From Pseudomonas syringae pv. cilantro (GTDB taxonomy: Bacteria > Pseudomonadota > Gammaproteobacteria > Pseudomonadales > Pseudomonadaceae): 64,000 nt of DNA. Position numbers and translations under genes: made by a program. This document shows positions 1 through 64,000 of this stretch, in pieces (the first letter of the stretch is position 1; every line of letters starts with the position of its first letter). The stretch spans positions 391,771 through 455,770 of the forward strand of contig NZ_LGLN01000033.1 of NCBI RefSeq assembly GCF_001293775.1. Direction: 5' to 3'. The notes beneath the pieces are model-generated. The model was not told where the DNA came from, did no database searches, and was given only the letters and a program-made list of their open reading frames with translations.

Positions 1-10
1 CGCAGAACCG

Positions 11-81
11 CTGTGTGACGCGCAGGCGCCACACAGAGGACGCAGAGCGTCCAGAACTGCATGCCGACGCCGAGCGTCGGC
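11..81. repeat. Multi-hairpin intergenic repeat
   Basis: Three perfect inverted repeats follow one another: CTGTGTG/CACACAG (11-17 and 30-36), GGACGC/GCGTCC (38-43 and 47-52) and GCCGACGC/GCGTCGGC (63-70 and 74-81). The last two have three-base loops (AGA, CGA). Such strings of small hairpins separated by a short AGAACTGCAT-like linker resemble the dispersed intergenic repeats common in P. syringae-group genomes; that link is from memory. No second copy was noticed in this window. It lies downstream of the minus-strand porin gene. Confidence 0.6.
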
Positions 82-125
82 ACGATAGTCAACCAATGCA
101 GGCCTGAGGGCACCAAGCGCGCAAC

Positions 126-163
126 AAAAAGCCCGCAACCATCACCGGTTGCAGGCTTTTTTT
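126..163 (-). terminator. Rho-independent terminator of the FadL-type porin gene
   Basis: AAAAAGCCcGCAACC (126-140) pairs with GGTTGCaGGCTTTTT (147-161) around a six-base loop. Tracts of A and T flank both sides, so it could work in both directions. It begins about 20 bases after the porin stop codon. Confidence 0.85.
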
Positions 164-181
164 CAGCCTTGCAGTTGTTTA

Positions 182-1456
182 TCAGAAACGATAAGTAACC
201 GAAGTGCCCAGGCCGTGCGCCGTGTTGCGGTAGTCGGCGCTGTACGACTGTTTGGTCGGGCTGCTGTCGCGGATCTTGGTTTCGTCTTCGCGCAGGTACG
301 AGTACGCCACATCGATGGTCAGCTCGTCACTCGGGCTCCAGCCAGCACCGAAGCTGATGATCTTGCGATCGCCAGTCGGGATGCGTGGAGAACGGTTGTT
401 ATTGTTGGTTGGCGACTGATCGACCGAGAAGCCAGTACGCAGCGTCCACTCTTTATTGACCTTGTACGAAGCACCGATGGCGTGAGCCCAGGTGTCATGC
501 CAGTTCTGCTCTTCGGTGATGGTGCCGATGCTTGGGGCCAATGGTGTGGGCACGCCGCTGTTTTCGACGGTAATGTCCTGCAGACGACTCCAGCGAGTCC
601 AGGTACTGCCTGCGTAGACAGTCCAGTTTTCATCAATTTTCTGGGTGACGGAGAGATCCACCGACTCAGGTGTCGAGATGTCCAGCGAAGCGTCGTATTT
701 CCGGCCGGAGAAACCGCCAAAGCCCGACCCCTCGATCTTGGTCTTGCCTTCAAGCTTGTAGTCGACCTTGGAATGGTAGGTCAGGCCCAGGCGCGTGGTA
801 TCAGTCGCCTGCACCAGAATGCCCGCATTGAAACCGATAGCAGTGTCATCGCCTTCGATCTTCACCTTGCCGTCATTGCGGCCAGGGCTTCGGGCGTTCA
901 GCGTAGCCGAGGTCAGCTCGCCATCAATGCGGTTGATGGTCGGGCCGAAACCGATGGAAACCTTGTCATTGAACGCGTAGCTGACAGTCGGTTGGAAAGT
1001 GACCACCTGGACGTGGCTCTTGTCACCCCAGTAGCGGCCTGCGAAGCCTTTTTCATAATCAGTGACCAGGCCGAACGGTACGTACACGCCCAGGCCGAAT
1101 GCCCAATGATCGTCGATAGGTTTTACGTAGTAGCCCATCGGCACGCCAACCACGGGAACCATGTCACCGTCGTTGCTGCCGCCGAAAGTGCCACGACCGT
1201 TGTCGATGTCGGTCTTGGCGATCACGGCTGCGGCGCCTACGCTGATTTGTTCGCGTTTGAGACGGGACATGCCGGCAGGGTTGCCAAACACAGTGCTGGC
1301 GTCATCAGCTGAAGAGGAGCGACCTGCGAAACCGGTGCCCATGCCGCTGATACTTTGTTCGTTGAGGGCGAAGCCGGCAGCGAGCAGTTGAGAAGATGCC
1401 AGACCCAGAGCGAGCCCAAGCGTTGTCCGGTTAAGTGTTTTTGTCATTATTTTCAT
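182..1456 (-). CDS. fadL: FadL/OmpP1/TodX family outer membrane porin
   Basis: A 424-residue outer membrane beta-barrel of the FadL family, which passes long-chain fatty acids or other hydrophobic compounds. A signal peptide (about residues 1-27, cleavage after LLA) precedes the typical mature start AGFALNEQSISGMG and the plug-region motif NPAGMSRL. The protein ends in a hydrophobic-aromatic residue (VTYRF), the usual barrel-assembly signal. The AAGGAG ribosome site at about 1465-1470 fits the ATG at 1456; an in-frame ATG at 1447 is an alternative. The gene stands alone between two terminators. A TTGT-N3-ACAA palindrome lies about 90 bases upstream (1546-1556), so GntR/FadR-type control is possible. 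The natural substrate cannot be told from sequence. Confidence 0.88.
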   Translation of the reverse strand: MKIMTKTLNRTTLGLALGLASSQLLAAGFALNEQSISGMGTGFAGRSSSADDASTVFGNPAGMSRLKREQISVGAAAVIAKTDIDNGRGTFGGSNDGDMVPVVGVPMGYYVKPIDDHWAFGLGVYVPFGLVTDYEKGFAGRYWGDKSHVQVVTFQPTVSYAFNDKVSIGFGPTINRIDGELTSATLNARSPGRNDGKVKIEGDDTAIGFNAGILVQATDTTRLGLTYHSKVDYKLEGKTKIEGSGFGGFSGRKYDASLDISTPESVDLSVTQKIDENWTVYAGSTWTRWSRLQDITVENSGVPTPLAPSIGTITEEQNWHDTWAHAIGASYKVNKEWTLRTGFSVDQSPTNNNNRSPRIPTGDRKIISFGAGWSPSDELTIDVAYSYLREDETKIRDSSPTKQSYSADYRNTAHGLGTSVTYRF

Positions 1457-1545
1457 TATTAGAACTCCTTGTTGTTCACCGCTGGAAAATTACCAACATT
1501 TTCGATGGTGCGCTATAGCCTGAGGAGCCCGATTTAGAGCTATTC

Positions 1546-1556
1546 TTGTAGGACAA
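1546..1556. promoter_or_regulatory. FadR-type (GntR family) operator candidate upstream of fadL
   Basis: TTGTAGGACAA is a perfect palindrome of the form TTGT-N3-ACAA, which fits the general FadR-subfamily consensus TNGT-N(0-3)-ACNA. The same 13-mer (CTTGTAGGACAAT) occurs inverted at 42346-42358 before the serine transporter gene. It sits about 90 bases before the porin start. The regulator is unknown. Confidence 0.5.
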
Positions 1557-1643
1557 TCCCGATAGTGCAGTAGGAATTTTATTTTCGGCGAAGTTCTGGT
1601 GTGGATGCGTCAGCTGGTTCAGTCATTAAAAGAACGCACAATA

Positions 1644-1673
1644 AAAAGCCCCGCCTTGCAGGGCGGGGCTTTT
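1644..1673 (-). terminator. Rho-independent terminator after the 72-residue hypothetical gene
   Basis: AAAAGCCCCGCC (1644-1655) and GGCGGGGCTTTT (1662-1673) form a 12-base perfect stem with loop TTGCAG. It lies 30 bases beyond the stop codon of the minus-strand gene at 1704-1922 and is symmetrical. Confidence 0.85.
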
Positions 1674-1703
1674 CAGTCGCGTGCGTTCAGAACATCACCG
1701 CTG

Positions 1704-1922
1704 TCAGGCAACGAGTGCCTGACGAGTACGCTCGATCACGGCCTGCAGCGGCTCTGCGCTTGCATACTGATCGGGGTACAGGCGTTCGCTGTGACGAGCG
1801 ATGCCGTGTTCGTTGACAATAGTGAAACTGAAGCAGCCTTTGCGAGCAGCCATTATCAGGCAGTTCATTGGGGCAAACGCGTGGGTAAGCGTGTGGATAG
1901 CGTGTTGAGTTTGAGTGTTCAT
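1704..1922 (-). CDS. Small hypothetical protein, 72 residues
   Basis: The protein starts MNTQTQHAIHTLTHAFAPMN and ends in a helical stretch IERTRQALVA. The ATG at 1922 is preferred over upstream in-frame starts because an AGGAA ribosome site lies 12 bases upstream and a strong terminator follows the stop. It has no signal peptide or membrane segment, and the middle (CFSFTIVNEHGIARHSERLY) looks like a beta hairpin. I do not recognise the family. Similar short cytosolic proteins of unknown role are common in Pseudomonas. Confidence 0.6.
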   Translation of the reverse strand: MNTQTQHAIHTLTHAFAPMNCLIMAARKGCFSFTIVNEHGIARHSERLYPDQYASAEPLQAVIERTRQALVA

Positions 1923-2404
1923 AATCAAGGTGTTCCTGAAGCAACACGGAACAATACCGTGCATAAATAAAGATTCCAGTAAACGCGGGCCGACATTTGA
2001 TATAAAAGCCTGGCTGGGCGGAGAACCTGACTGGAACAAAGACAGGCAGTTTAAGCGCACTTTTATCGTATGGCGCTCTTGCTGACCGGTAGGTACTTAG
2101 GAGGGCAGGCAACACAACAGGAGCAAAGGTTCGACGCTCCGGGTGAAGATCCTGATCAATTGCAGGCTGGTTGAAGCAGGCCATGAGCGCCGTGTCTACA
2201 CTGTCACCTGACTGGGTGGATCAGTGCGAAAGGTTCATGCCTGGAAACCATCGAGGTGGTCGATCCCTTGTTGCCAACATTCTCGTCGCATGGAGGAGTG
2301 TCTGTCGGGGGACGTGTCGACCGGAATTGATTTTTCAGCTTGGTACTAACGGCGGCAATGTTATCTGCGCTGTTCGATCATTGCAAGAGGCGCATGAAAT
2401 AAAT
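1923..2404. other. Intergenic stretch without a recognised gene
   Basis: About 480 bases between two minus-strand genes. Several open frames cross it on both strands, but none has a ribosome site and a plausible protein. It probably carries the promoter of the 72-residue gene; no clear operator or RNA structure was seen. Confidence 0.5.
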
Positions 2405-2710
2405 TTACCAGTGCCCGGCCAGTCGGTAGGTAAGCACCGTCGCAGATGCGACCATCGAGCATCCCAGCACGTAGGCAGCGATGGTCAGGTGCAGCGGGTG
2501 TCGATCTCTGATAGCGCGCATGATGTCACCGGACTCGTTGATACGCCCTTTGCTCAGGCCGCTGCAGATGATCAGCATCAGAGCGATGGCAGACAACAGC
2601 ACGGTATAGGCAAAGACGCCGCCGTCCGGTGGGGGCAGAACGATGCTTGTTGCCAGGGCGATGAAGCAGACGGCCATCAGCAGCAAGAAGAATTTCGATA
2701 TCTCCTTCAT
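2405..2710 (-). CDS. Small inner membrane protein, 101 residues, unknown function
   Basis: The product has a basic N-terminus (MKEISK) and three likely membrane helices at about residues 7-25, 33-50 and 76-95, with a charged loop (residues 53-70, rich in Arg, Asp and His). AAAGGG lies five to six bases before the ATG at 2710, which supports this start. No known domain is recognised. It stands alone; the next gene (rmuC) is on the other strand 620 bases away. A bacteriocin-immunity or stress-membrane role cannot be excluded, but nothing in the sequence shows one. Confidence 0.6.
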   Translation of the reverse strand: MKEISKFFLLLMAVCFIALATSIVLPPPDGGVFAYTVLLSAIALMLIICSGLSKGRINESGDIMRAIRDRHPLHLTIAAYVLGCSMVASATVLTYRLAGHW

Positions 2711-3332
2711 GGATCCCTTTACTGAATCGATAGTGACTGGCGATAAAGCCTTCAGGCACGCCTTTTTCTAATTTTTCGCCTTAACGACTTCCACGGCTGG
2801 CGCGGAGTATGAAACAGGCGAGTGCAGAATGGAATTTACTGTTGCCAAAACAGAGCTGTGGGCCGCGTATTCATTGAGAATTCGACGCAATTGAGCCATT
2901 TTGTGCAAGTGCGTGAAATGCCTGGAAAAAGCCCCGGCGGTGAATTGTGCACATTAGCTTCACAAGCTGCCACATCACTGTCACAAGCGTGGCTAAGGGT
3001 TTGATTTATGATGGTGAATTATTAAGTCAATGAAAAACATCGTTTTTTTTAGCTGGTGAAAAAATCGTCAGTTTGAGTGCAGGCCCCATCCCGTCTACGT
3101 TTGCGGAGGTTAAAGGGGGGTTGTCCACTGAGTTATCCACAGCTTCTGTGGATTGTCCCGAATCAAATGTCCCCAAAATGGGGGCTGTGCGTGGCAGTGA
3201 AAGCGCGTAGAATCCGATCCCCCGATTTGCTCCCGCCTGTGATCTCGCCTCGCCTGAGAGGCTGTTTCTGCTGCACTATCCACGCTTTCATCACACTGCC
3301 GCTGGCGCCGATTCAGCCTGCATGGAGTCTTT
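2711..3332. other. Long divergent intergenic region upstream of rmuC
   Basis: About 620 bases between the small membrane protein gene and rmuC. The part around 3010-3065 is AT-rich and may hold promoters. A cluster of DnaA-box-like sequences lies at 3121-3155. No convincing ORF was found. Confidence 0.5.
3121..3155. promoter_or_regulatory. Cluster of DnaA-box-like sequences
   Basis: A perfect DnaA box TTATCCACA is at 3133-3141. It is preceded by the near match TTGTCCACT (3121-3129) and followed on the other strand by CAATCCACA (read from TGTGGATTG at 3147-3155). The inner part ATCCACAGCTTCTGTGGAT (3135-3153) is an inverted repeat. A DnaA-responsive control site is possible; chance occurrence is not excluded. 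Confidence 0.4.
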
Positions 3333-4811
3333 ATGGCACTGGACCTCAACAGCCTGTTACTGGGGCTTGCCGCATCAGGATTGCCATTGTTGGCACTGCT
3401 CTGGCACATGCAGCGGCGTCTGGCGCTGCGTCAGGCCGAGAGCGCCTTGCTGGACGAGCGCCTGAGCATGGCGCAGATGGCCCAGGAAGGTCTTAACGCG
3501 CAACTGGATGCCTGCCGTGATGAGGTCAGCGATCTGGGGCAGGCCAATTCCGCCAAGCAGGCTGATCTTGCCGCGCTGCGCCGTGAAGTCGAATTGCTGC
3601 GCGAGGAAAGCGACAATGCCCGCGAAATGGCCCAGGGCTGGGCTGTCGAGCGTGCCGGCAGAGAAGCCGAGCTGCGTCGCCTGGATGCCCAATGTGCAGC
3701 GCTGAGCGCCGAGCTGCGGGAGCAACAGGATAGCCATCAGCAACGCCTTAACGATTTGCAAGGCTCACGGGACGAGTTGCGTGCGCAGTTTGCGGAACTG
3801 GCAGGCAAGATTTTCGACGAGCGCGAACAACGGTTCGCCGAGACCAGCCAGCAACAACTGGGGCAACTACTCACGCCGCTCAAGGAGCGCATCCAGTCGT
3901 TCGAAAAGCGCGTCGAAGAAAGCTATCAGAACGAGGCGCGTGAGCGTTTTTCGCTGGCCAGGGAGCTCGAGCGTCTGCAGCAACTGAATCTGCGCCTGAG
4001 CGATGAGGCCACCAACCTGACCCGCGCGCTCAAAGGGCAGAAAACCCAGGGCAACTGGGGGGAGCTGATTCTGGAGCGGGTGCTTGAGCATGCCGGGCTG
4101 GAAAAGGGGCGTGAGTATCAGACCCAGGTCAACCTCAAGGGGCCGGATGGCGAGCGGTTTCAGCCAGACGTGTTGATCATGTTGCCGGGCGACAAGCAGG
4201 TGGTCGTCGATGCCAAGGTCAGCCTGACCGCTTACCAGCAATATGTGTCGGCCGACGATGACGTGATTGGTCAGGCGGCGCTGAAACAGCACGTATTGTC
4301 GCTGCGCAATCACGTCAAAGGTCTTTCCGGCAAGGATTACAAGCGTCTGGAAGGGCTGCACAGCCTGGATTTCGTTTTGCTGTTCGTGCCCATTGAAGCC
4401 GCTTTTTCGGCGGCATTGCAGGCTGAGCCCAATCTGTTTCAGGAGGCGTTCGACCGCAATATCGTGATTGTCAGCCCGACCACGTTGCTGGCGACCTTGC
4501 GCGTCATCGACAGCCTCTGGAAGCAGGAACGACAGAGTCAGAACGCCCGGGAAATCGCCGAGCGCGCAGGCTGGCTGTACGACAAGTTCGTGCTGTTCAT
4601 TCAGGATCTGGACGAGGTGGGTAACCGCTTGCAGCAACTGGACAAAGCTTATTCGGCGGCGCGCAACAAGCTGACCGAAGGGCGCGGCAATCTGATCAGT
4701 CGTAGCGAACAGCTCAAGTTGCTGGGCGCGCGTGCCAGCAAGAGCCTGCCTGCCGACTTGCTGGAAAGAGCGATGACCGATGGAGAAGGGCTGATTCGCC
4801 AGCCAGAGTGA
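3333..4811 (+). CDS. rmuC: DNA recombination protein RmuC
   Basis: A 492-residue RmuC family protein. A short N-terminal membrane anchor (residues 5-25) is followed by a long Ala/Glu/Arg-rich coiled coil (about residues 30-200) and then the conserved nuclease-like domain (about 220-450), which carries GNWGELILERVLEHAGL, PDVLIMLPG and VVVDAKVSLTAY. The last two hold the Asp and Asp-x-Lys pattern of the PD-(D/E)XK fold. RmuC limits inversions at short inverted repeats and also restricts recombination of foreign DNA. The start at 3333 follows GGAGT. A small hairpin just past the stop (ACGCC/GGCGT, about 4811-4825) may end transcription. It appears complete. Confidence 0.93.
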   Translation: MALDLNSLLLGLAASGLPLLALLWHMQRRLALRQAESALLDERLSMAQMAQEGLNAQLDACRDEVSDLGQANSAKQADLAALRREVELLREESDNAREMAQGWAVERAGREAELRRLDAQCAALSAELREQQDSHQQRLNDLQGSRDELRAQFAELAGKIFDEREQRFAETSQQQLGQLLTPLKERIQSFEKRVEESYQNEARERFSLARELERLQQLNLRLSDEATNLTRALKGQKTQGNWGELILERVLEHAGLEKGREYQTQVNLKGPDGERFQPDVLIMLPGDKQVVVDAKVSLTAYQQYVSADDDVIGQAALKQHVLSLRNHVKGLSGKDYKRLEGLHSLDFVLLFVPIEAAFSAALQAEPNLFQEAFDRNIVIVSPTTLLATLRVIDSLWKQERQSQNAREIAERAGWLYDKFVLFIQDLDEVGNRLQQLDKAYSAARNKLTEGRGNLISRSEQLKLLGARASKSLPADLLERAMTDGEGLIRQPE

Positions 4812-5011
4812 CGCCTTCGAGGCGTTGGTGTAATGTCCGGTAACAGGCCGTCCGTCGTAAAGACTAGAAGCGGCCCTGCACAAATGTCACATTGGCTGCA
4901 TCGGAAAAATTGTTTTCCGTGTCACTCGGCTAACGGTTCATTTGCTTCTATGATCTATTAGTGAGTAATGAGTACAGATTGACTGCCGGGTTTTTCCCTC
5001 AAGGGGGCTTT

Positions 5012-5134
5012 ATGAATAGCAAGTTGCAAGAGTGGCTCCATGATCTGGGCGTTGCGCTGGGTCTTATCGAACGACCTAAACTGCAACCCATTCCGGTTCG
5101 TGCCGACGATAACCGTCGTCGCCCACGCCGCTAA
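5012..5134 (+). CDS. Conserved 40-residue micro-protein (PA1414-like)
   Basis: The ORF encodes MNSKLQEWLHDLGVALGLIE followed by a Pro/Arg-rich tail ending RRRPRR. AAGGGGG ends four to five bases before the ATG. The first 20 residues form an amphipathic helix and the tail is strongly basic. From memory it resembles the small Pseudomonas proteins named PA1414 family; in P. aeruginosa that transcript is the low-oxygen-induced regulatory RNA SicX. I see no Anr box (TTGAT-N4-ATCAA) upstream here, so the same regulation is not shown. A possible -10 box TATGAT is at 4949-4954. The transcript may matter more than the peptide. Confidence 0.6.
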   Translation: MNSKLQEWLHDLGVALGLIERPKLQPIPVRADDNRRRPRR

Positions 5135-5255
5135 GCGTTTCGCTTCACCCTGTTGACTGGGGGCGCATGCTTAGTCACCTCAAGTATCGCAGCGGGGCGT
5201 AAAGGACGTCCCGGCAGTAGACGTTTACTCAATGCCGATGCCTCGGCCTTGCTCC

Positions 5256-5537
5256 TTACCGGCTTTTCTTGCCCTCGTTCGATTGTGTCTCTCGTTCCGA
5301 TTCCCGCCCCAGCAACAGAATCATGTCGACTACCATGGTCAGTGCGGTGGTTTGCGTTGTCATGAAGTCAGGGAACGTGAAACCGAACTTTTCTCCCAGG
5401 GTGCCGAGCAGCTTCTCGATGTCTTCGTCATCCAGAACCAGGTCCTCAAACGTGGCTTCTTCGCGAATTTCGGATTTGTCCACCAGGATGATGCCCAGCG
5501 TGTCAAACACACTCTGTTTAATTGCCGCGCGATTCAT
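5256..5537 (-). CDS. Acyl carrier protein-like protein lacking the phosphopantetheine serine
   Basis: The 93-residue protein has the length and four-helix pattern of an acyl carrier protein: an N-terminal helix (1-17), EATFEDLVLDDEDIEKLL before and at helix II, then FGFTFPD and a C-terminal helix. In normal carriers the motif is DSL, with the serine taking 4'-phosphopantetheine. Here the aligned position is Asp37 (LDDEDI) and there is no nearby serine, so it should not carry acyl groups. It may act as a protein-binding scaffold or regulator. The Arg/Lys/Glu-rich tail (about residues 78-93) is not typical. It stands alone, not next to fatty-acid or polyketide genes. Confidence 0.7.
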   Translation of the reverse strand: MNRAAIKQSVFDTLGIILVDKSEIREEATFEDLVLDDEDIEKLLGTLGEKFGFTFPDFMTTQTTALTMVVDMILLLGRESERETQSNEGKKSR

Positions 5538-5777
5538 GAGTACTCCTGATAGTGATCTTCAGGATTAGGCAGGCGTACATCATGTCACCAGCTTGGACCG
5601 TTCAGATTAGTTCAAATAGGCGGCACGACCCGGGATGACAGGGGCGCAAGTGTGTGAAGTTGTTTAAACTGCGCGATTGTTCGACAGGCGGTGGCTGCAC
5701 GAGCCGCTCGCCATCCCCGCTGCTGATGCGGATCTTCGCTGTTGACCCTTGCCGCAGGGCTGCCCGAGAGAGAATCG

Positions 5778-6371
5778 ATGTCCCGTGCCCGCTGTGAACG
5801 TTGTCTGCGCCCGACTGCCTATTGTCTGTGCGCATTGATCCCGCAATTGGGCAGTCGCACCCGCGTGCTTATCCTGCAACATCCCGGTGAGGTCAATCAC
5901 GCGCTGAACACGGCGCGGCTGGCCGCGTTGGGGCTGCTCAACGCAGAGTTGCGCATAGGTGAGGTATTCGACGATCTGCACACGCTGTTGAACCCGCCTG
6001 GCTATCAGCCGCGATTGCTGTTTCCCGGCGAAACTGCCGAAACACTCACGCCTTATGCCGGTGAGTCGCTGCCGATGCTGCTGGTCGTGCCGGATGGCAC
6101 CTGGCGCAAAGTGCGAAAAATGCTGCACCTCAACCCGTTGCTGGCGGCATTGCCGCGCGTCAGCCTGAGTGACGTGCCGGCGTCGCGTTATCGGTTGCGC
6201 AAAGCGCCGGGGCCGGATGCGTTGTCGACGCTGGAGGCGATCGTGCATGCCTTGCAAGCGCTGGAAGCATCGAGTTCCTTCGACGCGCTGCTTGAGCCCT
6301 TCGATGCCTTGATCGAGGGCCAGATTCAAGCGATGGGCAGCGAAACGTATCAACGTAATCACGGCGGTTGA
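5778..6371 (+). CDS. DTW domain tRNA-uridine aminocarboxypropyltransferase (YfiP/TapT type)
   Basis: A 197-residue DTW-domain protein. The family transfers the aminocarboxypropyl group of S-adenosylmethionine to tRNA uridine (acp3U); E. coli YfiP/TapT modifies U47. The N-terminus carries a likely zinc site CERCLRPTAYCLC, then RVLILQHPGE, and the family signature DGTWRKVRKM at about residue 105, followed by SRYRLRKAP. The ATG at 5778 is chosen because GAGAG precedes it and the protein then begins just before the Cys cluster; an upstream in-frame ATG at 5742 lacks this. The gene is monocistronic. Substrate position is inferred from the family only. Confidence 0.82.
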   Translation: MSRARCERCLRPTAYCLCALIPQLGSRTRVLILQHPGEVNHALNTARLAALGLLNAELRIGEVFDDLHTLLNPPGYQPRLLFPGETAETLTPYAGESLPMLLVVPDGTWRKVRKMLHLNPLLAALPRVSLSDVPASRYRLRKAPGPDALSTLEAIVHALQALEASSSFDALLEPFDALIEGQIQAMGSETYQRNHGG

Positions 6372-6573
6372 GCGGCGGTAACACAATTTGCGGCATTAAC
6401 CGCGCCCGGTTGTGGCTATCGCTTTCCTGCATTGCACCTTAGGCAAAGTGGCTACACTCGGTGATGCTGCGTTAAAAACAGGCTCGTGCGCGAGTCCGAT
6501 CGGAATGCTCATTTACAACCAGTAGAGTCGGGCGCGACCCCGGCCGTTCCTTGCCTGACCTTCGCTCGCCGAC

Positions 6574-6588
6574 TTTTCGTACAGAGCC
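6574..6588. repeat. 15-base half-copy of the inverted repeat found before efp
   Basis: TTTTCGTACAGAGCC is identical to the reverse complement of 46348-46362. The partner arm is missing here. It lies 40 bases upstream of the DMT transporter start. It could be the end of a decayed mobile element or a shared control sequence. Confidence 0.4.
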
Positions 6589-6627
6589 TAAAATGATGCT
6601 GTCGTTCCACTTCTCACGGGATTTCCG

Positions 6628-7587
6628 ATGCATATTTCTTCTGGTCGCCGGGCCTATGGGCTGTGTCTGTCGCTTCTGACTGCGCTGCTCTGGGGCATTT
6701 TGCCTATCAAGCTCAAGCAGGTTTTGCAGGTGATGGATCCGGTGACTGTCACCTGGTTTCGGCTTCTGGTCTCTGGCGCTTTGTTATTCGTCTGGCTGGC
6801 TTCGGCCAAGCGTCTGCCCAGTTTCAAGGTGCTGGGTCGCAAGGGCAAAATACTGGTGCTGCTGGCGGTGTTCGGGCTGGTCGGCAACTACGTGCTGTAC
6901 CTGATCGGCTTGCGCCTGCTGAGCCCGGGCACCACGCAATTGCTGGTCCAGGTCGGGCCGATTTTTCTGTTGATCGGCAGTATCTTTCTGTTCAAGGAGC
7001 GCTTCAGCGTGGGGCAGGGCATCGGCCTGCTGGTGCTGTTGATCGGCTTCGGGTTGTTTTTCAATCAGCGTCTGGTCGAACTGTTCACCTCGCTGGGTGA
7101 TTACACCCTCGGGGTGCTGGTTGTGCTGCTGGCGTCGACCATCTGGACGTTTTACGGGTTGAGCCAGAAACAGTTGCTGACCGTATGGAATTCGCTGCAG
7201 GTCATGATGGTGATCTACCTGTTCTGCGCCTTGCTGCTCACGCCGTGGGCACACCCTGCCGAGGCCTTGTCGCTGAGCCCGTTGCAGGGCTGGTTGCTGC
7301 TGGCCTGCTGCCTGAATACGCTGGTCGCTTATGGCGCGTTCGCCGAGGCTCTGGCGCATTGGGAAGCGTCGCGGGTCAGTGCCACGCTCGCTTTGACACC
7401 TCTGGTCACGCTGGCGGCTGTGGCGTGCGCCGCCTGGTTATGGCCGGATTATGTGCAGGCCGAAGAGCTGAATGTACTGGGTTATGGTGGGGCGCTGCTG
7501 GTGGTTTTGGGGTCAGCACTGACCGCGCTCGGGCCTTCGCTGATTGCCGGGCTGCGGGCGCGCAAGGCGAGGCTGGCCCAGGCCTGA
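6628..7587 (+). CDS. DMT superfamily (EamA) transporter
   Basis: A 319-residue inner membrane protein with about ten hydrophobic helices in two repeated halves, as expected for EamA/RhaT-type drug/metabolite transporters. The first half contains LLWGILPIKLKQ and TVTWFRLLVSG, a typical EamA pattern; the second half starts near residue 160 (VLLASTIWTFYGLSQKQLL). Such proteins often export amino acids or other metabolites; the substrate cannot be predicted here. The protein ends in a basic cytoplasmic tail (RARKARLAQA). It converges on the oxidoreductase gene at 7615, with only 27 bases between them. Confidence 0.85.
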   Translation: MHISSGRRAYGLCLSLLTALLWGILPIKLKQVLQVMDPVTVTWFRLLVSGALLFVWLASAKRLPSFKVLGRKGKILVLLAVFGLVGNYVLYLIGLRLLSPGTTQLLVQVGPIFLLIGSIFLFKERFSVGQGIGLLVLLIGFGLFFNQRLVELFTSLGDYTLGVLVVLLASTIWTFYGLSQKQLLTVWNSLQVMMVIYLFCALLLTPWAHPAEALSLSPLQGWLLLACCLNTLVAYGAFAEALAHWEASRVSATLALTPLVTLAAVACAAWLWPDYVQAEELNVLGYGGALLVVLGSALTALGPSLIAGLRARKARLAQA

Positions 7588-7614
7588 CGGCTTGTGTTCA
7601 ACGTTGAATGAACG

Positions 7615-8229
7615 TCAGCGTTTGCCCAGCCTCTGTGCTTGCAAAATCCACTCCTGACGCTGTTGCTCGGTAGCACTGTGCACCGGGGCGAACTCGGTCA
7701 GGCGTTTGGTCTTTATTCCGCAGAACCCGAGAATGGTGCGGACCATCTGGCGGTGCGCAGGTGCGCCGTATATCCAGTGAAAGTAGCGGGCGGGCGTGTC
7801 CATGGCGACCAGCAATTCCGCGGTGCGGCCCTTGAGCAGCTCATTGGAAGCATGCTTGCGGCCGTGGGTCTTGAACGCAAAACCGGGCATCAGCACCCGG
7901 TCGAAGAAGCCTGTCAGCAGGGCAGGCAGGCCACCCCACCAGACGGGATAGATGAACACCAGATGTTCCGCCCAGTGAATCTGGCGCTGGGCGTCGAGCA
8001 GGTCGGCTTCCAGGGTCTGCGTCTGGCCGTAGCCGTGGTGCAGAATCGGGTCGAAATCCAGTTCGCCCAGTTTGATGATCCGCACCACATGGCCTTCGCC
8101 CCGCGCCGCCTGCGCATAGGCGTCACCCAAGGCGTGACAAAAACTGATGGCTTTCGGCGTGCCGTACACCATCAGGATTCGTTTGCCATTGCCTTCCAGT
8201 GGCGTTGCGCCGCTTTTGGCATCAGCCAT
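7615..8229 (-). CDS. NAD(P)H-dependent flavin oxidoreductase (flavodoxin_2 family)
   Basis: A 204-residue protein of the flavodoxin-like NAD(P)H quinone reductase family (MdaB/KefF/NQO relatives). The N-terminal beta strand ILMVYGTP begins the FMN-binding site, and [19 protein letters not shown] at about residues 93-111 is the family signature for flavin and dimer contact. Such enzymes perform two-electron reduction of quinones or nitro compounds. The ATG at 8229 overlaps the fumC stop by eight bases, so translation is probably coupled to fumC. A longer N-terminal extension is possible but has no ribosome site. Same order as in P. aeruginosa beside fumC2. Confidence 0.82.
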
Positions 8230-9616
8230 TGCTGCCTGCCTCGAGCATTTTTTCCGGCCGGACCCAGGCGTCGAACTCCTCATCGGTCAGGTAGCCCAGC
8301 GCCAGCGATGCTTCGCGCAGTGTCAGGCCTTCGGTATACGCCTTTTTGGCAATTTGTGCGGACTTGTCATAGCCGATGTGCGGATTGAGTGCAGTCACCA
8401 GCATCAGGCCACGTTCCAGGTGCTCGGCCATTTTTTCCGCATCCGGCTCCATGCCGGCGATGCAGTGTTCGTTGAAATTGCTGCAGCCGTCGGCCAGCAG
8501 GCGGATCGATTGCAGAATGTTGTGAATGATCACCGGCTTGTATACGTTCAACTGCAGATGGCCCTGACTGGCCGCAAAGCCGATGGTCACGTCGTTGCCC
8601 ATAACCTGACAGGCGAGCATCGACAGCGCTTCGCATTGGGTCGGGTTGACCTTGCCAGGCATGATCGAACTGCCTGGCTCGTTGGCTGGCAAGCGGACTT
8701 CTGCCAGCCCGGTACGCGGACCGGAGCCCAGCAGGCGCAGGTCGTTGGCGATCTTCATCAGCGTCCCGGCCAGGGTTTTCAGGGCGCCGGAGAGTGCCGC
8801 AAGCGGTTCGTGCCCGGCCAGCGCGGCGAATTTATTGGGCGCCGTGACGAAGGGCAGCCCTGATAACGCAGCCAGTTCTGCCGCGATGGCCTCGGCAAAA
8901 CCTTTCGGCGAGTTAAGCCCGGTGCCGACAGCGGTGCCGCCTTGCGCCAGCTCGTAGACGGCGGGCAGGGCGGCACGAATGGCTTTTTCTGCGTAATCGA
9001 GTTGGGCAACGAAGCCTGACAGCTCCTGGCCAAAGGTGATCGGCGTCGCGTCCATCATGTGCGTGCGCCCGGTCTTGACCAGTTTCATGTGCCGGGCGGC
9101 CTGTTCGGCCAGCCCGCTGGACAGCTCGGCAATCGCTGGCAGCAGGCTGTTCCTGACCGCCTGAGCGGTGGCGATGTGCATGGCGGTCGGGAAGCAGTCG
9201 TTGGAGCTTTGCGAGCGGTTGACGTGGTCGTTGGGGTGAACCGGCGACTTGCCGCCACGGCCTTGACCCGCAAGTTCGTTGGCGCGACCGGCGATCACTT
9301 CGTTGACGTTCATGTTGCTCTGCGTGCCGCTGCCGGTCTGCCAGACGACCAGCGGGAACTGCGCGTCGTGCTGGCCGTCGAGCACCTCGTCGGCAGCCTG
9401 TTCGATCAGGCGGGCGATGTCGGCAGGCAGATCGCCGTTACGGTTGTTGACCCGCGCGGCAGCCTTCTTGATCAGGGTCAGCGCGTGCAGCACGGGCAGC
9501 GGCATGCGCTGATCGCCAATCGCAAAGTTGATCAGTGAGCGTTGGGTCTGAGCCCCCCAATAGGCGTCTTCGGGGACTTCGATCGGGCCGATGCTGTCGG
9601 TTTCGGTGCGGCTCAC
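8222..9616 (-). CDS. fumC: Class II fumarate hydratase
   Basis: A 464-residue oxygen-stable, iron-free fumarase that interconverts fumarate and malate in the citric acid cycle. Visible features are [18 protein letters not shown], the [17 protein letters not shown] segment with the catalytic His, and the fumarase/aspartase signature [16 protein letters not shown]. Length matches the family. A GTG start at 9616 with AAGGAGT upstream is used. The context (oxidoreductase, DUF2059, bolA, trhO) matches the fumC2 locus of P. aeruginosa rather than the sodA-linked iron-responsive fumC copy, so a second fumarase gene elsewhere is likely. Confidence 0.95.
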
Positions 9617-9785
9617 AGGTCTTACTCCTTTAAGTACGTTGCAGGGTTAGGTCATCATAAGCAGACAGGGTTCCCGAACAGTGCTTTTTAACCGCTCGGT
9701 GAACCGGGGGTTGAGCCAAAAGCCCACATAAGCGCAGAATGGTCGGCCCTGGGGTAAAGCCTCGTTTGCAAGATAAGGAAACTCG

Positions 9786-10319
9786 ATGACCCGTCTTCGT
9801 GCCATCTGTACCGCGGTAGCCCTGGTCTGTGCCAGCGGTCAGGTCTTCGCCGACACCGCCAGTCACAACGCGAGCGCCGAAACGTTCCTGAAGCTCGCCA
9901 ACGCCGATCGCCTGGGCGCTCCGGTCTATGCGCAGGTTCAGCAGATGTTCGCTCAGCGTTTCGCTGAAACCAAGGCGCCTGCATCGAAAAAGGCTCTGCT
10001 TGAAACCTATCAGGCCAAGGCCAACACTGCTCTGGACCAGGCCATTGGCTGGAACAAGCTCAAGCCTGAAATGGTCAAGCTCTACACCGCCAATTTCACC
10101 GAAAGCGAGCTGAAGGACCTGGTTGCGTTCTACCAGTCGCCACTGGGCAAGAAAGTGATGACCAAGATGCCTGAGCTCGCTCAGCAATCTGCTCAGCTGA
10201 CCCAGAGCAAACTGGAAAGCGCCGTGCCTGTCGTCAACAAGCTGCTGGCTGACATGACGGCCGAGCTGGAACCTGCCAAGGCCGCCGCACCTGCTGCTGC
10301 CCCGGCCAAGAAGCCCTGA
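9786..10319 (+). CDS. DUF2059 domain secreted protein
   Basis: A 177-residue periplasmic protein. A signal peptide (about 1-22, cleavage after VFA) is followed by a helical domain with the DUF2059 pattern: LYTANFTESELKDLVAFYQS and PLGKKVMTKMPEL. The tail is rich in Ala, Pro and Lys. The function of the family is unknown. AAGGAAA lies upstream of the ATG. It is divergent from fumC and 15 bases from bolA, so it probably shares a transcript with bolA. Confidence 0.85.
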   Translation: MTRLRAICTAVALVCASGQVFADTASHNASAETFLKLANADRLGAPVYAQVQQMFAQRFAETKAPASKKALLETYQAKANTALDQAIGWNKLKPEMVKLYTANFTESELKDLVAFYQSPLGKKVMTKMPELAQQSAQLTQSKLESAVPVVNKLLADMTAELEPAKAAAPAAAPAKKP

Positions 10320-10334
10320 TCGGCGAGTCATACC

Positions 10335-10628
10335 ATGACCATGCAAAAACGAATCGAGTCGGCACTCGCGCTGCTGCAACCGCACCATCTGCAAGTGCTC
10401 GACGAGAGCCACATGCACAGCCGGGGCGAGCAGACGCACTACAAAGCGATTCTGGTCAGTGACCAGTTTCAGGGCCTCAATTCGGTCAAACGGCACCAGA
10501 AGGTTTATGCCACGCTGGGCGGTCTGATGGGCGAATTTCATGCTTTGGCACTGCACACCTACACCCCGGAAGAGTGGGCGAAGACCAGTGCAGCGCCGGC
10601 GTCACCCACCTGTGCCGGTGGCCACTGA
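10335..10628 (+). CDS. bolA: BolA family protein
   Basis: A 97-residue BolA-like protein. The core has the beta-alpha fold with VLDESHMHSRG, the segment SDQFQGLNSVKRHQKVYATL carrying the conserved RHQ, and FHALALHTYTPEEW with the conserved His near the C-terminus. BolA proteins bind monothiol glutaredoxins through a [2Fe-2S] cluster and E. coli BolA also acts as a transcription factor in stress and biofilm control. An in-frame ATG two codons later is an alternative start. A weak hairpin (GCCCC/GGGGC, about 10650-10666) follows the gene. Confidence 0.9.
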   Translation: MTMQKRIESALALLQPHHLQVLDESHMHSRGEQTHYKAILVSDQFQGLNSVKRHQKVYATLGGLMGEFHALALHTYTPEEWAKTSAAPASPTCAGGH

Positions 10629-10802
10629 CGGGCACGCGTGGTGATCTTGCCCCTTTTGCAGGGGCATTATTTGCTGCGCTGACCCGCCTGTACCCGTTTG
10701 GTTTTTGCTAGAATCCGCACCGCGCCGCCTGGCCGGTGCGTTTTTTTTGTCCGGAATTTTTGCCCGGTAGGCCCTTTGCGAGGGTCGCCACTGGAGAGAT
10801 GC

Positions 10803-11756
10803 ATGACTCAAGAGCCGATGACTCAGCCGATCGTCGTAGCTGCGCTATACAAGTTCGTCACCCTCAGCGATTACGTAGCCCTGCGCGAGCCGCTGTTGCA
10901 GGCGATGGTCGATAACGGTATCAAGGGCACGTTGTTGATTGCCGAAGAAGGTATCAACGGTACGGTGTCCGGCAGCCGCGAAGGCATCGATGGCCTGATG
11001 GCCTGGCTGAAGAACGATCCGCGCCTGATCGACATCGATCACAAGGAATCCTACTGCGACGAGCAGCCGTTCTACCGCACCAAGGTCAAGCTCAAGAAGG
11101 AAATCGTGACCCTGGGTGTCGAGGGCGTTGATCCGAACAAGAACGTGGGGACCTACGTCGAGCCGAAAGACTGGAACGACCTGATCACCGACCCTGAAGT
11201 GCTGTTGATCGACACGCGTAACGATTACGAAGTGTCCATCGGCACCTTCGAAGGCGCAATCGATCCCAAGACCACGTCGTTCCGTGAGTTTCCGGACTAC
11301 ATCAAGGCGCATTTCGACCCGGCGGTGCACAAGAAAGTCGCCATGTTCTGCACCGGTGGCATTCGTTGCGAGAAAGCCTCGAGCTACATGCTTGGCGAGG
11401 GCTTCGAAGAGGTCTACCACCTCAAGGGCGGGATTCTCAAGTACCTGGAAGAAGTGCCTGAGCAGGAAAGCCAGTGGCGGGGCGAGTGTTTCGTGTTCGA
11501 CAACCGGGTGACAGTGCGTCACGATCTGACCGAAGGTGATTACGATCAGTGTCACGCCTGCCGCACGCCGATCAGCGCCGAAGACCGCGCCAGTGAGCAC
11601 TATTCGCCGGGTATCAGTTGCCCGTATTGCTGGGACTCGCTGAGCGAGAAGACCCGCCGCAGCGCCATCGACCGGCAAAAGCAGATCGAACTGGCCAAGG
11701 CTCGCAATCAGCCCCACCCTATCGGGCGCAACTATCGTCTGCCATCCGAGGCCTGA
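10803..11756 (+). CDS. trhO: tRNA uridine(34) hydroxylase TrhO (YceA, rhodanese domain)
   Basis: A 317-residue rhodanese-domain protein of the TrhO/YceA family, which hydroxylates tRNA uridine 34 with oxygen to ho5U, the first step to cmo5U/mcmo5U. An N-terminal acylphosphatase-like domain (about 1-100) precedes the rhodanese domain, whose active loop is [14 protein letters not shown], with the essential Cys and a second Cys. A C-terminal zinc-type motif HACRTPIS...CPYCWD follows. GGAGAG before the ATG at 10803 decides the start. The gene is three bases from the DsbA-like gene and heads a likely operon with it and the ABC exporter. Confidence 0.92.
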
Positions 11757-11759
11757 GCC

Positions 11760-12392
11760 ATGTCCGCCCGCCTGATCTATGTCATGGACCCCATGTGTTC
11801 CTGGTGCTGGGGCTTCGCGCCGGTGGCCGATGCGCTGGTGCAGAAGGCTCGGGCGGCGGGCGTGCCTCTGCATCTGGTGATGGGCGGCTTGCGCTCCGGC
11901 ACGGTAGCGCTGGAGCCCGCCAAGCGGCGTTACATTCTTGAGCACTGGCGTGCCGTTGAAGAGGCGACCGGCCAGCCTTTTCAGCATGAAGGCGCCTTGC
12001 CTGAAGGTTTCATCTACGACACCACGCCGGCCTGTCTGGCGGTCACTGCTGCACGCTATCTCGACCCGGACCGGGCCTGGGCGCTGGTCGGGCTGATTCA
12101 GCAGGCGTTCTACACCCAGGGGCGGGACGTGACGCTGCCTTCGCTGCTGGCCGAGCTGGCCGAACAGACAGGCCTGTCGCGGCAGGCCTTTGCCGATGCG
12201 TTTGAAAGTCGTGAGCAGCAGGCGGCGACCGCGGCTGACTTCACCTGGGCGCAGGACCTGGGCATCGCCGGGTTCCCGACCCTGCTCGCCGAACGCAACG
12301 GTCAACTGGCACTGCTGACCAACGGTTATCAGCCGCTTGGCGACCTTTCGCCCTTGTTGGGGCGCTGGCTCGAGCGTGCTGCCAGTGAGTGA
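11760..12392 (+). CDS. DsbA family oxidoreductase with CSWC active site
   Basis: A 210-residue DsbA-fold protein with no signal peptide, hence probably cytoplasmic. The active site is CSWC within MDPMCSWCWGFAP near the N-terminus, followed by the inserted helical domain and the cis-proline segment GIAGFPTLL. This resembles the FrnE/HCCA-isomerase-like DsbA subfamily, whose members handle thiol or glutathione chemistry. It begins three bases after trhO and overlaps the start of the ABC exporter gene, indicating one operon. The substrate is unknown. Confidence 0.85.
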   Translation: MSARLIYVMDPMCSWCWGFAPVADALVQKARAAGVPLHLVMGGLRSGTVALEPAKRRYILEHWRAVEEATGQPFQHEGALPEGFIYDTTPACLAVTAARYLDPDRAWALVGLIQQAFYTQGRDVTLPSLLAELAEQTGLSRQAFADAFESREQQAATAADFTWAQDLGIAGFPTLLAERNGQLALLTNGYQPLGDLSPLLGRWLERAASE

Positions 12393-14202
12393 AACTTCGT
12401 CTGACGGGGCCTCGTCCAGTCGCACCGATGCACTGAGCTGGGCCGAGATCCGGCGCCTGGCGTTGCGCCACAAAAAGTCGCTGTGGCTGGCCAACGGTGT
12501 GGCGGTTCTGGCGACGCTGTGCAGCGTGCCGATTCCGTTGCTGCTGCCGTTGCTGGTTGACGAGGTGCTGCTGGGGCGCGGCGATGCGGCGCTGAAAGTC
12601 ATGGATCACCTGCTGCCTGACAGCCTGCAAAAGGCTGTCGGTTACATCGGCCTGATGCTGGTGCTGACCCTGCTGCTGCGTGTCGGGGCGCTGGTGTTCA
12701 ACGTGTTGCAGGCGAGGTTATTCGCCGGTCTGGCCAAGGACATCGTTTATCGTATCCGGCTGCGCTTGATCGAGCGCCTCAAGCGCATTTCTCTGCGCGA
12801 ATATGAAAGCCTGGGCAGCGGCACGGTGACCACCCATCTGGTCACCGACCTCGACACGCTGGACAGGTTTGTCGGCGAAACCCTCAGCCGCCTGCTGGTC
12901 GCCACGCTGACTCTGGCCGGCACTGCGGGCATTCTGATGTGGATGCACTGGAAGCTTGCGCTGCTGATCATGCTGTTCAACCCGCTGGTGATTCTGCTCA
13001 CTGTGAAGCTCGGCAAGCGGGTCAAGCACCTGAAGAAGCTGGAGAACGACAGCACATCGCGCTTCACCCAGGCGTTGAGCGAAACGCTGGAGGCGATTCA
13101 GGAAGTGCGCGCGGGCAATCGGCAGGGCTTTTTCCTCGGTCGCCTGGGGTTGCGAGCGCAGGAAGTGCGCGATTACGCGATCAACTCGCAATGGAAAAGC
13201 GACGCGTCCGGGCGGGCCAGCGGGCTGCTGTTTCAGTTCGGTATCGATATCTTTCGCGCGGCGGCAATGCTTACCGTACTGTTCTCGGACTTGTCCATCG
13301 GCCAGATGCTGGCGGTGTTCAGTTACCTGTGGTTCATGATGACGCCGGTTGAGCAATTGCTGAATCTGCAATACGCCTACTACGCGGCGGGCGGTGCATT
13401 GACACGTATCAACGAGCTGCTGGCGCGGGCTGACGAGCCGCAGTATGCGGGCGGCACTGACCCGTTCGCAGGGCAGGAGACGGTCGGTATCGAAGTGCGC
13501 GGCTTGAGTTTCGGCTACGGCGATGACCTGGTGCTGGATCAACTGAACCTGAACATCGCGCCGGGCGAAAAGGTCGCAATTGTCGGTGCCAGCGGCGGCG
13601 GTAAAAGCACACTTGTGCAACTGCTGCTCGGGCTGTACACCGCCCGCACCGGGGTCATTCGCTTTGGCGGGGTCAGTCAGCAGGATATCGGCCTGGAGAC
13701 CGTTCGCGAGAACGTCGCCGTGGTGCTGCAGCATCCGGCGCTATTCAACGATACCGTGCGCGCCAACCTGACCATGGGCCGTGATTGCACGGATGAGGCT
13801 TGCTGGCGGGCGCTCGACGTCGCACAGCTGGAATCGGCTATTCGAGAGATGCCCAAGGGCCTGGACAGCGTACTCGGGCGTTCCGGCGTGCGCCTGTCGG
13901 GCGGCCAGCGCCAACGTTTGGCGATCGCGCGCATGGTGTTGTCCGATCCGAGAGTGGTGATTCTCGACGAGGCAACGTCTGCGCTGGATGCGGCGACCGA
14001 ATACAACCTGCATCAGGCGCTGGCGAGGTTTCTGCGCAGCCGCACGACGCTGATCATTGCGCATCGTCTGTCTGCCGTTAAACAGGCTGACCGCGTACTG
14101 GTCTTCGACGGTGGGCGTATCGTCGAAGACGGCGACCATCAGCAGTTGATTGCCGATGGAGGTCTGTATGCAAAACTGTACGGGCATCTGCAGCAAATCT
14201 GA
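12385..14202 (+). CDS. ABC exporter, fused permease and ATPase
   Basis: A type IV half-transporter of about 605 residues. Six membrane helices lie in residues 25-310 and the ATPase in 345-600: Walker A GASGGGKST, signature LSGGQRQRLAIARM, Walker B VVILDEATSALD and H-loop IIAHRLS are all intact, so it should be active as a homodimer. The GTG start at 12385 overlaps the previous gene by eight bases; an in-frame ATG at 12337 would overlap more. Family members export lipids, peptides or drugs; nothing specifies the cargo. The order trhO–dsbA-like–ABC–rbdA is conserved with P. aeruginosa PA0858-PA0861. Confidence 0.88.
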   Translation: MSETSSDGASSSRTDALSWAEIRRLALRHKKSLWLANGVAVLATLCSVPIPLLLPLLVDEVLLGRGDAALKVMDHLLPDSLQKAVGYIGLMLVLTLLLRVGALVFNVLQARLFAGLAKDIVYRIRLRLIERLKRISLREYESLGSGTVTTHLVTDLDTLDRFVGETLSRLLVATLTLAGTAGILMWMHWKLALLIMLFNPLVILLTVKLGKRVKHLKKLENDSTSRFTQALSETLEAIQEVRAGNRQGFFLGRLGLRAQEVRDYAINSQWKSDASGRASGLLFQFGIDIFRAAAMLTVLFSDLSIGQMLAVFSYLWFMMTPVEQLLNLQYAYYAAGGALTRINELLARADEPQYAGGTDPFAGQETVGIEVRGLSFGYGDDLVLDQLNLNIAPGEKVAIVGASGGGKSTLVQLLLGLYTARTGVIRFGGVSQQDIGLETVRENVAVVLQHPALFNDTVRANLTMGRDCTDEACWRALDVAQLESAIREMPKGLDSVLGRSGVRLSGGQRQRLAIARMVLSDPRVVILDEATSALDAATEYNLHQALARFLRSRTTLIIAHRLSAVKQADRVLVFDGGRIVEDGDHQQLIADGGLYAKLYGHLQQI

Positions 14203-14308
14203 TGGGCAAACGCTCGCGCTCATTTCCGGGAGATTCAACTGCCATCATGGCTGAATTTAGCCTAGTCTCTGCGCTAGACGTTTATTCAGGCACGTTGACT
14301 TGAAACCC

Positions 14309-16765
14309 ATGAAGCAAGCATGGACCTTCACCAGGCCCCGTCTACTGGGCATCGTATGGCCTTTCATTGCAGTCGCGCTGTTCCAGGCGTTGCTGGGCTG
14401 CGTCAGCCTCTACACGATGTCAGCTGTGCGCAGCTACGCAGTGGGCGAAAGTCTCTGGTCCAAGGGCCAGAAAGACGCCATTCATTACCTGAGTCTGTAC
14501 GCCAACTGGCACGACGAACGTGATTACCTGAAGTATCAGAGCGCCTTTGCCGTGCCGCAGGGTGGCCATGCCTTGCGTGAAGCGCTGGATCGGCCCAAGC
14601 CCTCGTTAGCCGATGCGCGGGCTGGGATCATTCAGGGTGGCAATCATCCGGATGACGTGAATGGCGTCATCTGGATGTACCTGAATTTTCGTGATTTCAG
14701 CTTCATGAAGCAGGCCATTCACTTCTGGGCCGTGGGTGACGGCTACCTCATGCAGCTCGATGAACTGGCCCGGCAGATTCATGCCCGCGTCACGGAAGGC
14801 AATGTCAGCCCCGCCGAGATCGCCAGGTGGCGGGTGCAGATCAACGACATCAACGAAAGCGTCACGCCCGCCGCCCGCGCATTCAGCGATGCGCTGGGTG
14901 AAGGGTCACGCGTCATTCTGAAATTGCTGGTGGCGGTCAATCTGATCACTGCCGTGCTGCTGATTCTGCTGGCGTTGCTGCGCGTACGTCGACTGATTGC
15001 TCAGCGAAGACTGTTCGCCGACGCGCTGGTGCTGGAAAAAGAGCGCGCGCAGATCACCCTCGAGTCGATTGGCGACGGGGTCATCAGCACCGACATGGCC
15101 GGTACCATCGTCTACATGAACCCGGCGGCAGAAGGGCTGACCCACTGGCAAAGCGCGCAGGCATGCGGGTTGCCGCTGGCCGCATTGTTCAATCTGGTGG
15201 ATGAGAACGATCAGCGCGACAGTGCGACGCTGATCGACCAGATACTCGCCGGTAAACTCAAGGGCGGCAGCGCCAACAGCAAACTGATCCAGCGACTCGA
15301 CGGCAGCACGGTGTCGGTCGCGCTGGTCGGCACGCCGATCTACGCGGACGACATGGTCAGTGGTGCGGTGCTCGTGTTGCACGATATGACCCAGGAACAT
15401 CAGTACATTGCCGAACTTTCCTGGCAGGCAGCCCATGACCCGTTGACCGGGCTGGTGAACCGCAGCGAGTTCGAGCGTCGTCTGCAACTGGTCCTCGACG
15501 ATGTCGGGACAGGCAGCCATTGCCTGATGTTTCTCGATCTCGACCAATTCAAGCTGGTCAACGATACCGGCGGTCACGCTGCCGGTGACGAACTGTTGGG
15601 CAAGCTGTGCAAAGCGCTCCCGCAGGGATTGCGTGAAGGCGACACGCTGGCCCGTCTGGGGGGCGACGAGTTTGGCGTGTTGTTGGTCGATTGCCCGCCG
15701 AATACGGCTCACGACATCGCCGAGGTCTTGCGTCAGATTGTGCAGAGTCTGCATTTCATGTGGAAAGGTCGACCATTCATGACTACTGTCAGTATCGGTC
15801 TTGTCCATTTGGATGAAGACTCCGCCACGCTGGAATCCTCGCTGTCAGCGGCTGATATGGCCTGCTACATGGCCAAGGAGAAGGGTCGCAACCGGGTTCA
15901 GGTCTACAGTATCGATGACCTGACGCTGTCGATACGCTTTGGCGAAATGGCCTGGATACAGCGTTTGCGCATGGCCATCGAGGAAAATCGCTTTTGTCTG
16001 TACGCACAGGAAATCGCGTCGATCAAGGAATCCGGCGACGGAGTCCGGCATATTGAAATTCTTCTGCGGCTGCGGGACGAGTCGGGAAGGATGGTGGCTC
16101 CGGACAGTTTCATTCCGGCGGCCGAGCGTTATGGCCTGATGAGTACGCTGGATCGCTGGGTGGTGCGCAATGTATTCAAAATCATCGCCGAATGCACAAG
16201 CGATGACCGTCACAAGGCACCGCAAGCCCTGTGTGCAATCAATCTGTCCGGTACCAGCATCGGTGACGATACTTTTCTCGAATACCTGAAACTGCAATTC
16301 GCTACCTACAATATCGCGCCCGACATGATCTGCTTTGAAATCACTGAGACCAGTGCTATTGCCGATCTGGGAAGTGCGATTCGATTCATCAACGAGTTGA
16401 AAGCGCTGGGCTGTCTGTTTTCTCTGGACGATTTCTGCTCCGGGATGTCTTCTTTTGCGTACCTGAAGCATCTTCCAGTGGACTTTTTGAAAATCGATGG
16501 CAGTTTTGTAAAGGATATGCTCGACAATCCGATCAACCGGGCGATGGTTGAGGTCATTAATAACATCGGCCATGTCATGGGCAAGCTCACGATTGCCGAG
16601 TTCGTTGAAACGCCGCAGATCGAATCCGCATTGCAGGAAATGGGCGTGGATTTTGCACAAGGCTATCTGATCGGACGCCCCGAGCTGTTTACGTGTGAAA
16701 GTCTGTACATTGAGCCCGTACGCCCTGATCCCTTGATGTTCGGCGCGCCAGGAACGCTACGTTAA
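14309..16765 (+). CDS. rbdA: Membrane PAS-GGDEF-EAL cyclic-di-GMP protein (RbdA-like)
   Basis: An 818-residue membrane sensor. Two transmembrane helices (about 15-40 and 207-230) enclose a periplasmic domain rich in Trp/Tyr; then a PAS domain (about 245-365), a GGDEF domain with intact RLGGDEF and an RxxD inhibitory site (REGD) five residues before it, and an EAL domain in which the motif reads EIL (HIEILLRLRDE). Phosphodiesterase residues FEITET, DDFCSG, KIDGSF and EFVET are present. Position after the ABC exporter matches RbdA of P. aeruginosa, a phosphodiesterase that promotes biofilm dispersal. The ATG at 14309 is preferred to a TTG at 14300. Net activity is inferred. Confidence 0.85.
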   Translation: MKQAWTFTRPRLLGIVWPFIAVALFQALLGCVSLYTMSAVRSYAVGESLWSKGQKDAIHYLSLYANWHDERDYLKYQSAFAVPQGGHALREALDRPKPSLADARAGIIQGGNHPDDVNGVIWMYLNFRDFSFMKQAIHFWAVGDGYLMQLDELARQIHARVTEGNVSPAEIARWRVQINDINESVTPAARAFSDALGEGSRVILKLLVAVNLITAVLLILLALLRVRRLIAQRRLFADALVLEKERAQITLESIGDGVISTDMAGTIVYMNPAAEGLTHWQSAQACGLPLAALFNLVDENDQRDSATLIDQILAGKLKGGSANSKLIQRLDGSTVSVALVGTPIYADDMVSGAVLVLHDMTQEHQYIAELSWQAAHDPLTGLVNRSEFERRLQLVLDDVGTGSHCLMFLDLDQFKLVNDTGGHAAGDELLGKLCKALPQGLREGDTLARLGGDEFGVLLVDCPPNTAHDIAEVLRQIVQSLHFMWKGRPFMTTVSIGLVHLDEDSATLESSLSAADMACYMAKEKGRNRVQVYSIDDLTLSIRFGEMAWIQRLRMAIEENRFCLYAQEIASIKESGDGVRHIEILLRLRDESGRMVAPDSFIPAAERYGLMSTLDRWVVRNVFKIIAECTSDDRHKAPQALCAINLSGTSIGDDTFLEYLKLQFATYNIAPDMICFEITETSAIADLGSAIRFINELKALGCLFSLDDFCSGMSSFAYLKHLPVDFLKIDGSFVKDMLDNPINRAMVEVINNIGHVMGKLTIAEFVETPQIESALQEMGVDFAQGYLIGRPELFTCESLYIEPVRPDPLMFGAPGTLR

Positions 16766-16797
16766 ACCAGTCGCAAACTTTTATAAGGAGCTACACA

Positions 16798-17583
16798 GTG
16801 ATCGACACTTTCGAAAGAACCGGTCCGCTCATGGAAGCCAGTAGTTATCCCGTCTGGGCACAGCAGCTGATCAAGGATTGCAGCGCTGCCAAGGCGCGCG
16901 TGGTCGAACACGAGCTGTATCAGCAAATGCGTGATGCAACGCTCAGTCCCGTCATCATGCGCCAGTACCTGATCGGCGGCTGGCCGGTGGTCGAGCAATT
17001 TGCGGTGTACATGGCCAAAAACCTGACCAAGACCCGTTTCGGTCGTCATCCCGGTGAAGACATGGCGCGCCGCTGGCTGATGCGTAATATCCGCGTCGAA
17101 CTCAATCATGCCGACTACTGGGTGAACTGGTGCGCTGCCCATGGTGTAACCCTTGAAGACCTGCATGATCAGAAGGTTGCACCCGAGCTGCACGCGCTGA
17201 GCCACTGGTGCTGGCAGACCAGCTCTTCGGATTCGCTGGCAGTTGCCATGGCGGCAACCAACTACGCAATTGAAGGGGCGACAGGCGAGTGGTCGGCGGT
17301 GGTATGTTCGACTGGCGTCTATGCCGAGGCCTTTCCTGAAGAGGCCCGTAAGAAAGCCATGAAATGGCTCAAGATGCATGCCCAGTACGATGATGCGCAC
17401 CCTTGGGAGGCGCTGGAAATCATCTGCACGCTGGTGGGCAGCAAGCCGAGCACGCAATTGCAGGCCGAGTTGCGTCAGGCGATCACCAAGAGCTACGACT
17501 ATATGTATCTGTTTCTGGAACGCTGCATGCAACTGGAGAAGGTGAAGTCCCCTCGCGGTCGTGTGGCCGAAATGGAAGTCTGA
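16798..17583 (+). CDS. TenA/haem-oxygenase-fold iron-dependent oxidase-like protein
   Basis: A 261-residue helical protein with the TenA/PqqC/haem-oxygenase-like fold. Candidate metal ligands are spaced as in the iron-containing HDO enzymes: Glu and His in IRVELNHADYW, Glu in NYAIEGATGEWS and His/Asp/His in MHAQYDDAHPWEA. Family members oxidise small metabolites or act in thiamin salvage; sequence alone does not pick one. It starts with GTG 32 bases after rbdA, with AAGGAG upstream, and may be cotranscribed with it. The conserved position next to rbdA in Pseudomonas suggests a functional tie that is not understood. Confidence 0.75.
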   Translation: MIDTFERTGPLMEASSYPVWAQQLIKDCSAAKARVVEHELYQQMRDATLSPVIMRQYLIGGWPVVEQFAVYMAKNLTKTRFGRHPGEDMARRWLMRNIRVELNHADYWVNWCAAHGVTLEDLHDQKVAPELHALSHWCWQTSSSDSLAVAMAATNYAIEGATGEWSAVVCSTGVYAEAFPEEARKKAMKWLKMHAQYDDAHPWEALEIICTLVGSKPSTQLQAELRQAITKSYDYMYLFLERCMQLEKVKSPRGRVAEMEV

Positions 17584-17608
17584 GGACAGGCAGTGCAGAG
17601 AGGGCTGG

Positions 17609-18535
17609 CTAACTGGCCATGGCAAGTCGGTTGCGGCCCTGGCGCTTGGCGACATACAGAGCGTTGTCGGCGCGGCGCAACAGGCTGTCGGCGGTTTCCG
17701 TCGGCAACAGCGTCGAGCAGCCAAGGCTGACGGTCATGGTCAGGGCCGGGTCGAGTTCGCGAAATTCCAGACTGCGCACCGCCCGGCGCAGGCGTTCGCC
17801 GACCATCTGCGCCGCATCGGCGCTGGTGTTCGACAGAATGACCACGAATTCTTCTCCGCCATAGCGGAACACGCGGTCGATGTTGCGCAGCTGTGCTTTC
17901 AGGCTGTGCGCGACCGTTTTCAATACTTCATCACCTGTGTAATGCCCGTAGTCGTCGTTCACTCGCTTGAAGTGATCGATATCGAGCATCAGCAGCGACA
18001 ACGGCTGCTTGTGGCGCCGCGAAATCTCGATTTCCCGGGCCAGATTCTGATCCATGGCAATGCGATTGCCGGTATTGGTCAGCGGGTCGCGAAGCGCACT
18101 CTGAGTAGCAATCCGGTACAACAGCGCATTGAGCAACGGGTACAGCAGGCATGCCAGCAGCGATTCCAGGTCACTCAACTGGCGGCTGTCGAAAGGCTGC
18201 GCGCTTTGAAACTCCACCTCGCCGATGCATTCGCCTTCATGGCGCAGGCGGAACCTTGCGCTGTCGGACGCGGTTTCTCCCAGACACAGGTGCAGGTCAC
18301 TTTCAACATGACGATAGACCAGGCCGCTCAGGGGCATCAGCCGTTGCACGCCCTGAAAAAACAGCGTGAGTATCCGCTCTGCTTCCAGACTGGTCTGCAA
18401 TTGGCGCCCGAGCTGGTGGACCAGCTCGGGCAGTGACGGGGGTGCAAGTGTGGCGTTGGGCCGATCTCGAAAACCGAGTCGCTGCAACTCAGCCGTATCG
18501 AAATCGATCGCATGGGTCTGGGTAGGAGAATTCAT
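17609..18535 (-). CDS. Diguanylate cyclase, GAF-like sensor plus GGDEF
   Basis: A 308-residue soluble protein. The N-terminal part (about 30-145) looks like a GAF-type sensor (LSGLVYRHVESDLHLCLG). The C-terminal GGDEF domain has GGEEF in FRYGGEEFVVIL and an RxxD I-site (RNID) five residues upstream, so it should make cyclic-di-GMP with product inhibition. The ATG at 18535 has GAGGAG about ten bases upstream and is preferred to an earlier in-frame start at 18553. It converges on the TenA-like gene with 25 bases between them. The signal is unknown. Confidence 0.85.
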   Translation of the reverse strand: MNSPTQTHAIDFDTAELQRLGFRDRPNATLAPPSLPELVHQLGRQLQTSLEAERILTLFFQGVQRLMPLSGLVYRHVESDLHLCLGETASDSARFRLRHEGECIGEVEFQSAQPFDSRQLSDLESLLACLLYPLLNALLYRIATQSALRDPLTNTGNRIAMDQNLAREIEISRRHKQPLSLLMLDIDHFKRVNDDYGHYTGDEVLKTVAHSLKAQLRNIDRVFRYGGEEFVVILSNTSADAAQMVGERLRRAVRSLEFRELDPALTMTVSLGCSTLLPTETADSLLRRADNALYVAKRQGRNRLAMAS

Positions 18536-18725
18536 TTCATCGCTCCTCAGCACATATCGCTGGCTTGGCTGGGTTAGAGCGACATGCCGACCATTCGGTT
18601 CAGTGAGGCGAGCATATTAAAAATCAATGGCTTGGCAAACTCTGCCTGTCTGACAGCGCCAGTTTTCTGACCCGATCCGATCGGGTCTGCAATCCGGGAC
18701 GACTGTCTTGCGAATGCACTGCAGC

Positions 18726-19466
18726 CTATTGAGCGTTCAACGCCTGCCCGTTGATGCCTTTGCTGTCCGGCCCCATCAGGTAAAGGTAGACCGGCATGAT
18801 CTCCTCAGGAGTCGGATTGTTCAGCGGGTTTTCGTCTGGATAGGCTAATGCGCGCATGTCAGTGCGGGTCGCGCCGGGGTTGATGCTGTTGGCGCGAACC
18901 GTGGTGACGTCCTGCAGTTCGTCTGCCAGGGTTTGCATCAGCCCTTCAGTGGCAAATTTCGATACGCCGTAGGCGCCCCATTGCGCACGACCCTTGCGGC
19001 CTACACTGCTGGAGGTGAAGGCTATCGAGGCGTCGGCCGAGCGTTTGAGCAACGGCAGCAGCGCGTGGGTCAGCATAAAGGTGGCATTGACGTTGATGTG
19101 CATGACCTGCATGAAGTCTTCACCGGACAATTGCTCCAGCGGCGTGCGCGGGCCAATGATCGATGCGTTGTGCAGCAGGCCGTCAAGCCGACCGAATTCA
19201 CTGTCGATCAGGGTTGCCAGCTCGTCATACCGAGCCGGCCCGGCGCTTTCCAGGTCGAACGGAATGATCTTTGGTTGCGGCTGGCCGGCGGCCAGGATCT
19301 GATCCCGGACCCGGGCGAGATTGGCTTCGGTCTTGCCCAGCAGCAAGACGGTTGCACCCAGAGCAGCGTAGTTTCTGGCCGCTGCAGCACCGATGCCACG
19401 ACCGGCGCCGGTCACCAGAATGATCCGGTCTGCGAGCAGGCCGGGGCGGGCGGAATAATCAAACAT
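18726..19466 (-). CDS. yciK: YciK family short-chain dehydrogenase
   Basis: A 246-residue SDR. It shows the cofactor motif TGAGRGIG, the NNAG-equivalent LHNASIIG, the catalytic Ser region (SSVGRKG) and Tyr-x-x-x-Lys (YGVSK). This is the YciK subgroup (uncharacterised NAD(P)-dependent oxidoreductases). GAGG precedes the ATG at 19466, 26 bases after mupP. It is the last gene of the ubiG–mupP–yciK operon. No substrate is established for the family. Confidence 0.9.
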   Translation of the reverse strand: MFDYSARPGLLADRIILVTGAGRGIGAAAARNYAALGATVLLLGKTEANLARVRDQILAAGQPQPKIIPFDLESAGPARYDELATLIDSEFGRLDGLLHNASIIGPRTPLEQLSGEDFMQVMHINVNATFMLTHALLPLLKRSADASIAFTSSSVGRKGRAQWGAYGVSKFATEGLMQTLADELQDVTTVRANSINPGATRTDMRALAYPDENPLNNPTPEEIMPVYLYLMGPDSKGINGQALNAQ

Positions 19467-19492
19467 TTCAGGCCTCAACTTAGGGGGGCTGC

Positions 19493-20164
19493 TCAGCAGC
19501 TGCACAGCGCGTTATCCAGCACCTTGCGCAGTTCCAGCGGATGATCGACCACCACGTCGGCACCCCAGTGATCCGGGTTGTCATCGGGATGGATGTAGCC
19601 GTAACGCACGGCAGCGGTTTTGGTGCCTGCATCGCGCCCGGATTCGATATCACGCAGGTCGTCGCCGACGAACAGCACACTGGCCGGGTCGAGGTCGAGC
19701 AGCTTGCAGGCCAGAATCATCGGCTCAGGGTGCGGTTTGCTATGCGTGACGTGATCCGGGCAGATCAACACCGCCGAACGCTCGGAGAGTTTGAGTTGCT
19801 CCATGATCGGCTGGGCGAAGCGCACCGGCTTGTTGGTCACGACGCCCCAGATCAGCCCGGCTTTTTCGATATCGGCCAACAGCTCGGGCATGCCGTCGAA
19901 CAGCCTGCTGTGGGTGGCGCAGTCACGCTGGTAGCGCTCCAGAAACTCCAGGCGCAAGGCCTCAAACTCCGGTGCTTCGGGCGCCAGGGCAAAAGCGGCG
20001 GCGACCATGGCTTTGGCGCCCCCCGAGATTTCGTCGCGAATCAGTTTGTCCGCCACTGCCGGAAGGCCGCGATCGGCCAGCATCGCCTGAGCAATGGCAA
20101 TGAAGTCCGGCGCGGTGTCGAGCAGGGTGCCGTCCATGTCGAATAAGACCGCTCTCAAGCGCAT
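19493..20164 (-). CDS. mupP: N-acetylmuramic acid 6-phosphate phosphatase MupP
   Basis: A 223-residue HAD hydrolase. Motif I is [14 protein letters not shown], motif II the TNKP region, motif [11 protein letters not shown] and motif [18 protein letters not shown]. In Pseudomonas the gene between ubiG and yciK encodes MupP, which dephosphorylates MurNAc-6-phosphate in the AmgK–MurU recycling route that bypasses de novo UDP-MurNAc synthesis and affects fosfomycin and beta-lactam tolerance. It starts three bases after the ubiG stop, with GGGAGG upstream. The product name rests on this synteny as well as on the HAD motifs, since phosphoglycolate phosphatases look alike. Confidence 0.9.
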
Positions 20165-20167
20165 GGC

Positions 20168-20866
20168 TTATGCCTCCCGCAGGGTCTGGATCATGTAGTT
20201 GACGCTTACGTCGGAGGCCAGCTTGTAATGCTTGGTCAGCGGGTTGTAGGTCAGGCCGATGATGTCCTTGACTTCAAGGCCCGCATCGCGGCTCCAGGCA
20301 CCCAGTTCCGAGGGGCGAATGAATTTCTTGAAGTCATGGGTGCCGCGCGGCAGCAGGCCCAGAATGTATTCCGCGCCGATCACGGCAAACAGATAAGCCT
20401 TGGGGTTGCGGTTGATGGTCGAGAAAAATACCTGGCCCCCCGGCTTGACCATGCGGTAGCAGGCGCGAATCACCGAAGACGGGTCAGGCACGTGCTCGAG
20501 CATTTCCAGGCACGTCACCACGTCGAACTGCTCAGGCATTTCTTCAGCCATGTCCTCGGCGGTGATCTGTCGGTATTCGACGCTCACGCCGGACTCCAGC
20601 TGATGCAGTTGCGCCACAGCCAGCGGTGCCTCGCCCATGTCGATCCCGGTCACGGTTGCGCCACGCAGCGCCATCGCTTCACTGAGGATGCCGCCGCCGC
20701 AACCGACGTCCAGCACCTTTTTGCCTGCCAGATTGACGCGTTCGTCGATCCAGTTGACGCGCAGCGGGTTGATGTCATGCAGCGGCTTGAATTCGCTTTC
20801 GCGGTCCCACCAGCGATGGGCCAGGGCCTCGAATTTGGCGATTTCTGCGCGGTCGACGTTGCTCAT
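20168..20866 (-). CDS. ubiG: Ubiquinone biosynthesis O-methyltransferase UbiG
   Basis: A 232-residue SAM-dependent methyltransferase that performs both O-methylations in ubiquinone synthesis. The start [20 protein letters not shown] is typical, with the SAM motif [16 protein letters not shown] and the acidic GIDMGEAPL strand. The motif [12 protein letters not shown] is characteristic of UbiG. The ATG at 20866 is chosen because the protein then has the usual N-terminus; an in-frame start at 20899 adds 11 unrelated residues. First gene of the ubiG–mupP–yciK operon; mtaD ends 82 bases upstream on the same strand. Confidence 0.95.
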
Positions 20867-20948
20867 GGGTGTCCCTCTTGAACTCGAAATTCGTTTCATC
20901 AGTCAGAATATAGATAAGCCTGACCGTCATGTGTTCGATCCGGCTGTG

Positions 20949-22280
20949 TTATTCAGCCTTGCCTGCAATGCGCCTGCCCCAGGCAATGGCGGTTTCGCAC
21001 AGAGCCTGCTCGTCCATCCGGGTCAGGCGGCCGTGGTCAAGCAGCTGTTTGCCCGCGACCCAGACGTGGCTCACGCAATCGCGGCCGGTGGCATATATAA
21101 GCTGGGATACCGGGTCATAGATCGGTTGCTGGGCCAGCCTGGACAAGTCGAAAGCGACCATGTCGGCTGCCTTGCCGAGCTCCAGCGAGCCGGTTTCGTC
21201 CTGCATGCCAAGCGCCCGCGCGCCGTTCAGGGTGGCCATGCGCAAGGCCCGGTGGGCATCCAGCGCCGTGGCTGAACCGGCGACAGCCTTGGCGAGCAGG
21301 GCAGCGGTGCGGGTTTCGCCGAGCAGATCCAGATCGTTGTTGCTGGCCGCGCCGTCGGTGCCCACTGCAACGTTCACACCGGCCTGCCATAGTCGCTCGA
21401 CCGGGCAGAAGCCACTGGCCAGTTTCAGGTTGGACTCGGGGCAATGGATCACGCTGGAGTTGCTTTCCACCAGCAGTTCCAGGTCGTCATCGCTGATTTG
21501 CGTCATGTGCACGGCCTGAAAGCGCGGGCCGAGCATGCCCAGGCGGTGCAGGCGGGCGAGGGGGCGCTCTTGGCGTTGCTCGACAGCCTGTTCGACTTCG
21601 AACGCGGTCTCGTGCACATGCATCTGGATCATGGCGTCCAGCTCATCGGCGATGACCCGGACTTTTTCCAGGTTGTCGTCACCGACGGTATAAGGCGCAT
21701 GCGGGCCAAAGGCGATTTTGATGCGCGGGTGATGGGCGAGGTCGTTGAACAGCTCTATGCCGTTGTGCAGGGCTTCGTCCGTGGTGCGAGCGCCCGGAAT
21801 CGGGAAGTCCAGCACGGGCACGGTGATCTGTGCGCGCATACCGCTGGCATGGACACGTTCGGCCGCGACCTTGGGGTAGAAATACATGTCCGAGAAACAG
21901 GTGATACCGCCCTTTAGCTGTTCGGCAATGGCCAGATCGGTGCCGTCACTCACGAAATCTTCATCCACCCATTTGCTTTCGGCAGGCCAGATATGGTCTT
22001 GCAGCCAGGTCATCAGCGGCAGATCATCGGCCAGGCCGCGAAACAGGGTCATCGCCGCGTGACCGTGGGCGTTGATCAGGCCGGGGCTGAGCAGCATGCC
22101 GGGCAGCTCCCGGACCTCTACCGCATTCTGCCGCAACGCCTCGGCCCGTGGACCGATATAGACGATGCAACCGTCGCGAATGCCGATGCCGTGGTCCTTG
22201 AATACCACGCCTGCGGGCTCGACCGGCACCAGCCAGGCGGGCAGGAGCAAAAGGTCAAGCGGTGGCGTGGCGTTCGGCAT
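20949..22280 (-). CDS. mtaD: 5-methylthioadenosine deaminase (TRZ/ATZ family)
   Basis: A 443-residue amidohydrolase. Metal and catalytic residues are visible: [13 protein letters not shown] (His-x-His), HVHETAFE, the His of SVIHCPESN and the Asp in [13 protein letters not shown]. Pseudomonas proteins at this locus (PA3170) deaminate methylthioadenosine to methylthioinosine, which MtnP-like phosphorylase then splits, feeding methylthioribose-1-phosphate to MtnA. The divergent mtnA 120 bases away supports this role. It could also act on S-adenosylhomocysteine or 5'-deoxyadenosine, as related family members do. Confidence 0.9.
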
Positions 22281-22347
22281 GAGAAGGTTTCCAGAGCTTA
22301 TTACGTTGATGACGAAGTATACCCGAGCGTCTTCGCGGACGGCTCGC

Positions 22348-22353
22348 TATAAT
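22348..22353 (+). promoter_or_regulatory. -10 box of the mtnA promoter
   Basis: A perfect TATAAT lies 47 bases before the mtnA start in the mtaD/mtnA divergent region. No good -35 box is seen at 16-18 bases spacing. Confidence 0.5.
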
Positions 22354-22400
22354 CAGCCGCTTTTGATGCTGAGTTTCGGATGTTCAAGATGGAGTTGGCG

Positions 22401-23477
22401 ATGCGCGATCGACTGTTGGCTGCGGAGAAAGTAAAGGCCATCGATTGGCGAGACAGCACTCTCTACCTGCTGGATCAGCGGGTACTGCCGTTCGAGGAAA
22501 TCTGGCACCCCTACACCACTGCGCAGGGTGTTGCCGAGGCCATTCGCACAATGGTGGTGCGGGGCGCGCCAGCCATTGGCATCAGCGCTGCCTATGGCGC
22601 GGTGCTCAGTGCGCGTGCGCGGATTGCCGAAGGCGGAGACTGGTACGCAGCACTGGAAGAAGATTTTCTGATGCTGACCGATTCGCGTCCGACCGCGGTC
22701 AATCTGGTCTGGGCGTTGAACCGCATGCGTGACCGTCTGCTGCGGGTCAAGGAAGGTGATGACCCGCTGGTCGCGCTGGAAGCCGAAGCCGTGGCAATCC
22801 ATCTGAGTGACCGTGAAGCCAACCTGACCATGGCGCAGCTGGGTGCCGACCTGATCCGCAGGCATCAGGGCAATCTGCAGACCGTCCTGACCCATTGCAA
22901 CACCGGTGCGCTCGCCACCGGCGGTTTCGGCACTGCGTTGGGGGTGATTCGCGCAGCGCATCTGGAAGGCATGATCGAACGTGTCTACGCCGATGAAACC
23001 CGCCCGTGGCTGCAGGGTTCGCGGCTGACCGCCTGGGAGCTGGCCAATGAAGGCATCCCGGTGACCCTCAATGCCGATTCCGCCGCCGCGCACCTGATGC
23101 GCACCAAAGGCATCACTTGGGTGATCGTCGGCGCCGATCGCATCACCGCCAATGGCGACGTGGCGAACAAGATCGGCACTTATCAGCTGGCGGTGGCAGC
23201 GATGCATCATGGTGTGCGCTTCATGGTCGTGGCGCCGAGTTCGACCATCGACATGGACATGGCCAGTGGCGATGATATTTTCATCGAGGAGCGCGACGGT
23301 CGCGAGCTGCTTGAAGTCGGCGGGCAGCGGGTCGGCGCGAACGTCGAGGCGTTCAATCCGGTGTTCGATGTGACGCCGGCGGACCTGATCGACGCAATCG
23401 TGACCGAGAAGGGCATCGTCGAGCGCCCCGACACCGCTCGAATGGCGCAATTGATGAGCCGTAAACATCTGCATTGA
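22401..23477 (+). CDS. mtnA: S-methyl-5-thioribose-1-phosphate isomerase
   Basis: A 358-residue aldose-ketose isomerase of the eIF2B-alpha-like family, converting methylthioribose-1-phosphate to methylthioribulose-1-phosphate in methionine salvage. Key motifs are [15 protein letters not shown] (phosphate site), [12 protein letters not shown] with the catalytic Cys, and [17 protein letters not shown] with the catalytic Asp. GGAG six bases before the ATG at 22401 makes this start better than the ATG at 22380. It precedes gyrA, as in other Pseudomonas. Confidence 0.95.
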
Positions 23478-23779
23478 ACGGTCTGGCGCACCGCTTGCTA
23501 CTTGAGCAGAGCGCCTGCGCGGGCCTGTAAGCGTCTCTCAGGCGTCTTGTGCGCAGGTGGCTCGTTTTCAGCGCCTGCAAAGGATGTGAGCACCTCCGCG
23601 ATTGTGGTAACATCCGGCGCTTTCCGGGGACACTGATAGTGGTCGCCCACCCTGCGTAGCTGCATGGCATAACTCGTTGATTTGTCGTAAGTCGCTGCCT
23701 GCAAATGCTGGCAGTGGCGAGCTTCGTGAATCCCGCATGGATTTATGAGGTTTCACCAGAAAAAGGAATCAGGCTTCTC
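23478..23779. other. Intergenic region before gyrA
   Basis: About 300 bases between mtnA and gyrA. It should hold the gyrA promoter; a TGGTAACAT sequence at about 23604-23612 could be an extended -10. No coding sequence or clear terminator for mtnA was seen. Confidence 0.4.
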
Positions 23780-26566
23780 ATGGGCGAACTGGCCAAAGAA
23801 ATCCTCCCGGTCAATATCGAAGACGAGCTGAAGCAGTCCTACCTCGACTACGCAATGAGCGTAATCGTCGGTCGAGCACTGCCCGATGCGCGCGACGGCT
23901 TGAAGCCCGTGCACCGGCGCGTGTTGTTCGCTATGAGCGAGCTGGGTAACGACTGGAACAAGCCGTACAAGAAATCCGCCCGTGTGGTTGGTGACGTGAT
24001 CGGTAAGTATCACCCGCACGGCGACACGGCTGTGTACGACACCATCGTTCGTATGGCTCAGCCATTCTCGCTGCGCTACCTGCTGGTAGACGGCCAGGGC
24101 AACTTCGGTTCGGTCGACGGCGACAACGCTGCGGCGATGCGATACACCGAAGTGCGCATGACCAAGCTGGCCCACGAACTGCTGGCCGACCTGCATAAAG
24201 AAACCGTGGACTGGGTGCCGAACTACGACGGCACGGAAATGATCCCTGCGGTCATGCCGACCCGTATTCCCAACCTGCTGGTCAACGGTTCAAGTGGTAT
24301 CGCCGTGGGCATGGCGACCAACATTCCGCCGCACAACCTCGGTGAAGTCATCGACGGTTGTCTGGCGCTGATCGACAACCCCGAGTTGACGATCGACGAA
24401 CTGATGCAGTACATCCCCGGCCCGGACTTCCCGACAGCGGCGATCATCAACGGTCGCGCCGGTATCATCGAAGCCTACCGCACCGGGCGTGGACGCATTT
24501 ACATGCGTGCCCGTTCCATCGTGGAAGATATCGACAAGGTGGGCGGTCGCCAGCAGATCGTCATTACCGAGCTGCCTTACCAGTTGAACAAGGCGCGTCT
24601 GATCGAGAAGATCGCCGAGCTGGTCAAGGAAAAGAAACTCGAAGGCATCACCGAGCTGCGCGATGAGTCCGACAAGGACGGCATGCGCGTGGTCATCGAG
24701 CTGCGTCGTGGCGAAGTGCCTGAGGTTGTTCTGAACAACCTTTACGCCCAGACCCAGCTGCAAAGCGTTTTCGGCATCAACATCGTTGCCCTGATCGACG
24801 GCCGTCCACGCATCCTGAACCTCAAGGATCTGCTGGAAGCGTTCGTCCGACACCGTCGTGAGGTGGTCACCCGTCGTACTGTGTTCGAACTGCGCAAGGC
24901 GCGTGAGCGTGGTCACATCCTTGAAGGTCAGGCGGTGGCGCTGTCCAACATCGACCCGGTCATCGCGCTGATCAAAGCTTCGCCGACACCTGCCGAAGCC
25001 AAGGAAGGGCTGATCAAGACGCCTTGGGAATCGAGCGCGGTGGTCGAGATGGTCGAGCGTGCCGGTGCCGATTCCTGCCGCCCGGAGAACCTCGATCCGC
25101 AATACGGTCTGCGTGATGGCAAGTATTTCCTGTCGCCTGAACAGGCCCAGGCCATTCTGGAACTGCGTCTGCATCGCCTGACCGGTCTGGAGCACGAAAA
25201 GCTGCTGGGCGAATATCAGGAAATCCTGACCCAGATCGGCGAACTGATCCGCATCCTGAACAGCGCCACGCGCCTGATGGAAGTGATCCGCGAAGAACTC
25301 GAACTGATCCGCTCCGAATACGGCGATGCCCGCCGTACCGAGATTCTCGATGCGCGTCTGGACCTGACCCTGGGTGATCTGATCACCGAAGAAGAGCGTG
25401 TCGTCACCATTTCCCATGGCGGTTACGCCAAGACCCAGCCACTGGCGGTCTACCAGGCGCAGCGCCGTGGCGGCAAGGGCAAGTCGGCCACCGGCATCAA
25501 AGATGAGGATTACATCGCTCACCTGCTGGTTGCCAACAGCCATACCACGCTGCTGATGTTCTCCAGCAATGGCAAGGTGTACTGGCTCAAGACCTACGAG
25601 ATTCCGGAAGCGTCCCGCGCGGCCCGTGGTCGCCCGCTGGTCAACCTGCTGCCGTTGAGCGAAGGTGAATACATCACCACCATGCTGCCGGTCGACCTCG
25701 AAGCCATGCGCAAGCGTGCCGACGAAGAAGGCGAAGCCCTCGAAGGCGAGCTGGACGACGCAGAAAACAGCAGCGAGACCGAAGAAGAGCGCAAGGCGCG
25801 CATCAAGGCCGCTGACAAGAAGAAGGCTCCGTTCATCTTCATGTCCACGGCCAACGGTACCGTCAAGAAGACCCCGCTGGTGGCTTTCAGCCGTCAGCGT
25901 AGCGTCGGCCTGATCGCGCTGGAGCTGGACGAAGGCGACATCCTGATTTCCGCAGCCATCACCGATGGCGAGCAGGAAATCATGCTGTTCTCCGACGGCG
26001 GCAAGGTCACCCGCTTCAAGGAATCCGACGTTCGCGCCATGGGCCGTACCGCTCGCGGTGTGCGCGGCATGCGTCTGCCGGAAGGCCAGAAGCTGATTTC
26101 GATGCTGATCCCGGAAGAAGGCAGCCAGATTCTGACCGCGTCCGAGCGCGGTTATGGCAAGCGCACGGCGATTTCCGAGTTCCCCGAGTACAAGCGTGGC
26201 GGTCAGGGTGTTATAGCCATGGTCAGCAACGAGCGTAACGGCCGTCTGGTCGGTGCAGTTCAGGTGCTCGATGGCGAGGAAATCATGCTGATTTCCGACC
26301 AGGGCACGCTGGTTCGTACTCGCGTCGGCGAAGTCTCCAGCCTGGGCCGTAACACCCAGGGTGTGACCCTGATCAAGCTGGCCAGCGATGAGAAACTGGT
26401 CGGTCTGGAGCGCGTTCAGGAGCCATCGGAAGTCGAAGGCGAAGAGCTTGAGGGTGAAGAAGCTGTCGACGGTGTGATTGCCGACGTTGCCGACGCGCAG
26501 GCGGATGACGCAGGTGAAGATCTGCAGGCGGACGCGGCGCCGGACGAAGACGAACCTCAGAACTGA
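23780..26566 (+). CDS. gyrA: DNA gyrase subunit A
   Basis: A 928-residue type II topoisomerase subunit. The N-terminal breakage-reunion domain includes the quinolone region [19 protein letters not shown], with Thr at the position of E. coli Ser83 and Asp at 87, the wild-type pattern of Pseudomonas, so no classic quinolone-resistance change is visible. The catalytic Tyr is in AMRYTEVRM. The C-terminal beta-pinwheel contains the GyrA box QRRGGKGK. A Glu/Asp/Lys-rich insert (about 655-705) and a long acidic tail (about 885-928) make it longer than E. coli GyrA. ATG 23780 matches the conserved [17 protein letters not shown] start. Confidence 0.98.
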
Positions 26567-26585
26567 GTTGTAACGTAAATCAGGT

Positions 26586-26637
26586 AAGGGCTGGCTCGTC
26601 TGTGATTGCAACCGCATCGCAGGCAAGTCCAGCCCTT
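26586..26637 (+). terminator. Possible gyrA terminator or long inverted repeat
   Basis: AAGGGCTGG (26586-26594) pairs with CCAGCCCTT (26629-26637) around a 34-base loop, just after gyrA. No T-run follows, so it may be an RNA-end stabiliser rather than a true terminator. Confidence 0.4.
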
Positions 26638-26750
26638 GCGGCATTCGGCCAGCCTGAGCCGGATCAGAATTCCCGTAACGAGCTTTCAGCTCGTGATGCA
26701 GCATCCAGAAACAAGCACGTACAGCCCCAACGTATTTGACGAGAGTGGAT

Positions 26751-27836
26751 ATGAGCAAGCGAGCCTTTAACTTCTGCGCAGGTCCTGCTGCGCTTCCTGA
26801 AGCTGTTCTGCTGCGTGCCCAGGCGGAGCTCCTCGACTGGCATGGCAAAGGCCTGTCCGTCATGGAGATGAGCCATCGCAGCGACGAGTTCGTCTCCATC
26901 GCCACCAAGGCCGAGCAGGATTTTCGCGATCTGCTGTCCATTCCCTCCAATTACAAAGTGCTGTTCCTGCAAGGCGGCGCCAGTCAGCAGTTCGCACAAA
27001 TCGCGCTGAACCTGCTGCCCGAAGACGGCAAGGCCGATTACATCGATACCGGCATCTGGTCGCAGAAGGCAATCGAGGAAGCCTCGCGCTATGGCACGGT
27101 CAACGTCGCAGCCAGCGCCAAGGCCTACGATTACTTCGCCATTCCCGGCCAGAACGAGTGGAAGCTGTCCAGCGACGCTGCCTACGTTCACTACGCACCA
27201 AACGAAACCATTGGTGGCCTGGAATTCAACTGGATTCCGCAAACCGGTGACGTGCCGTTGGTGGCCGACATGTCTTCGGACATTCTTTCGCGTCCGGTGG
27301 ACATCTCGCGTTTCGGCATGATCTACGCCGGTGCGCAGAAGAATATCGGCCCGAGCGGCGTCGTGGTGGTGATCATTCGCGAGGACCTGCTGGGTCGCGC
27401 GCGTTCGCTATGCCCGACCATGCTCAATTACAAGGTCGCGGCCGACAACGGCTCGATGTACAACACGCCGCCGACGCTGGCCTGGTATCTGTCCGGGCTG
27501 GTCTTCGAATGGCTCAAAGAGCAGGGCGGCGTCGAGGCCATCGGCAAACTGAATGACATCAAGCAGCGCACGCTGTATGACTTCATCGACGCCAGCGGGC
27601 TGTACAGCAACCCGATCAACAAGCCCGACCGCTCGTGGATGAACGTCCCGTTCCGTCTGGCCGACGCCCGCCTCGACAAGCCGTTTCTGGCGGGGGCCGA
27701 GGCGAACGGTCTGCTCAACCTGAAAGGTCACCGCTCGGTCGGTGGCATGCGCGCGTCCATCTATAATGCGGTCGATCTCAACGCGGTCAACGCGTTGGTG
27801 ACCTACATGAAAGACTTCGAGAAGGAGCACGGCTGA
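26751..27836 (+). CDS. serC: Phosphoserine aminotransferase
   Basis: A 361-residue PLP enzyme that makes phosphoserine from 3-phosphohydroxypyruvate and also serves pyridoxine synthesis. The start MSKRAFNFCAGPAALPEAV and EMSHRSDEF are typical, and the PLP lysine is in YAGAQKNIGPSG. GAGAG precedes the ATG at 26751. The stop overlaps the pheA start by one base (TGATG), indicating translational coupling in the serC–pheA–tyrA–cmk–rpsA operon. Confidence 0.97.
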   Translation: MSKRAFNFCAGPAALPEAVLLRAQAELLDWHGKGLSVMEMSHRSDEFVSIATKAEQDFRDLLSIPSNYKVLFLQGGASQQFAQIALNLLPEDGKADYIDTGIWSQKAIEEASRYGTVNVAASAKAYDYFAIPGQNEWKLSSDAAYVHYAPNETIGGLEFNWIPQTGDVPLVADMSSDILSRPVDISRFGMIYAGAQKNIGPSGVVVVIIREDLLGRARSLCPTMLNYKVAADNGSMYNTPPTLAWYLSGLVFEWLKEQGGVEAIGKLNDIKQRTLYDFIDASGLYSNPINKPDRSWMNVPFRLADARLDKPFLAGAEANGLLNLKGHRSVGGMRASIYNAVDLNAVNALVTYMKDFEKEHG

Positions 27837-28930
27837 TGTCCGAGCAAGAACTCAAGGCGCTTCGCGTCCGTATCGACAGCCTCGATGAAAAGGTCCTGGA
27901 GCTGATCAGTGAGCGCGCCCGCTGCGCTCAGGAAGTGGCCCGTGTAAAAATGTCCTCGCTGGCAGAAGGCGAGGTGCCGGTGTTCTATCGCCCGGAGCGT
28001 GAAGCGGCGGTCCTCAAGCGGGTCATGGAGCGTAACCGTGGTCCGTTGAGCAACGAAGAGATGGCGCGGCTGTTCCGCGAGATCATGTCTTCCTGCCTCG
28101 CCCTTGAACAACCGCTCAAGGTTGCCTATCTCGGTCCTGAAGGCACGTTTACCCAAGCGGCGGCCATGAAGCATTTCGGGCATGCGGTCATCAGTTTGCC
28201 GATGGCGGCCATCGACGAGGTGTTCCGTGAAGTGGTTGCCGGTGCAGTGAATTTTGGCGTGGTCCCGGTGGAAAATTCCACCGAAGGCGCGGTCAATCAC
28301 ACGCTGGACAGCTTTCTCGAACACGACATGGTGATCTGCGGCGAAGTCGAGCTGCGTATTCACCACCACTTGCTGGTGGGCGAAAGCACCAAGACGCAAA
28401 GTATTTCGCGTATCTACTCCCACGCCCAGTCGCTGGCCCAGTGCCGCAAGTGGCTGGACGCGCACTACCCGAATGTCGAGCGGGTTGCTGTGGCCAGCAA
28501 CGCCGAAGCCGCCAAGCGGGTCAAGGGCGAATGGAACTCGGCGGCCATCGCCGGTGACATGGCGGCGGGGCTCTATGGTCTGACCCGTCTGGCAGAAAAA
28601 ATCGAGGACCGTCCGGATAACTCGACGCGCTTCCTTATCATTGGCAATCAGGAAGTCCCGCCCACCGGTGATGATAAAACGTCGATCATTGTCTCGATGA
28701 GCAACAAACCGGGCGCGCTTCATGAGCTGCTGGTGCCCTTCCACGAAAGTGGCCTGGACCTGACGCGTATCGAGACCCGTCCGTCGCGCAGCGGTAAATG
28801 GACCTACGTGTTCTTCATCGACTTCGTCGGACATCATCAGGATCCCCTGGTCAAGGCCGTACTGGAGAAGATCAGCCATGAAGCCGTTGCCTTGAAGGTG
28901 CTGGGTTCTTACCCCAAAGCAGTCCTTTGA
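27836..28930 (+). CDS. pheA: Bifunctional chorismate mutase/prephenate dehydratase (P-protein)
   Basis: A 364-residue P-protein for phenylalanine synthesis. An AroQ-type chorismate mutase domain (1-90, LRVRIDSLDEKVLELISERA) is followed by prephenate dehydratase (about 95-270; VAYLGPEGTFTQAAA, PVENSTEGAV and the TRF motif in NSTRFLII) and an ACT domain (about 278-360; NKPGALHELL and IETRPSR), where phenylalanine acts as feedback inhibitor. It starts within the serC stop codon. In most Pseudomonas hisC follows; here it does not. Confidence 0.96.
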   Translation: MSEQELKALRVRIDSLDEKVLELISERARCAQEVARVKMSSLAEGEVPVFYRPEREAAVLKRVMERNRGPLSNEEMARLFREIMSSCLALEQPLKVAYLGPEGTFTQAAAMKHFGHAVISLPMAAIDEVFREVVAGAVNFGVVPVENSTEGAVNHTLDSFLEHDMVICGEVELRIHHHLLVGESTKTQSISRIYSHAQSLAQCRKWLDAHYPNVERVAVASNAEAAKRVKGEWNSAAIAGDMAAGLYGLTRLAEKIEDRPDNSTRFLIIGNQEVPPTGDDKTSIIVSMSNKPGALHELLVPFHESGLDLTRIETRPSRSGKWTYVFFIDFVGHHQDPLVKAVLEKISHEAVALKVLGSYPKAVL

Positions 28931-28941
28931 AGGGAGCATTA

Positions 28942-28995
28942 ATGAGCGATTCCTTTTCTGATCTGCCGGGTTATCAGGTGCGTGCGCGTGGTTGA
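28942..28995 (+). pseudogene. 17-codon ORF in the place of hisC (remnant or leader)
   Basis: GGGAGC precedes an ATG at 28942 that opens a 17-residue frame, [17 protein letters not shown], ending TGA at 28993-28995 and overlapping the likely tyrA start. In other Pseudomonas a full hisC (about 370 codons) lies here. The beginning MSxxFxxL and the ending ARG are compatible with the two ends of HisC, so an in-frame collapse is possible, but the match is too short to prove. It may still serve to carry ribosomes to tyrA. Confidence 0.45.
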
Positions 28996-30592
28996 AGTGA
29001 TTTCAGGGCGATCGGCCCGGCCCGTTATCGGCCGTCTGGTGGTGGTGGGGCTCGGCCTGATCGGCGGGTCTTTTGCCAAAGGCGTTCGCGAGAGCGGTCT
29101 GTGTAGCGAGGTGGTCGGCGTCGATCTTGATCCGCAATCGCGTGTGTTGGCGGTAGAGCTGGGCGTTGTGGATCGTTGTGAAGCGGACCTTGCTGCCGCG
29201 TGCAGCGGTGCCGATGTGATTCAGCTGGCAGTCCCGATACTGGCGATGGAAAAACTCCTCGGGCTGCTGGCGTCCATGGAGCTTGGCAATGCGATTCTGA
29301 CCGATGTCGGCAGTGCCAAAGGCAATGTGGTCCGGGCGGCGCGCCTGGCGTTTGGCGACGTGCTGCCGCGTTTCGTGCCCGGGCATCCGATTGCCGGGTC
29401 CGAGCAGAGCGGGGTGGAAGCGTCCAATGCCGCGTTGTTCCGGCGTCACAAGGTGATCCTTACACCGCTGCCCGAAACCGACCCTCAGGCTGTCGCGATT
29501 GTCCACCAGCTGTGGGCTGCGCTGGGTGCCGATGTCGAGCACATGCAGGTCGAGCGTCACGACGAAGTGCTGGCTGCCACCAGTCATCTGCCGCATTTGC
29601 TGGCCTTCGGCCTGGTCGATTCGCTGGCCAAGCGTAACGAGAACCTCGAAATATTCAGGTACGCCGCTGGCGGCTTTCGTGATTTCACGCGGATTGCAGG
29701 CAGCGACCCGACCATGTGGCACGACATCTTCATGGCTAATCGCGAGGCGGTGTTGCGCACGCTGGACACGTTCCGCAGCGATCTGGACGCCTTGCGCGAT
29801 GCTGTAGATGCAGGCGATGGTCCGCAATTGCTGGAAGTGTTTACCCGTGCCAGGGCTGCACGCGAACATTTCGGCCGGATTCTTGCCAGTCGCGCCCGAG
29901 TCGAAACCACTGCTGTGGACGGTCCGGTTGCCCGGGTTCGCGCCGGAGATGGCGTCAGCCATGCCATCAAAGGGCCGGTCGATGAGGCTTCTGCAGTGTT
30001 TTTCATGGTCGCAGTGTCGATCAGCGAAGGCTGCGACCTGCTTCTCGACGATGTCGGTATCAGCGCTGCCTGTGCGGGTGCCGTCGATATTCTGCGCCTC
30101 ATGGGGGCGGATATCGTGCTGCAAAACGTCCGCGAACGGGCGGGCGAATCATTGGCCGATGTGCATGTGCGTTCGGCTCGTTTGAAGGGCGCGGATATTC
30201 CAGAGGCGCTGGTGCCGATTGCACTGGATATGTTTCCGGTGCTGCTGGTTGCCGCAGCGTTCGCAGAAGGGCGTACCATTCTGCGCGGAGCACAAGCGTT
30301 GCAGGCTGAAGAGGCTGAGTGCGTCAAACTGATGGCCGACGGTCTGCTGGCCCTTGGCATCGATGTCGAACAGGTGCTGGATGGCATCATTATTCAAGGC
30401 GGTATGCCGGGGGGCGGCGAGATCGATGCTCGCGGCGACCCGCGTGTCGTCATGGCATTTCGAGTGGCATCATTACGGGCTTCGGCGCCCATCCGTATTC
30501 ACGATTGCGCGGATGCCGCCACAGTATTTCCCCATTTTCTGGCGCTGTGCGCTCAAGTCGGTATGCGTGTAGCGCAAGAGGACAAAAAGTGA
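28982..30592 (+). CDS. tyrA: Prephenate dehydrogenase fused to a truncated, degenerate EPSP synthase half-domain
   Basis: 536 residues. TyrA (about 1-300) is complete: cofactor motif [29 protein letters not shown] and [17 protein letters not shown] with the catalytic His. The usual partner is a full AroA of about 430 residues; here only about 215 remain. The whole first part with GDKSISHR is missing, and the rest ([15 protein letters not shown] onward) has lost NPTRTG (now SAACAGA), KESDR (now EEAEC) and DHRIAM (now DPRVVM). The catalytic-type Asp is still present (ALDMFP). EPSP synthase activity is therefore unlikely. The start is GTG at 28982, or GTG at 28988. The stop overlaps cmk. Confidence 0.85.
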
Positions 30593-31278
30593 AGATCAAA
30601 CCCCCCGTTATCACCATCGACGGACCTAGCGGTTCCGGAAAAGGCACGGTTGCAGGATTGCTGGCCAGACGGCTGGGCTGGTGCCTGCTTGATTCCGGTG
30701 CGCTCTACCGATTGCTGGCCTTCGCCGCACGTAATCACGGCGTCGACCTGACTAATGAAGAAGCGCTCAAACTGCTTGCCGCCCATCTGGATGTTCAGTT
30801 CGAGGCGACGAAAGGCGGGCAGGGCCAGCGCATCATTCTTGAGGGTGAGGATGTGACGCAGGCGATCCGCAATGAGCAGATCGGCAGCGGCGCTTCGCAA
30901 GTCGCGTCCCTGCCTGCAGTGCGCGACGCCCTGCTGCTGCGCCAGCGCGCCTTCCAGGAAGAGCCGGGGCTGGTTGCGGATGGACGCGACATGGGAACGG
31001 TGGTTTTTCCGGAAGCGCCATTGAAGATATTCCTCACTGCGAGTGCCGAGGAACGTGCGCGCCGCCGTTACTTGCAGTTGAAGGCCAAAGGCGATGATGT
31101 TAGTCTGTCGAGTCTGCTAGATGAGATATGTGCACGCGACGAGCGTGACACCCAGCGAGCGGTAGCGCCGCTCAAGCCGGCGCACGACGCCATACAGCTG
31201 GATTCCACTGAGTTGTCCATCGAGCAGGTGCTGGAACGCATTCTGAGCGAAATCGCGCTTCGCGATATTGCCGGGTGA
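30589..31278 (+). CDS. cmk: Cytidylate kinase
   Basis: A 229-residue CMP/dCMP kinase. The P-loop is [12 protein letters not shown] near the N-terminus, followed by the CMP-binding insert and [20 protein letters not shown], typical of Cmk. The GTG at 30589 overlaps the TGA of the preceding gene, indicating coupling. Together with rpsA downstream this is the standard cmk–rpsA pair. Confidence 0.96.
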
Positions 31279-31399
31279 CGAAGAAGCATGCGGGAGACCA
31301 GTCATAGTCCTGCACGCTTTCTTTTACTTGAACGAAACCCACGTTGTCTGGAGCGTGGCAGATGGGCGTATCCTTCGCCCTTGATCAACAGGAATTAAA

Positions 31400-33091
31400 A
31401 TGAGCGAAAGCTTTGCAGAACTTTTTGAAGAAAGCCTAAAGACCCTCAACCTTCAGGCCGGTTCGATCATCACCGCGATCATCGTGGATATCGACTACCA
31501 GGCAGGTTGGGTTACGGTTCACGCCGGTCTGAAATCTGAAGGCCTCATCCCGCTGGAACAGTTTCACAACGACGCTGGCGAGCTGACCATCAAGATCGGT
31601 GATGAAGTTCACGTTGCGCTGGACGCGGTCGAAGATGGCTTTGGCGAAACCAAGCTGTCCCGCGAAAAAGCCAAGCGTGCCGAGTGCTGGATCGTTCTGG
31701 AAGCGGCTTTCGCAGCTGAAGAAGTGGTCAAGGGCGTTATCAACGGTAAGGTTAAAGGCGGCTTCACTGTCGACGTTAACGGCATCCGTGCGTTCCTGCC
31801 TGGTTCTCTGGTTGACGTCCGCCCTGTGCGTGACACGACTCACCTGGAAGGCAAAGAGCTCGAGTTCAAGGTCATCAAGCTGGACCAGAAGCGCAACAAC
31901 GTTGTCGTTTCCCGTCGCAGTGTCCTGGAAGCCGAGAACAGTGCCGAGCGCGAAGCTCTGCTCGAGTCCCTGCAGGAAGGTCAGCAAGTCAAAGGTATCG
32001 TCAAGAACCTCACCGATTACGGCGCATTCGTCGATCTGGGTGGCGTCGATGGCCTGCTGCACATTACCGACATGGCCTGGAAGCGTATCAAGCATCCATC
32101 GGAAATCGTCAACGTCGGCGATGAGATCGATGTAAAGGTTCTGAAGTACGATCGCGAGCGCAATCGTGTTTCCCTGGGCCTGAAGCAACTGGGTGAAGAC
32201 CCATGGGTTGCTATCAAGGCTCGTTACCCGGAAAGCACCCGCGTTACCGCGCGTGTTACCAACCTGACCGACTACGGCTGCTTTGCAGAGCTGGAAGAAG
32301 GCGTGGAAGGCCTGGTACACGTTTCCGAAATGGACTGGACCAACAAGAACATCCACCCGTCGAAAGTCGTTCAGGTTGGCGACGAAGTGGAAGTCATGGT
32401 TCTGGACATCGACGAAGAGCGTCGTCGTATCTCCCTCGGCATCAAACAGTGCAAATCCAACCCATGGGAAGATTTTTCTGGCCAGTTCAACAAGGGCGAT
32501 AAAATCTCCGGCACCATCAAGTCGATCACCGATTTCGGTATCTTCATTGGTCTGGACGGCGGCATCGACGGTCTGGTTCACCTGTCCGACATCTCCTGGA
32601 ACGAAGTGGGCGAAGAAGCCGTACGTCGCTTCAAGAAGGGCGACGAGCTCGACACCGTGATCCTGTCGGTTGATCCTGAGCGTGAGCGTATCTCGCTGGG
32701 TATCAAGCAGCTGGAAAGCGATCCGTTCTCCGAGTACGTCACTGTCAATGACAAGGGCGCTATCGTTCGCGGTATCGTTAAAGAAGTTGACGCCAAAGGC
32801 GCCATCATCACCTTGGCCGACGACATCGAAGCGACCCTCAAGGCTTCCGAAATCAGCCGTGACCGCGTTGAAGACGCGCGTAACGTTCTGAAGGAAGGCG
32901 AAGAGATCGAAGCCAAGATCATCAGCGTTGATCGCAAGAGCCGCGTAATCAGCTTGTCCATCAAGTCGAAAGACGTTGAAGACGAGAAAGAAGCAATCCA
33001 GAGCCTGCGTAGCAAGCCTGAAGTTGCTGAAAGCACTGGTCCTACCACCATTGGTGACCTGCTGCGCGCGCAAATGGAAAAACAGAACTAA
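31400..33091 (+). CDS. rpsA: 30S ribosomal protein S1
   Basis: A 563-residue protein with six S1 (OB-fold) repeats starting at about residues 21, 107, 192, 277, 364 and 451; repeats 3-6 show the clear pattern [18 protein letters not shown] and its variants. It brings mRNA to the 30S subunit. The leader carries a small hairpin (GGGCG/CGCCC, about 31364-31380) ahead of the AGGAA ribosome site; S1 is autoregulated in other bacteria. A strong terminator follows. Confidence 0.98.
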
Positions 33092-33106
33092 GTTCTGCTT
33101 GACCAG

Positions 33107-33134
33107 AAAAAGGGCGACTTCGGTCGCCCTTTTT
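33107..33134 (+). terminator. Rho-independent terminator after rpsA
   Basis: AAAAAGGGCGAC (33107-33118) and GTCGCCCTTTTT (33123-33134) form a 12-base perfect stem closed by a TTCG tetraloop. It ends the serC–rpsA operon. Confidence 0.92.
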
Positions 33135-33306
33135 CATGCCCGCTGTTCCGGCTTTTCGAGCCCGTTGCTCTGTCACCCGCCTGCAATATGTTTATGCCTG
33201 GTTGACAATGCTAAACATAAGTCAATACATGGGCTGTTCAAATTCTTCCGGTCATGCTAAAACCTTCGGAGCGCTGATCTAGCTGCTTGAAAAAGAAGGG
33301 AAAAAT

Positions 33307-33603
33307 ATGACGAAGTCGGAGTTGATCGAACGAATTGTCACCCATCAAGGGCTGCTCTCATCCAAGGATGTCGAGCTGGCCATCAAGACCATGCTTGAAC
33401 AAATGTCCCAGTGCCTGGCCACCGGTGACCGGATAGAAATTCGCGGGTTTGGCAGCTTTTCCCTGCATTATCGGGCGCCGCGAGTAGGGCGTAACCCCAA
33501 GACCGGCCAGTCAGTCAGCCTCGATGGCAAGTTTGTCCCGCATTTCAAGCCGGGCAAGGAGCTGCGAGACAGGGTCAACGAGGATGAAGAAGAGGGCGTT
33601 TGA
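33307..33603 (+). CDS. ihfB: Integration host factor subunit beta
   Basis: A 98-residue DNA-bending protein of the HU/IHF family. The start [10 protein letters not shown] and the signature [14 protein letters not shown] with [11 protein letters not shown] (the DNA-contacting arm) identify IhfB. It pairs with IhfA and bends DNA at promoters, origins and att sites. It follows rpsA, as in most gamma-proteobacteria, but after a terminator and with its own leader of about 170 bases. Confidence 0.97.
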
Positions 33604-33627
33604 CGCCGTCAATCACAGGATCACCCG

Positions 33628-33870
33628 ATGCGTATTTTTAAAAAAGTCATTCTTTCTGTAGCTGTGTTGCTGGTTGCTTTGGCGACCCTGGTGTTTGTGC
33701 TTGAAAACAGGCAGTCCGTTTCCATGAATTTCTTTGGCTGGTCTGCGCCCGATCTTCCGCTGGCGCTGCCCGTCGTCCTTGCTTTGCTTCTGGGCATGCT
33801 CATCGGCCCGGTGTTCGCCTGGATAGCCAGCTTGCGTAAAAGGCGCACGTCGACCGCTCGCTCGGTCTGA
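33628..33870 (+). CDS. LapA family (DUF1049) small inner membrane protein
   Basis: An 80-residue protein with two membrane helices (about 6-25 and 44-67) and a basic C-terminal tail. The pattern VLLVALATLVFVLENRQ and NFFGWSAPDLPLAL is the DUF1049/LapA signature. E. coli LapA acts with LapB in controlling lipopolysaccharide synthesis; no lapB is next to it here. It lies 24 bases after ihfB and may be cotranscribed. In other Pseudomonas the O-antigen locus begins just after this gene. Confidence 0.85.
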   Translation: MRIFKKVILSVAVLLVALATLVFVLENRQSVSMNFFGWSAPDLPLALPVVLALLLGMLIGPVFAWIASLRKRRTSTARSV

Positions 33871-34274
33871 GTTGCCTAGGCAAGCCTCGTCGGATGCACA
33901 TCCGGCGAAATGATACCTCGTCCCCTTTTTTCTCTCCTCTGGGACCCTCGCGTAAAGCGCGGCTATCGGGTCCTGCGCAGCCTGTCTCCGGGCATTATCC
34001 AAAAACAGTATATTTTTGTAAGGTTATTCGCTGCTTAGTTGAATAGCGGTTACCTTTTTGTGTAGGAATGTTCGCTTTTTAAACTGGTGTCGCCATTTTA
34101 AAGATCACTCCGGTTATATTCTTTTCGCAATGTTGATAGCGCTGGTTTCAACTGTCTTTTGTCAGATCTGGAAAGCAAGCATTTCGAGCCTGAAATGTAT
34201 CGAAACATGTGCTCCGGGCCTGATGGTGGAAAGTGCCAGGCGACAACTCCAGATCGGCGAAATAAGGGAACTGC
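33871..34274. other. AT-richer intergenic stretch at the left edge of the O-antigen locus
   Basis: About 400 bases without a supported gene, visibly richer in A and T than its surroundings from about 34000 to 34160. An imperfect inverted repeat (GGACCC about 33942, GGGTCC about 33969) and a small hairpin (GGAT/ATCC at about 33891-33902) lie near the start. In many Pseudomonas wzz and O-antigen genes occupy this place. No JUMPstart motif was found. Confidence 0.5.
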
Positions 34275-35702
34275 ATGTATTATCCGGATATCATTCATCA
34301 TGGCGCAATCGATACGGTCACAGGCTCGAGTCATCAACTGTGCATGGATGCGTTCAGCAACCTGCTGATCGATTGCGGCTCGGTACAGGAACGAACCGGG
34401 CAGGCAGAGGCCAGCTCATTCACGTTCGTCCCCGAGTCGATCAGCGCGCTGCTGATCACTCACGTACACAATGACCATGTCGGGCGTATTCCCGAGCTGC
34501 TGGCTTCGGGCTACACGGGGCCTATTCTATGCAGCGAGCCCAGTGCCCACCTGCTGCCGCTTGTCATGGAAGACATCCTTAAAAACCAGTTGGGGCATGA
34601 TCCGCTGCTGGCCGGGCAAACCTTGAAGGACATCAACAAGCGCATTATCGCCTTGCCATTCGACAACTGGTTCAGTCTGGTCGATAACGAAGCGCTGCGG
34701 TGCAAGGTTCGGCTGCAGCGCGCGGGGCATATCCTGGGTTCGGCTTATATAGAGTGCGAGTTGTACTATCCGCTGGAAGAGCGTTCCGTGCGGGTGGTTT
34801 TTTCCGGCGACCTGGGCGCGAGCGAGACGCCTTTTCTGCCAGCTCCCAAGCCACCCGAGCGCGCTGATATCCTGATTCTGGAAAGCACCTATGGTGACCG
34901 TCTCCACGAGGATCGTGGCATTCGTCAGCAAACCCTTGAGCAAATCATCGACAAGGCGCTGGAAGATCAAGGTACCGTTCTGATACCGGCGTTCAGCATC
35001 GGGCGCACCCAGGAATTGCTCTACGAGCTGGAAGATATTCTACGTCGCAAGGCGCTATTGGCTACTTCCGCCGAGAGCGTAGGTGACGCAGGCCCGGCGG
35101 ACTGGTCGCGGTTGCCAGTCATCCTCGATTCGCCGTTGGCGAAGCGCTTTACAGGGGTCTATCAGTCTTTCGAAGACTACTGGGATGACGATGCTCGTGA
35201 ACGCATCGACGAGGGCAGGGCACCGTTGGGCTTCGCTCAACTGGTCACTGTCGACACGCATGAAGAGCACATCCGTACTGTCAATTACCTCGCCAGCACG
35301 GCGCGGCCCGCTATCGTGATTGCCGGTAACGGCATGTGTGCCGGAGGCAGGATCGTCAACTACCTGAAAGCCATGCTGGGCGACAGTCGGCATAACGTAG
35401 TGTTTGTCGGTTATCAGGGCAAGGAAACACCTGGCGCTGCCATTCAGGCTCACGGTCCGCTGGGTGGCTACGTGGAGCTTGATCGAGAGCGTTATGACAT
35501 TCGTGCCGGTGTCCATACGGTCAAGGGGTATTCGGCCCATGCCGATCAGGCAGGCCTGGTCGAGTTCGTGACCGGCATGAGCGAATGGCCAGGGCAGATC
35601 CGCCTTGTACATGGCGAGGCCGGGGCGAAGAAGGCATTGGGAAGTGTTCTGGCGCGCAAATATATGCTTGAAAAGCGCATCGTGGATCTGATCATTCCCT
35701 GA
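34275..35702 (+). CDS. MBL-fold beta-CASP RNA-specificity nuclease-like hydrolase
   Basis: A 475-residue metallo-beta-lactamase/beta-CASP protein. Motif 2 is THVHNDHVGR, motif 3 the His of RAGHILGSAY, motif 4 FSGDLGASETP; then the beta-CASP domain with STYGDRLH (motif A) and the C-terminal GYSAHADQAGLVEF (motif C). All metal ligands seem present. Relatives act as RNA 3'-processing or degradation nucleases (CPSF73-like). AAGGGAA precedes the ATG. It lies between lapA and O-antigen genes, an unexpected neighbourhood. A perfect 12-base inverted repeat follows the stop. Substrate unknown. Confidence 0.85.
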   Translation: MYYPDIIHHGAIDTVTGSSHQLCMDAFSNLLIDCGSVQERTGQAEASSFTFVPESISALLITHVHNDHVGRIPELLASGYTGPILCSEPSAHLLPLVMEDILKNQLGHDPLLAGQTLKDINKRIIALPFDNWFSLVDNEALRCKVRLQRAGHILGSAYIECELYYPLEERSVRVVFSGDLGASETPFLPAPKPPERADILILESTYGDRLHEDRGIRQQTLEQIIDKALEDQGTVLIPAFSIGRTQELLYELEDILRRKALLATSAESVGDAGPADWSRLPVILDSPLAKRFTGVYQSFEDYWDDDARERIDEGRAPLGFAQLVTVDTHEEHIRTVNYLASTARPAIVIAGNGMCAGGRIVNYLKAMLGDSRHNVVFVGYQGKETPGAAIQAHGPLGGYVELDRERYDIRAGVHTVKGYSAHADQAGLVEFVTGMSEWPGQIRLVHGEAGAKKALGSVLARKYMLEKRIVDLIIP

Positions 35703-35710
35703 TAGCCAAT

Positions 35711-35750
35711 GCCGTTGAAGTGGCTCTTTAACATGAATCACTTCAACGGC
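35711..35750 (+). terminator. Long hairpin after the beta-CASP gene
   Basis: GCCGTTGAAGTG (35711-35722) pairs perfectly with CACTTCAACGGC (35739-35750) across a 16-base loop. No T-run follows on the plus strand, so it may end transcription poorly or protect the mRNA end. Confidence 0.55.
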
Positions 35751-35903
35751 GACAGTTGAATCCCGCTTTGCCGAGTGTCTATATAAGATCGTTTCGATGG
35801 AGAAGCCTGTGTGTCCAAAAAAGTTGTCTGATAAATAGAAAATATTTTAGTTGTCAAAAAGCGTTACATGAGGAATATTTGATTGATTTGAAGGCGCTTC
35901 TGT

Positions 35904-36908
35904 ATGAGTGTTGCATTGGTTGCGATAACAGGTGCGACGGGTTTTGTAGGGCGTGCGGTAGTTCGCCATTTGCTCGACAAGACTGACCATTCTGTCCGGG
36001 TTGCTGTCAGGGGGGCATATGCGTCACCTGCGGATCGCGTCGAAAGTGTGCAGGTGAGCTCACTTGCGCCGGATAACCAATGGGGGTCTTTTGTAACCGG
36101 CGCTGATGTGGTTATTCATTGCGCCGCCCGTGTGCATGTAGTGAGCGAGCACGCAGCTGAGCCGGATCAGGAGTACTTTCAGGTCAACGTTGCCGCCACA
36201 CTCAACCTTGCAGAACAGGCTGCTGCTGCGGGCGTAGGGCGTTTCATATTTCTGAGCTCTATCAAAGCCAATGGAGAGCTAACGCTGCCGGATGCGCCTT
36301 TTCGGGCCGATGACCCGTGTGAGCCACTGGATGCTTATGGCGTCTCCAAGCAGAAAGCCGAAGAAGGGCTGCGTGAGCTGGCGGCCCGCACGGGCATGCA
36401 GGTGGTGATCATTCGCCCGGTTCTGGTTTACGGCCCGGGTGTGAAGGCCAACTTCATGAACATGATGCGCTGGCTGGACAGAGGCATACCCCTACCGCTG
36501 GGTGCGATTCACAATCGCCGAAGTCTGGTGGCAGTGGACAACCTCGCTGATCTCATCCTGGTCTGCGTTCATCACCCTGCTGCGGCGAATCAGACCTTTC
36601 TGGTCAGTGATGGGGACGATGTATCAACGACCCGGTTGCTGCAAGCAATGGGCAACGCGCTTGGCAGGCCTGCCCGATTGTTGCCGGTGCCTGTGGGAGT
36701 CTTGAAGGGCGCAGCGGCGCTGCTGGGGAAAAGAGCGTTTTCGCAGCGGTTGTGCAGCTCTTTGCAGGTCGATATCAGTAAAACCTGTACGATGCTGAAC
36801 TGGCGTCCACCGGTGAGTATCGAGGAGGCCATGCGGGATACTGCTCGATATTATTCACGGTCTGAAAAGCCACGGTATGAACAGCTGGAACATGATAAGC
36901 ATGATTGA
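35904..36908 (+). CDS. NAD-dependent nucleotide-sugar epimerase/dehydratase (O-antigen)
   Basis: A 334-residue extended SDR. The NAD site is ITGATGFVGRAVVRHLL and the catalytic triad includes Ser in FLSSIKANGE and Tyr-x-x-x-Lys in YGVSKQKAEEG. It resembles UDP-sugar 4-epimerases/reductases that sit before wbpL in Pseudomonas O-antigen loci (WbpV/WbjF-like). It likely supplies the first sugar nucleotide used by the WbpL-type transferase, whose start it overlaps. The exact sugar is unknown. GAAGG precedes the ATG. Confidence 0.82.
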   Translation: MSVALVAITGATGFVGRAVVRHLLDKTDHSVRVAVRGAYASPADRVESVQVSSLAPDNQWGSFVTGADVVIHCAARVHVVSEHAAEPDQEYFQVNVAATLNLAEQAAAAGVGRFIFLSSIKANGELTLPDAPFRADDPCEPLDAYGVSKQKAEEGLRELAARTGMQVVIIRPVLVYGPGVKANFMNMMRWLDRGIPLPLGAIHNRRSLVAVDNLADLILVCVHHPAAANQTFLVSDGDDVSTTRLLQAMGNALGRPARLLPVPVGVLKGAAALLGKRAFSQRLCSSLQVDISKTCTMLNWRPPVSIEEAMRDTARYYSRSEKPRYEQLEHDKHD

Positions 36909-37917
36909 GTGGCTGTCAGTAATCGCTATTGCGCTTCTGTCTCTGATTTTAACGTCGTTGTTGCGCAAGTATGCCTTGGCCAAAAGTCTGATCGACCTGC
37001 CGAACGCGCGCAGCTCGCATTCGATACCCACGCCACGAGGCGGCGGTGTTTCGATTGTCATTGCCTTTCTGCTGGCGATATCGATGCTTGCCTGGGCCGG
37101 TCAGGTGTCGATAGCGACACTGGTGGCCATCGTCGGGTCTGCAGGTCTGGTCGCATTGATCGGCTTCATGGACGATCATGGCCATATCGCTGCACGCTGG
37201 CGTCTGTTGGGGCATTTCGTTGCTGCTGGATGGGCACTCGCCTGGCTGGGCGGGCTGGCACCGCTGAATATCCTGGGATGGACCTTTGCACCCGGCCTGA
37301 TCGGACAGATTCTCGCGGCGTTTTATCTGGTGTGGATGCTGAACCTTTACAACTTCATGGACGGTATCGACGGTATCGCCAGCGTCGAAGCCGTCACCGT
37401 ATGTGCAGGCATGAGTCTGATTTACGTTCTGGCAGGTTTTGCCGGGCTGGCGTGGAGCCCTTTGCTTCTGGCTGCGGCTGTCGCCGGTTTTCTTTACTGG
37501 AATTTCCCGCCCGCGCGAATATTCATGGGGGATGCCGGCAGCGGGTTTCTCGGGCTGGTCCTGGGTGTGCTATCCGTTCAGGCATCCTGGGCGTCATCTC
37601 AGCTATTCTGGTCCTGGTTGATTCTGCTGGGCGTCTTTATCGTCGATGCTACCGTGACGCTTGGTCGTCGCCTGATGCGCGGGGAAAGGGTCTATGAAGC
37701 CCATCGAAGCCATGCCTATCAGTTTGCTTCACGGCGCTACGGCAAGCATTGGCCCGTCACACTGGCTGTCGGCCTGATCAATCTGGTCTGGTTGCTGCCC
37801 GTGGCGATGTGGGTGGCGTTGAAGGGGGGAGATGGGCTGATATGGACGACCATTGCCTATATACCCCTTGTTTTACTGGCATTGAGGTTCAGTGCTGGCG
37901 GGGCAGAAAGGATGTAA
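36892..37917 (+). CDS. WbpL/WecA-like polyprenyl-phosphate sugar-1-phosphate transferase
   Basis: A multi-helix membrane protein of about 341 residues from the MraY/WecA/WbpL family, which starts O-antigen units by putting a sugar-phosphate on undecaprenyl phosphate. Motifs: PNARSSHSIPTPRGGG, GFMDDHGH, NLYNFMDGIDGIASVEA, FMGDAGSGFLG and the cytoplasmic EAHRSHAYQ loop. Possible starts are 36877, 36892 and 36901, all overlapping the epimerase gene; none has a strong ribosome site, so translation is probably coupled. WbpL-like enzymes in Pseudomonas usually transfer FucNAc-1-P or GlcNAc-1-P. Confidence 0.88.
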   Translation: MISMIEWLSVIAIALLSLILTSLLRKYALAKSLIDLPNARSSHSIPTPRGGGVSIVIAFLLAISMLAWAGQVSIATLVAIVGSAGLVALIGFMDDHGHIAARWRLLGHFVAAGWALAWLGGLAPLNILGWTFAPGLIGQILAAFYLVWMLNLYNFMDGIDGIASVEAVTVCAGMSLIYVLAGFAGLAWSPLLLAAAVAGFLYWNFPPARIFMGDAGSGFLGLVLGVLSVQASWASSQLFWSWLILLGVFIVDATVTLGRRLMRGERVYEAHRSHAYQFASRRYGKHWPVTLAVGLINLVWLLPVAMWVALKGGDGLIWTTIAYIPLVLLALRFSAGGAERM

Positions 37918-38014
37918 CGAAGCGATTTTCTGGTTGTCTCAGACACGTAGCTGTTTCACAGTCCGCTGTTTGAGTGGTGTTTCAGTCGGTGCATAACGGA
38001 GCATTAAACAATTG

Positions 38015-40018
38015 ATGAGCAGGTTGCGAGCCAGATTGCTGGCTCTACCCCGCCGCAAGAAGCGCATCCTTCAGGTTGCTGCTGATGTGGTTCTTGTCTG
38101 GCTCGCCCTCTGGATGGCGTTCGTCGTGCGGCTGGGCATCGATGAGCTCGTCAACCCGCTGGAAAAGCACACCTGGCTTTTCATCAGTGCGCCGTGTGCC
38201 GCCATTCCGCTGTTCATCCGTTTCGGCATGTACCGCGCAGTCATGCGTTACTTCGGCAACGATGCCCTGATTGCGATCATCAAGGCCGTAACCATGGCCT
38301 CGTTGATTCTCGGCTGCCTGGTCTACGTCTACAGCAATCATCAGCAACTGGTCCCGCGCTCGGTCATCTTCAACTACTGGTGGTTGAGCATGGTGATGAT
38401 TGGCGGTCTGCGCCTGGCGATGAGGCAGTACTTTCTGGGGGACTGGTTCGCGGCTGCCCAGCACGTGCCGTTCGCCAAAAGCAATAACGGTTTGCAGAAG
38501 GTGGCGATTTATGGCGCCGGGGCTGCGGGCAATCAGTTGGTCGCTGCACTGCGCATGGGGCGACTGATGCACCCGGTGGCGTTCATCGATGATGATGAAT
38601 CTATCTCCAATCGAGTGATTTCCGGCCTTCAGGTCTACAAGCCGCGCAATATCCAGCGCATGATCGATACCACGGGAGCCCAGGAGATCCTGCTGGCGAT
38701 TCCGTCTTCGTCGCGCGGCCGTCGTCGCGAGATACTCGGTTTTCTGGAAGGTTTTCCGCTCAAGGTACGAAGTGTTCCCGGGTTCATGGATCTGGCGGCA
38801 GGCAGGGTCAAGGTCGACGACCTGCAAGAAGTCGATATCGCCGACTTGCTGGGACGCGATTCCGTACCGGCGCGCGATAATCTGCTCGAGCACTGCATCA
38901 AGGGCAAGACCGTGCTGGTGACCGGCGCCGGTGGTTCGATCGGTGCTGAACTGTGCCGTCAGATTCTATTGCTGCAGCCTACCCAGTTGCTGTTGCTGGA
39001 TCACAGTGAATTCAATCTTTACAACATTTTGTCCGAGCTCGAACACCGCTCGGCGCGTGAGTCACTCTCGGTCAAATTGCTGCCTATTCTCGGCTCGGTG
39101 CGCAATCATCCCAAGTTGCTGTCGATCATGAAAACCTGGAAAGTTGACACGGTTTACCATGCGGCGGCCTACAAACACGTACCGATGGTCGAGCACAACA
39201 TTGCCGAAGGCGTGATCAACAATGTCGTGGGCACCCTCCATACGGCTCAGGCGGCGCTACAGGCCGGGGTCGCCAACTTCGTTCTGATCTCCACCGATAA
39301 GGCTGTCCGGCCAACCAATGTCATGGGCAGCACCAAGCGTCTGGCCGAACTCATCCTGCAGGCGCTGAGTCGCGAAGCGGCCCCGGTCATTTTTGGTGAC
39401 AAGGCCAACGTCCATCAGGTCAACAAGACCCGCTTTACCATGGTTCGCTTCGGTAACGTACTGGGCTCATCGGGGTCGGTCATTCCACTTTTTCACAAGC
39501 AGATCCAGTCTGGCGGGCCGCTGACGGTGACCCATCCGAAGATCACCCGTTACTTCATGACCATCCCCGAAGCGGCTCAACTGGTCATTCAGGCAGGCTC
39601 GATGGGGCACGGCGGGGACGTGTTCGTTCTGGACATGGGCGAGCCGGTCAAGATTGTCGAGCTGGCCGAGAAGATGATTCACCTGTCAGGCCTGGCCATT
39701 CGTTCGGAAAAAAATCCGCAAGGCGACATATCCATCGAGTTTACCGGTTTGCGGCCTGGTGAGAAGCTCTACGAAGAGCTGTTGATTGGCGATAATGTCG
39801 TGGCCACCGAGCACCCGATGATCATGAGCGCAAGTGAAGATTTTCTGCCTTGGGATGTGTTGAAAGGTCGACTGAACAAACTGCTGGACGCCGTTGAGCG
39901 CGACGATTACAACAGTGTCCGCCAATTGTTGCGCGAAACAGTAAATGGCTATACGCCGGAAGGCGAAATTGTTGACTGGATGTATCAGGAACGCAGCGGT
40001 GAAAGTGATTCCTACTGA
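38015..40018 (+). CDS. wbpM: WbpM/CapD-like UDP-GlcNAc 4,6-dehydratase
   Basis: A 667-residue membrane-anchored nucleotide-sugar dehydratase. Four N-terminal helices (about 20-150) are followed by a first Rossmann domain (IYGAGAAGNQLVAAL) and the catalytic SDR domain from residue 290 (VLVTGAGGSIGAELCRQIL). The active site has Met in place of Tyr in NVMGSTKR, the known WbpM feature. C-terminal FTGLRPGEKLYEELL is typical. It makes the 4-keto-6-deoxy intermediate for QuiNAc/FucNAc-type sugars and is normally needed for O-antigen. A TTG at 38012 is an alternative start. It is followed by comEA as in other Pseudomonas. Confidence 0.92.
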   Translation: MSRLRARLLALPRRKKRILQVAADVVLVWLALWMAFVVRLGIDELVNPLEKHTWLFISAPCAAIPLFIRFGMYRAVMRYFGNDALIAIIKAVTMASLILGCLVYVYSNHQQLVPRSVIFNYWWLSMVMIGGLRLAMRQYFLGDWFAAAQHVPFAKSNNGLQKVAIYGAGAAGNQLVAALRMGRLMHPVAFIDDDESISNRVISGLQVYKPRNIQRMIDTTGAQEILLAIPSSSRGRRREILGFLEGFPLKVRSVPGFMDLAAGRVKVDDLQEVDIADLLGRDSVPARDNLLEHCIKGKTVLVTGAGGSIGAELCRQILLLQPTQLLLLDHSEFNLYNILSELEHRSARESLSVKLLPILGSVRNHPKLLSIMKTWKVDTVYHAAAYKHVPMVEHNIAEGVINNVVGTLHTAQAALQAGVANFVLISTDKAVRPTNVMGSTKRLAELILQALSREAAPVIFGDKANVHQVNKTRFTMVRFGNVLGSSGSVIPLFHKQIQSGGPLTVTHPKITRYFMTIPEAAQLVIQAGSMGHGGDVFVLDMGEPVKIVELAEKMIHLSGLAIRSEKNPQGDISIEFTGLRPGEKLYEELLIGDNVVATEHPMIMSASEDFLPWDVLKGRLNKLLDAVERDDYNSVRQLLRETVNGYTPEGEIVDWMYQERSGESDSY

Positions 40019-40166
40019 AAATCTGCGTGTTTTGCGAGTGTCGAAATACGCTGATTGATATGGACATACGTCGCAACGCAGCACTTCTTTTTTACCGGGA
40101 CGCATTGGTCTAAGTTTCGGGCACAGCATGTGGAATGCTGCCTTGAACTGCTATGGAGCTTTAACT

Positions 40167-40496
40167 ATGCGAACCACTTTCTTCAGCGCTCTGATCTTTG
40201 CCTTGCTCACCAGTGCTTCGGTTGCGGTAAATGCCGCCCCCGCGTCTCAGCCTCCAATGGAGACCGCAGCTAGCGCCGTTGTTCAGGAGCAGCGCAACGA
40301 CAGGGTCAATCTGAATACGGCCGATGCATTGACCCTTCAGAAGGAGCTGGCCGGTATCGGCAAGAACAAAGCTGACGCCATTGTTGCCTACAGAGAAAGT
40401 AATGGCGAGTTCACGTCGGTGGATGAGTTGATTGAAGTAAAGGGAATAGGCAAAGCCATTCTGGAAAGGAATCGTGACAAGCTTGCCATTGACTGA
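40167..40496 (+). CDS. ComEA family helix-hairpin-helix DNA-binding protein
   Basis: A 109-residue secreted protein. A signal peptide (1-23, cleavage after VNA) and a short linker lead to two helix-hairpin-helix repeats (VNLNTADALTLQKELAGIGK and VDELIEVKGIGKAILER). ComEA-like proteins bind DNA in the periplasm during uptake. GGAG lies nine bases before the ATG at 40167. It marks the right border of the O-antigen locus in Pseudomonas. A strong bidirectional terminator separates it from the TetR gene. Confidence 0.9.
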   Translation: MRTTFFSALIFALLTSASVAVNAAPASQPPMETAASAVVQEQRNDRVNLNTADALTLQKELAGIGKNKADAIVAYRESNGEFTSVDELIEVKGIGKAILERNRDKLAID

Positions 40497-40511
40497 AAGT
40501 TGTAACCTTTG

Positions 40512-40546
40512 AAAAGAAAGGCCGATCAATGATCGGCCTTTCTTTT
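40512..40546. terminator. Bidirectional terminator between comEA and tetR-type gene
   Basis: AAAAGAAAGGCCGATC (40512-40527) and GATCGGCCTTTCTTTT (40531-40546) are perfectly complementary over 16 bases with loop AAT. It serves the plus-strand comEA and probably the minus-strand regulator. Confidence 0.92.
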
Positions 40547-40597
40547 ATCCACCGTGGTGTAGAAAGTTATTCTGCAGTGCCTTCCGCTTCCACCGTA

Positions 40598-41167
40598 TCA
40601 GTTTGCAGTTTTTCTGATCTCCTGTTTGAGATAGTCCTTGGTGGTATTCAGGATACGCTCTGACAGTTCCTCGTCGAACGCACTGCGCGACAGCACAAGA
40701 CCGCCTACCAGGGTAGACAATATCGGCAGGCTTCTGGACTCGGAACCTGCCGCGGGAATGGTTTTATCAAACAGTTCGAGCAAATGAAGGATGATTTCAT
40801 CTGTGACCTCGCTGGGTTGGTCGCGCTGCCCCAGTTCCAGGCATATGCTGGGCAGGGGGCATCCGCCATCAGGGGCGTCGCGGCTGGCTAGTGAGAGGTA
40901 GAGATCAATGAATTCACTGAGCGAGTCCGGTCTGGCAAAAACTTCGCTGGTGATTCCTTTTACCTCGTCGAGGGCGTGACTCATTGCCTGTTCGACCAGA
41001 TCATCCTTGGATTTGAAATGCGCGTAGAAGCCACCGTGGGTCAAGCCGAGTGCTTTCATCAAAGGTTGCAAGCCGGTAGCACCAATGCCGTCGCGGCGAA
41101 AGCGCATAGACGCTTCCTTGACGATGCGTTGGTGGGTTTGGGCCTTATGATCGAGCGCGTAACGCAT
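40598..41167 (-). CDS. TetR/AcrR family transcriptional regulator
   Basis: A 189-residue regulator. The N-terminal TetR helix-turn-helix runs over about residues 8-55, with GIGATGLQPLMKALGLTHGGFYAHFKSKDDLV, a pattern of TetR proteins with the GGFYxHF signature. The C-terminal ligand domain is less conserved. The ATG at 41167 begins just before the DNA-binding domain; earlier in-frame starts add unrelated residues. The nearest gene upstream is the TlpA-like gene on the same strand, 73 bases away. Target genes and ligand are unknown. Confidence 0.85.
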   Translation of the reverse strand: MRYALDHKAQTHQRIVKEASMRFRRDGIGATGLQPLMKALGLTHGGFYAHFKSKDDLVEQAMSHALDEVKGITSEVFARPDSLSEFIDLYLSLASRDAPDGGCPLPSICLELGQRDQPSEVTDEIILHLLELFDKTIPAAGSESRSLPILSTLVGGLVLSRSAFDEELSERILNTTKDYLKQEIRKTAN

Positions 41168-41240
41168 GCGCTGAGTCTCCAGAGATGACCAAAGTGTCAG
41201 CGCATTTATACATGGATAGATGAATCGATGCAGCAGGCTT

Positions 41241-42080
41241 TCACTCCTGATTGCCGCCTGAAACCGAATCCTGCGAACCAATTCCGCTTTGGGCGCCCAG
41301 GTAACGGGTCAGGCTGGCTCTGGACATTTCGCCGAGATGGCTGCCGGTCAAGTGTCCTTGCCGGGAGTAGAACAGCGTCGTGGGGAGCGCCACAGAGCCG
41401 ACCTGCCGGGCAAACTCGCCGTCCGTGTCGAGCAGACTGTTGCGCAGTTCCAGGCCTTGGGCCGACAGATAGCGACTGACCGTATCGGCACTTTCGGCCT
41501 GATTGACGAACAGAAATACAACGTCCGTCCGCTCCCGCTGCATATCTCGCAGTACCGGCATTTCCCTTCTGCACGGCGGGCACCAGGTAGCCCACAGGTT
41601 GATGACCACTGGTTTGCCTTGGTAGTCAGAGATTCTGACGGGTTCGCCCTTTATGTCGCGCAGCGTTGTTTGCGGCAATGGCGTGCCTTGTTGATAGCTG
41701 CTCAGAATCAGGCTGCCCAACGTCCAGACAAACAGCCCGGTGCCCAGCCCGAATACCAGCGCGCGACGCCGCTGCGGGTGTCGCCAACCGAGAATCAACG
41801 CGCCCAGCACGGCACCGGCAATACCCGGCCAGACCAGAAAGCCACCGTCACGGATGTCCAGCATCTGCCACGGCGAGTCACTGTATTGAGGGAAATAGGC
41901 ACCGACAAAGGCAATACGTGCCGTGAGAAGGCCAACAATGAACAGTCCGAATACGGCGGTCTTTTTTGGCTCGAGATGCCGTACGCATCGGCCTTCGACC
42001 AGTGTTGCCAGCACAAGGGCGGTCAGCAGCAGCACGTGCGTCACTGCGATGGCAAAGGGTCCTGCATTGATACTCAACAT
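41241..42080 (-). CDS. TlpA-like thiol:disulfide reductase with an N-terminal membrane domain
   Basis: A 279-residue protein. Residues 1-130 hold about four membrane helices resembling part of a prolipoprotein diacylglyceryl transferase-like domain (LLTARIAFVGAYFPQY, GIAGAVLGALILGWR). Residues 140-265 form a thioredoxin fold with the active site WATWCPPCRREMPVL and the cis-proline SVALPTTLFYS. It probably reduces periplasmic disulfides, with the thioredoxin domain outside. Membrane/TlpA fusions of this kind are seen in Pseudomonas. Neighbours (TetR regulator, SdaC) do not reveal a partner. Confidence 0.85.
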   Translation of the reverse strand: MLSINAGPFAIAVTHVLLLTALVLATLVEGRCVRHLEPKKTAVFGLFIVGLLTARIAFVGAYFPQYSDSPWQMLDIRDGGFLVWPGIAGAVLGALILGWRHPQRRRALVFGLGTGLFVWTLGSLILSSYQQGTPLPQTTLRDIKGEPVRISDYQGKPVVINLWATWCPPCRREMPVLRDMQRERTDVVFLFVNQAESADTVSRYLSAQGLELRNSLLDTDGEFARQVGSVALPTTLFYSRQGHLTGSHLGEMSRASLTRYLGAQSGIGSQDSVSGGNQE

Positions 42081-42479
42081 GTATTCCGGCTCTTGAAGGC
42101 GCTTTAGCTGATCTGCGCAGTGACCTGCGCAGCTGAAAACTCACTGGCCTGACGTGCGCGCGGCGATGGTATCGCCTGTCCCTTTTTATGCAAAACGCGC
42201 AACTGTGCCTGAATGTAAGGTGATTGATGGGCCTTCGATCAGCCGACCGCGTAAAAAACGCCTTGCGCACGACAAGAGGTCGATTGACCGCCAGGCCTTG
42301 CTCCAGAAGGCGTGCGCCACGGAAAGGCCCTACGGAATGACAACTATTGTCCTACAAGCCTTTGACTTCTGGCGCCAATCCCGGACAATCTCGCCCGCTG
42401 TTTTCGAGGGAGGTGCCGAGCTGCCGGCGTTTTTGACGCACTTCTCTTTTTGATAAACCGGCCACGGAGAGTCGACCGG
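42081..42479. other. Divergent intergenic region between tlpA-like gene and sdaC
   Basis: About 400 bases with no supported gene. It contains the FadR-type palindrome at 42347-42357 and must hold promoters in both directions. Confidence 0.5.
42347..42357. promoter_or_regulatory. FadR-type (GntR family) operator candidate upstream of sdaC
   Basis: TTGTCCTACAA, form TTGT-N3-ACAA, lies 123 bases before the transporter start. With its flanks (ATTGTCCTACAAG) it is the exact reverse complement of 1545-1557 upstream of fadL. Confidence 0.5.
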
Positions 42480-43757
42480 ATGAATGATCAGGCTAATGGC
42501 GTCGTAGAACGTCTGGACGTAGCTCCCGAGAGCATCGCCTCTTGGAACCGTAATGACACCACCTGGATGCTCGGATTATTCGGTACCGCCATTGGTGCAG
42601 GTACTCTGTTTTTGCCAATCAATGCAGGCATCGGGGGGTTCTGGCCTTTGATGGCCCTGGCGCTGCTGGCGTTTCCCATGACGTTTTATGCGCACCGTGG
42701 CCTGACTCGTTTCGTGCTGTCCGGCCGTGAAGGTGCCGATATAACGGAAGTGGTCGAGCAGCACTTCGGCAAGAGCGCCGGAGCGATGATCACCTTGCTG
42801 TATTTTTTCGCGATCTTCCCGATCCTGCTGATCTACAGCGTCGCTCTCACCAACACGGTGGGCAGCTTTCTAGAGCACCAGTTGCACATCGCGCCACCGC
42901 CGCGTGCACTGCTGGCTTTTGTGCTGATCATGGGCCTGCTGGCGCTTATTCGCTGCGGCGAGCGGTTCATCGTCAAGGCCATGAGCGTGATGGTGTATCC
43001 GTTTATCGTTGCATTGTTGTTTCTGGCCGTGTTTCTGATTCCGCACTGGACCGGCGGGATCCTCAGTACCGCAACCACCTTGCCTGAGCCCTCGGCGTTT
43101 TTGTCGACCCTTTGGCTGGCGATTCCGGTGATGGTGTTCTCTTTCAACCATGCGCCGATCATCTCGGCTTTTGCGGTCGATCAGAAACGCCAGTACGGCG
43201 AGCATGCCGAGGTGCGCAGTTCGCAGATTCTGGCCCGCGCCCATGTGTTGATGGTGGTGATGGTGCTGTTCTTCGTGTTCAGTTGCGTGCTGACCCTGTC
43301 ACCCGCGCAACTGGCTGAAGCCAAGGCACAGAACATCTCGATCCTGTCCTATCTGGCCAACCACTTCAACAACCCGACCATCGCATTTGTCGCGCCGCTG
43401 ATTGCGTTCGTGGCCATTTCCAAGTCATTTCTCGGCCACTACATTGGTGCCAGCGAAGGCTTGAAAGGGCTGGTTCTGAAATCCGGACGCCGTCCGCAGG
43501 CGAAAGCGCTGGACCGTATGACGGCGGCGTTCATGCTCGTGGTGTGCTGGGTGGTGGCGACGCTCGACCCAAGCATTCTGGGCATGATAGAGAACCTGGG
43601 CGGTCCGGTGATTTCGGTCTTGCTGTTTCTGATGCCGATGTATGCGATCTACAAGGTGCCTTCCATGCGCAAATATGCAGGCGCATGGTCCAACTATTTT
43701 GTGGTTGCTGCGGGTATGGTGGCGATCTCGGCACTGATTTTTTCGCTGACCCGTTGA
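42480..43757 (+). CDS. sdaC: Serine (serine/threonine) transporter, SdaC type
   Basis: A 425-residue inner membrane symporter of the amino acid/polyamine-organocation fold, HAAAP/SdaC group, with about 11 helices. The first helix carries LGLFGTAIGAGTLFLPINAG, a family signature, and HAPIISAFAVDQK lies in the middle. The likely substrate is L-serine taken up with protons. The ATG at 42480 is preferred to one at 42450 because of the hydrophilic N-terminal tail typical for the family. No serine deaminase gene is adjacent. Confidence 0.88.
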   Translation: MNDQANGVVERLDVAPESIASWNRNDTTWMLGLFGTAIGAGTLFLPINAGIGGFWPLMALALLAFPMTFYAHRGLTRFVLSGREGADITEVVEQHFGKSAGAMITLLYFFAIFPILLIYSVALTNTVGSFLEHQLHIAPPPRALLAFVLIMGLLALIRCGERFIVKAMSVMVYPFIVALLFLAVFLIPHWTGGILSTATTLPEPSAFLSTLWLAIPVMVFSFNHAPIISAFAVDQKRQYGEHAEVRSSQILARAHVLMVVMVLFFVFSCVLTLSPAQLAEAKAQNISILSYLANHFNNPTIAFVAPLIAFVAISKSFLGHYIGASEGLKGLVLKSGRRPQAKALDRMTAAFMLVVCWVVATLDPSILGMIENLGGPVISVLLFLMPMYAIYKVPSMRKYAGAWSNYFVVAAGMVAISALIFSLTR

Positions 43758-43823
43758 CCGCTTGAGTCATGCGAGCTGCGCCGGGGTGTCGGTGCAGCTC
43801 ACGGTCAGCTCTACAATGCCCGG

Positions 43824-44030
43824 TCAGTCCACTGGCTCAGGATATAACGGCCTGGACAAATGCATGATGCTCGCATAATCGTAAACGTACTGCCGTCCTG
43901 CATGGCTGGTCGACCGAAGTTGGTCGATCAATTGTCGCTCTTTTTGGTTCAGGTACCTCAACGCCGGATCTTGACTGGACTTCAGGCGATCACGTTCATG
44001 GGCGTCAGGGAATGCTATGACGTTCGTCAT
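43824..44030 (-). CDS. Small hypothetical protein, 68 residues
   Basis: The protein begins MTNVIAFPDAHERDRLKSSQ and is polar and helical in the middle (LNQKERQLIDQLRS), ending near PLYPEPVD. AAGGAG lies seven bases before the ATG at 44030, strong support for translation. No membrane segment or known domain is recognised. The region upstream (44031-44153) holds its leader and the 3' end of the Gre-like gene. Confidence 0.65.
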   Translation of the reverse strand: MTNVIAFPDAHERDRLKSSQDPALRYLNQKERQLIDQLRSTSHAGRQYVYDYASIMHLSRPLYPEPVD

Positions 44031-44153
44031 GAAAAATCTCCTTGGTGTTAGTCCTTGCTCGCTTTGATGTAGCCCCTGTTGCAGTAGTTTTTAGCGACGG
44101 CCCACCTTACCCATAAAAACTTGGCGTGATCAACCCTGTAATTGCGGGCTGTG

Positions 44154-44636
44154 TCACAAGGCTTGTGTGATCACGTAGGATTGTCCGCTGCCATTGATGA
44201 CAATCTGCACCTCATCGTTCTCGAGTTTGCCGAGCAGACTCTGCCCCAATGGCGCACGAGCGGTAATGACCGTGATCAATCGTTCATGGGTGAACACCTT
44301 CAGCCCGGCAGCGTCCGGGCCCAGAAACAGATGCTGCGTCTGCCCGTTTTCTGTTTCGACGACGACCAGATCACCGGTCTGAATGCCGCGCGATTCATCA
44401 AACGGCTTTAGTGACCAGCTGTGATAGTGCGCAAGCGATTGGCGTATCTCTTCGACCCTTCGCGCCTGGCCTGCAGCCAGATAAGATGCCTCCAGCCCCA
44501 GCGTGTCGTATTTGTTCTCGGCGATGTTTTCTTCGTGGGTGGCCGTTTCGTAAGCGGTCTGCGCTGCGCGTTGCGCAATGTCCAGATCGATTTTCAGCGT
44601 GTCGATGATCAATTGCAGTACGTCTTGCTTGTTCAT
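44154..44636 (-). CDS. GreA/GreB family transcription factor
   Basis: A 160-residue protein with the two-part Gre layout: an N-terminal coiled coil (about 1-75, with HEENIAENKYDTLGLEAS at the tip) and a C-terminal FKBP-like domain (about 85-160; GDLVVVETENGQTQHLFLGP, ARAPLGQSLLGK). The tip keeps acidic residues (Glu, Asp) that in GreA/B support transcript cleavage, but spacing differs, so it may be a Gre-like factor binding the RNA polymerase secondary channel with another effect. It starts three bases after the upstream membrane protein gene, so the two form an operon. Confidence 0.78.
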   Translation of the reverse strand: MNKQDVLQLIIDTLKIDLDIAQRAAQTAYETATHEENIAENKYDTLGLEASYLAAGQARRVEEIRQSLAHYHSWSLKPFDESRGIQTGDLVVVETENGQTQHLFLGPDAAGLKVFTHERLITVITARAPLGQSLLGKLENDEVQIVINGSGQSYVITQAL

Positions 44637-44639
44637 GAG

Positions 44640-45038
44640 TTATCCGCAGAACTGATTGATGCTGGCACGGCTTTTTTCGCTGGGCGCAGTGCGGTCCTGC
44701 TGTAGCCAGAAGTCGCATTTCGAGCGGCTGAAGGTGCGCTGTTGCTGCTCCTCAACCTGTTCGCGAGCCTGCCGGGCCTCGCTTTCACGCAGGCTTTGCT
44801 CGTATTTGCGAAACATTTCGGTCTGCGGTTCGGCCACGTTCCCGGCCTTCTGTGCAGGCGGAGCGCTGAGTCGTGCGGCTGCCTGTTCCAGCGCCTGGGT
44901 CTGGGCCGGTGGCAGACTTTTGTAATACAGCAGGCCGGTCAGAAAGACAGCCATTGCACCCAGCCAGATGCCCAGTGCGATGCAGACAATCAGCTTCAAT
45001 GACACATACAGGTCGCGACGGCGGGTGACGGATGACAT
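44640..45038 (-). CDS. Membrane-anchored coiled-coil protein of unknown function
   Basis: A 132-residue protein with one membrane helix (about 16-40, LKLIVCIALGIWLGAMAVFL), a Pro/Ala-rich linker and a charged coiled coil (about 75-105, FRKYEQSLRESEARQAREQV), ending in a small Cys-containing region (KCDFWLQQ...NQFCG) that may form a disulfide. It probably faces the periplasm. The stop is three bases from the Gre-like gene. No family name is recognised. Confidence 0.7.
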   Translation of the reverse strand: MSSVTRRRDLYVSLKLIVCIALGIWLGAMAVFLTGLLYYKSLPPAQTQALEQAAARLSAPPAQKAGNVAEPQTEMFRKYEQSLRESEARQAREQVEEQQQRTFSRSKCDFWLQQDRTAPSEKSRASINQFCG

Positions 45039-45192
45039 GGCTGAACTCCTTCAGGGACAACAGATGCAATTGTGCCATGCCTGATGGCCGGGCATGAAAA
45101 CGCTGACGCACGTATTTCCGGGTGGCAGGCTGGTGGCGAGCGGTCGTTTTGAACGACAATCCGCGTTTTGCCATCCAGACTCAGGGAGCAGG

Positions 45193-46329
45193 ATGAAAGC
45201 CTCTTGGGATATTTTTTGCAGCGTAGTCGACAACTACGGTGACGCGGGCGTGACCTGGCGTCTGGCGCGGCAGCTGGTTGCCGAGCACGAGCTGAACGTG
45301 CGCTTGTGGATAGACGACTTGTACGCTTTTGCCCGGTTGTATCCGGACGCCGATCCACAGGCCCCCCAGCAGGTGCATGCTGGCGTGACGGTCTGTCACT
45401 GGCCTGCCGAATGGGTAGACACCGATATCCCGGATGTCGTCATCGAAGCGTTTGCCTGCCGGCTGCCGCCGCCTTATGTCGAATCGATGCTGCAACGTTC
45501 GCCCCGGCCTTTGTGGCTGAACCTTGATTACCTCAGTGCCGAAGACTGGGTGTCGGGTTGTCACGGTTTGCCTTCACCGCAATCCAACGGCCTGAAGAAG
45601 TTCTTCTTTTTCCCCGGTTTTCCGGAAACCACCGGTGGCCTGTTGCGTGAAAAGGATCTGATCGGCCGGCGACAGGCCTTTCAGCAAGACTGCGCCGCAC
45701 AGCAGAATTTTTTGCGCGGACTGGGTGTCGAGCCCATGGCAGGCGCACGCCTGATGTCGGTATTTTCCTACGAAAATCCGGGGCTGGGCAGTTGGCTTTC
45801 ATCACTGGCCAGCGACATCCGCACGACCCATCTGCTGGTGCCGGAAGGGCGCATTCTTGGCGATCTGCAGCGCTGGCTTGGGGTTGAGGAGACGCTGAAA
45901 AGCGGGGCGCTACAGGTGCGCGGCGCGCTGACGGTTCAGGTGTTGCCGTTCATCCGCCAGGAACATTACGACTTGTTGCTGTGGAGCTGCGATTTCAACG
46001 TGGTGCGCGGCGAAGATTCGTTCGTTCGCGCCCTGTGGGCCGCGCGGCCGATGCTCTGGCACATCTATCAGCAGGAAGACGACGCCCATCTGCCCAAGCT
46101 CGATGCATTTCTGAAGCTCTATCTGGACGGACTTTCGCCACTTGCCGGACAGGCTTTGCACCGGTTCTGGCACAGCTGGAATGCGGGCGGCGACCTGGCC
46201 AGTGACTGGCAGGTCATAGCGGATCACTGGCCGGAAATCGAAAAGCACGCCGAGCGCTGGTGTCTGCAACAGGCCTCACAGACTGATCTTGCCACGACGC
46301 TGGTACAGTTTTATGGAAATTCGCTATGA
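45193..46329 (+). CDS. earP: Protein-arginine rhamnosyltransferase EarP
   Basis: A 378-residue GT-B glycosyltransferase that moves rhamnose from dTDP-beta-L-rhamnose to Arg32 of EF-P. The start MKASWDIFCSVVDNYGDAGV places Asp13 and Asp17 as in characterised EarP proteins, and the C-terminal nucleotide site is FNVVRGEDSFVRALWAARP. The ATG at 45193 follows GGGAGCAGG. The efp gene is directly downstream. It needs an rml pathway elsewhere for the donor; none is in this window. Confidence 0.96.
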   Translation: MKASWDIFCSVVDNYGDAGVTWRLARQLVAEHELNVRLWIDDLYAFARLYPDADPQAPQQVHAGVTVCHWPAEWVDTDIPDVVIEAFACRLPPPYVESMLQRSPRPLWLNLDYLSAEDWVSGCHGLPSPQSNGLKKFFFFPGFPETTGGLLREKDLIGRRQAFQQDCAAQQNFLRGLGVEPMAGARLMSVFSYENPGLGSWLSSLASDIRTTHLLVPEGRILGDLQRWLGVEETLKSGALQVRGALTVQVLPFIRQEHYDLLLWSCDFNVVRGEDSFVRALWAARPMLWHIYQQEDDAHLPKLDAFLKLYLDGLSPLAGQALHRFWHSWNAGGDLASDWQVIADHWPEIEKHAERWCLQQASQTDLATTLVQFYGNSL

Positions 46330-46345
46330 TACGCGGCCTTGATAT

Positions 46346-46396
46346 AAGGCTCTGTACGAAAAGTGCCTGCGCAGGCCATTTCTCGTACAGAGCCTT
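46346..46396. repeat. Nested inverted-repeat element between earP and efp
   Basis: Outer arms AAGGCTCTGTACGA (46346-46359) and TCGTACAGAGCCTT (46383-46396) are perfectly complementary over 14 bases. Between them lies the perfect 12-base palindrome GCCTGCGCAGGC (46365-46376). A 15-base part occurs once more at 6574-6588. It could be a small terminal-inverted-repeat element (MITE-like), or a terminator/attenuator of earP. Confidence 0.6.
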
Positions 46397-46427
46397 TGGT
46401 TAATTCATCCAAATTCGGATATATGCA

Positions 46428-46997
46428 ATGAAAACTGGTAAAGAGCTGAAACCCGGTACCGTGATCCGTCTCGAAAACGATCCTTGGCTGGTTCAAAAAG
46501 CTGAGTTCACCAAGTCCGGTCGTAACAGCGCGATCATGAAGACCAAGCTGAAAAACCTGCTGACCGGTTACAAGACCGAGATCGTTTACAGCGCTGACGA
46601 CAAGCTGGACGACGTGATCCTCGATCGCAAGGAAGCCACCCTGTCTTTCATCAGCGGTGACACCTACACGTTCATGGACACCACGGATTACACCATGTAC
46701 GAGCTGAACGCCGAAGACATCGAAAGCGTTCTGCCATTCATCGAAGAAGGCATGACCGACGTCTGCGAAGCCGTGTTCTTCGACGAGCGTCTGGTGTCCG
46801 TAGAGCTGCCGACCACTATCGTGCGTCAGGTTGACTACACCGAAGGCTCCGCTCGTGGCGATACGTCGGGCAAGGTCATGAAGCCAGCCAAGCTGAAAAA
46901 CGGCACCGAGCTGAGCGTTGCTGACTTCATCGAAATCGGCGACATGATCGAGATCGATACCCGTGAAGGCGGTTCCTACAAAGGCCGTGCCAAATAA
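46428..46997 (+). CDS. efp: Elongation factor P (Arg32 type)
   Basis: A 189-residue translation factor that relieves ribosome stalling at polyproline runs. The modified loop is [13 protein letters not shown], with Arg32, the EarP target, instead of the Lys used in E. coli. The three OB-like domains and the end SYKGRAK are typical. No good Shine-Dalgarno lies before the ATG (upstream bases are ATTCGGATATATGCA), which is odd for an abundant factor. A terminator follows. Confidence 0.97.
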
Positions 46998-47022
46998 GCA
47001 CGGTGTTGTAACCCCGTTACGC

Positions 47023-47050
47023 AAAAACCCGCATCGCTGCGGGTTTTTTT
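47023..47050 (+). terminator. Rho-independent terminator after efp
   Basis: AAAAACCCGCA (47023-47033) and TGCGGGTTTTT (47038-47048) flank the loop TCGC, with a run of seven T residues. Confidence 0.9.
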
Positions 47051-47086
47051 ACGCGTGAAGTTTGCGGTGTGCAGGTATCTCAAGTG

Positions 47087-48106
47087 CTACTTCAAGTGTT
47101 CTTTCAGCTCTTGAGACGCCTGCAGGATCGCCGAGCGAACGGCCGGGACCTGGCTGACCACATTGAGCAGCCCGTAATCGTGGATCATCCCGTTGTAACG
47201 CACGGCCGTGACCGGCACGCCAGCCTGATCCAGCTTGCGGGCGTAAGCTTCGCCTTCATCACGCAATACGTCAGCACTGGCCGTCTGCACCAGCGCAGGC
47301 GGCAGACCCTTCAGCTGTTCAGTGGTCGCACGCAGTGGCGATGCATAGATCTCGTTACGCTGCGCAGCATCTGTGGTGTAGTTATCCCAGAACCACTTCA
47401 TCATGTTGCGGGTCAGGAAATGGCCTTCGGCGTACTGGTCATAAGAGCCGGTGTCGAAGTTGGCGTCGGTCACTGGCCACAGCAGCACTTGATACCTCAG
47501 CGCCGGCGTGCCTTTGTCTTTGGCCATCAGTGCCACCACCGCCGCCATGTTGCCGCCGACACTGTTGCCGGCCACCGCCAGGCGCTTGCCGTCGACATTG
47601 ATCTCTTTGCCGTGCTCGGCGACCCATCGGGTCGCAGCATAGGCCTGGTTGATCGCCGTCGGGTAATGCGCTTCGGGTGACGGCGTGTAGTTGACGAACA
47701 CAGCAACGGCCCCTGAACCCACCACCAGATCACGAACCAGACGCTCATGAGTCTGGAAGTCACCCAGTACCCAACCGCCACCATGGAAGAACATGAAAAC
47801 CGGCAACGTCCCCTTGACGCCAGCAGGTCGCACGATATTCAAACTGATTGACTGGCCATCCACCTTGATCGTCTTTTCGCTGACATCAGCCTTGGGCAGG
47901 GTCAGTTTGACGCTCGCTTGCGCGCCAACCAGCACGGCACGGGCATCTTTGGGCGACAACTGCTCGATGGGCTTGCCGGTGCCTGAGTTCAAGGCGTCGA
48001 GAAAGGCCTGAGTGTTGTGCTCGATGGCTGAATCACCTGCGGCAAAGGCGCTGCCGATGGACAAAGCGAGAAGGGTACCGGTCAAGACTTTGCTGATCGT
48101 TTTCAT
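47087..48106 (-). CDS. Secreted alpha/beta hydrolase, HSL-type esterase
   Basis: A 339-residue esterase/lipase of the hormone-sensitive lipase group. A signal peptide (about 1-22, cleavage after AFA) is followed by the oxyanion motif HGGGWVLGD, the nucleophile motif GNSVGG, the acid region near SADVLRDEGEAYA and the His in MIHDYGLLN. The likely location is periplasmic or extracellular. AAAGAAC lies before the ATG. The gene is next to ohr on the same strand, 25 bases apart, and may be cotranscribed with it. Confidence 0.87.
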   Translation of the reverse strand: MKTISKVLTGTLLALSIGSAFAAGDSAIEHNTQAFLDALNSGTGKPIEQLSPKDARAVLVGAQASVKLTLPKADVSEKTIKVDGQSISLNIVRPAGVKGTLPVFMFFHGGGWVLGDFQTHERLVRDLVVGSGAVAVFVNYTPSPEAHYPTAINQAYAATRWVAEHGKEINVDGKRLAVAGNSVGGNMAAVVALMAKDKGTPALRYQVLLWPVTDANFDTGSYDQYAEGHFLTRNMMKWFWDNYTTDAAQRNEIYASPLRATTEQLKGLPPALVQTASADVLRDEGEAYARKLDQAGVPVTAVRYNGMIHDYGLLNVVSQVPAVRSAILQASQELKEHLK

Positions 48107-48131
48107 GTTCTTTTCCAGAGGGCGAGTGGGT

Positions 48132-48551
48132 TCAGACCGTCACGTGCAGACGTACGTCAACATTGCCGCGTGTGGCGTTGGAGTAAGGGCAGACCTGATG
48201 CGCCGCGTCGACCAGTTGCTGAGCGTCGGCTTGTTCAAGGCCTGGCAGGCTGACGTGCAGGTCGATGTCCAGGCCGAAACCGCCGGGGATCTGGCCGATA
48301 CCGACATGCGCCGTGATCGACGAGTCGGCGGGAATGCTGCGTTTGCTCTGGCCGGCCACGAATTTGAGCGCGCCGATGAAGCAGGCCGAATAGCCCGCTG
48401 CGAACAATTGCTCTGGGTTGGTCGCTTCGCCGCCTGCACCGCCGAGTTCTTTTGGAGTCGCGAGCTTGACGTCGAGAATCTTGTCGCTGGAAACGGCGCG
48501 ACCATCACGGCCGCCGGTGGCGGTGGCTACTGCAGTGTAGAGAGTGTCCAT
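48132..48551 (-). CDS. ohr: Organic hydroperoxide resistance protein Ohr
   Basis: A 139-residue OsmC/Ohr family thiol peroxidase that reduces organic hydroperoxides. The catalytic pair is Cys57 in GYSACFIGAL and Cys121 in QVCPYSNATRGN. The start MDTLYTAVATATGGRDG is typical; in-frame codons further upstream would read through the operator region and are rejected. Two OhrR-like palindromes lie 40-95 bases upstream and ohrR follows on the same strand further upstream. Confidence 0.95.
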   Translation of the reverse strand: MDTLYTAVATATGGRDGRAVSSDKILDVKLATPKELGGAGGEATNPEQLFAAGYSACFIGALKFVAGQSKRSIPADSSITAHVGIGQIPGGFGLDIDLHVSLPGLEQADAQQLVDAAHQVCPYSNATRGNVDVRLHVTV

Positions 48552-48590
48552 GGATTTTCTCGCTTTCTTTGGTTGATGTACGCAAAATAC

Positions 48591-48600
48591 TTGCGCGCTA
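48591..48600. promoter_or_regulatory. OhrR operator candidate, site 1
   Basis: TTGCGCGCTA is a near-perfect copy of the palindrome at 48635-48644 and lies 40 bases before ohr. OhrR dimers bind paired palindromes of this kind in the ohr promoter. Confidence 0.55.
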
Positions 48601-48634
48601 AATAATCGAGGGATAAAGGTAGCTCGCAGATAGT

Positions 48635-48644
48635 TTGCGCGCAA
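48635..48644. promoter_or_regulatory. OhrR operator candidate, site 2
   Basis: TTGCGCGCAA is a perfect palindrome (extended TTTGCGCGCAAG) 84 bases before ohr and 44 bases from site 1, about four helical turns. Confidence 0.6.
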
Positions 48645-48788
48645 GCTAAATTTTCAGAACGACAACGAGGTACTGATCAGAGGAGGGGGTTATCGATGTT
48701 CTTGCAGCGCGTGCCGAGATGTAACGAAGGCAGGCTGGTCGGCGAATGCCTCATTGCAGGCGACAGAAAGTCGCCCGCAGAGGTGATG

Positions 48789-49262
48789 TCAAAGGCTCTG
48801 CTGCAGATGGGCACGCAAGTCCAGCAACCGGGCTTGCAGCTCGCGAAGTTTGTCCATGGTCAGTCCGCTGGACGAGAGGATACAGCCGGGCACGCTCAGG
48901 GCTTTGCGTTGCAAGGCCCGACCTTGTTCGGTCAGGTGCAGCAACACCACGCGCTCGTCTTCCTTGCTGCGCGTGCGGCTGATGAAGCCTTCGCCTTCAA
49001 GGCGCTTGAGCAAAGGCGTCAGCGAGCCCGGATCGGTCAGTAGCCGCGTGCTGACATCACCTACCGTCAGCCCGTCCTGTTCCCACAACACCATCATCGC
49101 CAGGTACTGCGGATAGGTCAGTCCCAGTGCCTGCAACAAAGGCTTGTAGACCTTGGTCATCATCAGCGAGGTGGAATAGAGGGCAAAACACAATTGGTTG
49201 TCCAGCAGCAACGAGTCACAGTCGGCGGCTTGAAGGTGAAGCGGGCTCTTGTCTGCACTCAT
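48789..49262 (-). CDS. ohrR: MarR family organic peroxide sensor OhrR
   Basis: A 157-residue MarR-type repressor. The sensing Cys25 is in LDNQLCFALYS, and Cys127 in SVPGCILSSSG gives the two-Cys arrangement known from Xanthomonas OhrR, so oxidation probably forms a disulfide between subunits. The winged helix is TVGDVSTRLLTDPGSLTPLLKRLE with the wing SRTRSKEDERVV. It represses ohr and probably itself. It lies 237 bases upstream of ohr on the same strand, so each has its own promoter. Confidence 0.94.
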   Translation of the reverse strand: MSADKSPLHLQAADCDSLLLDNQLCFALYSTSLMMTKVYKPLLQALGLTYPQYLAMMVLWEQDGLTVGDVSTRLLTDPGSLTPLLKRLEGEGFISRTRSKEDERVVLLHLTEQGRALQRKALSVPGCILSSSGLTMDKLRELQARLLDLRAHLQQSL

Positions 49263-49451
49263 GTCAGATCCTCGTACTCGGTGAAATGAGTTTAACTCAG
49301 TGTTGCGCTGTGCAACGCGCCGGATAATTTCCCCGCGTGCAGGCGGGCGGCAATGTCATCATGTGCGGCAGATGAAAAAACAGGCATTACCGGGTGTCGA
49401 TCGCGGGCAGGACTGCGTAGCATTTGGCCATTGGATGGTTGGGGACCTAGT

Positions 49452-50198
49452 GTGATTGAAATTGTGATGTTCGTGTTGCTCGGCGCGGCGATGGGTACGC
49501 TGGGCGGGTTGTTCGGGATTGGCGGTGGACTGGTGGCGATTCCGGCATTGGGCGTGCTGTTCGGGCTGGATCAACAGCTGGCGCAGGGCACCGCGCTATT
49601 GATGGTACTGCCGAACGTATTGCTCGCCTTGTGGCGTTATAACCAGCGTAACCGGATCTTGCTGCGCAATGCGCTGATGCTGATCATCCCCAGTTTCTTT
49701 TTTGCCTGGCTCACCTCGCTGCTGGCGGTGCGCGTCGATCCGCAAGGCATGCGCCTGGGCTTCATCGGCTTTCTGGTGGTGTTGACGGTGTTCAACGTTG
49801 TGCAAATGTATTGGCATAGCAGGCAGGCTGGCATCGGGCTGCGTCATGAAAAATGGCTGTGGCTGCTGGGCGTCGGTTCCGGCGTGACCGGTGGCCTGTT
49901 TGGTGTGGGCGGCGGAGTCGTGGCAACGCCGATCCTCACCAGCGTGTTCGGCGCAACGCAGGTGGTGGCGCAAGGGCTGGCGCTGTCGCTGGCCGCGCCG
50001 AGCACCGGGATCACTCTGGTGACCTACGCACTGCACGATCACGTCAACTGGTCAATGGGCGTCCCGTTGGCGATCGGCGGTCTCGCCAGCATCAGTTGGG
50101 GCGTCAAGTTGGCGCATTCGCTGCCGGAGCGCACGCTGCGCCTGATGTTCTGCGTGTTTCTGGTGCTGTGTGCGGTGATTCTCGCGCTTAAAGTCTGA
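49452..50198 (+). CDS. Sulfite exporter TauE/SafE (TSUP) family permease
   Basis: A 248-residue membrane protein with about eight helices in two related halves. Each half starts with the TSUP Gly motif: GGLFGIGGGLVAIPAL and GGLFGVGGGVVATPIL. Such proteins move sulfur compounds or organic anions; the substrate is not indicated. A GTG start at 49452 begins at the first helix; an in-frame ATG at 49353 would add an Arg-rich, unlikely extension. It overlaps the convergent LysR gene by 11 bases at the 3' end. Confidence 0.86.
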   Translation: MIEIVMFVLLGAAMGTLGGLFGIGGGLVAIPALGVLFGLDQQLAQGTALLMVLPNVLLALWRYNQRNRILLRNALMLIIPSFFFAWLTSLLAVRVDPQGMRLGFIGFLVVLTVFNVVQMYWHSRQAGIGLRHEKWLWLLGVGSGVTGGLFGVGGGVVATPILTSVFGATQVVAQGLALSLAAPSTGITLVTYALHDHVNWSMGVPLAIGGLASISWGVKLAHSLPERTLRLMFCVFLVLCAVILALKV

Positions 50199-51078
50199 AC
50201 CCGTCGATGATGTAGTCAGCCATACATTCGGTGATGGGCGAGGGCGTTTTCGGGTTGCGCAGCAAGACGATGCTGGCGGTTGGCAGCTGCGGCAATTGCT
50301 CCGCCTCGCCCAGAATGCGCAGCTCTGGTGTTACCAGGCTTTGCAACTGCGCGGTCACGGCCAGCCCGGCGCTGACCACCGCAGTAATTGCCGCCATGCT
50401 GGAGCTGGTGTAGGCGATGCGATAGTCGCGCTCTACGCTGTCCAGCGCGTTGCAGGCCCAGTCGCGACAGAAGCAGTGAGTGTTGAACATCGCCAGCGGG
50501 ATGGGTTTCTGCTCGTGAGGGGCAAAGCCGATGGCCTCGATCCAGACCAGACGTTCCTGACGCAGCAGTGTGCCGATCTCGGTGCCGGGCTTGCGCGTCA
50601 CGATGGTCAGATCCAGATCGTGGCGCTGCAACAGCAGGTCCGAAGGTTCGCAATGCACCTCCACCTGAACCAGCGGATAGGCCTGCGCGAACTGCGACAG
50701 AATGCCTGGCAGAAAGCGCATCACGTAATCGTCGGGAGAACCGATCTTTACCACGCCGACCATGTGCGGCTCGCGTAGCGTATTGAACACCTCGCTGTGC
50801 AGCTTGAGGATACGCCGCGCGTAACCGAGCAGAACCTGACCCTCTGCCGTCAGGTTCAGGGTGCGGCCGTCACGCTGGAACAGCTGGCGCTGCACCACGT
50901 CTTCCTCCAGCCGCTTCATCTGCATGCTGACCGCCGACTGCGTACGGTTGACGGCTTCGCCTGCACGAGTAAAACCGCCGTGATCGGCAATCGCCACGAA
51001 GGTGCGCAGCAGTTCGGTATCAATGCTCGGATAGTGGGCCAATACATCAATCTCCCAAATGGAATGCATAAGAAACAT
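50188..51078 (-). CDS. LysR family transcriptional regulator
   Basis: A 296-residue LysR protein. The helix-turn-helix is in residues 18-78 (LLRTFVAIADHGGFTRAGEA, RTQSAVSMQMKRLEE), followed by the periplasmic-binding-like effector domain. The start may be the ATG at 51078 or at 51069. It is divergent from the DUF1127 gene (58 bases apart), which is a likely target. Its 3' end overlaps the TSUP gene on the opposite strand by 11 bases. Confidence 0.88.
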   Translation of the reverse strand: MFLMHSIWEIDVLAHYPSIDTELLRTFVAIADHGGFTRAGEAVNRTQSAVSMQMKRLEEDVVQRQLFQRDGRTLNLTAEGQVLLGYARRILKLHSEVFNTLREPHMVGVVKIGSPDDYVMRFLPGILSQFAQAYPLVQVEVHCEPSDLLLQRHDLDLTIVTRKPGTEIGTLLRQERLVWIEAIGFAPHEQKPIPLAMFNTHCFCRDWACNALDSVERDYRIAYTSSSMAAITAVVSAGLAVTAQLQSLVTPELRILGEAEQLPQLPTASIVLLRNPKTPSPITECMADYIIDGFRL

Positions 51079-51136
51079 TCGTTGGATTGATCCTATGCCG
51101 GGCGCGAGACTTTAGTCATCCCACATGGAGGACTAA

Positions 51137-51370
51137 ATGATGAAAGGTCAAAAAGAGTGTGCAGGGGTCGCCGCATCTGTGGGGCATTTTCAGTTGGGCA
51201 AGTCGTTGATTGCGCTGAAGCGGCGCTTGCAACGCTGGCTGGAACTGCATCGCCAGCGTCGCTTTCTGGCGCAGATGAGCGATGGAGCGTTGAAGGATCT
51301 GGGGCTGAGTCGGGCCGACACTCAGCAGGAAGTCGAGCGTCCGTTCTGGGACGACCCGCTCAAGCGCTGA
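51137..51370 (+). CDS. DUF1127 domain small basic protein
   Basis: A 77-residue protein whose second half has the DUF1127 pattern: a basic amphipathic helix (LKRRLQRWLELHRQRRFLAQ) then MSDGALKDLGLSRADTQQEV. In other bacteria DUF1127 proteins act in phosphate/carbon metabolism or RNA turnover; some bind RNA. GGAGG precedes the ATG. The terminator hairpin starts inside the last codons. Confidence 0.85.
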   Translation: MMKGQKECAGVAASVGHFQLGKSLIALKRRLQRWLELHRQRRFLAQMSDGALKDLGLSRADTQQEVERPFWDDPLKR

Positions 51371-51382
51371 GCGGGTCTTTTT
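51354..51382 (+). terminator. Terminator overlapping the end of the DUF1127 gene
   Basis: ACCCGCTCA (51354-51362) and TGAGCGGGT (51368-51376) form a nine-base perfect stem with loop AGCGC; five T residues follow. The stop codon (51368-51370) is inside the stem. Confidence 0.88.
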
Positions 51383-51389
51383 GCTCTGT

Positions 51390-52736
51390 TTAGCGCCTGA
51401 CCTGCTTGAGGGTCTCGGCAATCAGGAAGGCCAGTTCCAGTGACTGATCGGCGTTCATGCGCGGGTCGCAATGGGTGTGGTAGCGATCCGAAAGGCCGTC
51501 TTCGGTGATCGGTCGGGCGCCGCCGATGCATTCGGTGACGTTCTGGCCGGTCATTTCAATGTGGATACCACCGGCGTAGGTGCCTTCGGCCTGATGCACC
51601 TGAAAGAACTGCTTCACTTCATTGAGAATCTGCGCAAAGTCACGGGTCTTGTAGCCACTGCTGGCCTTGATCGTGTTGCCGTGCATCGGGTCGGAACTCC
51701 ACAGCACCTTGCGGCCTTCGCGCTCGACGGCACGGATCAACTGCGGCAGATGGTCAGCGACCTTGTTGGCCCCCATGCGCGCAATCAGGTTCAGGCGCCC
51801 CGGATCGTTATCCGGATTGAGGATGTCGATCAGACGAAGCAGGTCGTCGGTGTTCATGCTCGGGCCGACTTTCACGCCGATCGGGTTATTCACCCCGCGC
51901 AGGAACTCGACGTGCGCGCCGTCCGGCTGACGGGTGCGGTCGCCGATCCACAGCATGTGCGCCGAGCAGTCGTAATAGTCGTTGGTCAGGCTGTCGCGGC
52001 GGACAAAGGCTTCTTCATAATTGAGCAGCAACGCCTCGTGGGCGGTGAAGAAGCTGGTTTCGCGCAATTGCGGCGAGCTGTCCATGCCGCAGGCACGCAT
52101 GAACGCCAGGGTTTCATCGATACGCCCGGCCAGCTGACTGTACTTGTCGGCCAGCGCCGAGTTGGCGATGAAATCCAGGTTCCATTTGTGCACCTGATGC
52201 AGGTCGGCGAACCCGCCCTGGGCAAACGCGCGCAGCAGGTTGAGGGTCGCGGTGGACTGGTTATAAGCCTGAATCAGGCGTTCCGGGTCTGGCACACGGC
52301 TTTTCTCGTCAAAACCGATGCCGTTGACGATGTCGCCGCGGTACGCCGGAAGCGTCACGCCGTCGATGGTTTCGTCATTGGCCGAGCGCGGCTTGGCGAA
52401 TTGCCCGGCCATGCGTCCGACCTTGACCACCGGGCAGCCGGCCGCGAAGGTCATGACGATCGCCATCTGCAACAGCACCTTGAAGGTGTCGCGAATCTTC
52501 GCCGCAGAAAACTCCATGAAGCTTTCGGCGCAATCGCCGCCTTGCAGCAGGAACGCACGCCCTTCGGTCACCTCGGCAAACTGGCGGCGCAGCTCTCGGG
52601 CTTCGCCGGCGAACACCAGCGGCGGGTAGCTGGCCAGCGTCTGTTCGACCTTCAGCAGGTGTGCGGCGTCGGGGTAGTGAGGTTGCTGCTGAATCGGCAT
52701 TGCCCGCCAGCTGTCGGGGCTCCAGGGTTGGCTCAT
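51390..52736 (-). CDS. Class II 3-deoxy-7-phosphoheptulonate (DAHP) synthase
   Basis: A 448-residue class II DAHP synthase, which joins phosphoenolpyruvate and erythrose-4-phosphate at the first step of the shikimate pathway. It starts [19 protein letters not shown] and carries the metal-binding Cys in [25 protein letters not shown], and [16 protein letters not shown] near the end. It is the plant/Mycobacterium-type enzyme, distinct from the class I AroF/G/H; Pseudomonas usually also has class I forms. It is not in a phenazine cluster. Divergent from the spermidine-synthase-like gene. Confidence 0.93.
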
Positions 52737-52907
52737 TATTGGCTCTAGGGTTGTGCAATCGGAGCGGTATGTTAGCAGTTAGTCGCGGCCCTGGCAGTGT
52801 GGCACGTAGCAGTCAAATAGCCTTGCAGGCCGCAAGATGTGACAAAGCCGCGCGCTTGCCTGACAATTCGCGTTTTGCGCCCGGCGCAACCAGAACCAGG
52901 AACGGTA

Positions 52908-53669
52908 ATGACGGAAGAGCGTGAGCGCGTAGAGCGAATACTGGCCGAGGTGCATGACGCTTTCGGCATGATCCGCGTGCTGGAAGTGGAGGATTACCGC
53001 TTCCTCGAGTTTGGCGATGCGATCGAGCAGAGTTGTACGTTCGTGGCCGACCCGAGCTGGCTGGAGTACGACTACACCCGCGCCATGCTGATTGGCGCGT
53101 TGTGTCACGACGCACCGGACAGCGCGCTGTTCCTGGGCCTGGGGGCCGGGACGCTGACGCAGGCGTGCATGAGGTTTTTGCCGCTGGAAGACGTGGAAGT
53201 GATCGAGTTGCGCCCGGACGTGCCGCGTCTGGCCATGGAGTTCATGGGTCTCGACGACGATCCGCGTCTGTATATCCGCATTGGCGATGCGCTGGACCTG
53301 CTGGACAGCGCCGAACCGGCCGACCTGATCTTTGTCGACCTGTACACCGATGTCGGGCCTGGCGTCGGGCATCTGGCCTGGAATTTTCTGCAGAGCTGCC
53401 AACAGCGCCTCAACCCTGGCGGCTGGCTGATTATCAACCAGTGGGCCACCGACGATGGCAAACCGCTGGGCGCGGCATTGTTGCGCGGTCTGTACCATCG
53501 CCATTACTGGGAACTGCCGGTCAAGGAGGGCAACGTCATTCTGATTGTCCCTGCCGATCTGGATCAGACGCTCGATATCGAGGCGTTGCGCCAGCGAGCG
53601 CACGCGCTTGCGCCTCGATTGGGCTACTCGCTGGAATCGTTGATCAACGCCGTCCGCTCTGCAACCTGA
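52908..53669 (+). CDS. Spermidine synthase-like protein without transporter domain
   Basis: A 253-residue protein with the Rossmann core of spermidine synthases: ALFLGLGAGTLTQACMRF (cofactor loop), VEVIELRPDVPRLA and the DxYTD-type segment IFVDLYTDVGPG. The usual catalytic Asp and polyamine-binding residues of SpeE are not clearly kept, so the reaction is uncertain. AGGA precedes the ATG at 52908. Its place between class II DAHP synthase and deaD is the same as in P. aeruginosa. Confidence 0.78.
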   Translation: MTEERERVERILAEVHDAFGMIRVLEVEDYRFLEFGDAIEQSCTFVADPSWLEYDYTRAMLIGALCHDAPDSALFLGLGAGTLTQACMRFLPLEDVEVIELRPDVPRLAMEFMGLDDDPRLYIRIGDALDLLDSAEPADLIFVDLYTDVGPGVGHLAWNFLQSCQQRLNPGGWLIINQWATDDGKPLGAALLRGLYHRHYWELPVKEGNVILIVPADLDQTLDIEALRQRAHALAPRLGYSLESLINAVRSAT

Positions 53670-54122
53670 ACGGGGTCGTTCATGGCAAGCGTGGTCTGAA
53701 TTCCAGGTGGGACAATTCGCCACACCATGCAGGTCGCAATACGCATTAGTTGCAGGAACAGATGAAACGTTTAAGCGACAAGCCCCGCAAATGCAGGGCC
53801 GCGCCGTGTCAGGTGAGTTTTGCCACGCGTTCGAGGCCTGTTATTGCTCGGGTTGAGGGTAATGTTTCGTAAAAAAAGACTCACTCATGCGCATAATTCC
53901 GGTATAGTACGCGCCGGCCTTAACAGGGCCCTCGTCGAGGTATTGCAGTTCCCCGAAGCCAGCTTCGGTCGCTTGTTCGCCTAGCGGACTAGCCTGGACG
54001 ATTCATTCATCAAACGTTTTCGCAAATCCCCGCCGACAAAGCAGCCAGGGTGACCTCAAGGTCGTACACGGCACGCGCAGCTTTGAAGCATGGGTCTTTG
54101 CGGATGCACTAGAGGCAGACCC
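53670..54122. other. Long leader region upstream of deaD
   Basis: About 450 bases without a gene. A -10-like TATAGT is at 53903-53908, which would give a 5' leader of about 210 bases, as expected for cold-shock helicase mRNAs. No defined riboswitch is recognised. Confidence 0.5.
53903..53908 (+). promoter_or_regulatory. -10 box candidate for deaD
   Basis: TATAGT within GGTATAGTACGCG in an AT-rich patch (about 53870-53910). There is no strong -35 box. Confidence 0.35.
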
Positions 54123-55802
54123 ATGACCCAGGAAATCGGCGGCTTCGCCGCTCTCGAACTTCATCCAAATATCGTTGCAGCTGTCGTCGCCACTGGCTAC
54201 GAAGAGCCTTCGGCCATTCAGCAGCAATCGATCCCGATTATTCTCGCCGGTCACGACATGATTGGTCAGGCGCAAACCGGTACGGGTAAAACCGCTGCGT
54301 TCGCACTGCCTATCCTGCACCTGATCGACCCGAGCAAGCGCGAGCCGCAAGCACTGATCCTGGCCCCGACCCGCGAACTGGCACTTCAGGTTGCCACCGC
54401 GTTCGAGACCTACGCAAAACAAATGCCGGGCGTAACCGTGGTAGCGGTCTACGGCGGCGCGCCTATGGGCCCTCAGCTCAAGGCCATCCGCAATGGCGCA
54501 CAGATCGTTGTCGCCACCCCGGGCCGTCTCTGCGACCACCTGCGTCGCGACGAGAAAGTTCTGGCGACCGTGAACCATCTGGTTCTCGACGAAGCGGACG
54601 AAATGCTCAAACTGGGCTTCATGGACGACCTCGAAGTCATCTTCAAGGCCATGCCTGAAACCCGTCAGACCGTACTGTTCTCGGCGACGCTGCCACAGTC
54701 GATCCGTGCCATCGCCGAACGCCATCTGCGCGATCCGAAGCACGTCAAGATCCAGACCAAGACTCAGACCGTTACCGCGATCGAGCAGGCTCACCTGCTG
54801 GTTCACGCTGACCAGAAGACCTCGGCTGTATTGAGCTTGCTGGAAGTCGAAGACTTCGATGCCCTGATCATGTTCGTCCGCACCAAGCAGGCGACCCTTG
54901 ATCTGGCCAGCGCCCTTGAAGCCAAAGGCTACAAGGCTGCCGCACTGAACGGCGACATCGCTCAGAACCAGCGTGAGCGCGTCATCGAATCCCTCAAGGA
55001 TGGCCGTCTGGACATCGTTGTGGCGACCGACGTGGCTGCCCGTGGTCTTGACGTTCCGCGTATCACCCACGTCTTCAACGTGGACATGCCTTACGATCCA
55101 GAGTCCTACGTTCACCGTATCGGCCGTACCGGCCGTGCAGGTCGCGAAGGTTGTGCACTGCTGCTGGTCACTCCTCGCGAGCGCCGCATGCTGCAAGTGA
55201 TCGAGCGTGTGACTGGTCAGAAGGTTGCGGAAGTCCGCCTGCCGGATGGCCAGGCTGTTCTCGATGCGCGCATCAAGAAACTGACCAACAGCCTGTCGCC
55301 GCTGGTGGCCGACGCCGAGTCGACTCACGGTGATCTGCTGGATCGTCTGACTGCCGACATCGGTTGCAGCCCTCGTGCCCTTGCTGCTGCACTGCTGCGC
55401 AAAGCTACCAACGGTCAGGCCCTGACCCTGGCAGCCATCGAGCGCGAGCGTCCACTGGTTCCGAACAACGCCCCTCGCGGTGATCGTCCAGAGCGCAGCG
55501 GCAGCAGCGACCGTGGTGATCGTCCTGAGCGTGAACGTCGTGCGCCTGTTCCATTGGCCGAAGGCCGTGCCCGTTGCCGTACCGCGCTGGGTGCGCGTGA
55601 TGGCATCGCTGCCAAGAACCTGCTGGGTGCCATCCTCAACGAAGGTGGTCTGGCTCGCGAAGCAATCGGTCGCATTCAGGTCCGTGACAGCTTCAGCCTG
55701 GTCGAACTGCCGGAAGATGGTCTTGAGCGTCTGTTGACCAAGCTCAAGGACACCCGCGTTGCTGGCAAGCAGCTCAAGCTGCGTCGCTATCGCGAAGACT
55801 GA
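54123..55802 (+). CDS. deaD: ATP-dependent DEAD-box RNA helicase DeaD/CsdA
   Basis: A 559-residue helicase. Motifs: Q motif GYEEPSAIQQQSIP, I AQTGTGKT, Ia PTRELALQ, II DEAD, III SAT, IV MFVRTK, V TDVAARGLD and VI HRIGRTGRAGR. A linker with Arg/Gly/Asp repeats (about 455-485) precedes a C-terminal DbpA-like RNA-binding domain (about 485-559), which typifies DeaD. It unwinds rRNA and mRNA structure, mainly at low temperature. The ATG at 54123 matches the conserved start; an upstream in-frame start at 54090 is less likely. Confidence 0.95.
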   Translation: MTQEIGGFAALELHPNIVAAVVATGYEEPSAIQQQSIPIILAGHDMIGQAQTGTGKTAAFALPILHLIDPSKREPQALILAPTRELALQVATAFETYAKQMPGVTVVAVYGGAPMGPQLKAIRNGAQIVVATPGRLCDHLRRDEKVLATVNHLVLDEADEMLKLGFMDDLEVIFKAMPETRQTVLFSATLPQSIRAIAERHLRDPKHVKIQTKTQTVTAIEQAHLLVHADQKTSAVLSLLEVEDFDALIMFVRTKQATLDLASALEAKGYKAAALNGDIAQNQRERVIESLKDGRLDIVVATDVAARGLDVPRITHVFNVDMPYDPESYVHRIGRTGRAGREGCALLLVTPRERRMLQVIERVTGQKVAEVRLPDGQAVLDARIKKLTNSLSPLVADAESTHGDLLDRLTADIGCSPRALAAALLRKATNGQALTLAAIERERPLVPNNAPRGDRPERSGSSDRGDRPERERRAPVPLAEGRARCRTALGARDGIAAKNLLGAILNEGGLAREAIGRIQVRDSFSLVELPEDGLERLLTKLKDTRVAGKQLKLRRYRED

Positions 55803-55827
55803 TCGGCTCTTGAGCTGATCGGCCAAT

Positions 55828-55859
55828 AAAAAATCCCCGACCGGTTCGGGGATTTTTTT
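55828..55859 (+). terminator. Rho-independent terminator after deaD
   Basis: AAAAAATCCCCGA (55828-55840) pairs with TCGGGGATTTTTT (55846-55858) around the loop CCGGT, followed by a T run. Confidence 0.92.
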
Positions 55860-56345
55860 GCTTTGAGTTTTACCAGACGCGGGATAGTAGTTTGATTTTT
55901 AAGTGCGATTGAACAACTAAGCTGTCTCCCGTTGACGTGGCAAGAGCGATGTCCGCTGCCACTATATGTCAGTAATCATGTCATGTCGGTGCCGTCCATT
56001 TATGAAGAAACCGACTAAGGTGCGTTGATGTCCTCAGACTGTCATATGGGCACCGTACTGTCCGCGTAAATGTAAGGAAGTATTTCCGGTGAATGAAGTT
56101 CAATAACGCTTCGCCAACTGCTGTTGGTGTTGGTTAGGGACTGTTATGAGCCTGTTTCGGCCTGGAAATTTAGGCCTTGAGCGGTGTAGACGCATAACGT
56201 TCCAAGTGATCTGTCTGGTCTGGCAAAAACGTGCCCTGTGAATGCACGCCACCCGACGGTTACTTCCTGGCCGACACGAATAGGTACTACAGATGACAAG
56301 CGCGACTCTCTTAAAGAAACTTGACCTGTTACGTAGTTCGCACCC
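55860..56345. other. Intergenic region before the secreted-protein pair
   Basis: About 485 bases, richer in A and T at the start (55860-56100). No ORF with good support was found. It should hold the promoter for the 56346-58739 pair; a TTGACC at 56321 could be a -35 box but too near the start for a normal promoter. Confidence 0.45.
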
Positions 56346-57503
56346 ATGACCACGCAATGGACAATTGCGCTGGCGGTGAGCGCGATAATGGCCGCGAGTT
56401 GCGCGGCAAGTGGTGCGAAGCCGCCCGCTGAAACAACCGTCGTCGCAGTCATCAAGTTCGTGAAACGTGCAGGTGGTCCTGTCATACGCTTCGATTCGGC
56501 CAGTTGCCCTGCCTGCGCACCTGTCACTGATGCGTACTGGAACGCCGACAATGTTCGCGAAACGGTCATTGCGTTGAAAGTGCCGCGCTCGCGCTCGCTC
56601 GAACTGGCCTTCAGTGGCGCGATAGAGAATGTTGCCCGGGTCATTCTGGAGAGCGGTGACATCCCGTTCAGGCTCGAAGACGGTCGGTTGATTGTGGCAC
56701 TGGCTCCGCTAACAGCTGACGCGATAACGGCCGCCGAAGTGTCGACGCACATTGTTGAGCCAGGCATGGTCCTGCGCCTTGAACATGCTGATCCCGTGCG
56801 CTATGCGGGTCTTTATGCGCAGCAGCCCGATCCTGCTGTCCAGCGTGCTGCCGCGAACGTACTCGAGTTTGCGCAGCGGGAAGTCGTGCGCGACCTGGAA
56901 CTGGGTGTTCACGTGCAGCGCCGCGGGCTGGGCAATATTCAGATCATGGGGTTCGACACCAACGCCCCCCATGGCCACCAGGACGCGCCACCTCACGTGC
57001 ACATGCATCTGCGCTGGCCGGCCAATACGGGTACGCAAATCGCCCATTACTACATCGGCACCGATGGTTTGCTGACGCATAACATCGTCGGCGTGAAAGG
57101 CTCCGATACCCCCGAAAGGCGCTTCGAGCGGGGGGCTTCATTTACCACCGTCGGGCCCGATGGTCTTGCTGTGTACACCCATCGCATCACCCCCGAGGGC
57201 TTCTTGCAGATCAGTCGTCCGGACGGGGCCATGTGCGTGATCGAGCCCGCCAGGGCCGGAGAATCGGGTTTTGCGAGCGGCGCCAGCATCACCTGCACGA
57301 CTGGCACCAAACGCACCATCAATGTCCATGACGATCTGCACAAGGGTCGGCTGAGCGTCAGTATCGATGACGTCGTGGAGGTTTTTTCCTACGACCCGGA
57401 CACCGGCGTTCTGCGATCTCCCACGCAACCACCTCCCGCACCACCCTCCGTGTATGTGGAAGCGATGACAGGTAAAGACCTGCCATCGGCACTGCCCGAC
57501 TGA
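56346..57503 (+). CDS. Exported protein of unknown function with a His-rich motif
   Basis: A 385-residue protein with an N-terminal signal (about 1-24); MAASCAAS could be a weak lipobox, giving a lipoprotein. The middle has GHQDAPPHVHMHLRWP (about residues 212-227), a His cluster that may bind metal, followed by beta-rich sequence with THNIVGVKG and PDGLAVYTHRI. The C-terminal region is Pro-rich (QPPPAPPSVYV). I do not recognise the family. It is 30 bases upstream of a secreted glycerophosphodiesterase and probably in its operon, which suggests a helper or partner role. No good ribosome site is seen. Confidence 0.7.
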   Translation: MTTQWTIALAVSAIMAASCAASGAKPPAETTVVAVIKFVKRAGGPVIRFDSASCPACAPVTDAYWNADNVRETVIALKVPRSRSLELAFSGAIENVARVILESGDIPFRLEDGRLIVALAPLTADAITAAEVSTHIVEPGMVLRLEHADPVRYAGLYAQQPDPAVQRAAANVLEFAQREVVRDLELGVHVQRRGLGNIQIMGFDTNAPHGHQDAPPHVHMHLRWPANTGTQIAHYYIGTDGLLTHNIVGVKGSDTPERRFERGASFTTVGPDGLAVYTHRITPEGFLQISRPDGAMCVIEPARAGESGFASGASITCTTGTKRTINVHDDLHKGRLSVSIDDVVEVFSYDPDTGVLRSPTQPPPAPPSVYVEAMTGKDLPSALPD

Positions 57504-57533
57504 CGTAATGCTCACTTGAAGGGGATTAAGCTT

Positions 57534-58739
57534 ATGTTACGTATACCGAGATGGGTTTTAACATGTGCAAGTGCGATGCTGATTACGCCCTGTATATCTT
57601 TTGCTGCAGAGTACAACACCGACAAGATCGGTGACGTGCTCATGCACGCGCACAATGATCTGACGATCGTCTGTGCTCACCGAGGTCTGCACGGCACCGC
57701 CACAGGTACCAACTCCCACCAGGACTGGCTGCGCAATGTACCGGAAAACTCGATTGCGGCTATCAGGCAGGCCCACAGTGCGGGAATAGAATGCTCGGAA
57801 ATCGATCTGCAACTGGACCGGGCGGGCAACGTTATCGTTATGCACGATACGAATCTGGGCCGAACCACTAACGCGTTCGCTTTCACAACCGGACGCACAG
57901 GTGAATATGACCCTTACACCCGAGTCGGCTACAACCCCAGCCTGTCGAATTACTTTGGAAATACCCTGGGTTTGTCACTTCGCAACCCATCGCTGAACGG
58001 CTTCACCAATCAGAACGTGCCTAGTTTCGACGCCATTCTGGACACCATCAAGAACGAAAAGATTGCCATGATCCTTTTGCTTGACGTGAAGAATATCGAG
58101 GCCGCGAAAAAAGCCTGGCAAAGCGTGAAAAATCACACCAACTGGTGGGGAACACCCGCTGAGAAATGGGTGTATTTCAAGATGCCGGTGAGCTCGATCG
58201 GGGTCACCCCGGCCGGTTTCGAGTCCAAGGGCATCATGAATGTGCAGAGCGAAGCAGGCCGCTTCCGCCTGATACCGGTCTTTGGCGCCGATTTCATTGA
58301 CACCAGTGGCACTAGAGAGAATGCACTGCGCAACTGGGAAAGCTATTTTGGCAAAAACTACGTCTATGCGACTGAAGTTCGCCTCAAGGAGTTCGATAGC
58401 ACGCTAAGGTTTCCACTGAACAACATTATGAATATTTACACGGCCATGAGAACGACACAGCATCAGGTAAAAACACTCGGTGCCTATCAGCCCGTGCCTG
58501 AAACCAAACCGTACACCTACTTTACCGGCGAAGGTTATTGCTGTACAGAACCCAAGGACTGGCTCTGGAAATCTCAGCGTGGCAATGGACGGGAGACAGG
58601 GGACAATCGACCTAGCCTCAACTGGCTGATGAATACCGCAGGAGGCAGTTTTCGATACATCATCACGGATGATCCTCTTACCGCTATCACCACGTTGAGG
58701 AATGATAATCGGCGTAATACGGCGCTTATTTCAAACTGA
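57534..58739 (+). CDS. Secreted glycerophosphodiester phosphodiesterase family protein
   Basis: A 401-residue GDPD/PI-PLC TIM-barrel protein with a signal peptide (about 1-24, cleavage after SFA). The catalytic segments are AHRGLHG (first catalytic His), PENSIAAI, ECSEIDLQLD (metal Glu/Asp) and VIVMHDTNLGRTTN (second catalytic His). It should hydrolyse glycerophosphodiesters, releasing glycerol-3-phosphate, or lipid head groups. It is longer than bacterial GlpQ and has an extra C-terminal part. The ATG at 57534 is preferred over a TTG at 57516. Base composition is lower in G+C than the neighbours, a hint of acquisition. Confidence 0.83.
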   Translation: MLRIPRWVLTCASAMLITPCISFAAEYNTDKIGDVLMHAHNDLTIVCAHRGLHGTATGTNSHQDWLRNVPENSIAAIRQAHSAGIECSEIDLQLDRAGNVIVMHDTNLGRTTNAFAFTTGRTGEYDPYTRVGYNPSLSNYFGNTLGLSLRNPSLNGFTNQNVPSFDAILDTIKNEKIAMILLLDVKNIEAAKKAWQSVKNHTNWWGTPAEKWVYFKMPVSSIGVTPAGFESKGIMNVQSEAGRFRLIPVFGADFIDTSGTRENALRNWESYFGKNYVYATEVRLKEFDSTLRFPLNNIMNIYTAMRTTQHQVKTLGAYQPVPETKPYTYFTGEGYCCTEPKDWLWKSQRGNGRETGDNRPSLNWLMNTAGGSFRYIITDDPLTAITTLRNDNRRNTALISN

Positions 58740-59093
58740 CCGCCAAATAGTTGCTCATCTTTTATACCTTTACTGCGTTGGACGGGCACTGATTAAGCGC
58801 CCGGCCAATCGCAGTATTTTTAGTTCTCAACGCATAATTTTTAATTAGCTAGCTCACTAATGGGCTGTCACAAAATCAGCATGAAATTATCATGCAGTTG
58901 GCCCTGTGTAACAAGATCATCGATGATTGTCCGACGCTGAAAGCATCATGTTGTCGACACACTAATCACTCAAACATGAAACTTAGGAGCAAGTTTCTCG
59001 TTCGTCACATTACGTACATATTGCCCATAGTAGCATCGCCCAACTTTTAAAAGCGGCACACTCTTAGGTGTTCCGCCCTGAACTGGTGATGTC
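58740..59093. other. AT-rich intergenic region upstream of tonB
   Basis: About 350 bases, clearly AT-rich (for example 58810-58900). It presumably carries the promoter of the tonB–exbB–exbD–receptor set. CTGTCACAAAA (58865-58875) with a weak repeat 22 bases on (TTATCAT) faintly resembles a Pho box; no Fur box was seen. Confidence 0.45.
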
Positions 59094-59927
59094 ATGCCTG
59101 CGTTACTTTCATCCCGTCGTCCACCCCAACTGTTTCGCGAACAGGCGCTGCTGCAGACACTGCCGATATCCAGATTCGATGTTCCAGCCGCGCCCTTACC
59201 GGCTGTAGCGGTACCGCGCGTGGGCGCCGGTTACATTGCACTGGCATGCCTTATCGTGTTGAGCCTGCATGGGGCAGGTTTTTTATGGTTACGCGACAGT
59301 GCGCCTGCGCAGCCGTTACCACCCGTCACTCAGCCCATGCCGATCGCCATGCAGATGGTCGCTGCGCCAAAACCGCCAACGCCTTCAGCACCCGCCGCAG
59401 CAACGCCTCCCATTGAACAAGCGCCACCATTGCTGCCTCCGACGCCGGTGGAGCCTCCCAAACCCGTGGCCGCCGCAGCGAAACCCAAGCCTGCGGCCCC
59501 CCATCAGCAGCCTGCCAAGCCGCAGGCCAAGCCTACAGTTGTCGAGAAATCAGTTGCTGATGCACCTCAGGCCGCCGCCAAGCCTTCAGCACAACCACAG
59601 CCACCACAAGCGGCGGCTGCGCCTCCCGGCAGCGAGCCACGCACTACTGCGCCTATTGGCCGTGCCGGATACCTGAACAATCCGCCACCTGTTTACCCAC
59701 CCGCAGCCGCCAAACGCCGTCAGCAAGGCACCACGCTGTTGCGTGTACACGTTCTGGCCAGCGGCCATCCTGATCAGGTCGAAGTCGCTCAGTCCAGCGG
59801 TTTTCCGGCCCTCGACGATGCGGCCAAGGCTGCCGTTCGGCAATGGTCATTCACTCCTGCCAAGCGTGGCGATACCCCGGTCGATGGCTGGGTCAACGTT
59901 CCGCTTGCCTTCACACTCGCGCCTTGA
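59094..59927 (+). CDS. tonB: Energy transducer TonB
   Basis: A 277-residue TonB protein. A cytoplasmic tail of about 45 residues, a membrane helix (46-66), a long Pro/Ala/Lys-rich periplasmic spacer (70-200) and the C-terminal domain (about 200-277) with NPPPVYPPAAAKRRQQG and SGFPALDDAAKAAVRQWSF are seen. It passes the proton-motive force to outer membrane receptors, here most likely the one encoded at 61115. It begins a set with exbB (nine bases later) and exbD. The long cytoplasmic N-terminus is typical of Pseudomonas TonB forms. Confidence 0.9.
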   Translation: MPALLSSRRPPQLFREQALLQTLPISRFDVPAAPLPAVAVPRVGAGYIALACLIVLSLHGAGFLWLRDSAPAQPLPPVTQPMPIAMQMVAAPKPPTPSAPAAATPPIEQAPPLLPPTPVEPPKPVAAAAKPKPAAPHQQPAKPQAKPTVVEKSVADAPQAAAKPSAQPQPPQAAAAPPGSEPRTTAPIGRAGYLNNPPPVYPPAAAKRRQQGTTLLRVHVLASGHPDQVEVAQSSGFPALDDAAKAAVRQWSFTPAKRGDTPVDGWVNVPLAFTLAP

Positions 59928-59936
59928 GGCTCCATC

Positions 59937-60623
59937 ATGACAATCGATTACTCAACTCTGATTCAGCAAAGCTCCATGGGCATTCTGCTGCTGTTTTCCT
60001 TGGCGACCTGGGCGGTTCTGCTGCTCAAGGCGTGGCAGCAGGGCAGGTTGAAAAGCCAGAACAAACGCTATACCGAGGCATTCTGGGCCGCCCAGGATTT
60101 TGACACCGCACTGCGTAGCGCCCCGCAAAAAAGCCAGCTGGCACGTCTTGCGCAAGTGACCACCAAAGCGCTCTCCAGCAGCCAGGATGGTCATGAGCCG
60201 GTTGACAGCTGGAGCCGTCAGGAGCTGTTGGAACGCAGCCTGCATCAACAGATTCACTGTGAACGACGCAGCCTTGAAAGCGGCATGATCGTACTGGCCT
60301 CGATCGGCAGTACGGCGCCCTTCATTGGCCTGTTCGGTACGGTGTTCGGGATCATTCATGCGCTTCAAGCCATCAGCACGGCCAAGTCAGCCAGCATTGC
60401 CGTTGTGGCAGGGCCTATCGGCGAGGCTTTGATCGCCACCGGTATCGGCATTGCCGTCGCGGTACCCGCGGTGTTGGCGTACAACTTTTGTGGCCGTCGC
60501 TTGAAACTCATGGTGGCCGATATGGATGCCTTCGCGGTTGATCTGCTTAACCGGGCCCAGCGCCACGCCTTCAGATTGAAAGGCGAGCGTGACGGTGTCC
60601 GTAATCTCAGCGGGGTCGCTTGA
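59937..60623 (+). CDS. exbB: MotA/TolQ/ExbB proton channel protein
   Basis: A 228-residue inner membrane protein with three helices (about 12-32, 115-140 and 155-178). The segment GSTAPFIGLFGTVFGIIHAL and GPIGEALIATGIGIAVAVPAV carry the ExbB/TolQ pattern that lines the proton path. It works with ExbD and TonB in the inner membrane. It starts nine bases after tonB and ends one base before exbD. Confidence 0.92.
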   Translation: MTIDYSTLIQQSSMGILLLFSLATWAVLLLKAWQQGRLKSQNKRYTEAFWAAQDFDTALRSAPQKSQLARLAQVTTKALSSSQDGHEPVDSWSRQELLERSLHQQIHCERRSLESGMIVLASIGSTAPFIGLFGTVFGIIHALQAISTAKSASIAVVAGPIGEALIATGIGIAVAVPAVLAYNFCGRRLKLMVADMDAFAVDLLNRAQRHAFRLKGERDGVRNLSGVA

Positions 60624-60624
60624 A

Positions 60625-61029
60625 ATGGCCTTTTCTTCGAGCAATGACGACGATGCGATCAGTGACATCAACATCACACCTCTGGTGGACGTGATGCTGG
60701 TGCTGTTGGTGGTGTTTATCGTGACAGCGCCGCTGTTGACCAACGCCATACCACTGAATTTGCCGCAGACGGTGGCCACTGCGCCGCTCGATGACGCCAA
60801 GCCGGTCGCCATCAGTATCGACGCCAAAGGCGGGTTGTTTATCGACGGCGAGTCCCTGGCCGAAGAGCAGCTGCCCGACACTTTGCAGAACCTGCATGCG
60901 CGTGACCCAGAGGTTGCGCTGACCCTGCGTGCCGATACCGTCACTGACTACGGACATGTCGCCCGGGTACTGGCCGACGTGCAGAGGTCAGGCATTACAC
61001 GCCTGGCAGTGATCACCGAAAGCCCCTGA
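60625..61029 (+). CDS. exbD: Biopolymer transport protein ExbD
   Basis: A 134-residue protein with a single membrane helix (about 17-40). The essential Asp is in ISDINITPLVDVMLVLLVVF (the Asp of PLVDVMLVLL), which takes the proton. The periplasmic domain follows. The ATG at 60625 is one base from the exbB stop; an earlier in-frame ATG inside exbB is less likely. Just past the end, CCCCTGATTCAA is repeated in tandem. Confidence 0.92.
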   Translation: MAFSSSNDDDAISDINITPLVDVMLVLLVVFIVTAPLLTNAIPLNLPQTVATAPLDDAKPVAISIDAKGGLFIDGESLAEEQLPDTLQNLHARDPEVALTLRADTVTDYGHVARVLADVQRSGITRLAVITESP

Positions 61030-61049
61030 TTCAAGCACCCCTGATTCAA
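61023..61049 (+). repeat. Tandem duplication at the exbD stop
   Basis: CCCCTGATTCAA occurs at 61023-61034 and again at 61038-61049. The first copy holds the exbD stop codon; the second repeats it, so even a one-codon readthrough would soon stop. Confidence 0.7.
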
Positions 61050-61114
61050 ACCAAGCCCGGCCAGCTACAGCAGGGCCATAACCTGTCGACTCATTACGTC
61101 CTGGATATTCTTTC

Positions 61115-63415
61115 ATGATCTCGTTATCGACCGCGCGCGCTTCACGTTTTCCTCTCCAACGCCTGGTGTTGTTGATCGGACTGTACACGTTAAGCCTGGC
61201 CAGTCACGCCCAGGACGTGGCTGTTGACACAGCGTCGACGGAGGAGCCCGCAGCAGGTGCGACTGCCACAACGCTGGGCACCGTTTCAGTGATCGGCCAG
61301 GGAGAAACGCGCCAGGTGCAGCGGGTGAGTGAAAAGGATATCCAGGCGTATTCGGCAGCGACCAACCCGATGAAAGTGCTCCAGCGCCTGGCAGGGGTCA
61401 GCTTTCAATCGGGCGATCCGCTGGGGCGCGAGGAAAGCAGCCAGCGTATCAGCCTGCGTGGTTTCGACATGCACCATCTGGGCTACACACTGGACGGCGT
61501 CACACTCGGCAACATGAGCTTTGCCAACTTCAACGGCCTGAGCATCACCCGCGCGATCATCGCGGAAAACATCGCCAGCAGTGAAGTCGCGGCCGGCATT
61601 GGCGCGCTAGGCACCGCATCCAACAGCAACCTGGGTGGCACCATCGCGTTCACCAGCTCCAATCCCGACAAGGAGTTCGGCGCGCGCCTGTCGCAAACAC
61701 TGGGCAGCTATGACACCACGCGGACCTACATGCGCGTCGACACCGGCGAATACAACGGTCTGGCGGCTTATATATCCGGGGAGAAGTACGATGCCGATGC
61801 CTGGAAGGGCCATGATAATCCTCAGGAGTCCAATGCCCTTAACGCCAAGGTGACTTATGACTTCGGCAGCAACCACCTGAGCTTCTATCACAGCACGTCC
61901 ACGCATAACGAGGCCAACTTGCCGGCGATGTCGAGCAGCATGCTGAAGCGTCTGGGCTATAACTGGAGTTATTACACGCCTGACTGGACCCGTGCGGTAA
62001 ACGCTGCCAACGGTATCTTTACCGGTGGTGTCACCCGAGCGGCAGATGCAACCTACAACGGCAGCAGCCTGCGGGACGATGAACTGGACATCCTGAGTGG
62101 CAACTTTTCACTCAGTGATGACTTACTGCTGGACGCGGCGGTCTATCACCATCACGACTCGGGCCGAGGCAACTCTTACTATCCATTCGTCTACACCAGT
62201 GGCAGCACCACCGTGCCCACCAACTCCATTCGCAGCACGGTCTATGGCATCAACCGCTCGGGTTTCCAGACTTCGCTCACATACTTCCTCGGCCAGCATG
62301 AAATACAGGGCGGGTTCTGGATTCAGTCCAACAAGAACGACGTATCCCGCTACCTGTACGATCCGACAGGCACTGCGCCGCAAAATCACATTGTGAGAAC
62401 CGACGGCTTGCCGCGGGTGGCGACCATCCTTGCGCAGGATTACAACGACCTGACCCGACAGTTCTACCTGCGCGACAGCTACACCTTGCTCGACGACCGC
62501 TTGAAACTGGAGTTCGGCGCCAAGAATACGGTCACCATCTCGACGGCGGAAGGCAAGGGCGGCGGGTATGCCAGTGGCTCGCTGGAGGCACGGGATCGTT
62601 TTCTGCCGCAGTTGGGCGCTACTTATAAACTCGATGAACAGGACGAGGTTTTCACCTCCTATTCCGAGAACGTCGCCGCATTCCCCAGTGGCGGATACGG
62701 CCCTTTCTTTACCACCCAGGTGGCGGTCGACGCGGCAGGCGGGTTCAAGGACCTCAAGCCGGAAACCTCAAAAACCGTTGAAGTGGGGGTGCGTCGCAGC
62801 ACGCCGCTGTATTCGACGTCGGCTGCGGTCTACAACACCAAATTCGACAATCGCCTCGTGGCGATCACCAATTGCACCGGTATCGTGATCTGTCAGAACA
62901 GCGTGGCCAACGTCGGATCGGTCACCAGTCGAGGCCTTGAAGTCACCTTCGCGCTGACGCCTGATGAAAACTGGCGCTGGTCGAACTCCGCTTCCTATAA
63001 CCGCAGTACCTACGACGACGATTATCAGAGTGGCACCAGTCAAGTTCACGTCAAGGGCAAAACCGTAGTCGATACCCCCAAGTTGATGTATTCCAGCAGT
63101 CTGGACTGGCACTGGCAGCAATGGAATGCCGGGCTACAGGGGAGTTACATGAGCAAGCGTTATTACACCTACACCAATGATTCGAGCGTCGCAGGTTATT
63201 GGTTGGCCAACACCACGCTGGGCTACGACTTCGGCAAGTTGGGCGCAGTGAAGGACACGACCGTATCGCTGAACGTGGTGAACCTGTTTGATAAGCGTTA
63301 CATCTCGACCCTGAATACCGACGCCAGTGCAGCGAGCGATTCGGCTGGCAACCTGCAGATCCTTCAGGTGGGCAACCCGCGCAGCGCCTTCGTCACGCTG
63401 GGGGTTCGTCTGTAA
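61115..63415 (+). CDS. TonB-dependent outer membrane receptor
   Basis: A 766-residue receptor. A signal peptide (about 1-32, cleavage after SHA) is followed by a TonB-box-like TLGTVSVIGQG, the plug domain (about 70-180; NPMKVLQRLAGVSFQSGDPL and ISLRGFDMHHLGYTLDG) and a 22-strand barrel ending in FVTLGVRL. No siderophore-receptor FpvA-type signalling extension is present. It lies 85 bases after exbD, so it probably has a dedicated TonB system. The ligand is unknown; next to type II secretion genes and a phosphodiesterase, a product of a secreted enzyme is possible. Confidence 0.9.
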   Translation: MISLSTARASRFPLQRLVLLIGLYTLSLASHAQDVAVDTASTEEPAAGATATTLGTVSVIGQGETRQVQRVSEKDIQAYSAATNPMKVLQRLAGVSFQSGDPLGREESSQRISLRGFDMHHLGYTLDGVTLGNMSFANFNGLSITRAIIAENIASSEVAAGIGALGTASNSNLGGTIAFTSSNPDKEFGARLSQTLGSYDTTRTYMRVDTGEYNGLAAYISGEKYDADAWKGHDNPQESNALNAKVTYDFGSNHLSFYHSTSTHNEANLPAMSSSMLKRLGYNWSYYTPDWTRAVNAANGIFTGGVTRAADATYNGSSLRDDELDILSGNFSLSDDLLLDAAVYHHHDSGRGNSYYPFVYTSGSTTVPTNSIRSTVYGINRSGFQTSLTYFLGQHEIQGGFWIQSNKNDVSRYLYDPTGTAPQNHIVRTDGLPRVATILAQDYNDLTRQFYLRDSYTLLDDRLKLEFGAKNTVTISTAEGKGGGYASGSLEARDRFLPQLGATYKLDEQDEVFTSYSENVAAFPSGGYGPFFTTQVAVDAAGGFKDLKPETSKTVEVGVRRSTPLYSTSAAVYNTKFDNRLVAITNCTGIVICQNSVANVGSVTSRGLEVTFALTPDENWRWSNSASYNRSTYDDDYQSGTSQVHVKGKTVVDTPKLMYSSSLDWHWQQWNAGLQGSYMSKRYYTYTNDSSVAGYWLANTTLGYDFGKLGAVKDTTVSLNVVNLFDKRYISTLNTDASAASDSAGNLQILQVGNPRSAFVTLGVRL

Positions 63416-63494
63416 CCGCAACAACGCTGCACACGAGCCTGCATTAGCGTGGCTGATGCGGCGCTGTCGATCAGTCTGGCGAGGATTCAAGTGG

Positions 63495-63890
63495 ATGATG
63501 CGTCGCCACCGTAAGCCTGTACCAGGTCAGCGTGGCTTCACGCTGCTGGAAATGCTCGCCGCATTGACCCTCATGGCCCTGTGCAGCACGGTATTGCTGG
63601 TCGCCTTCGGCCAGAGCGCGCGTTCCCTCTCGCAGGTAAACGAGAGCGACCGTCTGAGTCAGGCGGCCATGAGTGTGATAGATGAGCAAACCACCGGGCC
63701 GCTGGTCAGCGGAGTACGCCGCGGCAGTATGGGCGAAGGTATCGAATGGGAGCTGAGCATCGCCCAGCAACCGACCCGTCCTGGTCGCCCGCGTTTGTAT
63801 CGTCTGGACCTGAGCGTCAGCGACGCTCGTCACCAGGCCCGATTCAGCACCTTGAGACTCCGCGCCGCCGCTGACACGGGGCGCCTGTGA
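63495..63890 (+). CDS. Type II secretion minor pseudopilin (GspI/J-like)
   Basis: A 131-residue protein with a prepilin leader: basic MMRRHRKPVPGQRG then the cleavage/methylation motif G|FTLLEML, with Glu at +5, and a hydrophobic helix. The soluble part is short, nearer GspI than GspJ in length. It should be processed by prepilin peptidase PilD and join the tip of the type II pseudopilus. GAGGA precedes the ATG. The stop overlaps the start of the next gene. Confidence 0.8.
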   Translation: MMRRHRKPVPGQRGFTLLEMLAALTLMALCSTVLLVAFGQSARSLSQVNESDRLSQAAMSVIDEQTTGPLVSGVRRGSMGEGIEWELSIAQQPTRPGRPRLYRLDLSVSDARHQARFSTLRLRAAADTGRL

Positions 63891-64000
63891 GCGGCGCATC
63901 CCAAGGGCAACGGGGTATCGCATTGCTGCTCGTGTTGTGGGTGCTGGTCATGCTCAGCCTGTTGCTGGGTTCGCTGGCCGGTTGGGTCCAGCTGGAAAGT
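63887..64000 (+). CDS. Type II secretion protein K-like pseudopilin (5' part only)
   Basis: A GTG at 63887 overlaps the previous stop by four bases and opens a frame that runs off the window end. The visible 38 residues read basic-polar GQRG followed by IALLLVLWVLVMLSLLLGS, the N-terminal pattern of GspK/XcpX, which lacks Glu at position 5. GspK caps the pseudopilus with GspI and GspJ. Only the start is seen. Confidence 0.75.
   Translation, partial: MSGASQGQRGIALLLVLWVLVMLSLLLGSLAGWVQLES

What the first reader, a model, noticed from the sequence alone, without database searches (positions are those of the whole stretch)
28982..30592. TyrA fused to a half-size, degenerate EPSP synthase domain
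In other Pseudomonas this place holds a fused prephenate dehydrogenase–EPSP synthase of about 740 residues. Here the product has 536. TyrA is complete, but about 210 residues of AroA, including GDKSISHR, are missing and the rest has lost NPTRTG, KESDR and DHRIAM while the hydrophobic pattern and reading frame are kept over about 215 residues. Loss of this much with retention of an open, fold-like frame suggests the half-domain is no longer an enzyme but still selected, perhaps as a regulatory or folding module for TyrA. It also predicts a separate aroA elsewhere, possibly altering glyphosate response.
Basis: partly seen in the sequence, partly recalled or inferred. Interest (0 to 1): 0.78.

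Follow-up and report, generated by a model that had tools for sequence, protein, structure and literature searches.

The report
Dead EPSP-synthase half kept on TyrA
In one branch of Pseudomonas the tyrosine-pathway enzyme TyrA carries one of the two lobes of a broken shikimate enzyme; described in 2005 as a recent truncation, it is kept by about a dozen species as an intact, selected fold.

Summary
Window 28982-30592 encodes a complete TyrA joined to one lobe of EPSP synthase (AroA). It is not new: Song et al. 2005 (PMC1173090) reported the ~200-residue deletion in P. syringae, a stand-alone replacement gene and the idea of a new regulatory domain, but called it recent. The tools add five things. 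(1) The deletion is 213 residues, in frame, and removes one lobe between two hinge segments; the rest (strand 1 plus C-lobe) models alone at pLDDT 88 and matches EPSPS over 207 residues. (2) It occurs in 11 of 398 genus genomes, plus P. avellanae. All 11 have a full stand-alone aroA, as do their nearest relatives that keep the full fusion, so redundancy came first. (3) It is not a pseudogene: no stop or frameshift in 12 sequences, lobe length fixed at 197, omega 0.157 (0.122 at tips; 0.100 in full fusions). (4) The hydrophobic core is kept; catalytic residues are mostly lost. (5) A heptad face on TyrA's last helix, kept in intact fusions, is lost here and convergently where AroA was deleted, so the lobe seems tethered, not docked. 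Whether it has a function is open.

The parts
28982..29887 (+). TyrA (prephenate/cyclohexadienyl dehydrogenase) part, residues 1-302; conserved core starts about 29030
   Evidence: Pfam PDH_N and PDH_C; model matches 4wji, Z 31.8 over 291 residues; omega 0.043 in the half clade
29834..29899 (+). Last TyrA helix face, residues 285, 292, 299, 306 (spaced by 7): usually G, V, K, Y in intact fusions; E, A, R, R here
   Evidence: 37 distinct full fusions: G 37, V 30, K 35, Y 37; 12 half sequences: 0 at each; 14 AroA-less TyrA: 1, 0, 0, 0
29885..29956 (+). Linker, residues 302-325, predicted disordered; carries the only indels of the region seen among the 12 half sequences
   Evidence: pLDDT under 50; -3 residues in G308, +4 in P. 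avellanae; omega 0.228 over 21 codons in 10 of 12 sequences
29948..30589 (+). Single EPSP-synthase lobe, residues 323-536: retained N-terminal strand plus C-lobe
   Evidence: PF00275; lobe alone pLDDT 88.4, pTM 0.88; 3roi Z 30.1, rmsd 1.8, 207 residues, chain 12-433; omega of the 197-residue C-lobe 0.157
29960..29980 (+). Deletion junction (about residues 327-333), where 213 residues between the VPGD and VPAD hinge segments were lost in frame
   Evidence: Junction scoring with the least diverged half members (G347, G079) against full-length sisters (which stopped with an error after three of five reference sequences); the more diverged members place it less clearly
30589..31278 (+). cmk (cytidylate kinase; named from gene order and its conserved start, no family search run on it); its GTG start overlaps the stop of tyrA by four bases (GTGA)
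   Evidence: Sequence; GTGA at the same place in the 11 half sequences printed
27836..28930 (+). pheA (chorismate mutase/prephenate dehydratase), upstream neighbour; no hisC2 between it and tyrA
   Evidence: Pfam CM_2, PDT, ACT; ORFs

Best explanation
The protein is a working TyrA with a catalytically dead, self-folding single lobe of EPSP synthase on a flexible tether. Order of events: an ancestor of a wider Pseudomonas group gained a stand-alone aroA; this made the AroA half of the TyrA-AroA fusion redundant; then, most likely once, in the ancestor of the P. syringae-like clade, an in-frame deletion of 213 residues between two similar hinge segments cut out one of the two lobes. The remaining lobe kept its fold (predicted) and has been under purifying selection since. 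Presence, order and selection are shown by sequence; that TyrA is active is inferred from its conservation. The reason for the selection is inferred: most likely constraint in cis. The lobe is always translated with TyrA and just before the overlapping cmk start, so stops, frameshifts and misfolding variants that would harm TyrA or cmk expression are purged. This predicts a protected hydrophobic core and freer catalytic and other polar sites, as found. The lobe probably no longer docks on TyrA as an intact EPSPS did.
For: Own genome: three PF00275 places, MurA, a full aroA and this half (which is MurA and which aroA follows from score and motifs). Census: the middle lobe is present in 370 of 398 genus genomes; the 28 without it are 11 half-domain and 17 without a fused AroA match, of which 2 are incomplete assemblies without a TyrA match either. 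Stand-alone aroA: 26 of the other 26, against 90 of 370 (Fisher 1.5e-15). The nearest full fusions G018 and G382 carry a 90% identical aroA with similar neighbours. Full-against-half split supported at 99 on two DNA trees. Lobe exactly 197 residues and no stop codon in 12 of 12. Codon models. Positions conserved in full-length lobes that are invariant in the 12: hydrophobic 46 of 69, polar 13 of 38 (Fisher 0.002). Fold. TyrA helix face. cmk overlap.
Against: Pure cis constraint does not easily explain why none of the 12 has dropped the lobe, while TyrA without any AroA part arose at least twice elsewhere, probably three or four times; but the number expected is small. The last 39 codons are weakly constrained (omega 0.469). 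Burial was judged by residue type, not from coordinates. The stem and internal branches have higher omega than tips (0.91, 0.198, 0.122), which could mean remodelling for a new role; TyrA shows the same trend more weakly (0.19, 0.055, 0.036), so it counts for neither side. The full-fusion yardstick (0.100) is not clean: all 8 full sequences in that fit come from genomes that also have a stand-alone aroA, and two of them (G194, G162) have altered KESDR motifs, so it may itself be slightly relaxed. No expression or protein data.
Confidence: 0.5

Rival explanations
1. The lobe has been co-opted: it now does something of its own, such as oligomerising TyrA, holding a partner enzyme, or sensing a metabolite, and is selected for that.
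For: Tip-branch omega 0.122 is close to the 0.100 of the lobe in full fusions. Retained in 12 of 12 sequences with fixed length. Some residues are fixed to a new state in all 12, e.g. R364 to C and D446 to E. Faster change on the stem (omega 0.91, 2dlnL 5.4 with one degree of freedom). Suggested by Song et al. 2005.
Against: Polar positions conserved in the full-length lobes are hardly better kept (13 of 38) than variable polar ones (9 of 34), so no clear new functional patch is seen. Eleven shifted positions are not striking when about half the sites are invariant. The stem effect is partly shared by TyrA. The TyrA docking face is gone.
Confidence: 0.35
2. Ordinary pseudogene in slow decay that happens to be still open, as the 2005 paper implied.
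For: Catalytic motifs lost; omega of the lobe is higher than TyrA's and about 1.7 times that of the full-length lobe in a two-class fit (0.168 against 0.101); the last 39 codons have omega 0.469.
Against: omega=1 rejected (2dlnL about 450), also on tips alone (222) and internals alone (122). No stop in 12 sequences although about 13-19 would be expected for 500-709 neutral substitutions in a simple simulation. Both indels fall in the linker, none in the lobe.
Confidence: 0.05
3. The lobe still helps EPSP synthesis, for instance by complementing another protein in trans.
For: EPSPS chains of about one lobe are in the PDB (1p88, 216 residues; 3ti2, 228 residues), so a lobe can be handled alone.
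Against: No match to the fused-type middle lobe at E 1e-45 in the 11 half genomes; K443 and H487 lost in 12 of 12 and R447 in 11 of 12, though R488 is kept in 12; a complete aroA is present in all 11.
Confidence: 0.02
4. Assembly or annotation artefact.
For: The window's genome is in 102 contigs.
Against: Same lobe length in 11 genus genomes, four of them in 2-9 contigs, and in P. avellanae.
Confidence: 0.01

Closest known systems
P. syringae TyrA with truncated AroF (EPSPS) domain, Song, Bonner, Wolinsky and Jensen 2005, BMC Biol 3:13 (PMC1173090; passages seen)
   Same: Same deletion, stand-alone replacement gene, and the suggestion that the remnant might be exploitable as a new regulatory domain.
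   Different: They saw one species and called the truncation recent (once as N-terminal, once as C-terminal); their Figure 6 legend gives pseudogene status to an unnamed box in P. syringae, presumably this one. Here it is clade-wide, one lobe exactly, under purifying selection, with the TyrA docking face lost.
Bifunctional TyrA-AroA fusion of Pseudomonas (NCBIfam NF011381); the A. baumannii EPSPS structures 5bs5/5buf are numbered 325-756, as the second half of such a chain
   Same: TyrA part, linker position, C-terminal lobe, cmk next downstream.
   Different: Lacks the 213-residue middle lobe and most catalytic residues; scores 705 against a cut-off of 902.
Enolpyruvyl transferase fold (EPSPS, MurA)
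   Same: One lobe of the fold: EPSPS Z 30.1, MurA Z about 20-21.
   Different: One lobe only, so no inter-lobe active site.
EPSPS chains of about one lobe in the PDB (1p88/1p89, 216 residues; 3ti2, 228 residues)
   Same: A single EPSPS lobe treated as a unit.
   Different: By match range (from residue 21 or 29 to about 217 of the stand-alone AroA query) they are the other lobe; that they are laboratory constructs is recalled, not read.

Membership tests
TyrA (prephenate dehydrogenase) | PDH_N and PDH_C domains above Pfam cut-offs | tested here: met
   122.5 and 102 bits against 26.5 and 22
TyrA (prephenate dehydrogenase) | Conserved [15 protein letters not shown] and TSHLPH segments | tested here: met
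   All of these positions invariant over the 39 aligned sequences; their catalytic roles are recalled
EPSP synthase (AroA) | Two lobes, full-length aroA model above cut-off | tested here: not met
   TIGR01356 120.6 bits, cut-off 287.25, model positions 219-414 of 415
EPSP synthase (AroA) | Catalytic motifs GDKS..HR, NPTR, KESDR, DHRIAM | tested here: not met
   First absent; the others altered in all 12, although single residues such as R488 stay
EPSP synthase (AroA) | Fold of the C-terminal lobe | tested here: met
   Z 30.1 to 3roi, 207 of 214 model residues, rmsd 1.8; predicted model only
Bifunctional TyrA-AroA fusion (NF011381) | Score above the equivalog cut-off | tested here: not met
   705.2 against 902
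Pseudogene | Neutral evolution or broken frame | tested here: not met
   omega 0.157, no stops or frameshifts in 12
Pseudoenzyme (non-catalytic, functional) domain | Catalytic residues lost, fold kept | tested here: met
   the fold is a prediction
Pseudoenzyme (non-catalytic, functional) domain | A demonstrated non-catalytic function | not testable with these tools
   Needs biochemistry

The most novel reading that the evidence does not exclude
A single lobe of EPSP synthase, cut out precisely at its hinge, has been turned into a new non-catalytic module of the tyrosine-pathway enzyme in a whole clade of Pseudomonas, tethered rather than docked, and is selected for that role.
Probability: 0.35. 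Interest if true: 0.75.

Novelty: already known. Interest (0 to 1): 0.48.

Why it matters
The arrangement was described in 2005 as a recent truncation. The new evidence says that half of a two-lobed enzyme has persisted as a selected domain, predicted to fold, through the divergence of about a dozen species. That makes it a natural case for separating two things that are hard to tell apart: a domain kept because it does something, and a domain kept because it must not misfold while fused to a needed enzyme inside an operon. The four TyrA residues that change together when intact AroA is lost also give a testable map of how the two enzymes may touch in the normal fusion.

Tried and rejected
Assembly error: rejected by recurrence. 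Neutral decay: rejected by codon models. A second, independent half-domain elsewhere in the genus: none found in the draw of 398; the 28 genomes without the middle lobe are the 11 half-domain genomes plus 17 without a fused AroA match (one search names 20 of the 28, the other 8 follow from their absence in its list of matches). 'Burst then stasis' in the lobe as proof of a new function: pairwise and branch estimates suggested it, but TyrA shows the same trend more weakly, so I do not rest on it. Junction at the motif ISHR: the automatic alignment A1 placed the half members' VSH against ISH; junction scoring with the least diverged members preferred keeping AroA strand 1 with an exact 213-residue deletion. 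For more diverged members (G000, G205) the scores are flat or prefer other places, so the junction cannot be set to the residue.

Half-clade monophyly: 99 on three-gene and two-gene DNA trees, but the protein tree of TyrA alone leaves the clade as two weakly supported groups (66 and 65). One search flagged one TGA in the G079 match; it lies upstream of the RLVVV motif, and the 519 codons after it are open.

Rows dropped: for the helix-face count, 14 of the 15 genus genomes with AroA-less TyrA were parsed (G159 did not match my pattern), and two sequences from broken assemblies were counted apart (both keep G, V, K, Y). For the conservation classes, 20 of 27 full-length rows were used, those with exactly 197 lobe residues; of the 22 genus rows parsed there, the other two had 196 and 198, and one further genus row (G409) was not parsed. 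The linker, strand and 39-codon window estimates use 10 of 12 sequences, without G308 and P. avellanae. The stand-alone aroA codon fit uses 10 sequences and cmk 9. The branch fits use 12 half and 8 full sequences. For the Fisher test the two genomes without a TyrA match were left out.

Literature: eight searches of the held library gave only PMC1173090 as directly relevant; PMC3411725 was seen in passages; the other papers were seen as listings only. The library lacks most subscription papers, so later work may exist.

Full report
What is there. Window 28982-30592 (+) is one open frame of 536 residues. Residues 31-287 match both TyrA domains; residues 327-520 match the EPSP-synthase family, but only its positions 230-414 of 417. 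It lies between pheA and cmk, and the cmk start overlaps its stop as GTGA. The genome has two other family members: MurA and a complete stand-alone aroA at G000:C70.

Prior art. Song and colleagues (2005, PMC1173090; passages seen) state that P. [quoted passage not shown] Elsewhere they call it a recent C-terminal truncation, and the legend of their Figure 6 says that dotted boxes in P. syringae mean pseudogene status; that the box is this domain is my reading. No later treatment turned up in eight searches of the held library.

Distribution and order of events. In an even draw of 398 genus genomes, the middle lobe is found in 370. The other 28 are 11 with the half-domain (G000, G396, G326, G205, G107, G069, G225, G392, G308, G347, G079) and 17 with no fused AroA match; two of these 17 are incomplete assemblies in which TyrA is not found either. 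P. avellanae BPIC 631 also has the half-domain, which makes 12 sequences. A stand-alone aroA of the same kind is present in 116 of 398: in all 11 half genomes, in all 15 near-complete genomes without fused AroA, and in 90 of the 370 with a middle lobe (Fisher 1.5e-15). The nearest full fusions, G018 and G382, hold a 90% identical copy with similar neighbouring genes. Redundancy therefore came before the loss. DNA trees separate the 12 half sequences from the full fusions with support 99, consistent with one deletion; the TyrA protein tree alone is weaker.

The cut. Ten of 11 full-length relatives measured have 732 residues from the RLVVV motif to the stop; ten of 12 half members have 519, so 213 residues are missing. 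The two exceptions differ only in the linker (-3 in G308, +4 in P. avellanae), and the lobe from FFMVA/LFMVA to the stop is exactly 197 residues in all 12, as in 20 of 22 full-length genus rows parsed. In the least diverged members the best junction keeps the first AroA strand and resumes 213 residues later, near the paired VPGD and VPAD segments. AlphaFold gives most of the lobe high confidence inside the full protein, with a disordered linker at 302-325 and a weak C-terminal tail, and pLDDT 88.4, pTM 0.88 for the lobe alone. The lobe model aligns with EPSPS 3roi over 207 residues at 1.8 A, from chain residue 12 to 433, and with MurA from about residue 13. One complete lobe remains and the other is gone. 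EPSPS has two globular domains that close on each other around substrate (PMC3411725, passages), so a single lobe cannot form that site; of its own catalytic positions K443 and H487 are lost in 12 of 12 and R447 in 11 of 12, while R488 stays in 12 (their catalytic roles are recalled).

Selection. Codon models on the 12 sequences give omega 0.157 for the lobe, 0.043 for TyrA, 0.029 for cmk (9 sequences), 0.030 for the stand-alone aroA (10 sequences), and 0.086 for the same lobe in 11 full fusions. With omega fixed at 1 the best log-likelihood in a scan of kappa is -3572.9 against -3347.7. In a branch model with 8 full-length relatives, omega is 0.100 in full fusions, 0.91 on the stem, 0.198 on internal and 0.122 on tip branches of the half clade; fixing tips at 1 costs 111 log units and fixing internals at 1 costs 61. 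TyrA shows 0.041, 0.19, 0.055 and 0.036 in the same classes, so the decline from stem to tips is only partly special to the lobe. Relative to TyrA, the lobe's omega is about 2.4 times in full fusions and about 3.4 to 3.6 times in the half clade outside the stem: moderately relaxed, far from neutral. One caution: all 8 full relatives in that fit also have a stand-alone aroA, and G194 and G162 have altered KESDR motifs, so the yardstick may be slightly relaxed itself. Constraint is uneven; the last 39 codons have omega 0.469.

What is selected. Of positions conserved in full-length lobes, 46 of 69 hydrophobic ones are invariant in the 12 half sequences, against 13 of 38 polar ones (Fisher 0.002); variable polar positions are invariant in 9 of 34. 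This is what selection for the fold alone would leave. It does not exclude a function carried by a surface that this count cannot see.

The partner's side. In the first comparison only two TyrA positions separated the half clade cleanly from 22 full fusions, 292 and 299, both in the last helix. Extended to 37 distinct full fusions, including a few from outside the genus, the helix carries G285 in 37, V292 in 30, K299 in 35 and Y306 in 37; in the 12 half sequences none of the four is kept; in 14 TyrA proteins without any AroA the counts are 1, 0, 0 and 0. The four are spaced by seven, so they lie on one face. On the TyrA tree the AroA-less proteins fall in a clade of ten (support 99) and in a second group (96) that also holds one full fusion, G409, so there were at least two losses, and three or four if a lost fusion is not regained; the change is convergent. 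My reading (inference) is that an intact AroA packs on this face, and that the single lobe no longer does. This speaks against the lobe being a folding support that TyrA needs in the ancestral way.

Verdict. The feature is real, ordinary in origin and already described; a pseudogene label is wrong for this clade. I favour a dead lobe held by constraint in cis (0.5) over co-option for a new role (0.35). Only bench work on TyrA with and without the lobe can settle it.

Noticed in passing
window 28931-28995: hisC2, which lies directly upstream of tyrA in two other genus genomes (L008, L023), is absent here; a short frame beginning MSDSF follows pheA and may be the stump of its start. Loss of hisHb at this place is reported in PMC1173090.
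   Followed up: partly
L086 (G409), L095 (G194), L096 (G162), L007 (G020): Full-length fused AroA with altered catalytic motifs (KESDR reads KQTDR, RDCDR, RDSDR, RESGR) in genomes that also hold a stand-alone aroA (split over the contig ends in G020): possibly earlier stages of the same loss.
   Followed up: partly
L130-L144, L008, L023: Fifteen genus genomes have TyrA with no AroA part; in the 14 parsed it ends 9 to 24 residues after the HFG-x-(I/L)-L motif of the last helix.
   Followed up: yes
L083 (G389), L084 (G089), L085 (G093), L087 (G397): Broken fused frames, at a run of N in L083 and at apparent frameshifts in the others; they look like assembly errors rather than decay, not examined further.
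   Followed up: no
L002 (G000:C70): The stand-alone aroA scores best against E. coli-like EPSPS chains in the PDB (3nvs, 7tm4; that they are E. coli-like is recalled), the fused Pseudomonas AroA against A. baumannii, Coxiella and CP4 chains: a replacement of one EPSPS type by another.
   Followed up: partly
window 30473-30589: The last 39 codons of the lobe have omega 0.469, well above the other windows (0.08-0.19), next to the cmk start; low synonymous change there may reflect translation signals of cmk (not measured).
   Followed up: no
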